From Bacteroidota bacterium (lineage in GTDB: Bacteria; Bacteroidota; Bacteroidia; Chitinophagales; LD1), in contig CANJLD010000004.1 of the NCBI GenBank assembly GCA_947475165.1, forward strand, positions 73,791 through 137,790: a stretch of DNA of 64,000 nucleotides, given 5' to 3'. The notes beneath the pieces were generated by a model that saw only the letters and a program-made list of their open reading frames with translations, searched no databases and was not told the origin of the DNA. This document shows, in pieces, positions 1-64,000 of this stretch. The first letter of the stretch is position 1. Every line of letters starts with the position of its first letter. A program made the position numbers and the translations under genes.

Positions 1-2864
1 ACATAAGTATACGGGTTAGTGCCACCAGCAGGATTTGCAGTTGCACTTCCATTTGCTCCAAAACAGGTTGCGTTGGTAACTGCTACCGCCATTATCGGTG
101 CAGCCGGTTCGGTAATTGTTGCGCTTATAGTTGCTGTGCAGGATTTAGAATCGGTAGCCGTAACCGTATAAATACCTGCTGTAATATTTGTTCTGTCTTG
201 TGAGGTTACTCCACCGCCCCAGTCATAAAAATAAGGAACGGTACCACCGGTAACAGTTATATCAATTGAACCCTGTGTTCCGCCAAAACAACTAGCGTTT
301 ACATGCTGTTCAGATAACGATAACACAGCAGGTTCCGCAATAGTTTCTGAAACTGCAACGGAACAGTTGTTGGCATCAAGCAGATTTCCTGCATAAGTTC
401 CTGCTGCCTGATTTGGAATAACGGTTGTTCCCGCTGGCACCGGATTGCCCAAAAAAGAATAGGGTGGAGTGCCGCCACTTACATTTATCGTAAGAGTTCC
501 ATCACTTCCTCCATTACAACTTACATCAGTATGCGATGTAGTTACTGTTAATGCCGAAGCCGGTTGCGTAAGAACAAGGCTGTCAAGAATGGTACAGTTA
601 TGTCCATCTGCTATGGTAACATTGTACTGCCCCGCAGTTAAACCGGTAGGGTTATTGCCGGTACCAGATGGACTCCAGGTATAACTATAAGCAGGTGTTC
701 CACCGGATGCTAAAGTTGAAATAGCACCGGTAGTTCCTCCAAAGCAAAGTATGTTAGTAGCCACTAAAGGAGTATGCGTAAAAGCGGTTGGCTGATTGAT
801 AGTGGCACTTCCGGTAATCGTACACCCCTTATTATCGGTTACAGTTACAGTATAATTTCCTACACCTAAACTTAAATTGTTTTGTGCCGAAGAAATATTA
901 CTCCAAAAATAGGTGTAGGGCGAATTGCCTCCGCTTACGTTTGCCATAGCAATCCCGGTATTCGACTGGAAACAGCTGTCATCTACCGAAGTAATATTAA
1001 GCGTAAGCGTAGGTGGACCCGTAATAGTACCGATAGCACTTGCGGTACAGCTATTAGCATCCGTCACAGTCACACTGACCGTTCCAGCACTTAAACCTGT
1101 CTGTTGCGGATTATTAGCACCCGCAGGATTCCATACATAAGAATAGGGAGCATTACCGCCAGAGTTAACAGATGCCAGTGCCTGTCCATCATTGGTATTT
1201 GCACACGACATGTCTATAGTAGATAAACTTGCCACCATAGCGGCACCGGGTTGAGTAATGGTTACACTACCCGAAAAACTATTCACTGCATCGCTGTAAT
1301 TATAAGTATAAGTTCCTGCTGCCAATCCTGTAACTGGCACACCGTTGGTACCACTTATGTTTCCTGGATTCCATGTGATAGTCGGTGCACCGTTAACACC
1401 AGTTACAGTAAGAGTAGCTGTTCCGTTAGTTCCGTTCCAGCAACTTACATTTGTGGTAGTAACTGTAGAAGTCACACCACAAGGCAGCGCAGTAATTGTT
1501 TCGGTATATTGTAAAAGCGCAGAGCATCCGTTGGCATCATGAAAATCTGCAATCCAAAAACCGGCTGGCATCGATAGAGGTACTCCGTTAGTTGCTGGAA
1601 AACCGGCCCAATTTACGGTGTACGGTGGAACTCCCCCGTTACCGGTTATAGTAGCAGTTCCATTGCCTCCACATGGAGCATCGGTATGCGCTGTGGTTGC
1701 TGATAGAGCAGTAGGTTGACTGATATTATATTGGGCTGTACTTGTACATACTCCATCCGTTACGGTTAAAGTATAATTTCCCGCACCTGCACCCGATAAG
1801 CTGGATTGGGTCGTACCGTTGCTCCAGGCATAAGTATATCCGCCATAACCGGCAGCAGGACCAAAACCACCTGATGGCACAATGCTTATACTTCCGGTTG
1901 CCGCGCCATTACACAATGGTGTGGTAATAGTTGGTGCCATTGCAATAGGAGGATTAATAATCACAGGATGCGAATATGTATTTGTGCACCCGCTTATATC
2001 TGTAATAACCAGCGTAACAGTATATGTTCCCGGGCCGGCATAAGTGTGTGAAGGATTTTGAAGGGACGATGTCCCTCCATCGCCAAAAGTCCATGCCCAA
2101 GATTGAACCGAACCTAAACTACTGGTTGAAATATCGCTAAACTGTACTGTAGGATTACACGTTTGGTAGTTGGTTGCAGCTACCCAGTTAGAAGTACTAA
2201 CTACACATACTTGCTGGTCGTTAGAACCACCACCTGTGGCACCGCTCCATCCCCAGTTTACTATCGGATTGCCGCCAAAATAAGTATTTATCATACCTGG
2301 AATTACAATTTGCTGGCGCAAAACTCCATCGAAATAAACTGAGAATGTGCTGGTATTTACGTCCCAAACAAATCTCACAGTATGCCATGCACAGTTGTCT
2401 ATATTTCCTTGACTTGTAAGAGCCGGAACGGCCCCTGCCACATTATGATTATATGCGCCTCCTGAATTTATTCCTATGTGATCATATCCGGGATCTCCTG
2501 CACCACCATTTTGCCACGTATCAAATTCTACTGCTAAAGAAAACGGTTGATTACTTCCTGCATATCCCATACCCTCCCCTGCATTTCCTAAGCCGTTGGG
2601 GTTAGAAGTTAACACAAAAACAATTCCATCCGCTCCGTTTGCCCCATTACAACCCAGAAAAATATTAAAACTAAAATCGAATGAATTATTAAGATTCAGC
2701 GTTTGGTTTTGAAAAATAGCACCCGCCTGATTATCTGCATCTGGTGTTAATCGATAGCAATTACAACCACCGGTAGAAGATGCATTTCCTAAAACAGTAT
2801 AGTTCTGCGAAAATGTTTGAGATACGATAAATGTAAAGAGTAAATAGGAATAGATTTTTCTCAT
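1..2864 (-). CDS. Large secreted lectin / PKD / SprB-repeat surface protein (3' part outside window)
   Basis: An open minus-strand frame runs from the ATG at 2864 to the window edge, about 954 codons, with no stop seen. The product starts with a signal peptide (MRKIYSYLLFTFIVSQTFSQ). About 220 residues of an L-type (legume/bacterial) lectin-like domain follow, with motifs such as LAVEFDTWQNGG and ANGADGIVFVL. Next is a PKD domain (AWTFGDGGTSS), then a long series of SprB-type repeats of about 70-90 residues, each with a Y-(T/S)-W-like core and ending in VTVTDANSC-like motifs. In known Bacteroidota, SprB-like repeats form adhesins exported by T9SS and moved by the gliding machinery. The C-terminal sorting domain would lie beyond the window. 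A role in surface adhesion or glycan binding is inferred. Confidence 0.85.
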   Translation of the reverse strand, partial: MRKIYSYLLFTFIVSQTFSQNYTVLGNASSTGGCNCYRLTPDADNQAGAIFQNQTLNLNNSFDFSFNIFLGCNGANGADGIVFVLTSNPNGLGNAGEGMGYAGSNQPFSLAVEFDTWQNGGAGDPGYDHIGINSGGAYNHNVAGAVPALTSQGNIDNCAWHTVRFVWDVNTSTFSVYFDGVLRQQIVIPGMINTYFGGNPIVNWGWSGATGGGSNDQQVCVVSTSNWVAATNYQTCNPTVQFSDISTSSLGSVQSWAWTFGDGGTSSLQNPSHTYAGPGTYTVTLVITDISGCTNTYSHPVIINPPIAMAPTITTPLCNGAATGSISIVPSGGFGPAAGYGGYTYAWSNGTTQSSLSGAGAGNYTLTVTDGVCTSTAQYNISQPTALSATTAHTDAPCGGNGTATITGNGGVPPYTVNWAGFPATNGVPLSMPAGFWIADFHDANGCSALLQYTETITALPCGVTSTVTTTNVSCWNGTNGTATLTVTGVNGAPTITWNPGNISGTNGVPVTGLAAGTYTYNYSDAVNSFSGSVTITQPGAAMVASLSTIDMSCANTNDGQALASVNSGGNAPYSYVWNPAGANNPQQTGLSAGTVSVTVTDANSCTASAIGTITGPPTLTLNITSVDDSCFQSNTGIAMANVSGGNSPYTYFWSNISSAQNNLSLGVGNYTVTVTDNKGCTITGSATINQPTAFTHTPLVATNILCFGGTTGAISTLASGGTPAYSYTWSPSGTGNNPTGLTAGQYNVTIADGHNCTILDSLVLTQPASALTVTTSHTDVSCNGGSDGTLTINVSGGTPPYSFLGNPVPAGTTVIPNQAAGTYAGNLLDANNCSVAVSETIAEPAVLSLSEQHVNASCFGGTQGSIDITVTGGTVPYFYDWGGGVTSQDRTNITAGIYTVTATDSKSCTATISATITEPAAPIMAVAVTNATCFGANGSATANPAGGTNPYTY

Positions 2865-2880
2865 GTCAATATTTATAGTT

Positions 2881-2896
2881 GTCAGGTTTTTTGAGC
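2881..2896 (-). promoter_or_regulatory. Leader element GCTCAAAAAACCTGAC shared with another surface-protein gene
   Basis: This 16-mer lies 16 bases upstream of the lectin gene start. An identical 16-mer occurs 1 base upstream of the start of the PCMD/SprB gene at 46746-46761. A shorter form, GCTCAAAA, precedes the phosphatase gene (14835-14842). It may be an A-rich translation enhancer or the start of the transcript. Its function is not known. Confidence 0.4.
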
Positions 2897-2930
2897 GATG
2901 TGCGTGTAAGATACCATTTTGAGCAAAATA

Positions 2931-2963
2931 AAAAATCCTGCTATGTTAATAGACAGGATTTTT
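2931..2963 (-). terminator. Rho-independent terminator of rny
   Basis: The arms AAAAATCCTG and CAGGATTTTT form a perfect 10-bp stem around a 13-base loop, 32 bases beyond the rny stop codon. The outer A/T bases give a U-run in either direction. Confidence 0.8.
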
Positions 2964-2995
2964 ACTTAAAACGTTGTTTCTAAAAATCGGATTAT

Positions 2996-4624
2996 TTATC
3001 TCGCCACACTCACACTTCTCTTCTCGCGTATAACTGTAACCTTCACTTGTCCGGGATAAGTCATTTCCTTTTCTATTTTTTGAGAAATAGCAAATGAAAG
3101 TTCTTCGCTCTTCTTGTCGTCAATCTTATCTGCTTCAACAATTACCCGAAGTTCTCTTCCGGCCTGTATTGCGTATGCTTTATCTACTCCGTCAAATGCC
3201 TGTGCCAATGCTTCAAGGTCTTTGATACGCTGTAAATAACCCTCCATTATTTCTCTGCGCGCGCCCGGTCTTGCACCGGAGATAGCATCGCACGCCTGAA
3301 TAATCGGAGAGATAACGTACTTCATTTCCATTTCATCGTGATGCGCGCCAACTGCATTTACAATGGCAGCATGTTCACCGTATTTCTCGCAAAGTTTTGC
3401 GCCAAGCAACGCGTGCGAAAGTTCACTTTCTTCATCGGGCACTTTACCAATATCGTGAAGAAGACCTGCGCGTTTTGCTAACTTCGGATTTAATCCTAAT
3501 TCTGCAGCCATAGTAGCGCATAGGTTTGCTACTTCGCGGCTGTGCATCAAAAGATTTTGTCCGTAAGAAGAGCGGAAACGCATTCTGCCCACATAGCGAA
3601 TCAACTCCTGATGCAGACCTTGAATGCCCATATCAATTACTGTTCTTTCACCAATTTCAAGAATGTGCTCTTGTAATTGCTTATTTGTTTTAGCAACAAT
3701 TTCTTCAATACGGGCAGGGTGAATTCTACCATCAGCAACTAAACGCTGAAGAGATAATCTTGCAATTTCTCTACGTATAGGGTCGTAACCGGAAATAATA
3801 ATTGCTTCCGGTGTATCATCTACCACAAATTCGCAACCGGTGGCTGCTTCAAGCGCGCGGATGTTTCTTCCTTCGCGTCCTATGATTTGTCCTTTCTGTT
3901 CATCGCTATCTAAGTTGAAAACTGAAACCGTATTTTCAATTGCGCTTTCTGCGGCAGTACGTTGAATAGTTTGAATGATAATTTTCTTCGCCTCTTTGTT
4001 GGCTTTGCTTTTTGCTTCGTCAATCAAAGTTTTAGTTAAAGTTAATGCTTCGCTTTCGGCTTCTTTGGTCATGTTTTCAACCAATTCCTTCTTCGCATCT
4101 TCTTTAGTTAAACCGCTTATTTGCTCCAACTTGCTCACAAAAATTTCGTGGCTTTGTTTCAATTGTTCATTCTTGGTGTTAACTAATTCTAGTTGCTTGT
4201 TCAGGTTTTCTTTTAGCGTAATTACTTCGCCTTCCTTCTTGGTAATTTCATTTTCCTTCTTCGCAATTTCAGAAGTGCGTGACGAAACTTCGGTTTGTAA
4301 AACCTTTAACTGCGCTTCCTTCTCTACAACTTTTTTGTTGCGCTCTACAACTTCGGCTTCGTGTTTACTTTTTAGTTGAATGAAATGTTCCTTGGCAGAA
4401 AGTTCTTTGTCCTTCTTTACGTTTTCGGCATTTCGTTTGGCATCGACAATGAGCTTATCGGCTGCGGCTTGGGCATCGGCAAGTTTTTTCGAAACTTCTT
4501 CCTCTGCTTTTTTCTCTACATCCACATTACTTTTCTGTGTAATAGAGCGCCCTACTAATAAACCCACAATCGCAGCCATTACCGCAATACCTGCTGCAAT
4601 GATTATGATGATTGTGCTATCCAT
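2996..4624 (-). CDS. rny: Ribonuclease Y
   Basis: Membrane-anchored endoribonuclease that starts bulk mRNA decay. The 542-residue length is usual for the family. Order: an N-terminal transmembrane helix (residues about 4-25), a long charged coiled coil (about 30-210), a KH RNA-binding domain with [11 protein letters not shown] (about 245-300), and an HD phosphohydrolase domain with the catalytic pair in LLHDIGK (about 380). The ATG start at 4624 places the membrane helix at the very N-terminus, as expected. It lies downstream of pheT, the coiled-coil gene and zapA on the same strand, an order common in Bacteroidota. A gap of about 90 bases to zapA may hold its own promoter. A hairpin terminator follows. 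Confidence 0.97.
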
Positions 4625-4717
4625 TTTGGGTGTTTATTTATAATGAAAAAAATAGTTGTTCTCAAATTGCTTTTAAAAATCGACTGAACAAAAAAGGGGG
4701 AGAGGTAAAGGGAAGAT

Positions 4718-5017
4718 TTATTTAGATGCGCCCGACAGGACTTCTTCTAATTCTGTTATCTTTTCTTCCAGTAAACGGTCGTTTTGCTGCGTATGGTGCT
4801 GAAGATTTACATGTTCCACCGCAAAGTTTAACAGACACATAGCCATGTAGTCCTGCTTGTCTTTGCCATCATACAGTTTCTGGTATTCTTTTATCTTTTC
4901 GTTCACCAGACTTACTGCACTCATCACTTTTTCTTCATCGCTCTTTATAACCTTTAATGGGTAGAGCCGCTCCGCAATTAAAACATTGATATTGACCGTT
5001 TCATTTTTACCTCCCAT
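4718..5017 (-). CDS. zapA: Cell division protein ZapA
   Basis: Small FtsZ-binding protein that bundles FtsZ filaments at the septum. The sequence shows the ZapA pattern: an N-terminal beta segment (TVNINVLIAERLYPLKV), then helices with DYMAMCLLNFAVEH, ending in a coiled coil. I chose the ATG at 5017 (MGGKNETV, 99 residues). A TTG at 5023 overlapping the preceding stop codon would add two residues (MK) and is less likely. It sits 2 bases behind the upstream coiled-coil gene, so the two are probably co-translated. The pairing resembles a ZapA/ZapB-like unit. Confidence 0.9.
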   Translation of the reverse strand: MGGKNETVNINVLIAERLYPLKVIKSDEEKVMSAVSLVNEKIKEYQKLYDGKDKQDYMAMCLLNFAVEHVNLQHHTQQNDRLLEEKITELEEVLSGASK

Positions 5018-5019
5018 CT

Positions 5020-5322
5020 TCAATCATTCAGCATTGTAATACAATGGTCTATCTCCTTAATGTATTCGTTAATTTTTCTTTTTAATTCTGTTATATCGGC
5101 ACTTTCCGAATTAGAGGAACCGATATTCTGCGCTAACTTAATTATTTTAATCTTATTCAATAATTCATCTCCCTTCCTGGCTTCATTCTCCAACGACAGT
5201 TTCAAAGATTTCACCTCGCCCTCCAGTTCTTCGTTTTTTGAAAGAAGTTTATGGTTCTGCTCTAACAGATGAACTACTTTCCTTTTTACCTCTTCAACTT
5301 TATGGGCGATTGTTTTACTCAT
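5020..5322 (-). CDS. Small coiled-coil protein, ZapB-like by context
   Basis: A 100-residue protein that is almost entirely helical heptad sequence rich in Lys, Glu and Leu (for example LLEQNHKLLSKNEELEGEV). It has no signal peptide and no enzyme motif. It lies between pheT (3 bases away) and zapA (next gene, essentially abutting). In Bacteroidota a short coiled-coil gene at this place is conserved and is thought to belong to the division machinery. A septal role is inferred from context and coiled-coil character only. Confidence 0.75.
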   Translation of the reverse strand: MSKTIAHKVEEVKRKVVHLLEQNHKLLSKNEELEGEVKSLKLSLENEARKGDELLNKIKIIKLAQNIGSSNSESADITELKRKINEYIKEIDHCITMLND

Positions 5323-5325
5323 GGA

Positions 5326-7755
5326 TTATGATTTTCTGATAACTGCGCCTAATTCGCTTTCGTATTTGTTCATCAGTTTGTTCATTACTTTTTCAATTTC
5401 CGCATCGGTCAAAGTTTTTTCAGGATGCTGGAAAATAAAACTAACCGCATAGCTCTTTTTGCCTTTCTCCATTTTGTCGCCTTTGTAAACATCGAACAAA
5501 GAAATTTCCTGCAACAGTTTTTTTGATTCTGAAACCGCAATTTTTTCGATGGCTTCAAACTGCAAATCTTCGTTCACCACCATTGCTAAATCGCGTTTTA
5601 CCGAAGGAAACTTAGGCAACTCACTAAAAGAAGTTTTTGCAAACTGCGATTTTTCTAACAGATAGCCCCAGTTTAAATCGGCAAAGAATACTTCGTTCTT
5701 AATGTCAAATTTCGAAAGAACAGATTTTGCAATACTTCCCAATCGCGCCACTTCAAAACCTTCATTTTTCAATACTAAGGCAAAAGTGAATGGATTTATT
5801 TCTACTACTTCCTTTTCAAAACCGGAATGATCAAGTCGGTTAAGAACATTCATTACCGTGCTTTTTAAATGGTAGAAATTGTAAGAGGTTCCTTTCTCTA
5901 ACCAATCATCTTCTGCGTTCTTGCCGGTCAACAAAATTTGCAGGTGATTGCCTTCCAGATATTTTCCTTCTGCCTTATGATAAGTTCTGCCGAATTCATA
6001 CAACCTCAAATCAGTCGCTTTACGATTTTGGTTGTAAGCAATTACTTCTAAGCCCGAATACAACATAGAAGTGCGAAGCGAATCCAGTTCAACCGTTTGG
6101 CTGTTCAGCAACTTCACCTGTTGTTGCTTCAGCAATTCATCTTCTTCATACTTTGATTGTGTAACTGAGTTCGTCCACATTTCGGAAAAACCTGCACCGG
6201 TAAGCATATCTGCAATCAGATTCTCCATCTTTTGCGTATCTACTTTCGGGCTATGGCTCAAACTTGATTTTAAAGTTTTCGGAAGAGTGAAACTGTTGTA
6301 GCCAAGTGTGCGGATAATTTCTTCCACCACATCTGCTTCGCGCTTTACATCGGTTTTAAAAGCGGGCACAAGCAATTGCCATTCATCGCTCTCTTCCTTT
6401 TCAATTTTTATTTCGAGGTGATTAAGAATCTCCTTGATGGTTTCTTTCTCTATCGGAAAACCCGCCAGCTTAATCATGTGCTCATACGAAACAGCGAATC
6501 TCCATCCTTCAATCGAATTGGGATAAATGTCAATAGTTTCAGATGAAACTTCACCACCACAAATTTCTGTGATGAGCAAAGTTGCTCTCTTCAATGCTTC
6601 CACCGTAATATTAGGGTCAGTTCCTTTTTCGAAATGAGTAGCGGCATCCGTGCGCAGATTTAATCGTGTTCCTGTTTTGCGTATACCGGTGGCGGAGAAA
6701 TAAGCACTTTCTAGAAAAATATTTTTGGTAGAAGATGTAACTCCGCTGTTTGCACCACCAAACACACCTGCAATACAGATTCCACCTTCAGCATCGCAAA
6801 TCATTAAATCTTCTGCACTAAGCTTTACATCTTTTTCATCCAGCGTTTTGAAAATTGTTCCTGCTGCTAATTTCTTAACCACAATTTTTCCTCCGCTTAT
6901 TTTATCAGCATCAAATGCGTGTAGCGGCTGACCGTATTCGTGCAATACATAATTGGTAATATCAACTACGTTATTGATGGTGCGAACACCAATTGCTTTT
7001 AATTTATTCTTCAACCAATCCGGAGAATCCGCAACTGTAACGTTTGAAATAGTAATACCCGAGTAACGCGGACAAGCATTTGTATCTAAAACCTCAACTG
7101 TAATTTCTGATTTCTGATTTCTGATTTTTGATTTTTCTACAACTGGTATAATGAAATTCACTTTCGCTTTATAAGCAACATTCAATGCCGCTGCTAAATC
7201 GCGCGCCACACCGATATGCGAATTGGCATCTCCTCTGTTCGGAGTCAAGCCTATTTCGAGAACAAAATCTTTTTCAACCTTAAAGTAGTCGGCTGCTTTA
7301 GTTCCAACTTCGACTGACGCATCAAGCACCATAATGCCTGCATGATTATCGTTCAATCCTATTTCATCTTCGGCACAAATCATTCCGAAACTTTCTATCC
7401 CACGAATCTTTGCTTTTTTGATTTGTAATTTTTCGCCACTGGAGGGATATAATGTTGAACCAACTAAAGCCACTACTACTTTTTGACCAGCGGCTACATT
7501 AGGTGCACCGCAAACAATTTGCAATAGCTCACCGGTACCCACATCAACCTTCGTTACCGAAAGTTTATCTGCATCAGGGTGTTTAGCGCATTCTTTTACT
7601 TCGCCAATTACCACGCCCTCTAATCCGCCTTGTATAGTTTCAAACGGAGTAATATCTTCTACTTCTAAGCCAACACCGGTCAGCACTTCTCCTAAATCTT
7701 TTGGAGTAAGATTGAAATCAACATAATTCTTCAGCCAGTTATATGAAATCTTCAT
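5326..7755 (-). CDS. pheT: Phenylalanyl-tRNA synthetase beta subunit
   Basis: Beta subunit of the alpha2-beta2 enzyme that charges tRNA-Phe. The 809-residue length is normal. Visible parts: the N-terminal EMAP-like tRNA-binding fold (about 40-150, with HPDADKLSVTKVDVG and QIVCGAPN), the B3/B4 editing region (about 215-400), the B5 domain, the catalytic-like core (about 490-690), and the C-terminal anticodon-binding domain starting at FPSVKRDLAMVV. The start MKISYNWLKNYVDF is the classic N-terminus. pheS is not in the window. pheT heads the run pheT - coiled coil - zapA. Confidence 0.97.
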   Translation of the reverse strand: MKISYNWLKNYVDFNLTPKDLGEVLTGVGLEVEDITPFETIQGGLEGVVIGEVKECAKHPDADKLSVTKVDVGTGELLQIVCGAPNVAAGQKVVVALVGSTLYPSSGEKLQIKKAKIRGIESFGMICAEDEIGLNDNHAGIMVLDASVEVGTKAADYFKVEKDFVLEIGLTPNRGDANSHIGVARDLAAALNVAYKAKVNFIIPVVEKSKIRNQKSEITVEVLDTNACPRYSGITISNVTVADSPDWLKNKLKAIGVRTINNVVDITNYVLHEYGQPLHAFDADKISGGKIVVKKLAAGTIFKTLDEKDVKLSAEDLMICDAEGGICIAGVFGGANSGVTSSTKNIFLESAYFSATGIRKTGTRLNLRTDAATHFEKGTDPNITVEALKRATLLITEICGGEVSSETIDIYPNSIEGWRFAVSYEHMIKLAGFPIEKETIKEILNHLEIKIEKEESDEWQLLVPAFKTDVKREADVVEEIIRTLGYNSFTLPKTLKSSLSHSPKVDTQKMENLIADMLTGAGFSEMWTNSVTQSKYEEDELLKQQQVKLLNSQTVELDSLRTSMLYSGLEVIAYNQNRKATDLRLYEFGRTYHKAEGKYLEGNHLQILLTGKNAEDDWLEKGTSYNFYHLKSTVMNVLNRLDHSGFEKEVVEINPFTFALVLKNEGFEVARLGSIAKSVLSKFDIKNEVFFADLNWGYLLEKSQFAKTSFSELPKFPSVKRDLAMVVNEDLQFEAIEKIAVSESKKLLQEISLFDVYKGDKMEKGKKSYAVSFIFQHPEKTLTDAEIEKVMNKLMNKYESELGAVIRKS

Positions 7756-7818
7756 GCGGCAAATATAAATTTAGTGGCGAGGAGTTAGAAGCAAGTGGCA
7801 AGTGGAAAACCGCGGAAA

Positions 7819-8715
7819 TTATTGCACATCAATCTCTTTACCCTGATAAATCAGTTTTGCATTCTGATACTCATGCACGTAAGCTACTATGTGCATATTC
7901 TCGGGTTTCCATGCAGCATCTAAAACTTTCTTGTAAACTTTACGAACTACTCTGCCGGCTTCGCGGGTTTGGGTAATTACATCGCCCTGAGTTTCGGTAA
8001 TAAAATCGCGCATTACATCTTTGTGGTTGTAGAATGTATCTACTACCGCACCATTTAGCTGTGCTGTTATAATATCACTTTCTGTCACCAAAATGGTCAG
8101 CTTGTTTTCTTCGGTTATATTTTGTGTGTAATGCAATTCTGCAATAACCGTTAGTTCATGGTTGGTTGAATCGTAACTTTTATCAAGTATGAGATTCACC
8201 GGTGTTGCCTGAGCCCGTTGTTGTGTAGTATAACCGGACCAAACAGATTTATCAAGCAGAATATATGTTTCGCCAGAAAACTTCTTCCGGTCAATTCCCG
8301 CAGCAGGCTCCTGTCCAATAGGTTCTAAATAATCGAATAAGCTTTGCGCTTTTGTGTTTTGAAAATCCTGTGTGCTTACACCATTATACGGTTTGCCTAA
8401 AGAATTTATCGGGTGCAAACTAACTGCTATAATTCTTCCCGGGTTGGCGGCTTTTATATTGGCAATAACCACATGTCCTTGCGGACAGTTAGGACAGCGG
8501 ACTCCAGTAAATTCCTCTATTACTACATTCTTAGTTTCAGCAATTACCACCGGAGACTCAATATAAGTAGTATCGGAAACTACGTTTTGGTTACCGTGAA
8601 GATTAATGTCAGGCCCTACTTCTTTGCAAGAATGTAAAAAGCAAAAAGCAAAAACAACCCCCAATCCCCTAAAGGGGGGGGTAAAGTTTGTCATAATTTC
8701 TATCAGGTTTCTCAT
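7819..8715 (-). CDS. Omp28-family outer membrane lipoprotein
   Basis: Matches the Omp28 family of Bacteroidota. The N-terminus has a lipoprotein-type signal ending in FAFCFLHSC. A thioredoxin-like region follows with a CxxC in EFTGVRCPNCPQGH, then a beta-rich C-terminal half. The ATG at 8715 (MRNLIEIMTNF) was chosen; a GTG at 8718 or an ATG at 8694 (MTNFTPPF) are alternatives. The codons for TPPFRGLGV are made from a copy of a palindromic intergenic repeat and contain a run of eight C on the coding strand (8674-8681), only a few codons after the 8694 start. Neighbours are DUF6029 and TlpA genes, suggesting an envelope thiol/redox or surface function. That role is inferred. Confidence 0.85.
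   Translation of the reverse strand: MRNLIEIMTNFTPPFRGLGVVFAFCFLHSCKEVGPDINLHGNQNVVSDTTYIESPVVIAETKNVVIEEFTGVRCPNCPQGHVVIANIKAANPGRIIAVSLHPINSLGKPYNGVSTQDFQNTKAQSLFDYLEPIGQEPAAGIDRKKFSGETYILLDKSVWSGYTTQQRAQATPVNLILDKSYDSTNHELTVIAELHYTQNITEENKLTILVTESDIITAQLNGAVVDTFYNHKDVMRDFITETQGDVITQTREAGRVVRKVYKKVLDAAWKPENMHIVAYVHEYQNAKLIYQGKEIDVQ
8657..8681. repeat. CCCCTTTAGGGG palindromic repeat copy inside the Omp28 gene, with G8/C8 tract
   Basis: The element contains ATCCCCTAAAGGGG and ends in eight G (plus strand). Nearly the same sequence, in the opposite orientation, stands upstream of pdxJ at 53019-53040. Here it forms part of the Omp28 signal-peptide codons. Confidence 0.7.
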
Positions 8716-8754
8716 CACATTTATATTTTAAAAGCAACAATTAATTATTTAAGA

Positions 8755-8792
8755 CTCCCCAAGCCCTCTCCTTCGGAGAGGGTTGGGAGGGG
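8755..8792. repeat. GC-rich hairpin repeat between DUF6029 and Omp28 genes
   Basis: CCCTCTCC-TTC-GGAGAGGG forms a perfect 8-bp stem, extended by CTCCCC(AA) against TTGGGAGGGG. It begins 1 base beyond the DUF6029 stop codon. It is a REP-like intergenic hairpin that may also end or attenuate the DUF6029 transcript, although no clear U-run follows. Confidence 0.65.
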
Positions 8793-8793
8793 T

Positions 8794-10431
8794 TTAAAAT
8801 GTTGAGTTTACTCCGAGTTTAACTCCGCTGAATGCCGGTTCTAAGCGACAAACACCGCCAGTGCACACAATTCCCTCTACTTGCTTTACATAACTTAACG
8901 AGAACCTGTGGGGGCCTAAAGTGTATGCGCCAAATACAGAATAGTAATGGTTGGCATTCGGATTAACCTCAGGGTTTGGTTTAAAATTCCACATATCAGA
9001 TACTGCAAACGAGAAATGCGGAGCAAAATTGTATTCAATCAACGAATAAATCCACTGTCCGTAATCTTTCTGCACATGCTGGTATTGCACTTCTACGCGC
9101 AGCGAATGTTTCTTGTTTATCTTATAGCCAAATTCAAGGAAAGGGGTATAGGCATTTACTTCATGGTCGCCTTCTTTGCGGTAAAGAAATTTATTGTAAC
9201 GCGCATACATAAAGCCTACTTCCAGTTCTGTGTTTTTCGTTGGCTTAAAAGTGCCGGCAAAATAGCCTTCGGCAAAAAATACCGTGTCGGTAGGGTTATA
9301 TTTCTTTAAAATAAAATCGCGGATGTAGGAGCCTTGAAAAGTGAAGGTCATTTTACGGTTAGGCGAATAAGTAACCTCTGCGCCAAAAGCCAGCTCGCGA
9401 CTTTCCTGTGAAGGGGCAAAGTAACGAGCCGGTAAGCGGAGCGAGTTTTGCCGCGAAACCGGTGGAAGAAAATTCAGCAATCCGTCAAACAAAGCCTCGG
9501 TGGCATTGGGTGAAGTATGCAGATAAAAGTTTTCGGTGCGTTTGAACTGAAGTGTGATGCCTATGCCTTGCTTAGAATAATTGAGTGTAGTAAAAACACA
9601 GTTGCCGTTGGCGTTAATCAACGAATCTTTAGCATCGTGAATCTGATCTTTCTTGATAGCCTCGGTTGTTTTAAAAGCTCCTTCTACATACCAGCTGAAA
9701 TCTCCGGCCGTTAGGGTGTTGTAAGCGGTAAGCGCGTAGGTGTTATACTTTGGCACAAAACGCCCTAGGGTATCGTAGCTTTCTATGGTAGATACAATTT
9801 GGTTGATATTTTCTTTATCCATGCTTCGGTTGAGCACACCTATGCCCGGTTGAAAGGTAGCCTTGCCGTTCTTAGTAGTAAAATTTCCTTCTGCATTAAA
9901 GCCGAGGATGAGTGGTTTTTGAATACTGAATTTCAGTTTCTGCGCACCTGCAAATGCCTTTAGTTTTACTTTGCCTTTAATATCATATTCCAGCCGCGCA
10001 CCTAACAGCGGATTATCAATTCCGAGCGAGCGTTCTTCGAAACTGCGGTAAATAATTCCGCTGCCAATTTGGTCGTAGATATAGCCACCGGTGATGGTGA
10101 GGTCTTTAATTTTTTTCTTAATAAAGAAATTGCCCACGCCTACACCGGTATAAGGAGTAGTGGGAACGCGAAGAATAGAGTTGTAAAAGAAATCAATACG
10201 AACACCGGTTTGCAGTTCAAATTTTTCGTTGGTGTATTTTAGTTCGAGCCAGTTATCGGTGCCTACTTTCAGGTTATCGTAATGCGGAAGATTAAACGCG
10301 CCAATCTTTGGGTCGCGGATAAAGAAGTTGGTGTTGTTTTGAAACGAGCCCGAGAAGTAACCCCACTGCGCTTCGGCAGTTGTGAATAAAAGCAAAAAGA
10401 AAATTGTGGATACCGTGTTGAGTTTTTGCAT
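8794..10431 (-). CDS. DUF6029 family outer-envelope beta-strand protein
   Basis: About 545 residues rich in alternating aromatic/hydrophobic beta strands, with features such as GYFSGSFQNNTNFFIRD at the mature N-terminus and repeated Y-x-F strands, as in outer-membrane or surface beta-barrel-like proteins. The start MQKLNTVSTIFFLLLF at 10431 gives a clean signal peptide ending in AEAQ. The frame is open further upstream to 10536, but that extension lacks signal character. It resembles the Bacteroidota DUF6029 family, often found next to Omp28 and TlpA genes as here. The biochemical role is unknown. Confidence 0.8.
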   Translation of the reverse strand: MQKLNTVSTIFFLLLFTTAEAQWGYFSGSFQNNTNFFIRDPKIGAFNLPHYDNLKVGTDNWLELKYTNEKFELQTGVRIDFFYNSILRVPTTPYTGVGVGNFFIKKKIKDLTITGGYIYDQIGSGIIYRSFEERSLGIDNPLLGARLEYDIKGKVKLKAFAGAQKLKFSIQKPLILGFNAEGNFTTKNGKATFQPGIGVLNRSMDKENINQIVSTIESYDTLGRFVPKYNTYALTAYNTLTAGDFSWYVEGAFKTTEAIKKDQIHDAKDSLINANGNCVFTTLNYSKQGIGITLQFKRTENFYLHTSPNATEALFDGLLNFLPPVSRQNSLRLPARYFAPSQESRELAFGAEVTYSPNRKMTFTFQGSYIRDFILKKYNPTDTVFFAEGYFAGTFKPTKNTELEVGFMYARYNKFLYRKEGDHEVNAYTPFLEFGYKINKKHSLRVEVQYQHVQKDYGQWIYSLIEYNFAPHFSFAVSDMWNFKPNPEVNPNANHYYSVFGAYTLGPHRFSLSYVKQVEGIVCTGGVCRLEPAFSGVKLGVNSTF

Positions 10432-10553
10432 GCAACCAATAGAATGTGAGGGCGTAAAGTTATTCGAATCGTTATTATTCAAAAATCGGGTTAGTTTTAA
10501 ATTTATCTTGGCACGCGCCTTGACATTACACCGCAACTAATTTTTTTAAACAC

Positions 10554-11081
10554 ATGAAGAAATCATTTCTCGCTTTAGTCCTTCTCTCTTCGGTTTTCCT
10601 TACACAGGCGCAGAACGAAAAAACAGCCCTCGAAAAAGTAATTGGCGAAAAAACTTTGCCTTCGGTTACGTTGGCGAATATAAACGGCAAGAATGTAAAT
10701 GTTGCCGATTATGGTAAAAGCGGAAAAGTTACAGTGTTGAGTTTTTGGGCTACCTGGTGTGTGCCTTGTAAAAAAGAGTTGACCAACATGGCCGACCTTT
10801 ACGAGGAGTGGAAGAAAAAATATAATGTGCAGATAGTAGCGGTGTCTATTGATGATTCGCGCAGCTCTACTAAAGTGAAACCAACCGTTGAAGGACAACG
10901 ATGGGAGTATGAAGTGCTGCTGGATGTAAACCAGGATTTAAAACGCCAGTTGAATATTCAGAGCGTTCCGTTTACGGTGGTGGTTGATGCGAATGGTAAG
11001 ATTGCTTTTACCCACTCCGGTTATGTAGATGGCGATGAGTATATACTAGAAGAAGAATTACAGAAGTTGGTGAAAAATTAG
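10554..11081 (+). CDS. TlpA-like periplasmic thioredoxin
   Basis: Secreted thioredoxin-fold protein of 175 residues. It has a signal peptide (MKKSFLALVLLSSVFLTQAQ), then an AhpC/TSA-Redoxin domain with the active site FWATWCVPCKKE (WCVPC, about residue 70) and the cis-proline loop SVPFTVVVD (about 143). Family members reduce or isomerise disulfides in the periplasm, for example in cytochrome c maturation. It is divergent from the DUF6029 and Omp28 genes across 122 bases, and Omp28 also carries a CxxC. A joint envelope thiol pathway is an inference. A strong hairpin terminator follows. Confidence 0.93.
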   Translation: MKKSFLALVLLSSVFLTQAQNEKTALEKVIGEKTLPSVTLANINGKNVNVADYGKSGKVTVLSFWATWCVPCKKELTNMADLYEEWKKKYNVQIVAVSIDDSRSSTKVKPTVEGQRWEYEVLLDVNQDLKRQLNIQSVPFTVVVDANGKIAFTHSGYVDGDEYILEEELQKLVKN

Positions 11082-11106
11082 AGAACAGTTTTTAGATAAG
11101 CATTTT

Positions 11107-11144
11107 AGCAATGCCATTACTTAAAGTAGTGGCGTTGCTGTTTT
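11107..11144 (+). terminator. Rho-independent terminator after the TlpA gene
   Basis: AGCAATGCCATTAC and GTAGTGGCGTTGCT pair over 14 bp (with G-T pairs) around a 5-base loop, followed by GTTTT. It starts 26 bases beyond the stop codon. Confidence 0.8.
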
Positions 11145-11192
11145 AAAGAATTACGCTTCTTTTATTTCTTTTATTTTCGACACCCCAAATTC

Positions 11193-13145
11193 ATGATTTC
11201 CAAATTCACCATACAGAAAATAAATGACGAAGCCCGCGTGGAAGACGTGGTGGGTGAGTTCGTAACGCTCAAAAAGCGCGGAGCTAATCTGATGGGTTTG
11301 TGTCCGTTTCATAACGAGAAGACACCTTCATTTACTGTTAGCCCGGCTAAGAACATTTACAAATGTTTTGGTTGCGGTAAAGCGGGTGGACCAATTTCCT
11401 TCCTTACCGATAGTCAGCAGATGACTTACCCTGATGCGCTTCGCTTTCTGGCTAAGAAATACAATATCGAAATTGAAGAAGAAAACATTTCAGACGAAGC
11501 CAAACAACTGGAAGTTGAGAAACACAACTTAGTAGAGAGCATACATATTGCCAATGCTGCTGCGCAGAAATTTTTCAGTGATTACATGACGCATAACGAA
11601 AGCGGCAAAATAGGTTTAGCATACTTTAAAGAGCGCGGATTTCTCAATCACACCATCGAGAAATTTCAATTGGGCTTTGCGCCCGAAGGATATGATGTGT
11701 TTACCAAGCACGCACTTAAAGAAGGCTTTCAGTTAGAGATTTTGAAAAAGGCAGGACTCACTTCTCCTAAAGAAAACAGCACGATTGATTTCTTCCGCAA
11801 CCGAGTAATGTTTCCCATTCATAACATGACAGGTAAGGTGGTTGGTTTTGGCGGACGCATAATGGTGAAGGATGAGAAAGCTCCGAAGTATGTGAACACA
11901 CCGGAGAGCGAAGTTTACCTCAAGAGCAAAATTCTTTACGGTGCTTACTTTGCGCGGAACGACATCCGCAAAAAAGATGAGTGCCTGATGGTGGAAGGCT
12001 ACACCGATGTTATTTCCTTGCATCAGGCGGGTATCGAAAACGCGGTGGCTTCTTCGGGAACTTCTTTGACCATCGACCAAATTCGTTTGATAAAAAGAAT
12101 CACGCCAAACATTACCATGCTTTACGATGGCGATGCTGCAGGTATTAAAGCGGCATTGCGCGGAACCGATTTAATTCTGGAAGAAGGAATGAACGTGCGC
12201 GTGGTGGTGCTGCCCGACAGCGAAGACCCTGATTCGTATGTAAAGAAAACCGGTGCCGATGCTTTTGCGCAATTCATAAAAGAGAACTGCAAGGATGTGA
12301 TACTTTTCAAGGCATCGCTGTTTGCGGCAGAGGCGAAGAACGACCCGATAAAAAAATCTGAACTCATTCGCGATATTATTGAGAGCATTGGGAAAATTCC
12401 CGATACCATTCACCGGTCGGTGTATGTAAAGGAATGTAGCCAGTTGTTCGACATGAACGAGCAGATTCTGATTACCGAGGTAAATAAAATACGCAGAAAG
12501 AAAGCCGGTGACCAAAAACAGGAAGCCGATAAACAGCAACAGCAAGACCAAAAGAAACTTGATGAGCTTCCGCAGAGTCTGCATACCGAGCAGTTTAACG
12601 AAACCACTTCTAACCTGCACATTTTGGAGCGCGATATTGTGCGTATTTTAATCGAGTTCGGCTCGTGGAAAATAGGAGAGGGCGAAACCGAAATTACGGT
12701 GGTGCAATATGTGCTTGAAGAACTGGATGGACAGCACATAGAAACTTCTAAATACAAAATGCTCTATGAACTTATCAAACATGAGTTTGCGCAGGGTAAC
12801 GTGCATGACGAAAAATTTTTCACTGCCAATGATGACCCACGGGTAACCCATACTGCTATCGAAATTCTTGCGCAACCTTATTCGCTTAGCGACAACTGGT
12901 TAAATAAACTCAAGATTGTAGTGCCTACAAAGCGCGATGTGTTTATTAAAGACATTGCTTCCAGCATTATGCGATTCAAGCAATTCAAAAATATTTCGGA
13001 GCTCAAAAAAAATGAGCAGCGCATTAAAGATTCGAAAGACGAAACCGAATTGATGAAACTGATGAAACTGCACAAACTCCTGATTGAGCAGAAGAAAGAA
13101 TTCGCCCGCACCGTGGGGAATGTGATTTACCGACCTACTACTTAA
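11193..13145 (+). CDS. dnaG: DNA primase
   Basis: Makes RNA primers at the replication fork. The 650 residues show the CHC2 zinc finger near the N-terminus (CPFHNEKTPSF then YKCFGCGKAG, about residues 38-65), the primase core with VGFGGRIM, and the TOPRIM catalytic region with VEGYTDVISL and MLYDGDAAGIKA (about 270-320). A Lys/Gln-rich linker (about 430-455) precedes the C-terminal helical domain that would bind the DnaB helicase. The start ATG at 11193 gives the usual MISKFTIQKIND. A TATTTTCG box at 11172-11179 could be the -7 element, which would leave a very short leader. The gene converges with the phosphatase gene, leaving only 3 bases between the stop codons. Confidence 0.97.
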   Translation: MISKFTIQKINDEARVEDVVGEFVTLKKRGANLMGLCPFHNEKTPSFTVSPAKNIYKCFGCGKAGGPISFLTDSQQMTYPDALRFLAKKYNIEIEEENISDEAKQLEVEKHNLVESIHIANAAAQKFFSDYMTHNESGKIGLAYFKERGFLNHTIEKFQLGFAPEGYDVFTKHALKEGFQLEILKKAGLTSPKENSTIDFFRNRVMFPIHNMTGKVVGFGGRIMVKDEKAPKYVNTPESEVYLKSKILYGAYFARNDIRKKDECLMVEGYTDVISLHQAGIENAVASSGTSLTIDQIRLIKRITPNITMLYDGDAAGIKAALRGTDLILEEGMNVRVVVLPDSEDPDSYVKKTGADAFAQFIKENCKDVILFKASLFAAEAKNDPIKKSELIRDIIESIGKIPDTIHRSVYVKECSQLFDMNEQILITEVNKIRRKKAGDQKQEADKQQQQDQKKLDELPQSLHTEQFNETTSNLHILERDIVRILIEFGSWKIGEGETEITVVQYVLEELDGQHIETSKYKMLYELIKHEFAQGNVHDEKFFTANDDPRVTHTAIEILAQPYSLSDNWLNKLKIVVPTKRDVFIKDIASSIMRFKQFKNISELKKNEQRIKDSKDETELMKLMKLHKLLIEQKKEFARTVGNVIYRPTT

Positions 13146-13148
13146 GCG

Positions 13149-14825
13149 TTATTGAATAACCAACATGCGCGAAATGTTTTGCGTTGCAGTTGAAAGCTGA
13201 AGCATATAAGCACCTTTAGCAAGTTTCAGTTTTTGCGTATTTATTTCAAACTGCTGATTTCCCTTTTGCATGTTTCCTTCAAACACTTCAGTAAGTTTAC
13301 CTGTGGCATCGCTTAAACGAATGCTAAGTTTTTCATTTCTCATTAACTCGAACGAAAGTGTGGCAGAATTAGAAAACGGATTAGGAGATACTTTTAACTT
13401 ACTTAAGAAGTCTTGCTTGTTCAACTCATTAATGGCATTTGGGTCAGCTGCGGCAACTTTCTTAATAGTAAAATGGTCGCGGATATTTCCATAGCCATCT
13501 AAGTGTCGTCCGTCTAATCGGTTGCTGTCTACATCCAAAACAAACGAGCCAATACAGGTATCACAACCATACTCAGCAAACATATACGGGTGGTTAAAGC
13601 CCGGTGCATCATCTGAACTTCCCGAGTTTCCGCAAACAACATATACAGTTCCTTGATTAGGATTTGGTCCAAGAGTATATTTAAGAAACGCCTGCCCGAG
13701 GGAATCAACTCCGTTGGTATTTTGAACATAATTAAGGAAGTTAATATCAGCGGCATCACCATATGAGCCTTTTACCAAATAGCTTCTTTCGTAAACATGA
13801 CTGTGACCGCATAATACTAAATCAACTCCGTATTGCTCCCATATTTCGGCAAAGTTCTCGCGCATAGCTTTCATGTATATTTCCCAAAATGCACCAGCAT
13901 CGTGCGAACCATCAGTATAAGGCGGCTGATGAAAATAAACCACCACCCACGGCAAAGTGTTAGCTGTTAAATCCTGATGTAGCCATTGGGTCATAGGGGA
14001 ACCGTTGAAAGCTACAAAGGGATTTACACCTGTCCAGTCATCGGAACCATTAAATACGGAACCGAGTTCTGAGTTCAATGAAATAAAGTGAACGTTGCCA
14101 TAATTATAGGAGTAGAATAATTCATGACCGGTTGCTACCCCACCGGCTTCGCCATGGGCATATACATCTACAAAATCGAGATAGGGACCTGTTTGCTGCA
14201 AAGGAGAAACGGGTGATTGGACAGGAGAAACACTATTGTAATCGTGGTTGCCGGGAGCGGGTTCGAACGGCAGACGCTTCATTATTTTTTGATAGCCGTT
14301 AACTGAATCGAAAACTTTGGTAAGGTATTCTGTTTCGGTTCCATCATCGTAAACATTATCGCCTAACCATAACCAAAGGTCGGTCTCTTCTGAATCATAA
14401 TTAGTATATGAATCGCGCACTAATTGTTGCTTACTGTTTCCTTTGCCAAAATCGCCAATTGCCCATGCGCGAACATGAGTTGGAGTTCCGGTTACCGGAA
14501 AGGTTTTGAAAGTATGTGCGCTGTCGCCTCCTTCTGCCAAAATATTGTTGTTATACACCGCATAATAATATCTGGTGTAAGCGGTAAGACCAGTCACCAT
14601 AACAGTATGTTTAGTTGTAAGCGCAGTATCAGTAACAGAAAGATTCAGGTTTGCCAAATCGGTTCCATAAATAATTTTAGAAGAAGAGGTACTATCGGTG
14701 CGCCACTTAATTTTAATGGTGGTTTGGGTAGGACTTTGTAGGTATGGACCTACGGTAACATTAACCTGCGCAAAGGTGGTAGAGAAAATACAAATACTTA
14801 AAAGCAGCAGTAGATTTCTTGTCAT
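13149..14825 (-). CDS. Secreted purple acid phosphatase-like metallophosphoesterase with T9SS sorting domain
   Basis: 558 residues: a signal peptide ending in FAQ, a purple-acid-phosphatase N-terminal fibronectin-III-like domain (about 22-105), and a metallophosphoesterase domain. The metal-binding motifs are AIGDFG, WLGDNVYDDG, PGNHDY, VVYFHQPPY and LCGHSHVYER. The C-terminus from about residue 480 (KVSPNPFSNSATLSFEL through to MLVIQ) is a T9SS type A sorting domain, so the enzyme is expected on the cell surface or outside. It probably hydrolyses phosphate esters; the substrate is not evident. It overlaps transcriptionally with convergent dnaG, and no terminator is visible between them. Confidence 0.92.
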   Translation of the reverse strand: MTRNLLLLLSICIFSTTFAQVNVTVGPYLQSPTQTTIKIKWRTDSTSSSKIIYGTDLANLNLSVTDTALTTKHTVMVTGLTAYTRYYYAVYNNNILAEGGDSAHTFKTFPVTGTPTHVRAWAIGDFGKGNSKQQLVRDSYTNYDSEETDLWLWLGDNVYDDGTETEYLTKVFDSVNGYQKIMKRLPFEPAPGNHDYNSVSPVQSPVSPLQQTGPYLDFVDVYAHGEAGGVATGHELFYSYNYGNVHFISLNSELGSVFNGSDDWTGVNPFVAFNGSPMTQWLHQDLTANTLPWVVVYFHQPPYTDGSHDAGAFWEIYMKAMRENFAEIWEQYGVDLVLCGHSHVYERSYLVKGSYGDAADINFLNYVQNTNGVDSLGQAFLKYTLGPNPNQGTVYVVCGNSGSSDDAPGFNHPYMFAEYGCDTCIGSFVLDVDSNRLDGRHLDGYGNIRDHFTIKKVAAADPNAINELNKQDFLSKLKVSPNPFSNSATLSFELMRNEKLSIRLSDATGKLTEVFEGNMQKGNQQFEINTQKLKLAKGAYMLQLSTATQNISRMLVIQ

Positions 14826-14941
14826 GTGTTTAAATTTTGAGCGAATAAAGTTTGAAGCGGTAAAGCTAACAATAAGCGAATGTAAAATTTGGACTTAAAA
14901 AGGGTATTGCAGAAGGACAAAATTTGGGGATGTTACGTAGG

Positions 14942-14972
14942 TTTGGTTTTTCAAAATGGGCTGTTATCTTTG
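14942..14972 (+). promoter_or_regulatory. rpsO promoter, Bacteroidota type
   Basis: TTTG at 14942-14945 (-33 element) and TATCTTTG at 14965-14972 (-7 element) are separated by 19 bases. This is a full match to the Bacteroidota housekeeping consensus TTTG-N19-TAnnTTTG. Transcription would start near 14979, leaving a leader of about 20 bases before the rpsO ATG. Confidence 0.85.
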
Positions 14973-14998
14973 CGCGCTCAATTAAAAAAGAAACAAAA

Positions 14999-15268
14999 AT
15001 GCAAGTTACAGCCGAAGTAAAGAAGAGTATATTTAAAGAGTTTGGTGGGTCTGAAAAAAACACAGGTTCTACCGAAGCTCAAATAGCATTGTTTACCCAA
15101 AGAATCAATCACGTAAGTGAGCATTTGGGAACAAACAAACAAGACCACAGCAATACACGTTCGCTCGTTCGTATGGTAGGTCAGCGCAGAAGATTGTTGA
15201 ACTATTTGATGAAAACAGACCTTACCGGTTACCGTAAGTTGATTGAAAAATTAGGAATCAGAAAATAA
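14999..15268 (+). CDS. rpsO: 30S ribosomal protein S15
   Basis: 89 residues, the standard S15 length. It shows the family core, with GSTEAQIALFTQRINHVSEH, NTRSLVRMVGQRRRLLNYL and the C-terminal YRKLIEKLGIRK. S15 binds 16S rRNA early in small-subunit assembly. The reading frame is open upstream, but that part lies over the promoter, so the ATG at 14999 is right. The neighbour downstream is pnp, the classic rpsO-pnp arrangement, but here a strong terminator lies between them. Confidence 0.98.
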   Translation: MQVTAEVKKSIFKEFGGSEKNTGSTEAQIALFTQRINHVSEHLGTNKQDHSNTRSLVRMVGQRRRLLNYLMKTDLTGYRKLIEKLGIRK

Positions 15269-15276
15269 ATTTCTTT

Positions 15277-15312
15277 AGAAGGGATGGTTCAATGCCATCC
15301 CTTCTCTTTTTT
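15277..15312 (+). terminator. Rho-independent terminator after rpsO
   Basis: AGAAGGGATGG and CCATCCCTTCT form a perfect 11-bp stem followed by CTTTTTT. Confidence 0.9.
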
Positions 15313-15424
15313 ATAGATGAAAACGTCCGGGTAGGTTTTGGGATGGACCCTGACGAAAAACTAAACAAGGCAAATTGCCTTCCCTCCTTAAAACAAATAC
15401 AAAATCAGAATTACGAAATACTAA

Positions 15425-15453
15425 ATGAATACAGGAAACTGTTTTGTATTCAT
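15425..15453 (+). promoter_or_regulatory. Hairpin in the pnp leader
   Basis: ATGAATACA and TGTATTCAT pair perfectly over 9 bp, with an inner CAG-GAAA-CTG possibility. It lies 38 bases before the pnp start and has no U-run. Enterobacterial pnp leaders carry a processed hairpin used in autoregulation; a similar role here is only a suggestion. Confidence 0.4.
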
Positions 15454-15490
15454 CCGTAATTTTTAAACTCTAAAATTTAAAACCAACAAA

Positions 15491-17611
15491 ATGAACATTA
15501 TTAAAAAGACAATCGACCTTGGAGGAGGAAGAACAATAGAAATTGAAACCGGTAAACTGGCTAAACAAGCTGACGGTTCTGCTATGATTAAATATGGCAA
15601 CACTATGTTGCTGGCAACAGTGTGTGCCGATAAAGACGCTAAAGATGGCGTAGACTTTATGCCGCTTACTGTTGAATACCGCGAGAGCATGGCTTCGGTG
15701 GGAAGAATTCCAGGAAGCTTTTTCAAACGCGAAGCAAGACCAACGGATGATGAAATTTTGATTTGCCGTTTAATTGACCGTGCCCTTCGTCCTTTGTTTC
15801 CTGAAGATTATCACGCGAATGTAGTGGTGCAGGTTACACTTGTATCGGGTGACTTAAACGAATTGCCGGATGCTCTTGCATGTTTAGCTGCTTCTGCTGC
15901 TCTTGCAGTTTCTGATATTCCTTTCAACGGACCAATATCTGAAGTTCGCGTAGCGAAGATTGATGGGAAGTTAGTTATCAATCCAAACAAAACAGATGTA
16001 GAAAGAGCCGACATTGATTTGATAGTTGCCGGTTCAGAGCAATCTATTGTAATGGTAGAAGGCGAAATGAATGAAGTGAGCGAAGCCGATATGGTGGAGG
16101 CAATTATGTTCGCACACGATGCGGTGAAAGCACAAGTGAAGGTTTTGAATGAATTGCAAGTAGAAACCGGAAAGACGGTGAAGAGAGCTTACGTTCATGA
16201 AAAAAACAACGAAGAATTGCGCGCAAAGTTGAATGGTTTCTGTTATGATAAATGCACAGTAGTTGCGGCTTCAGAAACGAACGATAAGAAAGTTCGTGGT
16301 GCGGCCTTCAAAGCTATTAAGGAAGAATTCCTTGCGACACTTACTGACGAAGAGAAAAAAGAAAACGCATTTCAAATAGGAATGTATTGGGGCGGAGTGG
16401 AATACAATGCCGTGCGAGATGTAATGTTGGCGCAGAACAAACGCCTTGATGGACGTAAGATGGACGAGGTTCGCAACATTTGGAGCGAAGTAGGTTACTT
16501 GCCAGGTCCACACGGTTCGGCCTTGTTTACGCGTGGGGAAACACAATCGTTGACAACAGTAACTCTCGGAACAAAATTAGATGCGCAGTTAATTGACGGT
16601 GCTATCTTCAATTACGATAAGAAATTCCTGTTGCACTATAACTTCCCTCCATTCTCGGTAGGTGAAGCGCGCACACCGCGTGGTGTGGGCAGAAGAGAAA
16701 TAGGTCACGGTAACTTAGCGCACCGCGCCATTTCTAAAGTAATGCCTAAAGAAACTCCTTATACCATTCGTATCGTTTCTGATATTTTGGAATCGAACGG
16801 TTCGTCTTCTATGGCAACTGTTTGCGCAGGTATTCTTGCATTGATGGATACTGGTGTTCAAATTAAGAAAGCAGTTTCGGGTATTGCAATGGGTCTAATC
16901 AGCAATGAAGAAACAGGTAAGTATGTTATTCTTTCTGACATTCTTGGTGACGAAGACCACTTGGGCGATATGGATTTTAAAATCTGCGGAACCGAACAAG
17001 GTATTACCGCTTGCCAAATGGATATTAAAATCAAAGGTCTTTCGCGTCAGTTATTGACAGAAGCTCTTGACCAAGCTAAACGTGGACGTTTGCATATTCT
17101 TGGCGAAATGAATAAAACACTTTCTGCACCGCGTGAAGATTATAAACCTCATGCACCGCGTGTAGAAATGATAATGATTGAGAAAGAATACATCGGAGCA
17201 ATCATAGGACCTGGAGGAAAAGTAATTCAGGAAATGCAACGCGAAACCGGAACTACTATTCAAATTGAAGAAGTAGGCAACCAAGGTAAAATCGAAATCT
17301 TCTCGCCAAACAAAGAAGGTATTGATGCTGCTATGCGCAAGATAAAAGGAATTGTAGCCGTGCCTGAAATAGGTGACATTTACGAAGCTACGGTTAAATC
17401 AATTATGCCTTACGGTGCGTTCGTTGAATTCATGCCTGGCAAACAAGGTTTGCTGCACATCTCCGAAGTTTCTCACAAACGTCTTGATACTTTAGAAGGC
17501 GTATTGAAAGAGAACGAAGTGATTAAAGTGAAGTTGCTTGGTATAGATAACAAAACAGGTAAATTCAAATTAAGCCGCAAGGTTTTGCTTGACCCACCGG
17601 CTGCTAACTAA
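15491..17611 (+). CDS. pnp: Polyribonucleotide nucleotidyltransferase (PNPase)
   Basis: 3'-5' phosphorolytic exoribonuclease of RNA turnover. The 706 residues include RNase PH domain 1 (about 10-230, with [14 protein letters not shown] and [11 protein letters not shown]), a helical linker, and catalytic RNase PH domain 2 (about 320-550, with [21 protein letters not shown] and [12 protein letters not shown]). A KH domain ([16 protein letters not shown], about 565-620) and a C-terminal S1 domain ([19 protein letters not shown], about 630-695) follow. It sits about 220 bases downstream of rpsO with its own leader, which carries a small hairpin, and is followed by a strong terminator. Confidence 0.98.
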
Positions 17612-17649
17612 GAGTTGTTGGTGATAACACACCACAACGGCTAAATATA

Positions 17650-17686
17650 AACGGGCGATGAAATTGATTTCATCGCCCGTTTTTTG
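17650..17686 (+). terminator. Rho-independent terminator after pnp
   Basis: AACGGGCGATGAAAT pairs with ATTTCATCGCCCGTT, a 15-bp perfect stem with a 2-base loop on paper, followed by TTTTTG. Confidence 0.92.
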
Positions 17687-17788
17687 TTTGACTAAAATCA
17701 GTTTGCCTGTCAACTAAATCTGAATAGTTTTGACAAGAATTTTGGCTGTTCATTCTTAATTCCGCATTCTACATTCTAAATTATTTCT

Positions 17789-18988
17789 ATGCCGCATTAT
17801 CAGAAAAGAGGAAAAGTTCCTCATAAGCGTCACACGCAATTCAAGAAACCAAAGGGCGGTTTGTATAGCGAGCAATTGGTTTCTACAGAAGGATTCCATA
17901 GTGTGTCTTCGCTTATCTACCATTGCCATCCGCCAACGCTGGTTAAAAAGATTGATGAGCCTATTGATGTAATACCAAAGATTGCACAGCAAAAGAACAT
18001 GCAGCACCGCTGCTATAAAGGGTTCAGCATACAACCGGTGGAAGATTATCTTAAATCACGGGTTCCGGTTTTAATAAATAATGATGTTCATATTGTTTTA
18101 GCAGCTCCGCAAAAATCAACCAAAGGTTATTTCTATAAAAACAGCGATGCCGATGAAGTGATTTTTGTGCATGAAGGAACCGGTGTAATGAAATCTGTTT
18201 TTGGTGAATTGAAATTCAGTTATGGCGATTACATTGTAATTCCAAGAGGAACAATTTATCAGATGGAATTTGCAACCAAGAACAACCGTCTATTTATTGT
18301 TGAATCGTTTTCACCGGTGGTTTATCCTAAACGATACAGAAATGAGTTTGGTCAATTAATGGAAAACTCGCCTTACTGCGAGCGCGATATTCACGCTCCG
18401 CAAAACTTAACTACTACTGACCGCAAAGGAGATTTCTTAGTGTATATAAAAAAGCAAGGGTTGCTCTATCCATATCATTATGCCACACATCCGTTCGATG
18501 CAATTGGCTGGGACGGCAACCATTATCCATACATTTTTTCTATTCACGATTTTGAGCCGATAACCGGACGCGTGCACCAGCCGCCACCGGTGCATCAGAC
18601 CTTCGAGGCACACAACTTTGTTATCTGTTCGTTTGTGCCGCGCAAGTATGATTATCATCCGCTAAGTATTCCTGCGCCATACCATCACAGCAACGTTGAC
18701 AGCGATGAAGTGCTGTATTATGTTGACGGAGATTTCATGAGCCGCAAGCATGTAGAGCGCGGAATGATTACGCTTCATCCGATTGGTATTCCTCATGGCC
18801 CGCATCCGGGAACGGTGGAAAAATCAATAGGTAAAGAAGAAACTAAAGAGTTGGCGGTAATGGTAGATACATTCAAGCCGCTTTCCTTAACAGTAGATGC
18901 AAAGAAAATTGAGGATGGAAGTTATTACCTCAGCTGGTTGGATAGTTCCACATCAAAGAAATCTCATCAAAAAACTGATATTGAATAA
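17789..18988 (+). CDS. hmgA: Homogentisate 1,2-dioxygenase
   Basis: Iron-dependent ring-cleaving enzyme of tyrosine and phenylalanine catabolism that converts homogentisate to maleylacetoacetate. The 399 residues match the cupin-type family seen in Bacteroidota. Motifs: DADEVIFVHEGTGVMKS, GDYIVIPRGT, the metal-site region VHQTFEAHNFVI with SIPAPYHHSNVDSDEVLYY, and a conserved GIPHGPHPG near the C-terminus. It is followed 24 bases later by hppD, the preceding pathway step, so the pair forms a tyrosine-degradation operon. Maleylacetoacetate isomerase and fumarylacetoacetase genes are not in the window. Confidence 0.95.
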   Translation: MPHYQKRGKVPHKRHTQFKKPKGGLYSEQLVSTEGFHSVSSLIYHCHPPTLVKKIDEPIDVIPKIAQQKNMQHRCYKGFSIQPVEDYLKSRVPVLINNDVHIVLAAPQKSTKGYFYKNSDADEVIFVHEGTGVMKSVFGELKFSYGDYIVIPRGTIYQMEFATKNNRLFIVESFSPVVYPKRYRNEFGQLMENSPYCERDIHAPQNLTTTDRKGDFLVYIKKQGLLYPYHYATHPFDAIGWDGNHYPYIFSIHDFEPITGRVHQPPPVHQTFEAHNFVICSFVPRKYDYHPLSIPAPYHHSNVDSDEVLYYVDGDFMSRKHVERGMITLHPIGIPHGPHPGTVEKSIGKEETKELAVMVDTFKPLSLTVDAKKIEDGSYYLSWLDSSTSKKSHQKTDIE

Positions 18989-19012
18989 GTAAACACCTCT
19001 AGACTAAGATTT

Positions 19013-20137
19013 ATGCAAACCGAAACATTAGAAACACCAGCCACCACAGCAGATTTTCTTCCACTTAACGGCACCGACCATGTGGAGTTTTATGTTGGCA
19101 ATGCCAAGCAATCTGCTTATTACTATCAAAGCGCATGGGGGTATGAGCTGGTAGCTTATGCCGGTCCCGAAACAGGAGTGCGTGACAGGGCAAGTTATGT
19201 TTTACAACAAGGCAAAATTCGTTTAGTGCTAACGAGTTCTATTCTTCCTGACAGCGAAATTTCAAAACATCATTTATTGCATGGCGATGGAGTAAAAGTT
19301 TTGGCTTTGTGGGTAGATGATGCGAGAAAAAGTTTTGTAGAAACTACTAAGCGCGGAGCTGTGGCGGTTATGGAACCAACCGTTTTCAAAGACGAGCATG
19401 GCGAAGTGGTTATCAGCGCGATTAAAACATACGGAGAAACCATTCACAAATTTGTAGAGCGCAAGAATTATAAAGGCGCGTTTCTTCCGGGCTATTCAGC
19501 AAAGACATCGAGCGTGGTGGTGCAGAGTGTTGGCTTGAAACACGTTGACCATTGTGTTGGCAATGTTGAATTAGGAAAAATGAACGAGTGGGTAAAATTT
19601 TATGAAGATGTAATGGGCTTTAAGCTGATTATTACTTTCGATGATCATGATATTTCTACCGAGTATTCTGCGCTGATGAGCAAGGTGGTTAGCAACGGAA
19701 ACGGATATGTAAAGTTCCCTATCAACGAACCGGCTGACGGCAAAAGAAAAAGCCAGATTGAGGAATACATTGAGTTTTATAAAGGTGCCGGTGTGCAACA
19801 CATTGCTATTGCTACCGATGATATTATTGCCACTGTTACTGAACTCCGTAAACGAGGTGTAGAATTTCTTTATGTTCCCGAAGTTTATTATGAAGAAGTT
19901 TGGCAGCGCGTAGGAAAGATTAACGAGGATGTAAACAAGATTAAAGAACTAAACATTTTGGTTGACCGCGATGATGAAGGTTATCTTCTTCAACTATTCA
20001 CCAAACCGGTGCAGGATAGACCAACCGTCTTCTTCGAAATTATTCAGCGCTGCGGTGCTAAGAGTTTTGGTAAAGGAAACTTTAAAGCTTTGTTTGAAGC
20101 TATTGAGAGAGAACAGGAGTTGAGAGGAAATCTGTAA
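19013..20137 (+). CDS. hppD: 4-Hydroxyphenylpyruvate dioxygenase
   Basis: Converts 4-hydroxyphenylpyruvate to homogentisate, feeding the product of the gene just upstream. The 374 residues form two VOC-fold halves. The non-haem iron ligands are visible as His in LKHVDHCVG, His in GAGVQHIAIAT and Glu in TVFFEIIQRCG. The C-terminal segment KSFGKGNFKALFEAIEREQ is diagnostic of the family. It ends 6 bases before the convergent phosphate transporter gene with no obvious terminator between them. Confidence 0.96.
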   Translation: MQTETLETPATTADFLPLNGTDHVEFYVGNAKQSAYYYQSAWGYELVAYAGPETGVRDRASYVLQQGKIRLVLTSSILPDSEISKHHLLHGDGVKVLALWVDDARKSFVETTKRGAVAVMEPTVFKDEHGEVVISAIKTYGETIHKFVERKNYKGAFLPGYSAKTSSVVVQSVGLKHVDHCVGNVELGKMNEWVKFYEDVMGFKLIITFDDHDISTEYSALMSKVVSNGNGYVKFPINEPADGKRKSQIEEYIEFYKGAGVQHIAIATDDIIATVTELRKRGVEFLYVPEVYYEEVWQRVGKINEDVNKIKELNILVDRDDEGYLLQLFTKPVQDRPTVFFEIIQRCGAKSFGKGNFKALFEAIEREQELRGNL

Positions 20138-20143
20138 TTCTAA

Positions 20144-21193
20144 TTACTCCCCCAAAAATCTTTTCAGCACAAAGTAAAGTGTAGCACCTACCAATCCTGA
20201 AACGGGAATGGTGAGTATCCATGCCCAAAGAATATTAATAGTAAGCCCCCAACGCACGGCTGAGATTCGTTTGGTTAAGCCCACACCGATAATTGAACCG
20301 GTGATAGTATGTGTAGTCGAAACCGGTATGCCGAGTCTTTCCGTAGCAAACAAAGTTATAGCACCTGCAGTTTCGGCAGCTACACCTTCAAAAGGAGTGA
20401 GCTTGGTAATTTTACTTCCCATCGTTTTTACAATTCTCCAGCCACCCATTAAAGTTCCTAACCCAATAGCACTATAGCAGGCCAAAACCACCCAATGTGG
20501 AATGTCTTTTATTTTTCCACCTACCTGTATTACATGCATCCAGTTAGGAATATTATTTACATCTATCCCCGCTTTGTTTACATACACCATCATGGCTGCG
20601 GCAATAATTCCCATTACTTTTTGGGCATCGTTACCTCCGTGGCCAATACTGAACAAGGCGGATGACACTAATTGCAATCGCTTAAACCATCCGTTCATTT
20701 TAAACGGATTGGTGCGCTTACATAACCAAAGCAGAAGAACCGAAATAAAATAGGATAGCAATAAACCTATTAATGGAGCCAACACAATAAACGAAACCGT
20801 TTTCATTACCTTGTCCATATTTACCACGCCAAAGCCGGCATGCGCAATAGCTGCACCGGCAAATCCGCCCATTAGTGTGTGCGATGAACTGGAAGGAATA
20901 CCCAAATACCAAGTCAATAGATTCCAAAAAATAGCGGCTATCAGACCAGCCATAATTACTGTAAGAGTGATAGATTCTGGTTTTACTGTTTTAGCCACAG
21001 TATCGGCTACTTTAAGTTCGGTTGAAATCCAGTAAGCTACTACGTTAAAGAAAGCTGCCCACACGACCGCCTGAAAGGGAGTAAGCACCCGCGTAGAAAC
21101 TATGGTAGCAATAGAATTAGCAGAATCATGAAACCCGTTGATGAAATCAAATATCAACGCGAGGACAATAATAACTATCAGAAATTCGAACAT
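20144..21193 (-). CDS. pit: PiT-family inorganic phosphate transporter
   Basis: Integral membrane protein of 349 residues with about ten hydrophobic segments. The two inverted PiT signature regions are visible: DFINGFHDSANSIATIVSTR at the N-terminus and IPVSTTHTITGSIIGVG in the C-terminal half, each with the conserved Asp/Asn or Thr/His residues. It would import phosphate with H+ or Na+. It lies 74 bases downstream of a DUF47 (PhoU-like) gene on the same strand, a standard Pit accessory pair. The gap contains a small A/T-rich hairpin. Confidence 0.93.
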   Translation of the reverse strand: MFEFLIVIIVLALIFDFINGFHDSANSIATIVSTRVLTPFQAVVWAAFFNVVAYWISTELKVADTVAKTVKPESITLTVIMAGLIAAIFWNLLTWYLGIPSSSSHTLMGGFAGAAIAHAGFGVVNMDKVMKTVSFIVLAPLIGLLLSYFISVLLLWLCKRTNPFKMNGWFKRLQLVSSALFSIGHGGNDAQKVMGIIAAAMMVYVNKAGIDVNNIPNWMHVIQVGGKIKDIPHWVVLACYSAIGLGTLMGGWRIVKTMGSKITKLTPFEGVAAETAGAITLFATERLGIPVSTTHTITGSIIGVGLTKRISAVRWGLTINILWAWILTIPVSGLVGATLYFVLKRFLGE

Positions 21194-21267
21194 GCGTTTT
21201 GATTTAATATTTAAGATGAAAATTGAATTGTGTATTCAATCTTAAATCTTCACTCTTCAATTTTCAA

Positions 21268-21912
21268 TTAAGAATTCTTCACCATAATTGTTTCAATAAC
21301 ATTCGCCACATCTTCGCACTTGTCGGTAGCGGTTTCCATGTTCGAAAGAATTTCTTTCATCTTCATAATTTTGATAGCATCTTTTTCATTGTCGAACAAA
21401 TCGGCAATAGCGGTATCAAAAACATCATCGGCATGATTCTCCAAACTGTTGATACGCACAATGGCTTCGCGAATCCGAACTGCATTGCTCATGTCTTTCA
21501 TGTTTGAAACTGCGATGTGAATTTCTTTTGCAGAGTGCTCAATAATTTCACAAAGCTTTTTCATTGCCGGTGTAATGTCTTCTATTCTGTAAGTTTCAAT
21601 ACGCTTTGCAGAGCCGTCTATGTAATCAACAATATCATCTAATGAAGAAGCTAGGTAAGAAATATCTTCGCGGTCGAACGGAGTTATAAAATTCGTGCTT
21701 AGCTCAGTAAATATTTGGTGAGTAATTTCATCGCCCACATGCTCTAAATCTGAAATTTTCTTCAACAACTCCTGACGTTTCTCTTTGGGCGCATTTGCCA
21801 TTTCCGAGAAGGTCTTTGATATCTCCACTAAGTTATCGGACGCCTGCGCAAATAGTTTGAAGAAATTTTTATCCTTAGGAACGAGGAAAGAAAATATTTT
21901 ACCTAAAGCCAT
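21268..21912 (-). CDS. DUF47 family PhoU-like phosphate transport regulator
   Basis: 214-residue all-helical protein of the DUF47/UPF0111 family. It has the metal-binding helical repeats typical of PhoU-like proteins, here DLEHVGDEITHQIFTEL and FDREDISYLASSLDDIVDYIDG, and in the second half SLENHADDVFDTAIADLF. These proteins act with the Pit transporter encoded immediately downstream. A TATTTTCG box on the minus strand (21942-21949) lies 30 bases before the start and could be the -7 element of a common promoter for both genes. Confidence 0.9.
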   Translation of the reverse strand: MALGKIFSFLVPKDKNFFKLFAQASDNLVEISKTFSEMANAPKEKRQELLKKISDLEHVGDEITHQIFTELSTNFITPFDREDISYLASSLDDIVDYIDGSAKRIETYRIEDITPAMKKLCEIIEHSAKEIHIAVSNMKDMSNAVRIREAIVRINSLENHADDVFDTAIADLFDNEKDAIKIMKMKEILSNMETATDKCEDVANVIETIMVKNS

Positions 21913-22079
21913 GTTGGTTGGGTTTGTATTAAATAATGGGACGAAAATATGTTTTGAATATTAAGCTAATGTTAAGTTTTAGTTTCCCGACCTCCGCCTC
22001 TCATTCTTGTTCGAAGTGGTTTTCTTAATTAAATTTTAGTTTGGCACTTTAATTGGCTTCTTCATTAAAAATAAAATTT

Positions 22080-23264
22080 ATGCAAACCGTTAAATCAACC
22101 ACCCTGTTTTTATCTGCTATTCTTCTTACTATGGTAAGTTGCGGACAAACAACCACCAAACCAACTATACCTGCTGCTGTAAAAACTACAACTACAGTTG
22201 TAAAAACCACCACAACTACAAAAACAACACAAACCATTCCTACTAAAACAACAGCAAAAAAGGCGACTACTAAAACGCTTCAAAAAAGCGGAACGGTTAA
22301 AACTACAGCTACCACAAAAACCACTACGCAGAAATCGCAAACTGGTGGAACAACTCAAGCCAAACCAATTACACCGGTAGTTAAGAAAGCAGAACCTGCG
22401 GTAGTTATTCCAAATCAGCAAACGCAAACAACACCGCCACCTGCGCCTCAAACCACCAAGGTGCCAACTAACACCAGTACGCAAACCAATACTAATACAA
22501 CGCCAACACCTTCTACAGGTGGCAAAGTAAACCCCGAAACCGGTGACAATACTCGGCAACAAACTAATACCAACACCGGTGGAAAAGTGGTTATAGGTGG
22601 AGGAACAGATAACACAAATAACACTAACAATAACTCTATTATTAATACCATTACCGAAGGCGATGCTACCAGTGCTATTCGCGAAGCCTTGATGAAAGGT
22701 GTGCAGGTGGGTGTAGATAAAGTTTCTATTACCGATGGTTATTTCGGAAACAGTTTGATTAAAATTCCTTTTCCTTCGCAGGTTAAACAAGTGGAATCTA
22801 CTTTGCGCAATGTAGGCATGGGAAGCCTTGTAGACAATGCTATTCTTTCTATGAATCGTGCTGCGGAAAGTGCGGCTAAGCAAGCCGGTCCTATTTTTCT
22901 GAATTCTATTAAACAAATGACGGTAACCGATGCGGTAAACATTGTAAGCAACAAACAACCGGATGCCGCTACACAATTTTTAAAACGCACTACTACCGAA
23001 AGTTTGGTTTCTTCTTTCAAGCCGAGTATTAAAACCGCTTTAGATAAAACTCTTGCCACCAAATACTGGAGCGACATTGTTACTTACTATAACAAAATTC
23101 CTTTCATAACACCTATCAGTACAGATTTACCTGACTATGTTACACGCAAAGCCATTGACGGTTTGTTTATTATGGTGGCGCAGGAAGAGGCAAAAATTCG
23201 GAAAGATCCGGGCGGGCAGGCAAACGAAATTATTAAAACCGTTTTCGATAAAGTGAAGTTTTGA
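22080..23264 (+). CDS. DUF4197 lipoprotein with a long Thr/Pro-rich linker
   Basis: 394 residues. A lipoprotein signal ending in LLTMVSCGQ precedes a low-complexity region rich in Thr, Lys, Pro, Gln and Asn (about 21-185). A compact C-terminal DUF4197 domain follows (about 190-394, starting EGDATSAIREALMKGVQVGVDK). The ATG at 22080 places the lipobox correctly; a TTG nine codons upstream is less likely. The linker could span a surface layer and, with its Thr density, might be O-glycosylated as known in Bacteroidota. The function of DUF4197 is not known. A strong terminator follows. Confidence 0.88.
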   Translation: MQTVKSTTLFLSAILLTMVSCGQTTTKPTIPAAVKTTTTVVKTTTTTKTTQTIPTKTTAKKATTKTLQKSGTVKTTATTKTTTQKSQTGGTTQAKPITPVVKKAEPAVVIPNQQTQTTPPPAPQTTKVPTNTSTQTNTNTTPTPSTGGKVNPETGDNTRQQTNTNTGGKVVIGGGTDNTNNTNNNSIINTITEGDATSAIREALMKGVQVGVDKVSITDGYFGNSLIKIPFPSQVKQVESTLRNVGMGSLVDNAILSMNRAAESAAKQAGPIFLNSIKQMTVTDAVNIVSNKQPDAATQFLKRTTTESLVSSFKPSIKTALDKTLATKYWSDIVTYYNKIPFITPISTDLPDYVTRKAIDGLFIMVAQEEAKIRKDPGGQANEIIKTVFDKVKF

Positions 23265-23286
23265 TTTACAGTCAGGCTAATGACTT

Positions 23287-23323
23287 AACAGTGCCACGGT
23301 TTCAAACCGTGGCACTGTTGTTT
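23287..23323 (+). terminator. Rho-independent terminator after the DUF4197 gene
   Basis: AACAGTGCCACGGTTT pairs with the AAACCGTGGCACTGTT arm (about 15 bp), followed by GTTT. Confidence 0.85.
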
Positions 23324-23375
23324 AGTGAGACTTCATATCCATCAATTAATCTTTCTAATTCTTCCTCATCTATCT

Positions 23376-23383
23376 TACTTTTG
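23376..23383 (+). promoter_or_regulatory. Candidate -7 element for the LamG/T9SS gene
   Basis: TACTTTTG fits TAnnTTTG. A weak TTTC lies 20 bases upstream (23352-23355). It stands about 49 bases before the ATG at 23432. Confidence 0.5.
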
Positions 23384-23431
23384 CGTTGCACTGCTTTTCC
23401 TTTTTCTTTTCACAAAAGCTCAAATAGAACT

Positions 23432-26188
23432 ATGAAGAATATTATTCTTTCCCTTTTACTCTTATGTAGTGTGTCGTTGAGTTCTCAACCTCTTCAGGAA
23501 TATTTCTTCAATAATAATTTAACCGGTACCGGTGGGGGCGGAACCTTAACAGAATTGCTATCGTATGCTGCAATTGCCGGAGGCTTCGGCACTGATTCTA
23601 TTATTACCACCAACGGCTTGTGTTCTATCTCTACTGCCTATTGTTTTAATGCCGGTGAAGGATTCAGCTATCCGAACAACAGCATTACCGGTAGCTACAG
23701 CATTAATCTCTTTTTTAAATTCAAAACCTTAGGAGGATGGTCCCGCATTATTGATTTTTCAAATAGTGCTACCGATGCTGGTTTCTATTTGCTCAACGAT
23801 TGTTTAAATTTCTATCCGAATGGCAACGTAGGCGCTTGTCCTTATTTTCAGCCTAACATTTATTACCTCTTTACTTTTGTAAGAGATGGTGCCACGAATG
23901 TGATTTCCGTTTATGTAAATGGCACGCTGTTCGGAACTTATAATGATGTCGGCAATATTTACAGTCCAGCAACAAGCACTACTCCTATTATTTTTTTCCG
24001 TGACGATAATACCGTTCCATGCGAAGTTAAAGCCGGTTGTATAAAGTATGCTTCGGTAAGTTCGCAGCTTTTAACTGCCGCGCAGGTAGATACTATCTGG
24101 CAGAATATCTGCAGCATTTCTTTGCCACCATGCACTGCATCTATTACTTATCCGGGCAGTCCTTACAGTAATAGCATTGCAAGCGCGCAACCGGTTACAC
24201 AAACAGGAGAAGCGGGAGGAGTTTATACTTCCACTTCAGGATTAACGATAGATGCAAATACCGGAGCAATAACTCCAAGTACAAGTGCCCCAGGAACTTA
24301 TACTGTTACTTATTCTGTTTCTAATGCGGGTGTATGCTCACCGGTAACTGCTACTGCTAATGTTACTATAACATCTTCTTCTTTCAGTTGCAGCCCGAAT
24401 GGTAACACCATCATCTTCAGTAATTATGACGGTGGCTTTTTGAATATAAATGTAGATGTAAACATTCCGAATCTTAAAATTGGCGTGGTTTCTTACGAAC
24501 CGGTTGTCATTAACCTCACCGGACCTTTTGCTGCTAATGTTACCAAGGTAATCCGTGCAGGATATCCGAACACCAATAATGACAATTGCAGCCTCGGCAT
24601 TTTTTCAACCGCCATTAACGGACCGGTACCGGCTAACTATTCTATTATAAATATTCCGCCTGCCGGTCTTTCGAATCCCAACGGTTATGCATCTGGTATT
24701 ATCTGCGCTTACTCTTGCAGCACTACAACCTACCAGGGAGGGTGCAACACTATTGACCAGGTGCTCGATTATTTCAATACGCAATTAGGTGGAACGGTTT
24801 ATTCGCTTAGTGTTCAATATTGCTGCTGGCAGAACACCGCCACATACAGCGTATCTGCTTTGAGCAACACCTGTTGCACCTCAAATACTCCTACTGCAAC
24901 TATCGCTTATGCAGGAACACCTTTTTGTAAGTCTGTTAGCACGGCACAACCGGTTACGCTTACCGGAAGCACTGCCGGAACTTATAGTGCTTTGGGAGGC
25001 TTAAGTATTGATGCCGTAACCGGTGCTATAACTCCATCTGCAAGTAATGCCGGAACCTACACCGTAACTTATACCATTCCCGGTTGCCCTGCTTTTACAA
25101 CTACCGCCTCGGTTACCATTACAGCTGCGCCAGCGGCAACAATAGCTTATGCAAGCACGGCCTTCTGTTCAGGTGCTGCCATACAAAACGTAACACAAAC
25201 AGGAAACACCGGTGGAGTTTATTCCTCCGGTTCCGGATTAAGCCTTAATACCTCAACCGGTGCTATTAATCCGGCTTTGAGCACTTCGGGAAATTACACG
25301 GTCACTTATACTCTTCCTTCTTCGGGAGGATGTTCTGCGTTTAATGCTACAGTACCGGTAGACATATCACAAACTATTACCGCTTCATTTTCGCATAGTA
25401 TTTGTCAGGGCGAGACTTATACTTTCGGTTCTTATACAGCGAGCAGCGGAGGAAGCTATGCCGATACAACCACTACCGCATCCGGTTGCGATTCTGTTTC
25501 TATCCTGAACCTGTCCGTTAATTCTTTGCCGAACAACACTATCAATGCTGACACTACTATTTTCTGCCCTGGTGACAGCACGCAGATTTGCGCTCCATCC
25601 GGTTTAACTTCTTATATATGGAATACTGGTGCCACCGGTTCTTGTATTTACGCCATCAATGCGGGTAATTATTATGTAACTGTAACCGATGCCAACAATT
25701 GCTCGGCACAATCCAATCAAGTGGCTGTCAGCGTTCATCCTTTGCCTTCGGTTTCGGTGAGTGTAAACGGAGATACCCTGAGCGCATACAATTCGCTCTC
25801 GTATCAGTGGTATCTAAACGGAAATCAAATAAGCAGTGCGCAGAACAATATCTACATAGCAACTGTCACCGGTTCTTATCAGGTACAGGTAACTGACTCT
25901 AACGGATGCAAAGCCATGTCTAACGCTATTCAGATAACCGTTACCGGTATTGCTGAAATTGTTTCCGAAGATTTTAAAGTGTATCCTAACCCTATTGAAA
26001 CAGGAAAATGGAATTTGGAATGCGGAAGCAATCTGATTGGAAACACGCTCGAGATATTCGATGCCAGCGGACGGATAGTATTCAAAGAAGAAATATCAAA
26101 CCGCAAATCGGAAATCAATTTCACTGCCGCAAAGGGCATTTATTATTTGCGCATAAACTCCATTAATAAAAAGCTGGTTCACTTGTAA
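23432..26188 (+). CDS. Secreted LamG-like / Ig-like repeat protein with T9SS sorting domain
   Basis: About 918 residues from the ATG at 23432 (MKNIILSLLLLCSVSLSSQ, a signal peptide); the frame is open upstream to 23261 but lacks signal features there. A concanavalin/LamG-like domain comes first (FFKFKTLGGWSRIIDF, YYLFTFVRDG, VYVNGTLFGTYND). Several immunoglobulin-like repeats follow, containing AGTYTVTYTIPGC-type strands, then SprB/MAM-like segments (WNTGATGSCIYAINAGNYY). A type A T9SS sorting domain ends the protein (VYPNPIETGKWNLE to NKKLVHL). A surface adhesin or glycan-binding role is inferred from the architecture. Confidence 0.88.
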   Translation: MKNIILSLLLLCSVSLSSQPLQEYFFNNNLTGTGGGGTLTELLSYAAIAGGFGTDSIITTNGLCSISTAYCFNAGEGFSYPNNSITGSYSINLFFKFKTLGGWSRIIDFSNSATDAGFYLLNDCLNFYPNGNVGACPYFQPNIYYLFTFVRDGATNVISVYVNGTLFGTYNDVGNIYSPATSTTPIIFFRDDNTVPCEVKAGCIKYASVSSQLLTAAQVDTIWQNICSISLPPCTASITYPGSPYSNSIASAQPVTQTGEAGGVYTSTSGLTIDANTGAITPSTSAPGTYTVTYSVSNAGVCSPVTATANVTITSSSFSCSPNGNTIIFSNYDGGFLNINVDVNIPNLKIGVVSYEPVVINLTGPFAANVTKVIRAGYPNTNNDNCSLGIFSTAINGPVPANYSIINIPPAGLSNPNGYASGIICAYSCSTTTYQGGCNTIDQVLDYFNTQLGGTVYSLSVQYCCWQNTATYSVSALSNTCCTSNTPTATIAYAGTPFCKSVSTAQPVTLTGSTAGTYSALGGLSIDAVTGAITPSASNAGTYTVTYTIPGCPAFTTTASVTITAAPAATIAYASTAFCSGAAIQNVTQTGNTGGVYSSGSGLSLNTSTGAINPALSTSGNYTVTYTLPSSGGCSAFNATVPVDISQTITASFSHSICQGETYTFGSYTASSGGSYADTTTTASGCDSVSILNLSVNSLPNNTINADTTIFCPGDSTQICAPSGLTSYIWNTGATGSCIYAINAGNYYVTVTDANNCSAQSNQVAVSVHPLPSVSVSVNGDTLSAYNSLSYQWYLNGNQISSAQNNIYIATVTGSYQVQVTDSNGCKAMSNAIQITVTGIAEIVSEDFKVYPNPIETGKWNLECGSNLIGNTLEIFDASGRIVFKEEISNRKSEINFTAAKGIYYLRINSINKKLVHL

Positions 26189-26242
26189 TTTGCAAAACAG
26201 GTAAAGTTCAGTGGATAGACTTTAAACTTTCCTCTTCTCTAC

Positions 26243-26250
26243 TACATTTG
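26243..26250 (+). promoter_or_regulatory. Candidate -7 element of the ffh promoter
   Basis: TACATTTG followed by CG fits the Bacteroidota -7 consensus TAnnTTTG. No good -33 match is seen at the usual spacing. It is 49 bases upstream of the ffh ATG. Confidence 0.55.
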
Positions 26251-26298
26251 CGTTCCCAAAAAATCATAGTATTCAGTCAATCATAATAATCATAGTAG

Positions 26299-27627
26299 AT
26301 GTTTGAAAATTTATCAGAACGAATTGAAGGGGCGTTTAAATCGCTCAAAGGACAAGGCAAGCTAACGGAACTCAACGTTGCAGATACTATTAAAGAAGTA
26401 CGCAGAGCTTTGGTAGATGCCGATGTGAATTATAAAATTGCTAAGGAGTTTACCGACAAAGTAAAAGACCAGGCAATGGGGCAGAACGTGCTGAACGCAG
26501 TTCAGCCAGGTCAGTTGATGGTGAAGGTAATGCACGAGGAACTGACCCAACTCATGGGCGGCAAAGAAGCCGACTTCAACTTAAAAGGAAGCCCCGCTGT
26601 TATTCTCATTGCAGGTTTGCAAGGTTCGGGTAAAACCACTTTCACGCACAAACTCGCTTACTGGCTTAAAACGAAAAAATTCAAACGCCCTTTAATGGTG
26701 GCTGCCGATGTTTACCGCCCCGCTGCGGTTGACCAGTTGATTGTTTTAGGAGGACAAATTGATATCCCTGTTTACAGCGAAAAGGAAAACAAGAACCCGG
26801 TTGAGATTGCTCTCAACGGAATTGCACATGCCAAATCTTTAGGTCTCGATTTAGTCATTATAGATACTGCCGGTCGCTTGGCGGTTGACGAAGAAATGAT
26901 GAAGGAGATTGCCGCTATCAAAGCAAAAACAAAGCCCGACCAGATTCTCTTTGTAGTAGATTCTATGACCGGTCAGGATGCGGTGAACACCGCTAAGGCA
27001 TTTAACGACCGTCTCGATTTTGACGGAGTGGTGCTGACCAAATTAGATGGCGATACCCGAGGTGGGGCAGCTCTCTCGGTTACTTACACGGTGGGCAAGC
27101 CCATCAAGTTTGTTAGCACCGGTGAAAAAGTTGATACCCTCGATGTGTTCTTCCCCGAGCGGATGGCATCGCGTATCCTCGGCATGGGCGATATCGTTTC
27201 GTTTGTAGAAAAAGCGCAGGAGCAATATGATGAGAAGAAAGCGAAAGAGCTGGAAGCAAAAATCCGCAAAAACCAGTTCGACTTCAACGACTTTCTCACC
27301 CAGTTGTCGCAGATAAAAAAGATGGGCAACGTAAAAGACCTACTCGGCATGTTGCCTGGTGTAGGAAAACAGCTAAAAGATGTTGACATTAACAACGACA
27401 GTTTCAAAAAAGTAGAAGCCATTATTCTTTCTATGACGCCCACAGAAAGAAGCAACCCCGATTTGCTGGACGGTAAGCGTAAACTGCGCCTTGCCAAAGG
27501 CAGCGGCAATACTATACAGGAAGTAAACGCATTCCTCAAGCAGTTCGAGCAAATGAAAACCATGATGAAGAGCATGCAGAAAATGAGCAGTGCCGGACGC
27601 CAGATTAAAGGTTTGCCAGGTAGGTAG
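26299..27627 (+). CDS. ffh: Signal recognition particle protein Ffh (SRP54)
   Basis: GTPase that binds signal sequences and 4.5S RNA for co-translational targeting. The 442 residues include the N-domain helical bundle (about 1-90), the G-domain with P-loop GLQGSGKTT (about 107), DVYRPAAVDQL, DTAGR, TKLDGDTRGG, and the Met-rich M-domain (about 300-442, with MLPGVGKQLKDVD and QFEQMKTMMKSMQKM). The length is typical and the start is the standard MFENLSERIEGAFKSL. No SRP RNA gene was recognised nearby. Confidence 0.98.
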   Translation: MFENLSERIEGAFKSLKGQGKLTELNVADTIKEVRRALVDADVNYKIAKEFTDKVKDQAMGQNVLNAVQPGQLMVKVMHEELTQLMGGKEADFNLKGSPAVILIAGLQGSGKTTFTHKLAYWLKTKKFKRPLMVAADVYRPAAVDQLIVLGGQIDIPVYSEKENKNPVEIALNGIAHAKSLGLDLVIIDTAGRLAVDEEMMKEIAAIKAKTKPDQILFVVDSMTGQDAVNTAKAFNDRLDFDGVVLTKLDGDTRGGAALSVTYTVGKPIKFVSTGEKVDTLDVFFPERMASRILGMGDIVSFVEKAQEQYDEKKAKELEAKIRKNQFDFNDFLTQLSQIKKMGNVKDLLGMLPGVGKQLKDVDINNDSFKKVEAIILSMTPTERSNPDLLDGKRKLRLAKGSGNTIQEVNAFLKQFEQMKTMMKSMQKMSSAGRQIKGLPGR

Positions 27628-27818
27628 AAAATTATTCTTGCAACTCCAACTCTTCCTGATTATGAAAGTAAGCATTTACCGTTAGCCGAAAATATAGAAG
27701 GGTAAACCAATCAAGTTCATTTTGTTGATTAGAGTCAAGTAGTAATGTGCCCCCAAGTGTCCGAATAACTTTTCTGTTTTGCCCTTGTGCAACTTAAATT
27801 TTGCTATGTATATATTGT

Positions 27819-29084
<1,266 letters not shown>

Positions 29085-29183
29085 TGAAGCATGTTTAAGT
29101 TTTGCAATAAGTTGCAAGATAAAATTCAGGAACAATATCTGTTGCAACAGACGAAGAAATGTTTTGTAGAAACAGGCTTAATT

Positions 29184-31676
29184 CTATTCGTTCTCTAAAT
29201 TCTTACGAACAGTAAAGCGGAAGGTAGTTCCCTTATCCGGTTCAGAGTCGAACCATATTCTGCCACCGTGTAGCGTAACAATCTTTTTGCAAATAGCCAG
29301 ACCTACACCGGTGCCGGGATATTCCATCTCGGTATGCAACCTCTGAAAAATCTGGAATACTTTTTCTTTAAACTCGGGTCTAATACCAATGCCGTTATCG
29401 CCCACACCAAATTCCCATTCAGTTTCGTGTTCGGTGCAGGTTATAGTTATAATCGGTTGCTTCTCTTTCACAAACTTAATTCCGTTATCAATTAAGTTCT
29501 GAAATAATTGGTAAAGTTGATTAGGCTCAGCTGTAATAACCGGTAAGGCTGAAATCAGTATTTCTGCATTGCTTGCTTTAATGGTGCTTTCCAAACCTCT
29601 TTCTACATCATTCAGCACTTCGTTTAAATCTGTTTTTATAAACGGTTTAGGTGCAGAAGAAATGCGCGAGTAGTTCAGTAAATCAAGAATGAGCGTTTGC
29701 ATCCGCTTGGCACCGCTTACCGAAAAATCGATAAACTCTACAGCTTCCGGGTCCAGTTTGTCTTTGTATCGCATCTCGAGCAATTGCAGATAACTGGCAA
29801 TAGTGCGCAGAGGTCCCTGTAAATCGTGCGAAGCTACATACGCAAAACGTTCCAGTTCATCATTGGAGCGCTGGAGCAGGGTTGCGCGTTTTTCCAGTTC
29901 GTTCTGCACCTGTTTTAAATCTGAAATATCAAATACCATCACCATGCCGTAAATAATTTCACCCTTTCCGTTTCGAATAGGAAGGTGATATACTTTCAAT
30001 GAGCGGTTAAAGAAGTTCTGGTCGGTTTCGCTGCTTTCACCGGCTAATATGCCGCGGTAAATTTTCTCGGCACGTTCGCGCTCGGTTTCGCGTATAGTTT
30101 CAAAAACAGTTTTGCCTTCTATCTCGCTTTTTTTCTTGCTTACAATACCTACCAATGGTCCTTCTGCCAAAATAAATTTCAAGTCCTTATCGAAAATAAA
30201 CATAGCAGCCTTAGGCAAGTTACGAGCAATTTCGCGGTAGAGTTGTTCCGAAAGTTTCAGTTCTTCTTTTGCCTCTTTTATAGCGGTAATGTCGGTAGCT
30301 ACACCAAGAATGTTAGTGTTGTTGCCGGTAAAAGAAGGGATAGGTTTTTTAACCTGTTGTAGCCAAACCGTTTTAAAGGTTTCAGGATTTACAAAGCCCT
30401 GTTCAGGAAACTGCACCTCGTTACCAGCTTTCAATACAGCTTCATCCTGCTCTTTAAATTCTTCTATTTCTTCGGCTGTAAAATTCTGTTCGGTATCATA
30501 ATGCCCTTCCATTTGGTCGGTGGTCATACCATAAAAATGTGCGGTGGCTTTATTGACGAGAAGAAATTTGCCGTCCTGATCTTTCACAAAAATAAGGTTA
30601 GGCGTACTGTCAATAATCAAGCGCAAAAAGTCTTTTTGTTTCTGCACTTCTTTGGTACGTTCACGTACTTTTTCTTCCAAGTCGGTATTTAGTTGCTGTA
30701 ATAATTGCTCGTTGTGCTTTCGGTCGCTGATATCTCGCACGTGCATCAGCAACGCCTGCTTTTCCTGAAATTCAATAGGGGCAACACTTACTTCAATAGG
30801 AATAGTAGTGCTGTCTTTGCGCACACATTCGCTTTCAAACTTGGTTATTTCGCCACTGATAATTTTTGGCTGACGCGCCTTCATCATTTCGTGAAGCCGC
30901 ACAGGTGAAACATCGTAAATTGTTTTGCCAATAATCATACTCTTATCGGTGCATTGATGCAATTTGCAGGTAGCATCGTTTACATCCAGAATAACTCCTT
31001 CGTTGCTTTCAATGTAAATAGCATCTGGTGAGTTCACAAAAATATCGCGGAAACGTTTCTCGCTGTTCTTCAAAGATATTTCGGCTAAGCGTCTTTCTCT
31101 AATCTGTTCTGATAGCTTTTCGTTGGCTTCTGAAAGCTGACGGGTGCGCGTAATCACTTTGCTTTCTAAATCTTCTTTGGCTTCGGTAAGTTCCTGCTCC
31201 AGCGCACGCTGTTGAGTAATTACAGAGCTCACAACAATGGCTCCCATAAACTCACCGGTATCGGCAGTAAGCGGTTTGCCGTTCATGCGTACCCAAAGTG
31301 CTTCACCGTTTTTCTTCTTCACCTGAATATCGTAACTGTCCGAAACTCCTTTTTTGCGCAGCTCTAATTTTGCGCGGGCAAGCTTGATGTTCTCTTCGCT
31401 GTAAAGCAGTTGGAAAATATCCTTGCCCACTACTTCCTCAAGCGTGTAACCCAGATTCTTACAGAAACGTTCGTTAGCATACACCACCTCACCGGTTGAG
31501 TTTACACAATAAATTCCTTCGTTAATTGCTTCCACCAGGTTGCGGAAATGAATGTTCAACTCTGTTCCTGCATTGCCGGATACCCGTATGTATTGCTCAG
31601 GTGTATGCTTTTGGTCCATAGTTGAAAGGAATTCGAAAATAGTATTTTCCACTTCAGATTGCTGTAAGTTCCCCAT
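29184..31676 (-). CDS. Multi-PAS sensor histidine kinase
   Basis: 830 residues with no transmembrane segment, so probably a cytosolic sensor. Four PAS-like domains are seen at about 40-150, 205-325, 350-470 and 480-595 (for example AINEGIYCVNSTGEVVYANE and STPNLIFVKDQDGKFLLVN), joined by coiled coils. Then come a HisKA domain with phospho-acceptor His in YVASHDLQGPLRTI and a HATPase domain with N-box QNLIDNGIKFV, G1 GVGDNGIGI and G2 GTGVGLAICKKI. The ATG at 31676 is preferred over the adjacent TTG. No response regulator gene is adjacent. It is divergent from nuoF. The ligand is unknown. Confidence 0.93.
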   Translation of the reverse strand: MGNLQQSEVENTIFEFLSTMDQKHTPEQYIRVSGNAGTELNIHFRNLVEAINEGIYCVNSTGEVVYANERFCKNLGYTLEEVVGKDIFQLLYSEENIKLARAKLELRKKGVSDSYDIQVKKKNGEALWVRMNGKPLTADTGEFMGAIVVSSVITQQRALEQELTEAKEDLESKVITRTRQLSEANEKLSEQIRERRLAEISLKNSEKRFRDIFVNSPDAIYIESNEGVILDVNDATCKLHQCTDKSMIIGKTIYDVSPVRLHEMMKARQPKIISGEITKFESECVRKDSTTIPIEVSVAPIEFQEKQALLMHVRDISDRKHNEQLLQQLNTDLEEKVRERTKEVQKQKDFLRLIIDSTPNLIFVKDQDGKFLLVNKATAHFYGMTTDQMEGHYDTEQNFTAEEIEEFKEQDEAVLKAGNEVQFPEQGFVNPETFKTVWLQQVKKPIPSFTGNNTNILGVATDITAIKEAKEELKLSEQLYREIARNLPKAAMFIFDKDLKFILAEGPLVGIVSKKKSEIEGKTVFETIRETERERAEKIYRGILAGESSETDQNFFNRSLKVYHLPIRNGKGEIIYGMVMVFDISDLKQVQNELEKRATLLQRSNDELERFAYVASHDLQGPLRTIASYLQLLEMRYKDKLDPEAVEFIDFSVSGAKRMQTLILDLLNYSRISSAPKPFIKTDLNEVLNDVERGLESTIKASNAEILISALPVITAEPNQLYQLFQNLIDNGIKFVKEKQPIITITCTEHETEWEFGVGDNGIGIRPEFKEKVFQIFQRLHTEMEYPGTGVGLAICKKIVTLHGGRIWFDSEPDKGTTFRFTVRKNLENE

Positions 31677-31793
31677 CAATATAAAGGGTTATTGCGCTTT
31701 GCGCAAGGCAGCGCGGCTTTATGCCTGTTGAAACTTTCTTTTGAGATATTCCTCTATGAAATTACATTCGTGCCCTTATAAACGAGTTAAGTA

Positions 31794-33161
31794 ATGGGCA
31801 AAAAAATTCTCTTAGAACACTTTAACGTTCCCGGTATAGAAACCTATGAAGTTTACCGCAAAACAGGCGGTTATGCTTCAGTAGAAAAAGCTTTGAAGAT
31901 GACCCCCACAGAAATTGTGGAAGAAGTGAAGAAAAGCGGACTGCGCGGCAGAGGTGGCGCGGGTTTCCCTACCGGTATGAAATGGAGTTTTATTGGCAAG
32001 AACAATCCTACGCATCACTTGGTATGCAATGCCGATGAATCAGAGCCCGGAACTTTCAAGGACCGTTATTTGATGGAGAAACTTCCTCACTTGCTGGTGG
32101 AAGGAATGATTACTTCAAGCATTGCTTTAGAAGCGCATCTTTCCTACATCTATATCCGCGGAGAATATATGTGGGTGTATCGCATTCTGGAGCGCGCTAT
32201 TAACGAAGCGTATGCTAACGGATGGTTGGGTAAGAACATTAAAGGCAGCGGCTTCGATTTAGATTTACACGTAACCTGCGGTGCCGGTGCTTATATCTGC
32301 GGTGAGGAAACTGCTTTGATTGAAAGCCTGGAAGGCAAGCGCGGTAACCCGCGTATTAAGCCGCCTTTCCCTGCGGTGGTTGGTTTGTATGGCAACCCTA
32401 CGGTAGTGAACAATGTGGAAACCATTATGGATGTGCCGTGGATTATAATGAACGGTGGTGAGGAGTTTGCCAAGATTGGTATTGGTAAAAGCACGGGGAC
32501 AAAATTGATTTCTGCATCTGGAAATATCAAGAAGCCGGGTGTGTATGAAATAGAACTGAACGTACCGGTAGAAGAATTTGTAATGAGCGATGAGTATTGC
32601 GGGGGTATGCAAACCGATAGGCCGTTGAAGGCATGTGTACCGGGTGGTTCATCTGTTCCAATTCTTCCTTCTGAGTTATTATTTAAAACCGCTAAAGGCG
32701 AACAGCGTTTAATGACTTACGAAAGTATGAGCGATGGCGGCTTTGCTACCGGTAGCATGATTGGCTCGGGCGGCTTTATTGTGTATGACGACCGCCAGTG
32801 CATTGTGCGCAACACCTGGAATTTCTCGCGTTTCTATCACCACGAAAGCTGCGGACAGTGTTCGCCTTGCCGCGAAGGAACGGGTTGGCTGGAAAAAGTA
32901 ACCTGGCGTTTAGAGCACGGCTACGGAAAAATGGAAGACATTGATTTGCTTTGGGATATACAACGCAAGATTGAAGGCAATACTATTTGCCCTCTGGGCG
33001 ATGCGGCTGCATGGCCCGTGGCTGCAGCTATCCGCCATTTCCGCCACGAGTTTGAATACCATGTTCGCTTCCCCGAAAAAATAAAAGACCGCAAACACTT
33101 TGAATACGAGCCCTGGGAAAAGGTGAAGTATATGATGAAGGAAGAGGCGGTGGGTGTGTAA
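31794..33161 (+). CDS. nuoF: NADH-quinone oxidoreductase subunit F
   Basis: NADH- and FMN-binding subunit of complex I. The 455 residues show the FMN/NADH motif GLRGRGGAGFPTGMKW, NADESEPGTFKDR, CGAGAYICGEETALIESLEGKRG split across the core, and the 4Fe-4S ligands CGQCSPC with a fourth Cys in NTICPLGDAAA. The start ATG at 31794 gives MGKKILLEHFN. A TACATTCG box at 31763-31770 is a possible -7 element. No other nuo gene is within the window, so this copy is separated from nuoE/nuoG, which is unusual. Other NADH-dependent flavoprotein dehydrogenases share this fold, but the length and C-terminus fit NuoF best. Confidence 0.92.
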   Translation: MGKKILLEHFNVPGIETYEVYRKTGGYASVEKALKMTPTEIVEEVKKSGLRGRGGAGFPTGMKWSFIGKNNPTHHLVCNADESEPGTFKDRYLMEKLPHLLVEGMITSSIALEAHLSYIYIRGEYMWVYRILERAINEAYANGWLGKNIKGSGFDLDLHVTCGAGAYICGEETALIESLEGKRGNPRIKPPFPAVVGLYGNPTVVNNVETIMDVPWIIMNGGEEFAKIGIGKSTGTKLISASGNIKKPGVYEIELNVPVEEFVMSDEYCGGMQTDRPLKACVPGGSSVPILPSELLFKTAKGEQRLMTYESMSDGGFATGSMIGSGGFIVYDDRQCIVRNTWNFSRFYHHESCGQCSPCREGTGWLEKVTWRLEHGYGKMEDIDLLWDIQRKIEGNTICPLGDAAAWPVAAAIRHFRHEFEYHVRFPEKIKDRKHFEYEPWEKVKYMMKEEAVGV

Positions 33162-33200
33162 AGAGAAGCTGGCGATAACAACAACTTCTGTAAATGCAGT

Positions 33201-33800
33201 ATGGTAAACATCTTTAACATACTCGAAGAAATCAGGCAATTAAAACAAACATTTTACTTAATGTTTGAAAAACCAGTTTTTCTGAAAGAAGCAGAAATTG
33301 GAGTACCTCTTGAACCGGTAAATTACGAACACTTTAAAAGCGACCTTGACGAAAATCTGAGCAGGTTCGGTTTCAAAAGCCAGCCAAACGATTTTTTCAA
33401 TCCACAAATCAGCAAAGCTGAATTTTGGAAATTGCGAAACGCAAACATTAACCGTTCGGTAGTGTTGCTTCAAATCAACCAAGCCATAACGTTGAATGAA
33501 CTGGTTGCGTTGGTGCAGGGGGTAAAATATACGTTAGGTAAAGTAACGGGGTATGTTCCGTTTATTAATGAAGTAGGTATGCAGATTATTGTGCTATGCA
33601 ATAAAATTACAAACGCTGAAAACACCGTAAATTCTGTTGATACGTATAGCAATCAAAGAGCGATTATTCAAAGTATGTTTGTGGTTGATAATACCAACAG
33701 AAAATATTACAGTTCCATAACTGTATTGCAAACAGTAACCAGCCAAATACAAGCGGCAATTGAGAAGCAAATTTTGGTACAGTTAATTCCGGTGGATTAG
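33201..33800 (+). CDS. Hypothetical protein
   Basis: 199 residues, no family recognised. The N-terminus is charged and helical (MVNIFNILEEIRQLKQTF). The middle has a hydrophobic stretch (TGYVPFINEVGMQIIVLCNK) that is short for a membrane segment. The C-terminus is helical and Gln-rich. There is no signal peptide. It starts 39 bases after nuoF on the same strand and could share its transcript, but its Asn/Thr-rich composition and lack of relatives look accessory. A helix-turn-helix gene follows 129 bases later. Confidence 0.7.
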   Translation: MVNIFNILEEIRQLKQTFYLMFEKPVFLKEAEIGVPLEPVNYEHFKSDLDENLSRFGFKSQPNDFFNPQISKAEFWKLRNANINRSVVLLQINQAITLNELVALVQGVKYTLGKVTGYVPFINEVGMQIIVLCNKITNAENTVNSVDTYSNQRAIIQSMFVVDNTNRKYYSSITVLQTVTSQIQAAIEKQILVQLIPVD

Positions 33801-33929
33801 ATTTTACATTTTGTTTATACAGTTCTTGGTCGCTTGACCAACAACTATAATTCCTAACACTCTTTCACTTTCCCGCACACAATAATCTCCCACAAATTCA
33901 GTTTTCAAATTATACCAAACGTACAATTT

Positions 33930-34307
33930 ATGGCTATCCATGTATTAGAAAACTATGTATCGGTAGAGGAGTATGCCAAGCTGTGCGGCAAAACAAGGCG
34001 CGCTATTATGGACCGCATAAAAGCCAACGGTGTTTCGGCAATTAAAGTAGATGGCTACTACGCTATAAATGTAATTGCCAGCCCACCGGTTAAACATAAC
34101 CACCCCTCTGCCCGAGAAACCAAAAGCAGTGTGCATGTAGCGCACCACGAGTTGCGCTGTGTAATTACCTGGTGTTGGGGCAAACGGTATCGCTGCTATC
34201 CGTTCCTTCGCGCCATTATCAACGGCAAAATAGAAGGCTGGCTGATTGGCGATGAGGTCTTCGCCAAGGCAGAAGACTTAGAAGCCTTCCGCAAAAAGCG
34301 CGATTAA
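33930..34307 (+). CDS. Small DNA-binding protein with two excisionase/MerR-like winged helices
   Basis: 125 residues. Residues about 8-48 (YVSVEEYAKLCGKTRRAIM, followed by a wing around AIKVDGYYAI) look like a helix-turn-helix of the excisionase type. The C-terminal part (about 90-125: FLRAIINGKIEGWLIGDEVF then AEDLEAFRKKR) repeats the same wing pattern. The middle (about 50-80) is Pro/His-rich. The gene stops 70 bases before a 5-copy, 41-bp palindromic tandem array, which makes that array a natural candidate for its binding sites. No integrase or phage gene is nearby. The function is inferred. Confidence 0.75.
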   Translation: MAIHVLENYVSVEEYAKLCGKTRRAIMDRIKANGVSAIKVDGYYAINVIASPPVKHNHPSARETKSSVHVAHHELRCVITWCWGKRYRCYPFLRAIINGKIEGWLIGDEVFAKAEDLEAFRKKRD

Positions 34308-34377
34308 CTCCGTTTTCTTTTCTCCTATTGTCTCCGTAAATTCCACGGCAATACTATCCGCTCAGCAATCGTTTCTT

Positions 34378-34582
34378 TTTGTCACCCGCTAACGCTTGCC
34401 AATTGGTAAGCGTTATTATTTGTCAAACGCTAACGTTTCCTATACTCCGAACGTTGCCGGTTGTCAAAAGTTAACGCTTGGAGATCAGCAAGCGTTAGCG
34501 TTTGACAAATGCTGACGATTGTAGAATTAGCTACGTTATCATTTGTCATCAGTTGACGTTTGCTAACCGGGAAGCATCGTTA
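34378..34582. repeat. Five tandem 41-bp units, each with an internal inverted repeat
   Basis: Units begin at 34378, 34419, 34460, 34501 and 34542, with no insertions or deletions. Each starts with a form of TTTGTCA, continues with G(C/T)T(A/G)ACGnTTGC and, in four of five, ends with (A)CGTTA as the inverted partner. Unit 1 alone holds a 26-bp near-perfect palindrome (34390-34415). The arms 34418-34435 and 34493-34510 are perfect 18-bp inverted copies. The period of 41 bp is close to four helical turns, so sites would face the same side of the DNA. The flanking bases 34308-34377 show no feature. Confidence 0.9.
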
Positions 34583-34761
34583 AATTGGTTTAAATGCCAT
34601 CTGCTAATTGCCGGAAGCCATAAATGCTTCTGTGCCGGCTCTTACCGAGCGGCAGTTTGTCATATTTTTTCCGCTGCAATACAAATTGCTTTCATTACGG
34701 ATGTGGTATTTTGCATTTCAGTCAAGCAATATATATTGCATACTAATCATTAACCCAAACT
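34583..34761 (+). promoter_or_regulatory. Upstream region of the DUF4476 gene
   Basis: A/T-rich stretch between the 41-bp array and the ATG at 34762. TATTTTGC at 34707-34714 resembles a -7 box, with a TTGC about 19 bases upstream (34687-34690). No other element or gene was seen. Confidence 0.35.
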
Positions 34762-35655
34762 ATGGCTAAGAAATTATATCTGCTGGCGGTATTATTTATT
34801 GGTGCAATAACAGCACAAGCCGGCTTCTACTCGCACGTAACCATTTACAGCGAAGACCACTTAAAGTTTACGGTTTACCTGAATGGCGAAAAGAAAAATG
34901 ATGAACCGCAGGAGCGGGTGCGCATTATCAACCTTACCCAATCGTATTATAAACTGAAGATTGAGTTTGAAGATGTTTCTATACCACCAATTGAGAGAAA
35001 AATATTTCAGCTAACCGATGCGCACGGAAGCCCGGTGGATGCTACGCACATGATTAAGAAAACCAACAAGGGCGAATACGTTCTCCGTTGGCAATCGCAA
35101 ACCACTTACCCCGGTTATATTGAAGACCGCCCTACGGTTGTAGTTGTAAATGGCGGAGGAAATACGGTAGTGCGCGAAACCACCACTACCGAAACACAGG
35201 GCATTGCACCTCCGGTTCCCGGTGGAGTTAATATGAGTTTTGGTGTACCGGGTGGCAGCATCAGCATTAACAATGGTGCACCGGTAGTGCCTGCGCAAAC
35301 TACTACCACTACTACCACCTATTCTTCTTCTACAGCAGCACCGGTTGCCGCTTCAACCGATTGCAAAGGAACTATTTTAAGCACCAGCGATTTTTCTTCG
35401 GCATTAAGCAGTATAAAAGCACGCAGCAGCGAAGAAGGAAAGTTGAGTTCTGCCAAGCAAATTTTATCGTCTAACTGCTTTGCAGTAGAGCAGGTAAAGC
35501 AAGTAATTAGGTTGTTTACCACCGAAAGCGTAAAACTCGACTTAGCCAAGTTTGCGTTTGACCACACGCTTGATAAAGGCAATTACTTTAAACTCAACAG
35601 CGAATTTAAAGAGGAGAGTAGTATTGATGAATTGAGCAAGGCAACTACTAAATAG
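34762..35655 (+). CDS. DUF4476 secreted protein
   Basis: 297 residues. A signal peptide (MAKKLYLLAVLFIGAITAQA) is followed by a beta-rich N-terminal part (about 21-115; HVTIYSEDHLKFTVYLNGEK), a Gly/Thr/Val-rich linker containing a long Thr run (about 180-205), and a C-terminal DUF4476 helical domain (about 207-295; FSSALSSIKARSSEEGKLSS). DUF4476 proteins are common Bacteroidota envelope proteins of unknown role. The gene is followed 51 bases later by an M48 protease gene. Its upstream region contains the 41-bp palindromic array, so control by the neighbouring helix-turn-helix protein is possible. Confidence 0.88.
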   Translation: MAKKLYLLAVLFIGAITAQAGFYSHVTIYSEDHLKFTVYLNGEKKNDEPQERVRIINLTQSYYKLKIEFEDVSIPPIERKIFQLTDAHGSPVDATHMIKKTNKGEYVLRWQSQTTYPGYIEDRPTVVVVNGGGNTVVRETTTTETQGIAPPVPGGVNMSFGVPGGSISINNGAPVVPAQTTTTTTTYSSSTAAPVAASTDCKGTILSTSDFSSALSSIKARSSEEGKLSSAKQILSSNCFAVEQVKQVIRLFTTESVKLDLAKFAFDHTLDKGNYFKLNSEFKEESSIDELSKATTK

Positions 35656-35706
35656 TAGTTGCCGAATATTTGTATTTCTTTTCTTTGTTGAACACAAACA
35701 CTCGCC

Positions 35707-37008
35707 ATGAAAAAACTTTCTCTTCTTCTCCTGATAATCTGCATCGGGCTATCATTACAAACTTTTGCTGCTCCGGTTGATTCCATTCAGGCAACTGATA
35801 GTTTAACTGCTACTGCAACACAAACAACAACTGTATTTAATGTTGACAGCGCCACGCACCAATGGTTAAGCACTTTGAATGGAGCAGCGCGTGAGAAATC
35901 TGATTCGTATTTCGAAGGCGGTTATGTTTTGCAGGTGGTGAATTTGTTTTATGGTTTGCTTGTAGCGTTGGTGTTTCTAAAACTCGGTTTAGGTAAACAA
36001 ATGAAATGCATTGCCGGTAAAGTACAGAACGTAAATCTTCAAAACCTTATTTATGTAATACTTTACTTTTTACTGGCGTGGGTACTTTCGTTTCCGCTTA
36101 GTGTTTATACAGATTATTTCCGCGAGCATCAATACGGATTATCCAACCTCACCTTTGTCGACTGGCTTATACAGAATTTACAAGGCTTAGGTGTGGGAAT
36201 TATTTTAGGCGCACCAATGGTTACCTTTCTTTATGTGGCACTGCGCAAAACAGGGCAGCGTTGGTGGCTCTGGGGAGCCAGTGGTAGTATCATATTTATA
36301 ATGTTCATCTCGTTTTTAGCACCAGTGTTTATATCCCCCATCTTCAATAAATATGAAGCGCTGGAAGAAGGAAAATTGAAAGATGAAATACTGGCTATGG
36401 CACGCGCCAACGATATTTCGGCAGAAAACGTTTACCGGTTCGATGCTTCTAAACAAACCAAAAGGGTAAGCGCGAACGTTAGCGGCTTTGCCAGCACAAC
36501 AAGAATTTCTTTGAACGATAATTTATTGAACCGGTGCACACCAGAAGAAATAAAAGCAGTAATGGGTCACGAAATGGGGCATTATGTTCTCAATCACGTA
36601 TACAAGGGCGTAATTGAGTTTGGTGTGTTGATATTTATTGTGTTCGCGCTTTTAAACTGGGCGTTGAATAAATTAATAGCTACAAGAGGTGCAGCGTGGG
36701 GAATTGAAAGCATTAGCGATGTTGCCGGGCTTCCGTTGCTTGCTTTCCTTATCTCGTTTATTTTCTTTTTCGCCACACCGGTAACTAATACTATGATTCG
36801 CACGCAAGAAATGGAAGCCGACCAGTTTGGTTTAAACGCTGCCCGCGAACCCGATGCCGAAGCACATGTAGATATGATGCTATCGGAATACCGCAAAGTA
36901 GACCCGGGCAAATGGGAAGAAATTTTCTTCTTCGACCACCCAAGCGGAAGAGTGCGAATTGAAACCGCCATGAAATGGAAAGCGGAACATTTGAAGGATT
37001 GTAAATGA
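35707..37008 (+). CDS. M48 family membrane metalloprotease (Ste24/HtpX-like)
   Basis: 433 residues. An N-terminal signal or membrane segment is followed by several transmembrane helices and the zinc-binding site GHEMGHYVLNH (HExxH), with the third ligand expected in MEADQFGLNAAREPDAEAH. It matches Ste24-type CAAX proteases and their bacterial relatives, which process or degrade membrane proteins. The N-terminal membrane domain (CAAX-protease N domain: FPLSVYTDYFREHQYGLSN) supports Ste24 over HtpX. A strong hairpin terminator lies just past the stop codon. Confidence 0.92.
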   Translation: MKKLSLLLLIICIGLSLQTFAAPVDSIQATDSLTATATQTTTVFNVDSATHQWLSTLNGAAREKSDSYFEGGYVLQVVNLFYGLLVALVFLKLGLGKQMKCIAGKVQNVNLQNLIYVILYFLLAWVLSFPLSVYTDYFREHQYGLSNLTFVDWLIQNLQGLGVGIILGAPMVTFLYVALRKTGQRWWLWGASGSIIFIMFISFLAPVFISPIFNKYEALEEGKLKDEILAMARANDISAENVYRFDASKQTKRVSANVSGFASTTRISLNDNLLNRCTPEEIKAVMGHEMGHYVLNHVYKGVIEFGVLIFIVFALLNWALNKLIATRGAAWGIESISDVAGLPLLAFLISFIFFFATPVTNTMIRTQEMEADQFGLNAAREPDAEAHVDMMLSEYRKVDPGKWEEIFFFDHPSGRVRIETAMKWKAEHLKDCK

Positions 37009-37013
37009 TTTTA

Positions 37014-37055
37014 AAGAGAGATGCCATCGCTACAAGCGATGGCATCTCTCTTTTT
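37014..37055. terminator. Bidirectional terminator between M48 protease and Nudix genes
   Basis: AGAGAGATGCCATCGCT pairs perfectly with AGCGATGGCATCTCTCT (17 bp, 3-base loop), followed by TTTT. It serves the plus-strand protease and sits directly behind the stop of the convergent Nudix gene. Confidence 0.9.
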
Positions 37056-37677
37056 ACTGCTGATACTTACTTATCAAATCCCAAACCAACAAATAGCATT
37101 CGCGCTGGTAATTTTGCAAATCGCTCTTTTTTACCCAGCGAACTTCATCAATATCTTCTTCCTTTTGTGGTTTTAGTTTAAGCTGTTTTGGTTTTGCCTT
37201 CATCACATACCAACTTGTTGCCTTCAACGAGTTTTTTCCTTTCAACCGGTAAGCATGGTAGGTAATAATCGGATTATCTGTAACGCTTGCAATCAATACA
37301 CCGGTTTCTTCTTCTACTTCGCGTTTGGCTCCGTCAATTATTGTTTCAGGGTCTTCAATTTTTCCTTTTGGTAAATCCCATTTACCTCTGCGGTGAATCA
37401 TCAGCAACTCATCTTTCTCATTAAACACAATTCCGCCACCGGCAATTATCATCTTCACTTGTCCACGAAAGTTGCGCATTACCTTCTCGGCATTGGTGGT
37501 AATAGCCAGCACGTTCCGGTTGGTTTTACCATCAAAGAAAGTTTCGGAGTGGCTGAAAAATTTCTCTATTTCTCTTTCATCTCTGAAAATGGCAGCAAAT
37601 TTTTTATTCATTTGCGTGCGGTCACTCGTGACCTTCACCACCGAATCATTGTAGTAAATTTTAAAATCTCTATCCAT
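37054..37677 (-). CDS. Nudix hydrolase
   Basis: 207 residues. The N-terminal half (about 1-70) is not a Nudix fold and is specific to this Bacteroidota group (DFKIYYNDSVVKV). The C-terminal domain has a canonical Nudix box (G-x5-E-x7-REVEEETGV) preceded by RGKWDLPKGK. Family members hydrolyse nucleoside diphosphate derivatives; the substrate is not evident. The start codon at 37677 is only 3 bases from that of divergent pyrE, so the promoter must lie inside pyrE or very close to the start. Confidence 0.9.
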   Translation of the reverse strand: MDRDFKIYYNDSVVKVTSDRTQMNKKFAAIFRDEREIEKFFSHSETFFDGKTNRNVLAITTNAEKVMRNFRGQVKMIIAGGGIVFNEKDELLMIHRRGKWDLPKGKIEDPETIIDGAKREVEEETGVLIASVTDNPIITYHAYRLKGKNSLKATSWYVMKAKPKQLKLKPQKEEDIDEVRWVKKSDLQNYQRECYLLVWDLISKYQQ

Positions 37678-37680
37678 TGT

Positions 37681-38322
37681 ATGATTTATAATAACGTAAT
37701 AGCGCGCGAAGTTGCCGAGTATCTGCTGGAAATTAAAGCCGTAGTGCTGAAACCCGATGAACCGTTTACCTGGGCAAGCGGTTTAAAAAGTCCAATTTAC
37801 TGCGATAACCGCAAAACGCTTTCGTACACTAAAGTGCGAACTTACATTAAAACCGCATTTGCCGATACCATTGCCGAAGAGTTTAAAAACTGCGATGTAA
37901 TTGCAGGGGTAGCCACAGCAGGAATTCCTCATGGTGCGTTGGTAGCAGATGTGCTGAATAAGCCATTTGTATATGTGCGCGACAAACCAAAAGCGCACGG
38001 AATGGAAAATCTGATTGAAGGGAAATTAGATAAAGGACAAAAGGTAGTGGTGATTGAAGATTTAATCTCTACAGGTGGCAGTTCTTTAAAATCTGTTCAT
38101 GCATTACGCGAAGCTGGAGCGGAGGTGCTTGGTCTTGGGGCAATCTTTACTTACGGATTCGATAAATCTGTAAAAGCATTTGAAGAAGCGAAGTGCAAAC
38201 TCTTTACACTCTCCGATTATCCCACACTGCTCGATGTTGCTTCTAAACTCGATTACATTAAACCGGAAGAAAAAGAAACATTGGTGAAATGGTATCAGAA
38301 CCCGGAAGGATGGAGGAAATAG
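37681..38322 (+). CDS. pyrE: Orotate phosphoribosyltransferase
   Basis: Converts orotate and PRPP to OMP in pyrimidine synthesis. 213 residues from the ATG at 37681 (MIYNNVIAREVAEYLLEI); the open frame continues upstream through the opposing Nudix gene but is not coding there. Motifs: FTWASGLKSPIYCDNR (orotate/PRPP loop), VATAGIPHGALVA, YVRDKPKAHG and the PRPP site VVVIEDLISTGGSS. The length fits the family. pyrB and pyrR lie downstream in convergent orientation, so this is a pyrimidine locus split over two strands. Confidence 0.97.
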   Translation: MIYNNVIAREVAEYLLEIKAVVLKPDEPFTWASGLKSPIYCDNRKTLSYTKVRTYIKTAFADTIAEEFKNCDVIAGVATAGIPHGALVADVLNKPFVYVRDKPKAHGMENLIEGKLDKGQKVVVIEDLISTGGSSLKSVHALREAGAEVLGLGAIFTYGFDKSVKAFEEAKCKLFTLSDYPTLLDVASKLDYIKPEEKETLVKWYQNPEGWRK

Positions 38323-38326
38323 AAAA

Positions 38327-38390
38327 CAGAGATTAGAAATCAGAAATCAGAATAATACAGGGATGCGTTCAATCTGATCTCTAATCTCTG
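38327..38390. terminator. Convergent hairpin between pyrE and pyrB
   Basis: CAGAGATTAGAAATCAG (38327-38343) pairs with CTGATCTCTAATCTCTG (38374-38390), 17 bases with one mismatch and a 30-base loop. It lies between the two convergent stop codons. It has no strong U-run, so its termination strength is uncertain. Confidence 0.5.
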
Positions 38391-38407
38391 ACCTCAGATT
38401 TCTTCTG

Positions 38408-39331
38408 CTAAGCGCGCCCCGCTAAAAGATACAACACCGCCATTCTTATGGCAACTCCGTTTTCTACTTGTTGAAGAATTAAAGATTGTTTTGAATCTGC
38501 CACATCGCTGTTCAACTCCACACCGCGATTGATAGGCCCCGGGTGCATAATGGTTATATCCTTATTGATAGAGTTGAGAAGACTTTTGTTTACTCCATAG
38601 AAGAGCGAATATTCTCTAAGTGATGGAATGAATTTTATATCCATTCTCTCTAATTGTATTCTAAGAACGTTTGCCACATCGCACCACTCCAATGCTTTCT
38701 TCAAATTTGGTTCGTATGTTACTCCTTGTTCTTCAATGTGTTTTGGAATCAATGTTGGCGGACCGCACACTTTTACTTTGGCTCCCATCTTCAGCATTAA
38801 AGGAATATCTGAACCCGCAACCCGTGAATGTTTGATATCACCTATAATTAGGTAGTTCAATCCTTTCAGTGTTTTGAATTTATCGCGCACTGAGTAACCA
38901 TCTAACAAACCTTGTGTAGGATGTTCATGTGTGCCATCGCCTGCATTAATAATGTTGGCTGAAATATTTTCGGCAAGAAAGTTTGCCGCGCCCGAACTGG
39001 AGTGGCGCATTACAATCATATCTACCTTCATCGCAAGAATATTGCGCACAGTATCTAAAAGTGTTTCTCCTTTTTTTACGGATGAACCTGAGGCAGAGAA
39101 GTTAATGGTATCTGCACTTAAACGTTTCTCTGCTAATTCAAATGATATTCTTGTGCGGGTAGAATCTTCGAAAAATAAATTGGCAATAGTAATGTCGCGG
39201 AGAGAAGGAACTTTTTTAATCGGACGTTGCAGAATGTCTTTAAAGTTATCTGCCGTTTGAAAAATGAGTTCAATGTCCGATTTCTGAAGGTGTTTAATTC
39301 CTAAAAGATGCTTTTGACTAAGTGCGCTCAT
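38408..39331 (-). CDS. pyrB: Aspartate carbamoyltransferase catalytic subunit
   Basis: Joins carbamoyl phosphate and aspartate, the first committed pyrimidine step. The 307 residues show the carbamoyl-phosphate motif FEDSTRTRISFE, then SSVKKGETLLDT, HPTQGLLDGYSV, and the C-terminal MHPGPINRGVE. It follows pyrR after 16 bases, so pyrR-pyrB is one operon. No regulatory subunit gene pyrI is present. Confidence 0.97.
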   Translation of the reverse strand: MSALSQKHLLGIKHLQKSDIELIFQTADNFKDILQRPIKKVPSLRDITIANLFFEDSTRTRISFELAEKRLSADTINFSASGSSVKKGETLLDTVRNILAMKVDMIVMRHSSSGAANFLAENISANIINAGDGTHEHPTQGLLDGYSVRDKFKTLKGLNYLIIGDIKHSRVAGSDIPLMLKMGAKVKVCGPPTLIPKHIEEQGVTYEPNLKKALEWCDVANVLRIQLERMDIKFIPSLREYSLFYGVNKSLLNSINKDITIMHPGPINRGVELNSDVADSKQSLILQQVENGVAIRMAVLYLLAGRA

Positions 39332-39347
39332 TTCTATATTTAGTTAA

Positions 39348-39905
39348 CTATTGTCTCTTGTCCTCATCCGCAACTATCCATACTTTATCATGTCCATCTG
39401 TCTCTTTCCACTCTACTTTAACTTTTTCGGCAGCAATCGAATCCACCACTTTCCCTACATATTTAGCCTGAATTGGAAGGTGACGCTGCAATCTTCTGTC
39501 AATAAGTACTAACAATTCTACATCGGCAGGTCGCCCATAAGCAAGCATTGCATCGAGTGCCGAGCGAATTGTGCGACCGGTGTAAAGCACATCATCAATC
39601 AGAATAATATTTTTTCCTTCCAGCGAAAATTCAATATTGGTTTCATCGGCAATCATCGGTTTATCTTTCAACCGGATGTCATCACGATGAAAAGTAATGT
39701 CGAGTTTGCCGTAATCAATATTTTTTTTCTTTAAAATTTCGGTCAGTTTCCTATGAATTCTGTCAGCGAGAAACACTCCGCGCGGTTGTACACCAATGAT
39801 AGCGGAATTAGAAAAATCTTTATGCTGTTCAATTAACTGATGGCAAAGACGGGTGATAGTGAGCGTAAGTTTTTTGCTGTCGAGTAGAATGCGTGGTTGC
39901 ATCAT
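39348..39905 (-). CDS. pyrR: PyrR-type uracil phosphoribosyltransferase / pyrimidine regulator
   Basis: 185 residues of the type I phosphoribosyltransferase fold, with PRPP motif IILIDDVLYTGRTIRSALD and GVQPRGVFLADRI, as in PyrR. In Firmicutes PyrR binds the pyr mRNA leader to cause attenuation and has a weak UPRTase activity. Here the likely -7 box TATATTCG (39918-39925, minus strand) stands only about 13 bases before the start, leaving almost no leader for an attenuator. The enzyme role or another target therefore seems more likely. The ATG at 39905 is followed at once by a second ATG; either may start. Confidence 0.94.
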   Translation of the reverse strand: MMQPRILLDSKKLTLTITRLCHQLIEQHKDFSNSAIIGVQPRGVFLADRIHRKLTEILKKKNIDYGKLDITFHRDDIRLKDKPMIADETNIEFSLEGKNIILIDDVLYTGRTIRSALDAMLAYGRPADVELLVLIDRRLQRHLPIQAKYVGKVVDSIAAEKVKVEWKETDGHDKVWIVADEDKRQ

Positions 39906-39917
39906 TGATTGGTTATG

Positions 39918-39925
39918 CGAATATA
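39918..39925 (-). promoter_or_regulatory. Candidate -7 element of the pyrR-pyrB promoter
   Basis: TATATTCG on the minus strand, a TTCG variant of TAnnTTTG. It predicts a transcript beginning only a few bases before the pyrR start codon. Confidence 0.45.
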
Positions 39926-40030
39926 AATTTTTTTATGTAACAGGAGTTTTGCGCGTTATGAAAAACATTTTTTCTGATTTCTCATAGGTAAATGTGAGGA
40001 TAAGTGTGCATAACTTATAGGGAGTAATCT

Positions 40031-40060
40031 TTTGAAGGATGCGTTTCGTTTTTACTTTTC
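40031..40060 (+). promoter_or_regulatory. Candidate promoter of the SWIB-domain gene
   Basis: TTTG at 40031-40034 and TACTTTTC at 40053-40060 are 18 bases apart, close to the Bacteroidota consensus. The ATG follows 23 bases later. Confidence 0.55.
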
Positions 40061-40082
40061 CATCACTAAACCAAATTTAATT

Positions 40083-40412
40083 ATGGCAACAAAAAAGAAA
40101 GCTGCTAAAAAAGCAGCACCAAAAAAGGCAGCTAAGAAAGCAGCAGCCCCAAAAGTAAAGCGTAAACCAAACGCTGCATTTATGAAACCATTAACTCTAA
40201 GCCCAGCACTGGCTGCAGTTGTTGGAAGCAAACCGCTTCCACGTACTGAGATAGTGAAGCAGCTTTGGGTTTACATCAAGAAGAACAAACTTCAGGATGC
40301 AAAAGAAAGACGCAACATCAACGCAGATGCGAATCTGTTGAAGGTGTTCGGTGGAAAGAAACAAGTGAGCATGTTCGAATTAGCTAAGCTAATCGGCAAA
40401 CACGTATCGTAG
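40083..40412 (+). CDS. SWIB/MDM2-domain protein with histone H1-like Lys/Ala tail
   Basis: 109 residues. The N-terminal ~30 residues are nearly pure Lys/Ala/Pro repeats (KKAAKKAAPKKAAKK) like histone H1 or chlamydial Hc1. A SWIB domain follows (about 35-109; MKPLTLSPALAAVVGSKPLP and KQVSMFELAKLIGKHV). SWIB is known from eukaryotic chromatin remodellers and Chlamydiae and also occurs in some bacteria. The highly basic tail suggests nucleoid DNA binding, which is an inference. The start is the ATG at 40083; the open frame upstream overlaps the promoter. It is flanked by a good terminator. Confidence 0.9.
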   Translation: MATKKKAAKKAAPKKAAKKAAAPKVKRKPNAAFMKPLTLSPALAAVVGSKPLPRTEIVKQLWVYIKKNKLQDAKERRNINADANLLKVFGGKKQVSMFELAKLIGKHVS

Positions 40413-40448
40413 TTTCTTTCTGAAAACAAAAGAGAAATCTTTTGTTCG

Positions 40449-40487
40449 AAAAATTGCCTGGCTGTTTACAGTCGGGCAATTTTTTTT
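40449..40487 (+). terminator. Rho-independent terminator after the SWIB gene
   Basis: AAAAATTGCC and GGCAATTTTTTTT form the outer stem, with an inner CTG/CAG pairing, followed by eight T. Confidence 0.88.
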
Positions 40488-40545
40488 ATGACCTATCGCT
40501 ATCTATAGTGTCTTTATTCCAATTACACTTTTTAACACGTTCAAC

Positions 40546-40576
40546 TTGCCTCAGAGAAAAAATCTTGTTACTTTCC
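40546..40576 (+). promoter_or_regulatory. Candidate promoter of the T9SS-domain gene
   Basis: TTG at 40546-40548 and TACTTTCC at 40569-40576 are spaced about 20 bases, similar to the other promoters in the window. The ATG is at 40637. Confidence 0.45.
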
Positions 40577-40636
40577 GTATGGAATTTTATTCTATCAGCA
40601 TCTTAGAATTGATTTTCTAACTAAAACTAAAAAACT

Positions 40637-41455
40637 ATGAAACGTTTATCAGTTACTTTCCTCGCCTTTTTAATGCTTGCATCTACTTTAAATGCAACCA
40701 ACAACCCCGAAAACAAATTGCAAATTCTGAATGCTTCGCAAGTTGCCAAACTTGATGTAAGCGGTAAGTGGAGCGGTAAGCGCAACCAGTATTCGTGGGA
40801 TAAGAAAACTTTTATTGAAAGTTTTCAATACGAATTTGATTTAAAACAGGAGGGTGATATTGTTACCGGTACTTCTACCATTATCAATGCTAACGGTGAG
40901 TATGCCGATATGAGAATTGAAGGTGTAATCATTGGCAACAAACTTCACTTTGCCGAAAAAGAAGTGAAGAGTGCTATTCGCCCGGATGGGAAAGTCTGGT
41001 GCTTTAAAAGCGGTGAGCTTTTCTTTGCAAAAGATGGCGACAATCTTAAACTGATTGGTGCTACTCCAAGTTACATGGAAGTTTATAACTACCCATGCAG
41101 CGGTGGCGAAACTGATTTAGTAAAGGTGGATAACAGCAACAATTTACAGGTATTGGTAAATGCCGGAACAGTAAGCGCGGGGACTGAAGATAAGTTTACT
41201 GTAAACGTGTTTCCAAATCCGTTTATTCAAAGTGCTACTGTTTATTACAACTTAACTACCGATTCAAAAGTAAGAGCAGAAGTTTACGATATCAGCGGAA
41301 AGTTAGTGAGCAACCTGTTTGAAGGAAATCAAAAATCAGGAAGCTATAACCTGAATTTTGATGCGAAGAACGCAGGTTCAATGAGCGGCATATTTATTGT
41401 AAAATTAGTGGTGAACGGTGAAGTATTCAGCCGTCAAATAGTGCAAATGCGTTAA
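40637..41455 (+). CDS. Secreted protein of unknown fold with T9SS sorting domain
   Basis: 272 residues. A signal peptide (MKRLSVTFLAFLMLASTLNA) precedes a beta-rich domain (about 35-165) with VSGKWSGKRNQYSW and YEFDLKQEGDIVTGTSTI, resembling small lipocalin-like or META-like barrels, though I cannot assign it. The last ~85 residues, from VNVFPNPFIQSATVYYNL to SRQIVQMR, are a type A T9SS sorting domain. The product is expected on the surface. It has its own promoter and terminator, so it is monocistronic. Confidence 0.88.
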   Translation: MKRLSVTFLAFLMLASTLNATNNPENKLQILNASQVAKLDVSGKWSGKRNQYSWDKKTFIESFQYEFDLKQEGDIVTGTSTIINANGEYADMRIEGVIIGNKLHFAEKEVKSAIRPDGKVWCFKSGELFFAKDGDNLKLIGATPSYMEVYNYPCSGGETDLVKVDNSNNLQVLVNAGTVSAGTEDKFTVNVFPNPFIQSATVYYNLTTDSKVRAEVYDISGKLVSNLFEGNQKSGSYNLNFDAKNAGSMSGIFIVKLVVNGEVFSRQIVQMR

Positions 41456-41482
41456 TGTTTCTAGTTGTTAATTGACACAATC

Positions 41483-41511
41483 AAAAAGTCCCCGCCAATC
41501 GGGGACTTTTT
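41483..41511 (+). terminator. Rho-independent terminator
   Basis: AAAAAGTCCCCG and CGGGGACTTTTT form a perfect 12-bp stem with loop CCAAT, 28 bases past the stop of the T9SS-domain gene. Confidence 0.95.
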
Positions 41512-41522
41512 ATTTTATGTAT

Positions 41523-41610
41523 TGTCATTCCGAACAAAGGTTCTGCGGAGTGAGGCATCTTGTATTTCATTGGCAAGAAAATACAAGATGCCTCATTCTT
41601 AGGCATGACA
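41523..41610. repeat. REP-like palindromic element, copy 1
   Basis: TGTCAT and ATGACA bound the element. The core TGAGGCATCTTGTATTT pairs perfectly with AAATACAAGATGCCTCA (17 bp). Its left part (GTCATTCCGAACAAAGG) matches the left part of the element at 44596 (GTCATTACGAGCGAAGG). It is intergenic, between the T9SS gene and nth. Confidence 0.8.
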
Positions 41611-41652
41611 AACTACATAACATCCCCAGTAGCACTTTTTTATTTTCGCCCT

Positions 41653-42267
41653 ATGACCAAAAAAGAACGGGTTGAGTTTATCATCACCAAACTCGAACAG
41701 CTTTATCCCAATCCGCAAATTCCGCTCGACCATAAAGATGCTTATACCATGCTTATCTCGGTGCTGCTCTCTGCACAATGCACCGATAAGCGCGTGAACC
41801 TCACCACTCCTTTTCTTTTTGAGAAAGCGGATACACCTAAGAAGATGATAAAATTAGAGGTGGAGCAAATAGCAGATATCATTCGCCCATGCGGTTTGGC
41901 TCCTGCTAAATCAAAAGCCATTCACCGGTTAAGCGAAATACTTTTAGAGAAGCACAAAGGCGAAGTGCCCGATACATTTGAAGACTTAGAACACCTGCCG
42001 GGCGTGGGACATAAAACAGCATCAGTTATTATGAGCCAGATATTTGGTGTGCCTGCTTTTCCCGTAGATACGCATATCCATCGCCTGATGCACCGGTGGA
42101 AACTGAGCAACGGAAAGAATGTAGAACAAACCGAGCGCGATGCAAAAAGATTGTTCCCTGAAAGCATTTGGAATAAACTTCATTTACAAATCATTTTCTT
42201 TGGCAGAGAATATTGTCCGGCACGCGGGCATAATGAACTTACCTGCCCTATTTGCAGTAAAATATAG
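41653..42267 (+). CDS. nth: Endonuclease III
   Basis: DNA glycosylase/AP lyase for oxidised pyrimidines. 204 residues from the ATG at 41653 (MTKKERVEFIITKLEQLYP). The helix-hairpin-helix LPGVGHKTASVI with catalytic Lys and the catalytic Asp in FPVDTHIHRL are intact. The C-terminal iron-sulfur cluster motif is degenerate: only three Cys remain (CPARGHNELTCPICSKI), in C-x9-C-x2-C, and the protein ends before a fourth. A TATTTTCG box at 41641-41648 would leave almost no leader. Start of the run nth - CDF - methyltransferase - Nudix. Confidence 0.94.
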   Translation: MTKKERVEFIITKLEQLYPNPQIPLDHKDAYTMLISVLLSAQCTDKRVNLTTPFLFEKADTPKKMIKLEVEQIADIIRPCGLAPAKSKAIHRLSEILLEKHKGEVPDTFEDLEHLPGVGHKTASVIMSQIFGVPAFPVDTHIHRLMHRWKLSNGKNVEQTERDAKRLFPESIWNKLHLQIIFFGREYCPARGHNELTCPICSKI

Positions 42268-42272
42268 AACCG

Positions 42273-43265
42273 GTGGCAGAACTTACTCCTGATAAAAAGA
42301 TTTTTCGCATACAGCTTCTGGCTGTGAGTGTTGGTGCAGCTTTGTTAGTTGCAAAATTTGTGGCTTACTATCTTACACATTCCAATACTATCCTTACTGA
42401 TGCGCTGGAGTCTATCATCAATGTAGTTGCCGGTGTGTTTGCGCTTTACAGCTTGTATCTTTCTTCTAAACCAAAAGATTACGACCATCCTTACGGTCAC
42501 GGAAAAGTGGAATTTATTTCTGCAGGTTTCGAAGGCATACTCATTGCCATTGCCGGTGTGCTGATTATCGTCAAATCAATTGTTTCGTTTTTTCATCCAA
42601 GCCCTTTAGAGCATTTGGATATTGGTTTGGCCATTGTAGTTGGGTCCGGTGTTATAAATTATCTGCTCGCTGTGTTACTGATTAAAACAGCCGATAAACA
42701 TCAATCGCTCACATTGAAGGCCGATGGCGAACATTTAAAGAGTGATGCTTATTCATCGCTAGGTGTGCTGGTAGGTTTGGTGATGATTATGCTGACAAAG
42801 TGGGCGTTTCTTGATGGTATAGTTGCCATAATGATGGGAGGGATAATTATTTACACCGGTGTAAAGCTGGTGCGTAAATCGATTGGAGGTATTATGGACG
42901 AAGCCGATGAAGGGATTGTGCTTTCGGTAATTAAGCATTTAAGTGAGCACCGTAAAGCGGAATGGATAGACATTCACAATCTCCGTATTATCCAGTATGG
43001 AAATAAACTGCATGTAGATTGTCATGTTACGCTTCCGTGGTATTTTACTTTAGAGCAGGCGCATAACGAGATAGAAGAAATAGCTGCACTCATTAATGAA
43101 AAACATTCAGCGCAGGTAGAGTTTTTTATTCATGGCGACCCTTGTGTGCCGAAGTCGTGTAAGGTATGTTCTCTAAAAGAATGTGAAGTGCGTAAGGAAA
43201 GCTTTAAAGAAAAAATGGAATGGAATCTGGAGAATGTAGTTCGAAATAAAAAACACGGCTTATAA
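42273..43265 (+). CDS. Cation diffusion facilitator family transporter
   Basis: 330 residues with six membrane segments. Metal-site motifs of the CDF family are seen: TDALESIINV in the second helix, DHPYGHGKVEF in the loop, HLKSDAYSSLGV in helix five, and a C-terminal cytoplasmic ferredoxin-like domain. The C-terminus carries a Cys cluster (CVPKSCKVCSLKEC) that may bind metal. It probably exports Zn2+, Fe2+ or Mn2+. GTG at 42273 is the start, 5 bases after the nth stop codon, so the genes are translationally close. Confidence 0.93.
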   Translation: MAELTPDKKIFRIQLLAVSVGAALLVAKFVAYYLTHSNTILTDALESIINVVAGVFALYSLYLSSKPKDYDHPYGHGKVEFISAGFEGILIAIAGVLIIVKSIVSFFHPSPLEHLDIGLAIVVGSGVINYLLAVLLIKTADKHQSLTLKADGEHLKSDAYSSLGVLVGLVMIMLTKWAFLDGIVAIMMGGIIIYTGVKLVRKSIGGIMDEADEGIVLSVIKHLSEHRKAEWIDIHNLRIIQYGNKLHVDCHVTLPWYFTLEQAHNEIEEIAALINEKHSAQVEFFIHGDPCVPKSCKVCSLKECEVRKESFKEKMEWNLENVVRNKKHGL

Positions 43266-43274
43266 TTGCGCCAC

Positions 43275-44021
43275 ATGAGCAGAGTTGACGAAACACTTTT
43301 TGAGGGAGAGCATTATCTGGGCAAACCGGCTGACAGCACAGACAAAATAATTACGCGCAGAGTGGAATTAACTAAAGCCATTTCCGGCTTTTGTAATAAA
43401 GATTTAAAACTGCTTGAGATAGGGTGTGGCAATGGAGCTACTTTATTATTAATGGCAGATGAAATGAAAAGCTGTTTGGGTGTAGATGTGTTTGACCACA
43501 CAGCCGAGTTCAAAAAAGTAAAAGCCGAAAAAGGAATTACCAACTGCGAAGTGCAGCTAAAAGATATTGAGAACGAAGATTTGAATGAGCCGTTCGACCG
43601 GTTAATTTGTTTTGAAGTGATAGAACATTTTAATGATGATAAAACGGTGAAGCGTTTCACGCGCTGGTTAAAGCCCGGTGCTTTATGCGCTATTTCTGTT
43701 CCCAACAAATGGTGGGTGTTCGAAACCCATGGGGCAAAACTTCCTTTGCTGCCATGGAACCGCGTTCCCTTCTTTAGCTGGTTGCCGAAGTTTATTCACG
43801 AGCGGTTTGCCAATGCGCGTATCTATACTAAGTCAAGAATTAAAAAACTGCTGGAACAAAACGGATTTGAAGTGTTAGAGATGCAATACATCACCGCACC
43901 TATGGATGTTTTAAAGGAAAGCGCGCTGAAAAGGTTTCTGATTAAGAATGTTTTCAAAAACAATACTACAGGTGTTCCTTTACTCAGCACTTCCATTTTT
44001 GTTGTAGCGCGGGTGAAATAA
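43275..44021 (+). CDS. SAM-dependent methyltransferase (class I)
   Basis: 248 residues from the ATG at 43275 (MSRVDETLFEGEHYLG); a TTG three codons upstream is possible but poorer. The SAM-binding motif is LLEIGCGNGATLLLMA, followed by GVDVFDH and the motif FEVIEHFNDD. The C-terminal half, with PLLPWNRVPFFSWLP and YTKSRIKKLLEQNGFEV, matches methyltransferases of the UbiE/Coq-like superfamily acting on lipids or small molecules. The substrate is unknown. It starts 9 bases after the CDF gene. Confidence 0.88.
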   Translation: MSRVDETLFEGEHYLGKPADSTDKIITRRVELTKAISGFCNKDLKLLEIGCGNGATLLLMADEMKSCLGVDVFDHTAEFKKVKAEKGITNCEVQLKDIENEDLNEPFDRLICFEVIEHFNDDKTVKRFTRWLKPGALCAISVPNKWWVFETHGAKLPLLPWNRVPFFSWLPKFIHERFANARIYTKSRIKKLLEQNGFEVLEMQYITAPMDVLKESALKRFLIKNVFKNNTTGVPLLSTSIFVVARVK

Positions 44022-44027
44022 TTTTAG

Positions 44028-44591
44028 ATGAAAAAGAACAAAGCAGAAAATCCTTGGACGAAACTTTACCGTGAGGTGAAGTATGAGAACCCGTGGATAA
44101 AGGTGACGGAAGATAAAGTAAAGAACCCTGCAGGGAACGATGGCATTTACGGTGTAGTTCATTTTAAAACACATGCCGTTGCTGTTATTCCTTTAGATGA
44201 AAACAACAACACGTGGATAGTTGGTCAGTACCGGTATCCGCATGATAGTTATGAGTGGGAAGTAGTAGAAGGTGGGTGCCCCGAAGGAACGTCTCCGCTC
44301 GAAACTGCTAAACGCGAATTGATAGAAGAAGTAGGATTGAATGCGGAGAAGTTTGAAATGATTTTGGAAATGCAGCTTTCCAATTCAACCACCGATGAAG
44401 TATCCTACACTTACATTGCCCGCGGACTTGAATACGTAGGAGAGGAGCCGGAAGAGGATGAGAAAATTACTATCCGCAAACTTCCGTTTGAAGAAGTTTA
44501 CCAAATGGTAATGCGCGGAGAAATACGCGATGGGCTTGCAGTAGGAAGTATTCTGAAAGCAAAAGCACTTTTAGATTCAGAGAAGATTTAG
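44028..44591 (+). CDS. Nudix hydrolase, ADP-ribose pyrophosphatase-like
   Basis: 187 residues. The Nudix box is EGGCPEGTSPLETAKRELI then EEVGL. The Glu expected seven residues before the REL is Thr here (G-x5-T-x7-RELIEEVGL), a deviation also present in some Bacteroidota relatives. Upstream WIVGQYRYPHDSYEWEV is typical of ADP-sugar pyrophosphatases of the NudF/NudE type. It lies 6 bases after the methyltransferase gene, at the end of the nth run, and is followed by a REP-like element and a strong terminator. Confidence 0.9.
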   Translation: MKKNKAENPWTKLYREVKYENPWIKVTEDKVKNPAGNDGIYGVVHFKTHAVAVIPLDENNNTWIVGQYRYPHDSYEWEVVEGGCPEGTSPLETAKRELIEEVGLNAEKFEMILEMQLSNSTTDEVSYTYIARGLEYVGEEPEEDEKITIRKLPFEEVYQMVMRGEIRDGLAVGSILKAKALLDSEKI

Positions 44592-44595
44592 TGCA

Positions 44596-44675
44596 CGTCA
44601 TTACGAGCGAAGGTTTCCGCAGTGAAGCAATCTCGTGGCGCGAAGGTGATTGCTTTGCAGAGCCTCTCAATGACG
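44596..44675. repeat. REP-like palindromic element, copy 2
   Basis: CGTCATT and AATGACG bound the element, with inner arms GAAGCAATC and GATTGCTTT. The left side is clearly related to the element at 41523. It is intergenic, immediately behind the Nudix gene. Confidence 0.8.
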
Positions 44676-44684
44676 AGCTTTATT

Positions 44685-44726
44685 AAAACAGCAACGCCCC
44701 GAAATATTTCGGGGCGTTGCTGTTTT
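44685..44726. terminator. Bidirectional terminator
   Basis: AAAACAGCAACGCCCCGAAA pairs perfectly with TTTCGGGGCGTTGCTGTTTT, a 20-bp stem with loop TA. It separates the plus-strand Nudix gene from the minus-strand PCMD/SprB gene and can stop both. Confidence 0.95.
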
Positions 44727-44740
44727 ATTTAAAAGCGATA

Positions 44741-46744
44741 CTATCTCTGAATCTGCAATTTTCCGTTGCTCACATTTCCTGAGGAAATATTCTTCAATTG
44801 ATAAGAATAGAAACCTACTGAAAGTTGTTCTACGTCCATTACTACTTTTTCTCCGCTTATAGTTTTCTCACTTATCAGTTTGCCATCAATACTGTAAACA
44901 GCAAAAACAAATTTATCATTCGCAGAACTGGTTTCAATAGTCAATTGACCGTTTGCAGGATTTGGATAAATCTTTATGTTCTGCATTTCTACATTCCCGA
45001 TTCCCGATGAGAAGCCAACAATTGCACTGGCGGTAGTAGAGCAATTATTCGCATCTGTAACGGTAACCGTATAATTGCCTGGGGCTAAGTTAGAGCCATC
45101 ACCTGAATTACTCCAAACATAATTGTATGAGGCAGTTCCACCGGTAGTGTTTACCACAATAGAACCATCTGTCGCAGTCGAAGAACTGGCATCAGTTGGA
45201 GTTAATGTAATAGATAAAACCGAAGGTTCAGTAATAGTTTCGGAAACTGCTGCGCTGCACGCGTTAATATCAAGTACGTTTCCAACATAATTACCGGCTG
45301 CAAGATTCGGGAAGGTGGTAGTTCCTACCGGTACTGGATTTCCAAAATAACTATAAGGTCCCGTTCCACCGGCAACGGTTATTGTAACTGTTCCATCGTT
45401 AGCACCATTGCAGGTAACATTGGTATGAGAGGTAACAGCCGTTAAAAGAGCCGGTTCATTTACTACTGTTGAAATAGTAAAGGAGCAATTGTTGGCATCG
45501 GTAATGGTAAGTGTGTAAGTACCACCCGATAATGCAGTAATATCTTCAGTTGAAGCGGAAGGATTCCACGCGTAAGTGATATTGCCTGTTCCACCGGTAG
45601 TAGTTACGTTTACCGCACCATTAGCTGCACCGTGGCAGGTAACATTGTTAGTAACCTGTGTGGCTGAAGGTCCGTTAGGTGTGGTTACATTTGCTGTGGC
45701 TGTTCCTGAACAACCATTGGCATCGGTAATGGTTACCTGATAACTTCCTGCCCCAAGACTGCTGATAGAAGCGGTGTTTCCACCGGTGTTCCAGTTGTAC
45801 GTATAGTTTGCTGTTCCGTTAGTTGGAGTAACAGTGGCTGTTCCTGTTGATGCACCACAATTTGTTGTTGTTGGAGAAATGGTTGAAGTAATATCTAAAC
45901 TGTTTGCGATGATAGTAGCCGCAGAAGTTGCTGAGCAACCGTTACCATCAGTAACAGTAACATTGTAGTTTCCTGCTGCTGCTGTTATGGCAGAAGTAGT
46001 TGCACTGTTTGACCAGTTGTATACATTTCCTCCTGCACCGTTTGCAGAAGTAACCGTTGCACCTCCGTTAGCAGCAGTGCATGTTGCGGTTGCACTTGCA
46101 CTTCCTGTTGCCGAAAAATTATTGCACAATACAAAGTCTAAATCATCAACCCAAAGTTTACTGCCTACCGGTGAGTTACTTCCTTGCGAACTGGTAAGTA
46201 ATATCATTACCAGGGTATCGGGAAAGTTGGCGGAGGTGTAAGTAAAATTTACGGTGAATTGAGTGTAGGCGGCTTGGGTTAAGTTTCTTGTAAAAACAGC
46301 TTTGCCTACTTCTACACGAGCATTCCCAACCCATTTTGAAAGTGTGGCTTCTACAGAGCAGGTATCGGTTCCACCAGGGGTATATTTATACCAACCGGTC
46401 AAAGAAACAGGGCGTTTGTTATATGCTACTCCGCCATCTACATATCCGCCTGTATTAATAGTACCGGTGGCAGCTATGCCCGGTGCAGTGCCTTGACCTA
46501 TCACCGCTTTCGATTCTAACTTAATGGCAAAGGAGCCACCGTGAATATCGGCAGGCAGTGTTGCTTTGGTAACGGTTCTAACTCCCAAAAACCAGGTTAA
46601 TCCGTTAATGGTTCCCCAGTTTGCAGGGTCATCATAATTAGGGTTCGAATTCCATGTTTCAAATCCGGCATTTGGAATTGCGTTTTGCGCATTTGCAAAA
46701 CTTAAAGTTGCCACACATAATAGGGCGAGTAAAATTTTTTTCAT
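44741..46744 (-). CDS. PCMD-domain / SprB-repeat surface protein with T9SS sorting domain
   Basis: 667 residues. A signal peptide (MKKILLALLCVATLSFANA) is followed by a PCMD-like (putative carbohydrate metabolism) domain (about 20-205; IPNAGFETWNSNPNYDDPANW). About five SprB-like repeats follow (for example GNITYAWNPSASTEDITALS and GGTYTLTITDANNCSF). The C-terminus is a type A T9SS sorting domain (IKIYPNPANGQLTIETSS to GKLQIQR). It is a likely cell-surface carbohydrate-binding or adhesive protein. The sequence GCTCAAAAAACCTGAC directly before the ATG is shared with the lectin gene. Confidence 0.9.
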   Translation of the reverse strand: MKKILLALLCVATLSFANAQNAIPNAGFETWNSNPNYDDPANWGTINGLTWFLGVRTVTKATLPADIHGGSFAIKLESKAVIGQGTAPGIAATGTINTGGYVDGGVAYNKRPVSLTGWYKYTPGGTDTCSVEATLSKWVGNARVEVGKAVFTRNLTQAAYTQFTVNFTYTSANFPDTLVMILLTSSQGSNSPVGSKLWVDDLDFVLCNNFSATGSASATATCTAANGGATVTSANGAGGNVYNWSNSATTSAITAAAGNYNVTVTDGNGCSATSAATIIANSLDITSTISPTTTNCGASTGTATVTPTNGTANYTYNWNTGGNTASISSLGAGSYQVTITDANGCSGTATANVTTPNGPSATQVTNNVTCHGAANGAVNVTTTGGTGNITYAWNPSASTEDITALSGGTYTLTITDANNCSFTISTVVNEPALLTAVTSHTNVTCNGANDGTVTITVAGGTGPYSYFGNPVPVGTTTFPNLAAGNYVGNVLDINACSAAVSETITEPSVLSITLTPTDASSSTATDGSIVVNTTGGTASYNYVWSNSGDGSNLAPGNYTVTVTDANNCSTTASAIVGFSSGIGNVEMQNIKIYPNPANGQLTIETSSANDKFVFAVYSIDGKLISEKTISGEKVVMDVEQLSVGFYSYQLKNISSGNVSNGKLQIQR

Positions 46745-46792
46745 GGTCAGGTTTTTTGAGCTTTAGTTTGGTTCGTTAATATTCAGGGAAAT

Positions 46793-46828
46793 AAAAACTC
46801 CATTGCTTTTAAAAACAATGGAGTTTTT
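46793..46828 (-). terminator. Terminator of the copper monooxygenase-like gene
   Basis: AAAAACTCCATTG and CAATGGAGTTTTT form a perfect 13-bp stem with a 10-base loop just after the stop codon at 46834. The flanking A/T bases give a U-run on the minus strand. Confidence 0.9.
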
Positions 46829-46833
46829 GGAGA

Positions 46834-48507
46834 TTATTCAATTACCACTCTTCGGGTTGTTGTCCCCTGTTTGGTATTTATGGTAAGCAGATAAATGCCT
46901 GCCGCAAAACGATGGTCGAGTTCTATTTCTTCCATATAGTTACCGGCTGGTTTATTGTTTTGTGATAATAGCAGAGTGCTTTCGCCAAGTATGTTAGTTA
47001 ACTCTACTTTTATATCGCTTGTTTTTTCTAATACATAATTTAAACCAAGGGCATCTCTAACCGGATTTGGGAATACGTTCAACTGTAAGGCGCTTGTATT
47101 TTCTAAATCATCTGTTCCCAACGGGCCTAAAAGGTCGCCTTGTATGTATTGGAAACCCATTACCATCATTTCTTCATCGGAAGTTAAGCCCCATATAATC
47201 GGGTCAGGTCCGGCAGTGTTTTTCCATTTTGCGCGATGAATTAAACCCAAGCGCGGGTCAACCACTAAAAGCGAATCGTCCGAATAATATTTGAAAGTAA
47301 CATCTACTCCAAACCGGTAGTAGCCCAAATTTATTCCGCCTTGCTCGTAACTTAGCCAGCCTTCGTATTCCTGATTGCCCAAAGTGCCGTTCGGGTTTCT
47401 CATAAAAATATCGTAGTCGGTTCCGTACTTATGTGTATGGCTATACATCTGCCATATTTTCCAATACCTTGTTTCTGTGGTATCGTTCGCAACTTCAGTA
47501 AAGGTATGTTCCTGCCCGTCCTGCGGAATTGAAATGGTGAATACAGGGAAGTTACGGATAAGCATATTGTGTTGAGCCGTGCCAACTGTTTGCGTATAAA
47601 TATTGAAATACAGATCGGTTGCCAATACCGAATCGCTGGTATTCTTAATGTGTAAATTTAAATCGAGCATTCCGTTGGCGGGCCAGAAATAGGCAGTGTT
47701 TGGAGGAAGGTTAAGTTCATTGTAACCTTTAGTTAAACCAATACCATCTAATACATCGGCATGAGATGTTTCAGCTTCCGGTCTTAAACCTTCGCGGTAG
47801 TTACCTTCGCCACCGGGTAAGAAAGTGTAGATAACCATGTGATGACCCGATTGTGGCAACATGGCTTCTAAACGCGGAACTTCAACATTGCCGGTATACT
47901 CCGGTTTGTGCTTAATATAGTAGTAGGTTTCAGAATGTGGGGTAATAAATATTTTACCTACATACATTTGGAAACCTGTACCGGCAGCCGGTATAGGATG
48001 TACCGGATAAGTATCATCAATTCCGCCTTCGCGATAGTATTTATTTATAAGTGCAGTGTCAACTACTACGCCTGTTTTTGGCGCACCAAATAAAATCCAC
48101 TGACGAACTAATTCAACTTCGTGCTTGGCCAACTGGTTGGGAAAAACATCAGGCATAATGCTGCCTTCACCGGGGCTTAGTGCCAACCGATCACTTACGT
48201 TTGGAAGACCATGTGCAAGTTTGCGAAGCAGAAAACTTCTCTCCACATGTCCGGGCATAACCAACTTGTGACCTTTTCCTGCTGCTGTAGGATTGAGTGG
48301 TGCTGTATTAACCAGTTGGGCATACAAAGCGGAATCAGAAAGCGTAACATTAAACGAGGGAGAACCGCTACCATCGTGACAACCGGAGCCGGCACAATTG
48401 GTTTGTAATAAATAATGAACATCGGCAAAAGTGCTTTGTGCCGAAACTTCGGATGCGAAGAGACAAAACAGAATAATAATTAAAAATGAAGAGTAAAGTT
48501 TTTTCAT
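46834..48507 (-). CDS. Secreted copper type II monooxygenase-like protein with N-terminal CX4CH motif and T9SS domain
   Basis: 557 residues. The signal peptide ends in VSAQ. A cytochrome-c-like segment with Cys38, Cys43 and His44 (TNCAGSGCHDG) follows. The central domain holds a full set of peptidylglycine monooxygenase (PHM)-like copper ligands: His222/His223 (SGHHMVIY), His286 (LDLNLHIKN), His357/His359 (YSHTHKYG) and Met447 or Met448 (SDEEMMVMGF). The last ~85 residues are a type A T9SS sorting domain (LNVFPNPVRDALGLNY). PHM-type enzymes hydroxylate C-H bonds using copper and ascorbate; the actual reductant and substrate here are unknown. The haem motif may be atypical or serve redox metal binding. 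Confidence 0.85.
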   Translation of the reverse strand: MKKLYSSFLIIILFCLFASEVSAQSTFADVHYLLQTNCAGSGCHDGSGSPSFNVTLSDSALYAQLVNTAPLNPTAAGKGHKLVMPGHVERSFLLRKLAHGLPNVSDRLALSPGEGSIMPDVFPNQLAKHEVELVRQWILFGAPKTGVVVDTALINKYYREGGIDDTYPVHPIPAAGTGFQMYVGKIFITPHSETYYYIKHKPEYTGNVEVPRLEAMLPQSGHHMVIYTFLPGGEGNYREGLRPEAETSHADVLDGIGLTKGYNELNLPPNTAYFWPANGMLDLNLHIKNTSDSVLATDLYFNIYTQTVGTAQHNMLIRNFPVFTISIPQDGQEHTFTEVANDTTETRYWKIWQMYSHTHKYGTDYDIFMRNPNGTLGNQEYEGWLSYEQGGINLGYYRFGVDVTFKYYSDDSLLVVDPRLGLIHRAKWKNTAGPDPIIWGLTSDEEMMVMGFQYIQGDLLGPLGTDDLENTSALQLNVFPNPVRDALGLNYVLEKTSDIKVELTNILGESTLLLSQNNKPAGNYMEEIELDHRFAAGIYLLTINTKQGTTTRRVVIE

Positions 48508-48602
48508 GTGTAAAATTTTGTAAGTGAAAGTAGTAAAATAAGCTAAACATCAAACTTAGGACTGTGTTTATTGCAGCTGTTTATTAATAGTCGGGAACTA
48601 TT

Positions 48603-49508
48603 CTACGCGCGCTCAATTACCATTAATACATACTGCTTGTTAGCGGCAAATATTTCGGGGTTAATGGTGTCTATGTTCTTGTTTATCTTCTGCTCTATTT
48701 CGGGTAGTGCTTCTTGCAGCGCGTAGTAAATGCCCGGTGCTTTTACTTGTAGTTTTCCTTCAATAAAATCTTTCACCGGCATGCCTATTTGTGTAGCCCA
48801 CATGTATACATAGGCAATGGTTGGCAACACATGCGGAGTAATATCGCGGTGGTAAGTAATTTTAAAACCGTTCTCTTTTAATTTCTGATTGAACAGTTCC
48901 CAATTGTGTCCGCTCTTTTCACCGGCTTCGCCTTTTTTAAAATAATCGCAGGCTATCCATTTACCGCCCTGTTTTAAAACCTTTTGTATTATTGGCAGGG
49001 CTTTATCAAGTTGTAAGTATTGTAACGATTCGGAAGTAATAACCGTTCCGAAATAATTTTCATAATCACCGGTTGGCATATCTTCAAGCTTGCAATCGAG
49101 CACCGGTGTATCTCTATACTTTCCGGTAATGTGCCTTACTTGATTTTTATCTGGTGTAAGCGCAACTGTTTTTAAATTTTTTGTTTGCAGCAGCGCAATC
49201 AAGCCTCCCATGCCGCAGCCTATGTCCAGCACCGGGTTTCGTAAATCGGTAATCCGGTTTACAATTTGCCAGCCGTAATCTTCCTGTGCTTTGTAAAGGT
49301 GATTGATAGAAATATCGTGTGGATGAATATCCGGATTTTCGAAATACCCGTAATGCAGAAAATCTTTAGGCAGTAATTGTGAGTAGAGTTTTAGTTGGGC
49401 ATCGTCATATACGCGCTGTATTTTTTTGCGGTTCCGTTGCAGTTGTATTACACGGTACAAATGCTGCGGATAAATAAACCGCTTAATAATTTTGCCGATA
49501 ATACTCAT
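48603..49508 (-). CDS. SAM-dependent methyltransferase (class I, cyclopropane-synthase-like)
   Basis: 301 residues. The SAM motif is VLDIGCGMGGLIALL, followed by VALTPDKNQV and VITSESLQYL. An N-terminal ~90 residues include YSQLLPKDFLHYGYFENPDIHP, reminiscent of the cyclopropane fatty acid synthase and small-molecule methyltransferase group. The C-terminal region (about 195-300) is helical and lineage-specific. Lipid or quinone precursors are possible substrates. It is the last of four minus-strand genes, 37 bases after the DUF5713 gene. Confidence 0.88.
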   Translation of the reverse strand: MSIIGKIIKRFIYPQHLYRVIQLQRNRKKIQRVYDDAQLKLYSQLLPKDFLHYGYFENPDIHPHDISINHLYKAQEDYGWQIVNRITDLRNPVLDIGCGMGGLIALLQTKNLKTVALTPDKNQVRHITGKYRDTPVLDCKLEDMPTGDYENYFGTVITSESLQYLQLDKALPIIQKVLKQGGKWIACDYFKKGEAGEKSGHNWELFNQKLKENGFKITYHRDITPHVLPTIAYVYMWATQIGMPVKDFIEGKLQVKAPGIYYALQEALPEIEQKINKNIDTINPEIFAANKQYVLMVIERA

Positions 49509-49545
49509 GCGCCAAAAATAAAATTAAAGAGATGAGATGATGGTT

Positions 49546-49983
49546 CTACCAATTTCGCGGAGCTATTAATTCTTCCACATCCGCTTTGTAACCGTATGTG
49601 TGCGCTATAAATTCAAAATCGGCAGCTATGCTTTCGCGGGCTGCGGTTTCTATTTCGCTGCCGTTTGCGTCAAAAACCTTTTCTAAATCGTTAAACTTTT
49701 CGGTGGCGGCATGGGTTAATTTGTATAAGTCTTCCAGATTTTTCGGCTGCTCGTTTTCAATTTGCAAGCATAAGTCCACCAAAATTGCCTTGCCTTTATC
49801 TACCAGAAATTTAGGGAAATACGAATCGCTGTACATATCTTTTAAGAATAGATAATTCCGCAGCGTATCGTTTTTAATATCCTGTGGTGTAGCTTTAATA
49901 GCCGTGTGCGTTGCCTTGTTTTTCTCCGGCTGCGAGCAGGAAAGTAAGGCAAGGCAGATAAGTGTGAAGAGGAAATACTTCAT
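49546..49983 (-). CDS. DUF5713 family lipoprotein
   Basis: 145 residues. It has a lipoprotein signal with lipobox LALLSCSQ. The body matches DUF5713 (MYSDSYFPKFLVDKGKAIL and GSEIETAARESIAADFEF, ending VEELIAPRNW). It is mostly helical. The function is unknown. It sits between the VOC-fold gene (9 bases upstream) and the methyltransferase, so it may be co-transcribed. Confidence 0.85.
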   Translation of the reverse strand: MKYFLFTLICLALLSCSQPEKNKATHTAIKATPQDIKNDTLRNYLFLKDMYSDSYFPKFLVDKGKAILVDLCLQIENEQPKNLEDLYKLTHAATEKFNDLEKVFDANGSEIETAARESIAADFEFIAHTYGYKADVEELIAPRNW

Positions 49984-49992
49984 GTATTGATT

Positions 49993-50478
49993 TTAGAAAC
50001 TACCGGTCTGTTCCCACAGCTCAATTTTGTTTCCTTCTATATCCATTATGTGTATGAACTTTCCGTAGCTGTAAGTCTCCATCGTGTCTACAATGGTTAC
50101 GCCTTCTTTTTGCAATTCGGGTATAAGCGCGGCTAAGTTTTCTACGCGGTAGTTAATCATAAACTGTTTGGTAGAAGGCTCAAAGTATTTTGTTTTTTCC
50201 GAAAAAGGACTCCACTGTGTGCAAGCCATTTTAGTAGAGTCGAAACCTTCGTACCATTTAAACATTACACCATATTGGTCGCTGTTAAAACCCAGATGCG
50301 TCTGATACCACTCTTTTACTTTACGGGTATCGGTACACTTAAAAAACACACCGCCTATACCGGTTACGCGTTTCATTTTTGCAGGGCTTTCTGCCTTTTT
50401 AGCAAGCACCGTTTTAAAAGCAAAACCCAAACCAAACGATGCAGCAAGAGCGGTAATTATCAGGAAGGTCTTTTTCAA
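49993..50478 (-). CDS. VOC-fold (glyoxalase-like) protein with N-terminal membrane anchor
   Basis: 161 residues. The first ~25 are hydrophobic (FLIITALAASFGLGFAFKTV), a signal or anchor, which is unusual for this fold. The rest is a glyoxalase/bleomycin-resistance domain (GIGGVFFKCTDTRKVKEWY and IMDIEGNKIELWEQ). The only start upstream of the anchor is TTG at 50478; ATG occurs later at a Met inside the fold (KMKRVTGIGG). The membrane segment supports the TTG start. Metal and substrate are unknown. It is part of a four-gene minus-strand group. Confidence 0.8.
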   Translation of the reverse strand: MKKTFLIITALAASFGLGFAFKTVLAKKAESPAKMKRVTGIGGVFFKCTDTRKVKEWYQTHLGFNSDQYGVMFKWYEGFDSTKMACTQWSPFSEKTKYFEPSTKQFMINYRVENLAALIPELQKEGVTIVDTMETYSYGKFIHIMDIEGNKIELWEQTGSF

Positions 50479-50503
50479 TTTTAAGATTTAGAATATTTGA
50501 AAA

Positions 50504-50839
50504 CTATTCATCAGGTGCGCAAACCAAACCGGCATTAGCCTTATTAATCAGGTGAACGGCACTCTGCGATTCTCCTTCGCAAAACCTTTCTTGGTAGTTG
50601 CTGGCGGTATCATGACAAACCCAGCCGAGAGAAGGCGAGGTAAGTGAGTCGGTATATTCAATAAAATAATCTTTGCCCAAAACATCGCTGCGCACAATAA
50701 TGGTAAGCGTTGTATCACCGGTGGCAGTGGAATGTGTTTCATAACAAGCCCGGCAAAGATTATGACACTTGTAACACTTTGAACAGGAGTGAAGCGTTAG
50801 CAATAAAGCGAAAAAGGAAATGAGAGAAATATTCTTCAT
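50504..50839 (-). CDS. Small Cys-rich lipoprotein, hypothetical
   Basis: 111 residues. A lipoprotein signal ends in LTLHSCSK. A Cys cluster (SKCYKCHNLCRACY, four Cys after the lipobox) follows, then a beta-rich body with two further Cys, ending near AGLVCAPDE. No family was recognised. The Cys cluster suggests metal or disulfide binding. It lies 25 bases upstream of the VOC gene. Confidence 0.75.
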   Translation of the reverse strand: MKNISLISFFALLLTLHSCSKCYKCHNLCRACYETHSTATGDTTLTIIVRSDVLGKDYFIEYTDSLTSPSLGWVCHDTASNYQERFCEGESQSAVHLINKANAGLVCAPDE

Positions 50840-50912
50840 AATTGGCGAGCGAATATAAAAGAGTTTTGGGGCTGATAACTTTGAGCTTTGATTTTTGAAC
50901 TTAGATGATTTT

Positions 50913-51485
50913 ATGCACGATATAGAACCATACTACCAGTGGCGCGATTATTACATAGCCAGCGAGGACAAACTCTCGCCTTTCTATAACCGCATGTACA
51001 GCGAGTTTGAGTTTAAGGATAAAATTTACAACTATGTTATCCATCCGCAGTGGGACAATTTTGGTTCTTCAACTCTTTACTGCAAAGTGCTGTTTGCCGA
51101 TTACGAAAAACAATATTGCATTATAGAACTGATAGGCGAATGGAACGATGCCGTGCATAACGATATTATGGAAATGAAACGCAGCCTGATTGATCCCATG
51201 GTGAAAGAAGGTATCGTTAAGTTTATTGTGATAGGAGAGAACGTGCTGAACTTTCATGCCAGCGATGAATTGTATTACGAAGAATGGTATGAAGATGTAA
51301 AAGATGAAGACGGATGGATTGTGTTCCTAAACTTTCGCGAACATATTACTGATGAAATACGAAAATATAAACTGCATTACTATCTGCACATGAACCAAGC
51401 TGCCAACGAGGTGCAATGGCGAAAATTTAAACCCGAAAATCTCTTTTTCTTAATAGAGAGCATGCTCATTCGCAGTATAGAGTAG
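50913..51485 (+). CDS. Hypothetical cytosolic protein
   Basis: 190 residues from the ATG at 50913 (MHDIEPYYQWRDYYIASED). No signal peptide or membrane segment. It is rich in Tyr and Trp (SSTLYCKVLFADYEKQY, YYEEWYEDVKDEDGWIVFL). No family recognised with confidence. A TTG 18 bases upstream is possible. It is divergent from the small lipoprotein gene and convergent with the acyltransferase gene. The gap 51486-51561 contains a 14-bp palindrome CAAGTTGCAACTTG. Confidence 0.75.
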   Translation: MHDIEPYYQWRDYYIASEDKLSPFYNRMYSEFEFKDKIYNYVIHPQWDNFGSSTLYCKVLFADYEKQYCIIELIGEWNDAVHNDIMEMKRSLIDPMVKEGIVKFIVIGENVLNFHASDELYYEEWYEDVKDEDGWIVFLNFREHITDEIRKYKLHYYLHMNQAANEVQWRKFKPENLFFLIESMLIRSIE

Positions 51486-51561
51486 CCAATTTATTTACAA
51501 GTTGCAACTTGACAATTGCTAAATCATGCTTTATATTATAGCTACCTGACAATATTGAGTG

Positions 51562-52287
51562 CTATGGTAAATGCTTCAACATCTCATTTCTTACTTTCTC
51601 TTTTAACAGCGGCACATCTGCCATTGTCATTCCTCGTGTTTCAATTGGTTCGCTCCAATGCACTTCAACGGTCCCGGGATAAAGCTGTAAGCCCTCGGGG
51701 GGATTCACCTCTCGTGCTCCGGTTAAAGTCTGCACGGCAATAGGCACCTGCGCCATTATCGCCACGCGAAAAGCTCCGTCTTTAAATTCCTTCAATTTCT
51801 CTTTCGTGCGGTTGCGAGTTCCTTCCGGGTAAAGAAAGAGGCTCTCACCTTTCAATAACGCATCTGCCATTTGCTGGTAAGATTTTTCGCGGCTCTCTTT
51901 ACTTTGCCGGTCAACTACAATGCCTAACATCTTTACCATAAAGCCAAAGAAGGGTATGTATTTAGTTTCAGCTTTTGCCAAAAAGCGAATAGGGTTTGGC
52001 ACAGCCGAAGCACAAGCCATTATATCTATCTGCGAATTGTGATTGGCTACGTACACATAAGTAGTTTTAGCATCTAACTTTTCTTTGCCAAATACTTTCA
52101 GTTTAATCAGCATTAGTTTAAGTAACAAAGGCGATACTACATGACAGTTAAACCAAACGCAGTTCATGGAATATTTCTTGCCGCCAATAATTATAATCAG
52201 CGCATAAACAATAGTGAGAGGAGCAACAATCAGTAAAAACCAAAACGCTCCCCACAAAGCCCAAATGAAACTGAAGATTCTTTTCAT
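51562..52287 (-). CDS. plsC: 1-Acyl-sn-glycerol-3-phosphate acyltransferase
   Basis: 241 residues from the ATG at 52287 (MKRIFSFIWALWGAFWFLL). An N-terminal membrane segment is followed by the acyltransferase H-x4-D motif in VANHNSQIDIM and the substrate motif LYPEGTRNR. It transfers the second acyl group in phosphatidic acid synthesis. The ATG overlaps the pdxJ stop codon (ATGA), so the two are probably translationally coupled. Confidence 0.92.
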   Translation of the reverse strand: MKRIFSFIWALWGAFWFLLIVAPLTIVYALIIIIGGKKYSMNCVWFNCHVVSPLLLKLMLIKLKVFGKEKLDAKTTYVYVANHNSQIDIMACASAVPNPIRFLAKAETKYIPFFGFMVKMLGIVVDRQSKESREKSYQQMADALLKGESLFLYPEGTRNRTKEKLKEFKDGAFRVAIMAQVPIAVQTLTGAREVNPPEGLQLYPGTVEVHWSEPIETRGMTMADVPLLKEKVRNEMLKHLP

Positions 52288-53003
52288 TCCAGTTCGCGTA
52301 AATAAAGTTGAATGGTATTTTCTAAACCCAGATAAAGACAATCGCGCACCAGTGCGTGACCGATAGAAACCTCCAAAAGATTCGGGATATTTTGTTTAAA
52401 GAATTTCAGATTATCCAGATTCAAATCGTGACCGGCATTTATACCTACGCCTATATCGTTGCAGAATTTTGCGGCAGATGAAAATGATTGAATTGCTTTT
52501 TGTTTATCGGCAGAAAAATCGTGCGCATAAGGACCGGTATAAAATTCAATTCTGTCGGCACCGGTTTTCTTAGCTGCTTCAATCAAATTATTCACCGGGT
52601 CAATAAAAAGCGAAACGCGGATATTGTTCTTCTTTAACTCAGCAATTACATCAATCAATAAATTTTGATGAGTAATAGTATCCCAACCATGGTCGCTAGT
52701 GAGCTGACCGGGTGCATCTGGAACAAGTGTGCATTGTTCCGGTTTTACTTCAAGCACCATCTTCAAAAAATCTTCTGATGGGTAACCTTCAATATTAAAC
52801 TCGGTAGTAACTGTTTTCTTTAACTCATAAACATCGTTGCGGGTAATGTGTCTTTCGTCTTGCCGTGGATGAACGGTAATTCCCTGCGCGCCATACCGCT
52901 CACAATCTTTAGCAAACTGAACTACATCAGGAATATTAGCACCGCGTGAATTACGGAGAAGAGCAATCTTATTAATGTTAACGGATAAACGGGTGGAAGA
53001 CAT
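52284..53003 (-). CDS. pdxJ: Pyridoxine 5'-phosphate synthase
   Basis: Makes pyridoxine 5'-phosphate in the DXP-dependent vitamin B6 pathway. The 239 residues show the TIM-barrel family motifs LSVNINKIALLRNSRG, GITVHPRQDERHI, NIEGYPSEDF, EFYTGPYAHDF and VGINAGHDLNL. It is followed by overlapping plsC. A palindromic repeat (CCCCTTTAGGGG) lies 15 bases upstream of the start codon and a larger structured element lies beyond it, so the leader may be longer and structured. Confidence 0.96.
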   Translation of the reverse strand: MSSTRLSVNINKIALLRNSRGANIPDVVQFAKDCERYGAQGITVHPRQDERHITRNDVYELKKTVTTEFNIEGYPSEDFLKMVLEVKPEQCTLVPDAPGQLTSDHGWDTITHQNLLIDVIAELKKNNIRVSLFIDPVNNLIEAAKKTGADRIEFYTGPYAHDFSADKQKAIQSFSSAAKFCNDIGVGINAGHDLNLDNLKFFKQNIPNLLEVSIGHALVRDCLYLGLENTIQLYLRELE

Positions 53004-53018
53004 AATTTGTATTCAAGT

Positions 53019-53040
53019 CCCCTTTAGGGGATTTAGGGGT
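53019..53040. repeat. CCCCTTTAGGGG palindromic repeat upstream of pdxJ
   Basis: CCCCTTTAGGGGATTTAGGG is nearly the reverse of the element inside the Omp28 gene (8657-8681). It lies 15 bases before the pdxJ ATG. Confidence 0.7.
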
Positions 53041-53048
53041 ATAAAAAA

Positions 53049-53233
53049 CCCACACAGATTATATGACGTTAAGTTACCTTAAGTCAAGTTTTGGGCTTAG
53101 CAACATCGCTGTAATTCGCTGTTAACTTGTTTTGTGGACGAAGATCCAATTGCTTGGAGTGCGACCCGCCATTGACGTTACAACTTAAGCCCGGCTTTAT
53201 AAAAATACTAACTAACGCATCGGTCTGTGTGGG
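53049..53233. ncRNA. Structured intergenic element of unknown kind
   Basis: CCCACACAGA (53049-53058) and TCTGTGTGGG (53224-53233) are a perfect 10-bp pair enclosing 165 bases. Inside, CGTTAAGTTA can pair with TAACTAACG (one bulge) and TTGGGCTTA with TAAGCCCGG (two G-T pairs if plus-strand RNA). Six T follow on the minus strand. It could be a small structured RNA or a mobile MITE-like element with 10-bp terminal repeats; no target duplication is seen. No coding frame was seen, and the bases 53234-53338 show no feature. Confidence 0.45.
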
Positions 53234-53338
53234 CATATCTTAGGAATTAAGAATGTTGAATTCTGAATTCGGAAGTATCAAAGAACTAATGTGAAAGTAA
53301 AGAGAGAAAATTGAAAAGCAAGATTTGTTGACAATTAT

Positions 53339-54445
53339 TTATTGTTTCCAGTCGGCAACAAAAATATTCGTTTCCCGTGTTCCTCCATTATTCCGGTTAC
53401 TGCACCAAGCAAGTTTCTTTCCATCGTAGCTAAACATGGCAAATGCATCAAACACTTTATCAAAGCTTATCTGTTCCAGATTTGTTCCATCTGTATTGAT
53501 GCTATAGATATTAAACGGAATAGACTTTGTTTTATGATTACTGCTGAACAAAACTTTTTTGCCATCGGGCGAAAAACAAGGCGCCCAGTTGGCAGCGCCC
53601 AAAGTAGTCAGTTGTCTGCGGTTACTTCCATCGGCATTGGCAATAAATAATTCCATCTTCATTGGCGAAACTAAGTGCTTCTTCAAATTGTCTTTGTACT
53701 CTACTCTTTCAGAATCAGCATCAAAGTGAGAAGCCCGCCAGATAATTTGTGAACCGTCCGGTGAGAAACACGCCCCGCCATCGTAGCCCAATTCGTTAGT
53801 GATTTGCTTTACGTTACTTCCATCTAAGTTCATGGTGTAAAGTTCAAGGTCACCGGAGCGGTCAGAAGTGAAAATTATTTTATCGCCTTTTGGTGAAACT
53901 GTTCCTTCTGCATCGTAGTATTTATTATTGGTCAATTGCTTTACAATGTTTCCTTTTAAGTCGGCAATAAAAATTTCGTACTCGCCATAAATCGACCATA
54001 AGTATTTACCGTGTACATGCGGTGGAGAAGGTGGACAAGAATCAGCACTTAAGTGAGTTGATGCGTAAAGTATTTGTGTATCACCGGGAAGAAAGAACGA
54101 ACAGGTGGTTCTTCCTTTACCGGTACTAATGAGTTTACGAGTTGTGTCGGGAACGTTCAATAAAAAAATCTGGTCGCACGGAATGCCTTGATTCTTATTA
54201 GTATGCTGAAAGGTGAGCATAGAATTATCAAAGCTCCAGTAAGCTTCGGCATTCTCTCCGCCAAAACTTAACTGCTGAACATTGCTTAAATGTTTTTCTT
54301 CTGTAAAATGAATAGCAGAAGAATCGGTTGTAGTGGTTGCTTCACTATTCGCGGGTTTCGAATTGCAACTTTGCAGAACTGACAATGCAATAAAGAGAAT
54401 TGTCACAATAGTGTAAGATTTCGTAAAACGTTTAGTCATCATCAT
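53339..54445 (-). CDS. TolB-like beta-propeller (PD40) lipoprotein
   Basis: 368 residues. The lipoprotein signal ends in ALSVLQSCNS. The rest is a TolB/PD40 beta-propeller with repeats such as YDAEGTVSPKGDKIIFTSDR, GGACFSPDGSQIIWRA and WAPCFSPDGKKVLFSS. Three consecutive ATG codons lie at the start (54445, 54442, 54439), so the exact start is uncertain. Likely an envelope protein; no TolB pathway genes surround it. It is divergent from a TPR lipoprotein gene, with only 21 bases between starts. Confidence 0.9.
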   Translation of the reverse strand: MMMTKRFTKSYTIVTILFIALSVLQSCNSKPANSEATTTTDSSAIHFTEEKHLSNVQQLSFGGENAEAYWSFDNSMLTFQHTNKNQGIPCDQIFLLNVPDTTRKLISTGKGRTTCSFFLPGDTQILYASTHLSADSCPPSPPHVHGKYLWSIYGEYEIFIADLKGNIVKQLTNNKYYDAEGTVSPKGDKIIFTSDRSGDLELYTMNLDGSNVKQITNELGYDGGACFSPDGSQIIWRASHFDADSERVEYKDNLKKHLVSPMKMELFIANADGSNRRQLTTLGAANWAPCFSPDGKKVLFSSNHKTKSIPFNIYSINTDGTNLEQISFDKVFDAFAMFSYDGKKLAWCSNRNNGGTRETNIFVADWKQ

Positions 54446-54466
54446 TCAAAATATTTTCTTTGTGCC

Positions 54467-55549
54467 ATGCGAAAATCATTATTCTTTTCAATTCTTATAA
54501 TTCCAATTGTCACAGTATTGTCATTTTTTTCATCATGCAAACAATGCAATCATTCTGTTGATGCCGTAAAAACCGATTCTGTAAGTATTCCAAAACTAGA
54601 TGCACTGAATGAAGAGATAAAGAAAGATTCAATCAATCCTTTTCTTTATTACCAACGCGCGCAACTTTACGAGGCCAACAACGATTTTAAAAGCGCAGCT
54701 ACCGATATGTTTTTCGCGCTTACGCTTGATTCGCTTCGCCCTGAATTTTATTTATATGCAGCAGAGCTTTTCAAGAAAACTGCTGAGCCTCAGCGTGGCC
54801 TGGCTTTGATGCAAAAGGCAATTGCTACCGATTCGATGAATACCATTTTTTATGTAAAGGCTGCGGAACTTGCTTATATAAATACAACGGTAAAAGGCAA
54901 TTATGGCATAGCACTTAATTACCTGAACGCTGCTATTGAAAAAGACCCGCAGAATGCCGACATCTATTTTTACAAGGGAACAATTTTTAAAGAAGTAGGA
55001 GATACAACAAAGGCACTTTCAGCTTTTCAAACAGCTACTGAACTGAATCCAAAATTTTATAACGCATACGTGCAGATAGGTTTGTTGCTAACGAGCAGAA
55101 AGGATAAGAACGCAGAAAAGTATTTCGATAATGCAATTAAGGTGAGCGAGAAACCCGAAGATGCTTTGTATGCAAAAGCAAATTTGCTGAAAGAAGAAGG
55201 TGTGCGTTTGTATGATGCCAACCAAGATACAAAGTCAAAAGATAAACTGAATAAAGCTGTGGTGCAATTCAAGAAAGTAATTGAAGTGAATTATAAGAAT
55301 GTAGAAGCCTATATGGGAACCGGTTTCTGTTATTATCAAATGGACTCTGTGCAGGAAGCCTATAAGTATTATGAAATGGCTACTAAGGTTGAACCTACTT
55401 ATGCCGGTGCTTATTTCAGCAAAGGTTTGTGTGCCGAAGATTTAGGAAAGAAGAAAGAAGCTTTGGCTCTCTACCAAACTTGTCTGAACATTGACCCTAC
55501 TTTTAAAAGGGCGGAAGAGCACCTGAAGAAGTTGCAATCTGTTCAATAG
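54467..55549 (+). CDS. TPR-repeat lipoprotein
   Basis: 360 residues. The lipoprotein signal ends in SFFSSCKQ. About eight tetratricopeptide repeats follow, for example PFLYYQRAQLYEANNDFKSA, ADIYFYKGTIFKEVGDTTKA and YAGAYFSKGLCAEDLGKKKE. These scaffold protein-protein interactions on the membrane. The partner is unknown; the divergent TolB-like lipoprotein may act with it. thrS follows after 45 bases and could be partly co-transcribed. Confidence 0.9.
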   Translation: MRKSLFFSILIIPIVTVLSFFSSCKQCNHSVDAVKTDSVSIPKLDALNEEIKKDSINPFLYYQRAQLYEANNDFKSAATDMFFALTLDSLRPEFYLYAAELFKKTAEPQRGLALMQKAIATDSMNTIFYVKAAELAYINTTVKGNYGIALNYLNAAIEKDPQNADIYFYKGTIFKEVGDTTKALSAFQTATELNPKFYNAYVQIGLLLTSRKDKNAEKYFDNAIKVSEKPEDALYAKANLLKEEGVRLYDANQDTKSKDKLNKAVVQFKKVIEVNYKNVEAYMGTGFCYYQMDSVQEAYKYYEMATKVEPTYAGAYFSKGLCAEDLGKKKEALALYQTCLNIDPTFKRAEEHLKKLQSVQ

Positions 55550-55566
55550 TCCAATTGCTACATTTT

Positions 55567-55574
55567 TATATTCG
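55567..55574 (+). promoter_or_regulatory. Candidate -7 element of thrS
   Basis: TATATTCG lies 20 bases before the thrS ATG, a TTCG variant of TAnnTTTG. No clear -33 element is seen. Confidence 0.4.
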
Positions 55575-55594
55575 CACCTCAGAAAAACAGAAAC

Positions 55595-57523
55595 ATGATA
55601 AAGATTACTCTCCCCGATGGAAGCGTTCGTGAATACAGTGAAGGAACTTCTGCATATGATGTAGCTGCAAGTATCAGCCAGGGTTTGGCTAAGGCGGTTG
55701 TTGCTGCGGAGGTGAATAACGAAGTATGGGATTTAACGCGTCCAATCAACAGCGATGCATCGCTGAAGTTGTTGAAGTTTGAAGATGAAGGCGGCAAGAA
55801 AACTTTCTGGCATTCATCTGCCCACTTAATGGCGGAAGCCGTGGAAACACTTTTCCCCGGTGTAAAGTTTTGGGTTGGCCCACCCTTAGATAACGGTTAC
55901 TACTATGATATAGACATGGGCGGACAAACCCTTATCGAAGCCGATTTAGAGCGCATCGAAAAGTTGATGTTGGAACTGGCTAAGCAGGACAATAAGTTTG
56001 AGCGCAGCGAAAAACCTAAAGCAGAAGCCGTAAAATATTTTACCGAGAAAGGCGATGAATACAAACTTGATTTACTTTCAGGTTTAGCTGATGGCGAGAT
56101 TACCTTCTACAAACAAGGAAACTTTACTGACTTGTGTCGCGGGCCGCATATTCCATCTACCGGTTACATTAAAGCCATCAAGTTGCTGAACATTGCCGGT
56201 GCTTACTGGAAGGGCGACTCCAACAACAAACAGTTGACGCGTATTTATGGCATCACTTTCCCTAAGCAGTCGCAACTGGATGCTCACTTAGCTATGTTGG
56301 AAGAAGCAAAGAAACGCGACCACCGGTTGATTGGAAAAGAGTTAGAAATATTTGCTTTTGATGATGAAGTTGGCCCGGGCTTACCATTATGGTTGCCGAA
56401 GGGTGCTGCTCTAATTGAGAAGTTAGAAGCATTGGCGAAGAAGAATGAAAACGAGCAGGGATATGTGCGCGTTAAGTCTCCGCACATTGCTAAAGAAGCT
56501 TTGTATCTGCGCAGCGGTCACTTGCCTTACTATGCCGATTCAATGTTCCCGCCAATGGAATTGGATGGAACGAAGTATTATTTGAAGGCAATGAATTGCC
56601 CGCATCACCACAAAATATTTAGTGCAACGCCAAAGAGCTACCGCGATATGCCTTTGCGTTTTGCAGAGTATGGCACTTGCTACCGCTACGAGCAAAGCGG
56701 TGAGTTGATGGGCTTAATGCGCGTGCGCAGTATGCAGATGAACGATGCGCACATCTATTGCACTAAAGACCAGTTTGAAGAAGAGTTCATGAAGGTGAAC
56801 GAGCTTTACGTAAAGTATTTCAAGATTTTTGGTATTGATAAATACCAGATGCGCTTTAGTAAACACGCGCCTGAAAAGCTGGGACAAAAGTACATTGACA
56901 ATGCCCCGCTTTGGAACGAAACTGAAGACATGGTGCGCAGAGTATTGGTTAGATCGGGCTTGCCGTTTATTGAAGTGGCAGATGAAGCGGCTTTCTACGG
57001 GCCGAAGATTGATATACAGATTTGGAGTGCTATTGGTAAGGAGTTTACCATTGCTACCAACCAGGTTGACTTTGCGCAGGCAGAGCGTTTCGATTTGAGC
57101 TTTGTAAACGAGAACAACGAAAAAGAACGCCCTATCATTATTCACCGCGCACCGTTGAGCACACACGAGCGGATGATTGGTTTCTTGCTGGAACATTATG
57201 CCGGTAAGTTCCCGGTGTGGTTGGCTCCTGAACAGGTGGCTGTTCTTCCTATCAGCGATAAGTATTTAGATTACGCTAAACAGGTTCGTGCCGAATTAAA
57301 GAAACACAACATCGAAGTTTCTATTGATGAACGCGCTGAAAAGATTGGCAAGAAGATACGCGATACAGAATTGCGCAGAGTGCCATACATGCTTGTAGTG
57401 GGAGAGAAGGAAGCAGCAGATAACGCTGTTGCTGTTCGTAAGCAAGGCCATGGCGACCAGGGAACAAAATCATTAGCTGATTTTGTTGCACAGATTAATG
57501 AGGAGATTGCGGAGTATAAGTAG
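55595..57523 (+). CDS. thrS: Threonyl-tRNA synthetase
   Basis: Charges tRNA-Thr. The 642 residues include the N-terminal TGS domain (about 1-60; ITLPDGSVREYSEGTSAYD), the editing domain with HSSAHLMAEAVETLF and GPHIPSTGYIKAIKL, the class II catalytic core (MNCPHHHKIF, RFAEYGTCYRYEQSGEL, FYGPKIDIQIW, IIHRAPLSTHERMIGFLLEHYAGKF split), and the C-terminal anticodon-binding domain (LPISDKYLDYAKQVRAELKK). The length is typical. It is separated from the upstream TPR gene by a 45-base gap with a candidate promoter. Confidence 0.98.
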   Translation: MIKITLPDGSVREYSEGTSAYDVAASISQGLAKAVVAAEVNNEVWDLTRPINSDASLKLLKFEDEGGKKTFWHSSAHLMAEAVETLFPGVKFWVGPPLDNGYYYDIDMGGQTLIEADLERIEKLMLELAKQDNKFERSEKPKAEAVKYFTEKGDEYKLDLLSGLADGEITFYKQGNFTDLCRGPHIPSTGYIKAIKLLNIAGAYWKGDSNNKQLTRIYGITFPKQSQLDAHLAMLEEAKKRDHRLIGKELEIFAFDDEVGPGLPLWLPKGAALIEKLEALAKKNENEQGYVRVKSPHIAKEALYLRSGHLPYYADSMFPPMELDGTKYYLKAMNCPHHHKIFSATPKSYRDMPLRFAEYGTCYRYEQSGELMGLMRVRSMQMNDAHIYCTKDQFEEEFMKVNELYVKYFKIFGIDKYQMRFSKHAPEKLGQKYIDNAPLWNETEDMVRRVLVRSGLPFIEVADEAAFYGPKIDIQIWSAIGKEFTIATNQVDFAQAERFDLSFVNENNEKERPIIIHRAPLSTHERMIGFLLEHYAGKFPVWLAPEQVAVLPISDKYLDYAKQVRAELKKHNIEVSIDERAEKIGKKIRDTELRRVPYMLVVGEKEAADNAVAVRKQGHGDQGTKSLADFVAQINEEIAEYK

Positions 57524-57577
57524 CGTTATCTGATTATATCTTCATTAGCATTGTAAGTAAAGGTTGAAATCATATCC

Positions 57578-58081
57578 ATGAAAGGGTTAATCCTATTGCT
57601 ACTGATTACATTCATTTCTGTAAAGCAGAACTCTATTCCTTCAAATAAAATAATCTGGAGTAAAGATTATCTATTGCAATGGACAGATTTTTCAGGTTCA
57701 CCAGAAAATATTACTGGAACAGATGCCTACACATTTAGCGAGATAAATTACACGTTGAGTGAAGATAAAGTAGCAGTAACGTGTGCTTTCCGAAAAGATA
57801 AATCATTGAGTTTAAAATCAAAGCAAAGCATAAAGCTTCTTCAGCATGAGCAGTATCATTTTAATCTTTCTGAGGTTTATGCCCGATTGTTTAGAAAAAG
57901 TATAAGTGAGTCAGGTAAAGATAACCTTGAACAAAAAATTAAAGCGAGTCTAATAGAATTGAACAAAGCGCAAAAAAAATATGATACAGAGACAAATCAT
58001 TCGCGTGATACCGTTCAGCAAGCAAAATGGATAAAGATTATTGATGGCCAGCTTGCTGAATTGAGTAAATATTCTTATTGA
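57578..58081 (+). CDS. Putative secreted zinc-dependent protease (DUF922-like)
   Basis: 167 residues. A hydrophobic N-terminus (MKGLILLLLITFISV) suggests a signal peptide. The central motif LLQHEQYHFNLSE (HEQxH) and the later YDTETNHSRDTVQQAKW resemble DUF922-type putative proteases, where HExxH-like and N-H segments would bind zinc. The family assignment is from motif memory only. It lies 54 bases after thrS on the same strand. Confidence 0.7.
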   Translation: MKGLILLLLITFISVKQNSIPSNKIIWSKDYLLQWTDFSGSPENITGTDAYTFSEINYTLSEDKVAVTCAFRKDKSLSLKSKQSIKLLQHEQYHFNLSEVYARLFRKSISESGKDNLEQKIKASLIELNKAQKKYDTETNHSRDTVQQAKWIKIIDGQLAELSKYSY

Positions 58082-58158
58082 ATAACCATCCCACTGGTGT
58101 AAGTATGCAAGCCTTAGCAAAGCTTCTTCTTCCATCAAATATTTTTTTGCATCCTCTC

Positions 58159-58199
58159 TTGCATTTTATACGTATAACTATTATTTTTGTGTCGTATAA
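58159..58199 (+). promoter_or_regulatory. Promoter and palindromic operator of the toxin-antitoxin pair
   Basis: TTGC (58159-58162) and TATTTTTG (58182-58189) are 19 bases apart, a good promoter. The spacer holds a perfect 12-bp palindrome TTATACGTATAA (58166-58177), and a further half-site CGTATAA lies at 58193-58199, 22 bases (two helical turns) beyond the matching half-site at 58171-58177. This is the layout expected for autorepression by the antitoxin. Confidence 0.7.
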
Positions 58200-58213
58200 A
58201 AAACAATCAGGTT

Positions 58214-58477
58214 ATGGATGCTAAAATCACTCTTAGTTTTGATGAACAGGTAATTGCCAAGGCAAAGAATTTTGCTGAGCAGCGCAATATTAGTTTGTCG
58301 CGCTTAACAGAGCATTTACTGCGCAAAATAACTTCGGGCTACTATGTAGATTTAGAAGACCTGCCTGTTTCCGATTGGGTAAATACCGTTAGCGAAGGCG
58401 AAGTAGAATACAAAACCGCCAAGCGCAGTAAAAAGAAAATGAAAGAAGAATTCTTTGAGAAGAAGAAAGCGAAATGA
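58214..58477 (+). CDS. Antitoxin, DUF6364/VapB-like
   Basis: 87 residues from the ATG at 58214. The N-terminal part (about 1-45; KITLSFDEQVIAKAKNFAEQ followed by ISLSRLTEHLL) is a ribbon-helix-helix-like DNA-binding fold as in DUF6364 antitoxins. The Lys/Glu-rich C-terminus (EVEYKTAKRSKKKMKEE) would bind and neutralise the toxin. The last four bases overlap the toxin start (ATGA). It probably represses its own promoter at the palindrome upstream. Confidence 0.85.
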   Translation: MDAKITLSFDEQVIAKAKNFAEQRNISLSRLTEHLLRKITSGYYVDLEDLPVSDWVNTVSEGEVEYKTAKRSKKKMKEEFFEKKKAK

Positions 58478-58899
58478 AAATTTTCTTAGACGCCAACATT
58501 ATTGTTTCTGTTCTGAATAAAGAATATCCTGTTTACAGTTACACCTCGCGCATATTGAGTCTGGCAGATGATAAACGGTTTGAAGTTTACACTTCGCCTA
58601 TTTGCTTAGCTATTGCCTTTTATTTTGCCGAGAAGAAAAGCGGCACTGCTGAAGCGAAGAAAAAAATTGAAATTCTTTCGCAAAAGTTGGGGATTACCGA
58701 TGTGGGCAGCGATGAAGTAGCCAAAGCCATTACAAACAAAAAAGTAAAAGACTTTGAAGACGGGCTTGAATATTATTCTGCCCTAAAGCAAAAGTGCAAG
58801 TACATTATTACCGAAGATATTTCTGACTATTACTTTTCTGAAATTGCCGTGTTGAACTCGCAAGCCTTTATAGAGCGATTGATTAAAGGGAGGTTGTAG
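58474..58899 (+). CDS. PIN-domain toxin (VapC-like ribonuclease)
   Basis: 141 residues. The PIN acidic residues are present: Asp in FLDANIIVSVLNKE, Asp/Glu in KDFEDGLEYYSAL and Asp in ITEDISDYYF. Such toxins cleave RNA and are held by the upstream antitoxin, whose stop codon overlaps this ATG. The pair sits in a gene-poor stretch between thrS/DUF922 and a minisatellite, which fits an accessory module. Confidence 0.87.
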   Translation: MKIFLDANIIVSVLNKEYPVYSYTSRILSLADDKRFEVYTSPICLAIAFYFAEKKSGTAEAKKKIEILSQKLGITDVGSDEVAKAITNKKVKDFEDGLEYYSALKQKCKYIITEDISDYYFSEIAVLNSQAFIERLIKGRL

Positions 58900-59001
58900 T
58901 TCTAATAATACACCCAAATGCCAGGAGAATGAAGCAAAGTCTTAGCAAACTTCTTTTGTCAGGTAGAAAGGTGTCGCTATTTTACACCATAAATGCTCTC
59001 C

Positions 59002-59232
59002 GTAGCTTCCTTATTGGATCCCAAAGCTTTCTTTTTCGATTGGGAAGCTTTCTTATTGAATTCTAAAGCTTCCTTTTCGGATTCCAAAGCTTTCGTATTG
59101 AATTCTAAAGCTTCCTTTTCGGATTCTAAAGCTTTCGTATTGAATTCTAAAGCTTTCGTATTGAATTCTAAAGCTTCCTTTTCGATTTCCAAAGCTTTCT
59201 TATTGAATTCTAAAACTTCCTTTTCGATTTAG
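59002..59232. repeat. 11 tandem 21-bp units encoding heptads
   Basis: Eleven units of exactly 21 bases with a common AAGCTT core, mostly alternating AAAGCTTTCGTATTGAATTC and AAAGCTTCCTTTTCGGATTC types. A twelfth, degenerate unit starts at 59233. No indels, so all frames stay open. The minus strand would read KALEFNT / KALESEK heptads, a coiled coil, but has no ATG start; the plus strand has an ATG at 58993. Neither is a convincing gene. The rest of the gap (58900-59001 and 59254-59315) has no feature. Confidence 0.9.
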
Positions 59233-59315
59233 CAAGCTTCCTTCTATTAACTAGGAGTTTGGATTTTTAATCCATTAATAAACCCAACAATGAGTTTTGC
59301 CGAAAAGGAAGGGGT

Positions 59316-60896
59316 TTAATAATAAACAACCCCATCCCATGCTTCGCGTTGCTTGGCATCGGGGTCTTTTACCAGTTTACTTTCTTTACTGAAAATCATG
59401 GTAGCGCGTTCTTCGGCTTCATACTTCTTCCAGTTTTCGGCACCGGTGCCGTTAGGGTTTCCGTAGCGCGCAAAATTTATCCAAGCCGTTTGCATTTCGC
59501 CCGATAAGCGATTGATGAGCCTTTTACTGGCAATAGCTTTTAGCAACTTACCTGTTTTGCCTTCGGTAGATTGAAACACAAAAGGAATTTCTAACCCGTG
59601 GAAAGATTTGCGACCGGAGATATTCAACAGAAAGCTTGACCACTCGAACCTATACATGTAAACCGGAGCGTAGGTGCTGCGGCATTCGGCTATGCGTATG
59701 GCCGGTATACGGAAAATAGCATCGGTCAATATATCCATTACACCGCTTTTCTTAGGATAGTTGCTGTAAGCCGTAACTACCTTTTTGTGATTTTCTTTAG
59801 AGGTAGCTTCGCTGAAATACTTATCCAGCCCTTCTGAGTTATCAGGCATCATTTTCAGCTTCTTGCTGGCAAACATGGTGGCTTCATCGTGGTTGGTGCC
59901 AATCATTACCGGCACACTATTGGCCAAATCAGGTTTCATGCACATAAAAATATCGTTGGTAAGCAACTGTCCGTCAATAGTAGGCGAAAACACTTTTTGG
60001 TTGGTAGAATCTATCATGTATCGCAGCAACAGTTCTTCTACTGCAATAAGCGTATCAATCGGAATGTTTTTTAACTGCGCAATGCTATCGGGGTTTACGT
60101 GCAACAGCGAGCAATACTTGTTGGTAATGCCATGTGAAATTTCGGCAGACCATAAAATAGATGGCGGGCCGCTTTCGGCAATGGCACCTTTAAATAAACC
60201 TGTAGCAACTTTGGCAGAAAGCAGAGTTTCTACGCTTGTACCACCGGCTGACTCACCAAAGATAGTTACGTTATCCGGGTCGCCACCGAAGGCGGCAATG
60301 TTTTCTTTTACCCATTGCAGGGCGGCTATCTGGTCGCGGATGCCGAGGTTGTTTTCGAAACCGTTGTTGGCGGTACCTGTGTTCTTGAAATAAAGAAAGC
60401 CCAAAGGGCCCAAGCGGTAATTGATAGTTACTACCACCACATCGCCATTTTTTGAAAGATTAGTGCCGTTATATAAATCTGCCGAGCCGGTGCCTACAAT
60501 AAACCCGCCACCGTGAATCCAAAACATAACCGGTCGCTTTTTGCCATCGGCTGCCGGTGACCAGATGTTGAGGTTCAGGCAATCTTCGCCTTGTTGCCCA
60601 TCGCCATTTAAACCGCTTTTTACCTGTGGGGTTACATAGCCAAACTTAGTGGCATCTTTTACACCTTCCCACGCTAAGGGTGTTTTGGGTGCGCAAAAAC
60701 GTTCTGCCTGCGCGTATTGAATACCGCGCCAAACGCTTACGCCTCTTTCTATACCGCCACGAACTTTTCCCTGTTTGGTGGCTACAATGTTTTCGTTGAT
60801 GTTATCGTTGGTGGCGAAGGTTGTTTGCGTGTAAAAAGAGGAGAGAATCAGCAATGCAATAGCCCATGTGTAAACCCGTGTTGTCATATTTATCAT
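59316..60896 (-). CDS. Secreted carboxylesterase (type B)
   Basis: About 526 residues from the ATG at 60896 (MINMTTRVYTWAIALLILSS); ATG at 60887 is an equally good start, and the frame is open to 60989 with no signal. The signal peptide ends near TTFA. Alpha/beta-hydrolase motifs: oxyanion hole WIHGGGFIVG, nucleophile Ser in IFGESAGGTS, acidic residue in GTNHDEATMF and His in KSFHGLEIPFVF, so the triad is complete. It hydrolyses esters; the substrate is unknown. A GEDCLNLNIW motif typical of type B esterases is present. Confidence 0.92.
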   Translation of the reverse strand: MINMTTRVYTWAIALLILSSFYTQTTFATNDNINENIVATKQGKVRGGIERGVSVWRGIQYAQAERFCAPKTPLAWEGVKDATKFGYVTPQVKSGLNGDGQQGEDCLNLNIWSPAADGKKRPVMFWIHGGGFIVGTGSADLYNGTNLSKNGDVVVVTINYRLGPLGFLYFKNTGTANNGFENNLGIRDQIAALQWVKENIAAFGGDPDNVTIFGESAGGTSVETLLSAKVATGLFKGAIAESGPPSILWSAEISHGITNKYCSLLHVNPDSIAQLKNIPIDTLIAVEELLLRYMIDSTNQKVFSPTIDGQLLTNDIFMCMKPDLANSVPVMIGTNHDEATMFASKKLKMMPDNSEGLDKYFSEATSKENHKKVVTAYSNYPKKSGVMDILTDAIFRIPAIRIAECRSTYAPVYMYRFEWSSFLLNISGRKSFHGLEIPFVFQSTEGKTGKLLKAIASKRLINRLSGEMQTAWINFARYGNPNGTGAENWKKYEAEERATMIFSKESKLVKDPDAKQREAWDGVVYY

Positions 60897-61110
60897 TTTG
60901 AAGGAGTGCGAAGATATTTCTTTTGAAAGATGATTTGACGTTTGCGGGAGAAAAAAATTGTCGAAGTAGGAGAAAACCTTACTACGCACTTTGACGGTTC
61001 ACATATCTTTTTGTTACAGAATTCCCACAAAACATAATTTTCCTAAACGGTTTGCGTTTATTCGTTCAATTAAGGTTGAACAATTACATTAGCAAAACAC
61101 AATTTGAACA

Positions 61111-63765
61111 ATGAAAAAGGTCTTAATAGGTTTGGCGGTTTTTATACTGCTGTTAGTGGCAGCGGTAGTGGCTGTTCCGTTTTTATTTAAAGACAAAATA
61201 AACGCGCGCGTAAAAGAAGAAATAAATAACAGGTTAAATGCGAAAGTAGATTATGGCGATTTCAGCCTCTCGCTCATCCGCAGTTTCCCTAACTTCAGTT
61301 TTTCGTTGAATGAGTTAAGTGTAGTGGGTATAGATTCGTTTAAAGGCGATACGCTCATCTACACGAAGAACTTCAACTTCACCGTTGACCTGATGAGCGT
61401 AATAAAAGGAGAGAAGTATAAACTGCTTGCGCTTAATTTGATTGAGCCAAACATTAATGCGAAAGTTAATTACGATGGCAAGGCAAACTGGGATATAGTA
61501 AAGCCAACCAAAGACAAAGCTGCAGCAACGGAAAGCTCTGCCTTCTCGCTTGAGATAAAGAAATACAAAATAGAAAGTGGCAACATTACCTACGATGACA
61601 AAGCCGGTGCATCGTATGCCGAAATACACGATTTAGATTTTGAAGGTAGCGGCAATGTAACCGATGCGCTCTACGATTTTGTTACCAAAACAAGTATTGC
61701 AGAGCTTACCTATAAAAGCGGAGCGGTAGCTTACATAAGTAAAGCAAAGCTGAATGCCGATGTAAATATTTCGGTAGATAATGCTGCCAGCAAATACACG
61801 TTTAAAGAAAACACCATCAGCCTGAACGACCTTGCGTTGCAGTTTGATGGTTTTGTGCAGACCAAGAAAGACGCGACTGCATTGGATGTAGCTTTCAAAT
61901 CAAAGCAAACAGAGTTCAAAAGCATTCTCTCGCTCATTCCTGCGGTTTACAAAAAAGATTTTGATAAGATAAAGACCAGCGGCTCACTCGCGCTTGATGG
62001 AAAAGTAAAAGGTGAAATGAAAGGTGAAAGCTATCCTTCATTTAACCTAAACCTGAAAGTAAACAACGGTATGTTTCAATACCCCGACCTACCGGTGGCA
62101 GTGAAGAACATTTTTATTGCATCCAATATTTCAAAAGCCGAAGGCGGATTGGATTTAACGGTGGTTGATGTTTCAAAGCTTCACCTGGAAGCAGGAAGCG
62201 ACCCGATAGATGCAAAGATAAATGTGCGCACACCGGTGAGCGACCCGAATGTAATTGCCAACATTGTAGGCAGAATGGATTTGGCAAACGTGCCTAAGTT
62301 CTATCCTATAGAAGGTTTAAAAACCATCAGCGGTTTGCTGAATCTGAGCCTTGATTTTAAAGGAAAGAAAAGCGATGTAGACAAAAAGAATTACGAAGCC
62401 ATTAAAGCAGCCGGTAACATGAAGGTGACCAATTTAGTGTATGACACTAAGGAAACACCTATGCCGGTGCGGGTAATGGATATGCAAATGACTTTTAATC
62501 CGCAGAACGTTACGCTCAACAGTTTCTCTTCGGCAATCGGCAAAAGCGATTTCAACGCCACCGGTACGCTCGATAACTTTATGGCGTATGCTTTTGGCAA
62601 AGGCGATTTAGTGGGCAATATCAATCTCCGCTCATCGCAGTTTGATGCTAACGAATGGCTGAAGAAAGATGAAACACCGGCAACCGGTGCCGCAAAACCT
62701 AAAACAGTTGACACGGCAAAAACAGAATACTTTAAAGTGCCTGCGCATATTGACTTTACAGCCAACTCGCAAATAGGAAAAATACTTTACGAGAAAATTG
62801 TTTTAGAAAATGCGAAGGGGCAAATAATTATTAAAGACGAAGCCATTAACCTGAACGACATTTTTGCTAATCTCTTAGGAGGCAATGCTACTATTTCGGC
62901 TAAATACGATACTAAGGGCAGAACGCATCCCGATGTAACGTTTACTTACGACATCAACAATTTCGACTTTCAGCAAACCTATAAAGCAGTGGGCATGAGC
63001 GAAAAACTGGCACCGGTTATCAAATATGTGCAGGGTAATTTCAGCAGCGATTTAAAAGGCTCCGGTAAACTGAACAGCGATATGAGTGTAGATTATAACT
63101 CACTCGTTGGCGATGGTAAGGTTGAAATACCATCTGCAAAAATTGTCGGTCTACCTATTCTTCAAAAAATAACCGAGGTGGCAAAAATTCCTGCGCTTCA
63201 AAATCTTGAATTGAAGAATGCATTCACGGTTCTCAAATTTAAAGACGGTCGCGTGAACGTTGACCCTACTGATTTAAAATTCGGCAACGGCTACAATGTA
63301 AACGTAAAAGGCAGCAACGGTTTCGACCAAAGCATTGATTATGATATGCGCATGGATGTGCCTACTAAAGATTTAGGCGGTGCCGGTGCATTGGCACAAA
63401 GCTATCTGTCAAAGATACCGGGCCTGGGTGCTAAAGTTCCCGATATCCTTAATTTCACTTTCAAGGTAACCGGTACTACTTCCAAGCCACAGGTAAAACT
63501 TTCGAATGTGAGCGCAGGCGGTGGCGGCTCTGTAAAAGATATAGTTACCAATACCGTAAACGATTTAAAAGCAAAGGCAGAGGAAGAGGCGAAGAAACAA
63601 GCGGAGGAGTTGAAGAAGAAAGCAGAAGAGGAATTAAACAAACAGAAAGCAGAGCTGGAAAAGAAAGCCCGCGAAGCAGCCGAAAAAGCGAAGAAGGAAG
63701 CAGAAGAAAAAGCAAAGAAAGCCTTGCAGGACAAAGCGAAAGATATTTTCAAATTCCCTCATTGA
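61111..63765 (+). CDS. AsmA-like membrane-anchored envelope protein
   Basis: 884 residues. An N-terminal transmembrane helix (LIGLAVFILLLVAAVVAVPF) is followed by a long periplasmic beta-rich region with AsmA-like repeated motifs (FPNFSFSLNELSVVG, DFKGKKSDVDKKNYEAIKAA, LRSSQFDANEWLKKD and PTDLKFGNGYNVNVKGSN). The C-terminal ~70 residues are a charged Lys/Glu/Ala coiled coil (AEEEAKKQAEELKKKAEEEL). AsmA family proteins take part in outer membrane lipid transport and assembly. It is followed 9 bases later by cdd. A TACATTAG box at 61085-61092 is a possible -7 element. Confidence 0.9.
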   Translation: MKKVLIGLAVFILLLVAAVVAVPFLFKDKINARVKEEINNRLNAKVDYGDFSLSLIRSFPNFSFSLNELSVVGIDSFKGDTLIYTKNFNFTVDLMSVIKGEKYKLLALNLIEPNINAKVNYDGKANWDIVKPTKDKAAATESSAFSLEIKKYKIESGNITYDDKAGASYAEIHDLDFEGSGNVTDALYDFVTKTSIAELTYKSGAVAYISKAKLNADVNISVDNAASKYTFKENTISLNDLALQFDGFVQTKKDATALDVAFKSKQTEFKSILSLIPAVYKKDFDKIKTSGSLALDGKVKGEMKGESYPSFNLNLKVNNGMFQYPDLPVAVKNIFIASNISKAEGGLDLTVVDVSKLHLEAGSDPIDAKINVRTPVSDPNVIANIVGRMDLANVPKFYPIEGLKTISGLLNLSLDFKGKKSDVDKKNYEAIKAAGNMKVTNLVYDTKETPMPVRVMDMQMTFNPQNVTLNSFSSAIGKSDFNATGTLDNFMAYAFGKGDLVGNINLRSSQFDANEWLKKDETPATGAAKPKTVDTAKTEYFKVPAHIDFTANSQIGKILYEKIVLENAKGQIIIKDEAINLNDIFANLLGGNATISAKYDTKGRTHPDVTFTYDINNFDFQQTYKAVGMSEKLAPVIKYVQGNFSSDLKGSGKLNSDMSVDYNSLVGDGKVEIPSAKIVGLPILQKITEVAKIPALQNLELKNAFTVLKFKDGRVNVDPTDLKFGNGYNVNVKGSNGFDQSIDYDMRMDVPTKDLGGAGALAQSYLSKIPGLGAKVPDILNFTFKVTGTTSKPQVKLSNVSAGGGGSVKDIVTNTVNDLKAKAEEEAKKQAEELKKKAEEELNKQKAELEKKAREAAEKAKKEAEEKAKKALQDKAKDIFKFPH

Positions 63766-63774
63766 TAAAATACT

Positions 63775-64000
63775 ATGAAAGAGAAAGAACTCAAATTCAC
63801 TCTCCGTGTTTTCGAAAATGTAAATGAGCTTTCAAAAGAAGATGCTTTGCTTCTTGCCTCTGCAAAGAGTGCGTTGAAAGATTCTTACTCTCCGTATTCA
63901 AACTTTAAAGTTGCAGCAACGGTTCTTCTCGCAAATGGCGAAACCGTTACCGGTACCAATCAGGAGAACGCTGCCTTTCCTGTAGGCATTTGTGCGGAGG
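63775..64000 (+). CDS. cdd: Cytidine deaminase, 5' part
   Basis: The 75 residues up to the window edge match cytidine deaminase: SALKDSYSPYSNFKVAATVL and the zinc/proton-shuttle motif NQENAAFPVGICAE, with the catalytic Glu and first zinc Cys. It deaminates (deoxy)cytidine in pyrimidine salvage. The rest, with the second Cys pair, is outside the window. It lies 9 bases after the AsmA-like gene and is probably co-transcribed. Confidence 0.93.
   Translation, partial: MKEKELKFTLRVFENVNELSKEDALLLASAKSALKDSYSPYSNFKVAATVLLANGETVTGTNQENAAFPVGICAE

Follow-up and report, generated by a model that had tools for sequence, protein, structure and literature searches.

The BldC-type MerR-like regulators of Streptomyces are small winged-helix proteins that lack an effector domain and bind cooperatively to repeats whose number varies; BldC itself is a one-domain protein, with short head-to-tail direct repeats as its sites (PMC5859096). 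TraN of pIP501, a DNA-binding protein of 14.4 kDa, carries two winged helices in one chain as an internal dimer and has a single 34-bp site without repeats in a conjugation operon (PMC4981023). StbA of R388 has its own phased repeat array, the stbDRs, which are 9-bp direct repeats with a two-nucleotide spacing at the operon promoter, on plasmids (PMC3098194). Pneumococcal BOX elements are intergenic modular arrays with conserved ends and, between these, tandem units that vary in number; their module sequences are common to all copies, their copy number is high and they have no obligate linkage to a gene family (PMC3049150). The minisatellite MITE BrickBuilt of Porphyromonas gingivalis, a member of the Bacteroidota, is an intergenic tandem array with a pitch of about two helical turns (23 bp), a leader and a tail, built from one unit sequence with small inverted-repeat ends and again without gene-family linkage (PMC4596501). 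In type III toxin-antitoxin systems such as ToxIN a tandem array lies directly upstream of a gene (PMC8860590), and REP/BIME elements (20-40 bp REP with a GTAG or CGTC tag) occur in high copy with a RAYT transposase gene (PMC3733652).

In this study, we analysed a stretch of 64,000 nucleotides from a Bacteroidota genome of ~3.88 Mb, one of a group of uncultured freshwater bacteria (the window, to which positions refer), that contains an array of palindromes beside a gene for a small helix-turn-helix (HTH) protein. The locus shares with BldC a small winged-helix protein without effector domain, with TraN the two winged helices in one chain, and with StbA/stbDRs the pairing of a protein, here predicted to bind DNA, with its own phased array. 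However, its protein has two domains and its sites are palindromes 41 bp apart instead of head-to-tail direct repeats, a single site or the closely spaced promoter repeats of stbDRs. By analogy, this array and its relatives described below would work like the cooperative operator arrays of BldC and StbA-stbDR and look like BOX or BrickBuilt, yet none of these shares all its defining features with them, the chief difference being that those systems have a constant unit sequence. Module sequences common to all copies, as in BOX, were not found: units differ between loci and just an end motif recurs in one subclade. No RAYT gene was recognised among the array neighbours listed. We found no description of this array system in the open literature searched.

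A 32-nt repeat family in the window has five copies, at 34370, 34411, 34452, 34493 and 34534, each 41 bp from the next. This recomputation confirms the five tandem palindromic units of exact 41-bp spacing described in an earlier note on this DNA, and the 18-bp inverted copies reported there, 34418-34435 (ATTTGTCAAACGCTAACG) and 34493-34510 (CGTTAGCGTTTGACAAAT), are indeed exact reverse complements. The five clear units (34362-34566) are odd palindromes with centres G(A/T)C at 34382, 34423, 34464, 34505 and 34546, and combine CGTTA at -12 to -8, TGWCA (TG(A/T)CA) at the centre and TAACG at +8 to +12. Half-sites alternate in orientation every ~20.5 bp, near two helical turns. Five was nevertheless too low a count, as at least seven units stand in register over ~34321-34607, with degenerate units at both ends. 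The gene-proximal end unit (34321-34361) is of the CCGTR..YACGG (B) type, which also occurs in those arrays of this genome that have no HTH gene beside them (orphan arrays), and the far end unit (34567-34607) contains GCATCGTTAAATTGG, comparable to the GTTAAAA end of those arrays. Self-identity of the array peaks at shifts of 82, 41 and 123 (0.59), the next best being 0.45. The single-site motif, at up to one mismatch, is confined in the genome to this array and its second copy, while a search of 30 family genomes for five TGWCA at 41-bp pitch, with up to three mismatches allowed, hit just the G000 and G016 arrays. Neither the Rfam nor the tRNA scan of the 64-kb window found anything.

The HTH gene (33930-34307, + strand) encodes 125 aa with two predicted excisionase-like winged HTH domains joined by a linker, and its product is the candidate array-binding protein. 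Excisionase, HTH_17 and Cox models matched weakly, below their cut-offs, and no curated family was reached. The AlphaFold model (mean pLDDT 60) has two helix-helix-hairpin winged domains and a disordered linker, with pLDDT 76-88 in domain 1 and low values in domain 2. The closest folds were BldC, the best match for domain 1 (Z 6.8), Pukovnik Xis, RdfS and RacA, and over both domains TraN of pIP501; Foldseek gave no match below E 0.001, and these fold matches are leads that leave room for unlisted families. A winged-helix DNA-binding fold of the MerR/excisionase-like kind is thereby predicted, and the two excisionase-like winged helices of the earlier note are borne out as a prediction, the second with low confidence. 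Comparison with relatives gave dN/dS of ~0.12-0.26, a rough value since dS is above 1 (saturated). Identity between species is 94-98% for NuoF and 51-77% for the HTH protein, which indicates that gene and array evolve fast.

The HTH protein was detected in four of the 30 family genomes, all of one genus, and in a 398-genome sample of the order it was again found in four species of one genus, with no convincing match outside it. Two further weak matches (E 2e-4 and 4e-4) had partial coverage, with stops or inside a much longer frame, and a pattern-limited scan of ~85,000 GTDB genomes returned just the same three relatives. In all four species a 41-bp array lies directly downstream of the gene, with identity peaks at 41, 82 and 123. 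BLAST was unable to align the arrays of different species, yet their 41-bp pitch is identical. Thus, the gene never occurs without an array and the spacing is kept exactly while the copies diverge, both as the earlier note had anticipated. A covariance model of two adjacent units gave significant matches (E below 0.005) solely in these four genomes, to which TGWCA-type arrays are confined. Outside matches of the first array model (G344, G244 and G192) were weak (E 0.009-0.05), and the period scan gave no support in the two checked, G344 and G244. Recognition helix 1 reads TRRxIMDRIKA in three of the proteins, whose arrays share CGTNA half-sites; in the fourth the helix reads SRRSVLNRIRS, and the half-site of the adjacent array differs as well. 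This is suggestive of a half-site that changes together with the recognition helix, as judged from four proteins.

The surroundings of the locus vary. In G000 and G015 it follows nuoF and one further unrelated ORF, in G016 it stands beside an HD-domain-like gene and in G012 it follows tRNA-Pro. In the window, the next gene is indeed a DUF4476 gene (34762-35655; Pfam 3e-13); elsewhere the position after the array is taken by phenylalanine hydroxylase-like, HD-domain-like or convergent DUF983-like genes (names read from the sequences). The proposal that the array controls DUF4476 is therefore not supported, and DUF4476 was rejected as its target. The stretch after nuoF (window 33162-35706) is a variable spot. 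In G012, nuoF lies directly before an M48 protease gene, with no orf199, HTH gene, array or DUF4476 between them; genus synteny is too loose for a comparison of insertion borders with empty sites, G012 alone showing this junction. A phage or plasmid excisionase locus is not supported, since no integrase or mobile element was recognised beside the HTH gene in the neighbourhoods examined and no relative of its protein was found in phages, plasmids or IMG/VR. Searches there with the HTH or the ~328-aa proteins introduced below gave one sub-threshold phage match (E 0.4). Where the record type of a relative is known, it is a metagenome assembly; several arrays are close to the end of a contig.

A second array is present in the same genome on contig C1 (124888-125115), beside an HTH gene that is truncated, its first ~80 residues being gone and about its last 44 codons intact. 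An ungapped alignment of the two arrays pairs their units one to one over 287 bp at 70% identity, which indicates that the units are old and not freshly duplicated. Half-sites and centre are identical at 66 of 75 positions (88%) as compared with 73 of 130 (56%) for the rest (Fisher p 1e-6), a pattern expected of conserved protein sites. GC skew of the two contigs was weak as a marker of origin or terminus.

Taken from these comparisons of sequence, the window array may consist of palindromic protein sites in double-stranded DNA, lined up on one face of the helix, with the adjacent two-winged-helix protein as its likeliest reader, assembling cooperatively and most likely controlling its own locus. 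We give this reading a probability of about 0.5. Symmetric sites, conserved half-sites, a fixed pitch and the lack of an RNA-type strand bias point to double-stranded DNA read by a protein along one face. G.T mismatches were not in excess over A.C, either in the palindromes (42 to 33, hand count) or in the arrays of the ~328-aa family (26 to 37 and 43 to 29), as expected of double-stranded sites. The adjacent HTH protein is the best candidate reader because TGWCA arrays and gene always occur together and because the half-site is altered in the species with the altered recognition helix. The protein would bind each palindrome and, by cooperative assembly on one helix face, cover the array with a regular nucleoprotein complex; this complex would most likely control its own locus and might in addition influence the other array of the chromosome. 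Against this assignment count the position of the array downstream of the gene and not at its promoter, the survival of the C1 array despite the truncated gene, the modest confidence of the AlphaFold model and the small number of proteins (four) behind the covariation of helix and half-site. A further point against it is that arrays of the same class exist without the HTH gene, and that G017 has a B-type array while no HTH gene was found there, so that the class does not need the gene.

Orphan arrays were exposed in the four HTH-gene genomes by the covariance model, and a second model that included CCGTA..TACGG units added several more in G000, G012, G015 and G016 and one in G017, where no HTH gene was found. 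They lie between genes in any orientation, comprise 5 to 13 units of exactly 41 bp, near-identical in some arrays, and have a common end motif like GGAGTACTCCGAATGTTAAAA. An array without the gene therefore does occur, even in the same genomes, and the exclusive pairing suggested earlier holds for the TGWCA type only. The link between gene and array was largely right but too narrow, as arrays of this class also stand upstream of an unrelated family of ~328-aa proteins, including in species without the HTH gene. Five orphan arrays lie just upstream of members of this unnamed family, for which a protein-only search gave 36 matches in 10 of 12 genus genomes, with up to nine per genome; in G000 they include C3:249828-250796 (L168), C40:12434-13405 (L178) and C11:56487-57323 (L190). 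All 31 copies with a usable ORF, five of them seeds found through their arrays and 26 found by protein search regardless of arrays, have an upstream array. The best period within 30-59 bp was 41 in 14 copies and 42 in 17, with no other value, as compared with a 41- or 42-bp array at the same upstream distance in 12 of 382 other genes (3%) on C1 and C4. The period tracks the protein subfamily: on the tree it has to change twice, as compared with 10.4 times in shuffles; the one exception is G016 C84, and G000 C11 forms a long branch. Units differ from locus to locus and are 57-100% identical within an array. Palindromes are jointly significant (Fisher 3e-12), but ~5 of 26 arrays have none, so that they are the rule here without being a constant feature. 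The family had no match in Pfam, NCBIfam, PHROG or PDB and only weak unrelated matches in PADLOC, no relatives were found in phages, plasmids or IMG/VR, and no DNA-binding domain was recognisable.

In 504 kb of this genome, all 14 intergenic arrays have a period of 21, 41 or 42 bp, in our own scan of periods from 15 to 100 bp with the intergenic label taken from ORF coverage; arrays of 18 and 54 bp in the same scan were coding. No 21-, 41- or 42-bp arrays were found in ~280 kb from other genera of the family. The window array belongs to a class of intergenic arrays that is specific to this lineage and has a pitch of 21, 41 or 42 bp; most of its members adjoin neighbours other than the HTH gene, above all the ~328-aa family. 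A second member in the window (58942-59243) has ~ten 21-bp units (AGCTTTCTTATTGAATTCTAA), for which periods of 42 and 63 bp were recorded too, and is intergenic, flanked by a 141-aa PIN-like ORF and a 526-aa gene. Because 21 and 42 are divisible by three, some 21/42-bp arrays that overlap short ORFs could be coding; for the 41-bp arrays, in-frame coding repeats are ruled out. The unit sequence is what normally defines a bacterial tandem array, whereas here the unit varies by locus and a spacing near whole helical turns follows the adjacent protein subfamily. The pairs of gene and array make it directly testable what reads spacing rather than sequence. A wider proposal, which we regard as possible but hold more loosely than the reading of the window array, is that the pitch of two or four turns, and not the sequence, is the property conserved genome-wide. 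In front of each of its genes the ~328-aa family would set or read a pitch of 41 or 42 bp, depending on subfamily, in an array with a unit sequence peculiar to that array; the two-winged-helix gene would be a second type of partner that has fixed one palindrome.

Other explanations must be weighed against this. The array could be bound by another, class-wide factor, either architectural or from the ~328-aa family, that reads or needs the pitch, the HTH gene being a passenger or a recent co-opter. Such a factor would fit the unbroken association of the ~328-aa copies with 41- or 42-bp arrays (26 of them found from the protein alone, against 3% expected from other genes), the tracking of period by subfamily, the uniform pitch of the 14 intergenic arrays and the B-type unit that flanks the HTH array. 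However, it explains neither why TGWCA arrays are confined to genomes with the HTH gene nor why that gene never lacks an array, and the ~328-aa family shows no recognisable DNA-binding domain; we consider it rather doubtful. It is unlikely, in turn, that the arrays are self-spreading, expanding interspersed repeats, BOX-like or a minisatellite in a MITE like BrickBuilt, that meet their neighbours by chance. Their intergenic location in several copies at unrelated places of a genome, the conserved end (...GGAGTACTCCGAATGTTAAAA), the near-identical units of some arrays and the second copy of gene plus array would all be expected of them. Units that vary by locus at constant pitch would not, as BOX and BrickBuilt have one unit sequence, and neither would the complete association with one gene family or the conserved half-sites; no transposase or target duplication was seen.

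Two further readings appear very improbable. If the arrays were transcribed and acted as RNA repeats, the ~40-bp tandem repeats directly upstream of the ~328-aa genes would resemble the toxI arrays of type III toxin-antitoxin systems (PMC8860590), and the units are able to fold. Yet the stems lack a strand bias of G.T over A.C, a terminator-like site lies between array and ~328-aa gene in just 1 of 24 cases, the family matches no toxin of the ToxN/AbiQ kind or other toxin family, there is no sign of RNA pairing as in ToxIN, and in the window the array is downstream of the gene. On strand bias and terminators, the reading as RNA hairpins was rejected. The earlier note had also considered a replication- or partition-like centromere site, here that of a former plasmid or element. 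A repeat array accompanied by one small DNA-binding protein and by no further gene recalls StbA with the stbDRs (PMC3098194), but every case lies on a chromosome-like contig that carries housekeeping genes, ParA, Rep and mobility genes are absent beside it and no plasmid or phage relative was found. Sites phased along one helix face and read by the neighbouring two-winged-helix protein thus remain our preferred reading of the window array.

Some minor features accompany these loci. Several arrays (L163, L154, L155 and L181) are bordered by recurrent terminator-like palindromes (CCCCGAAAGGGTTT..AAACCC.., CCTGACAGGTTTT..AAAACCTGTCAGG). Leucine-rich DUF7619-type proteins secreted by T9SS adjoin three arrays (L153, L155 and L162; the Pfam naming is that of the L153 member), and in two of these three loci their genes are divergent from the ~328-aa gene. 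Elsewhere in the window, at 28361-28620, a collagen-like Gly-X-Y coding repeat with periods of 9, 18 and 27 bp lies inside the ORF 27819-29147.
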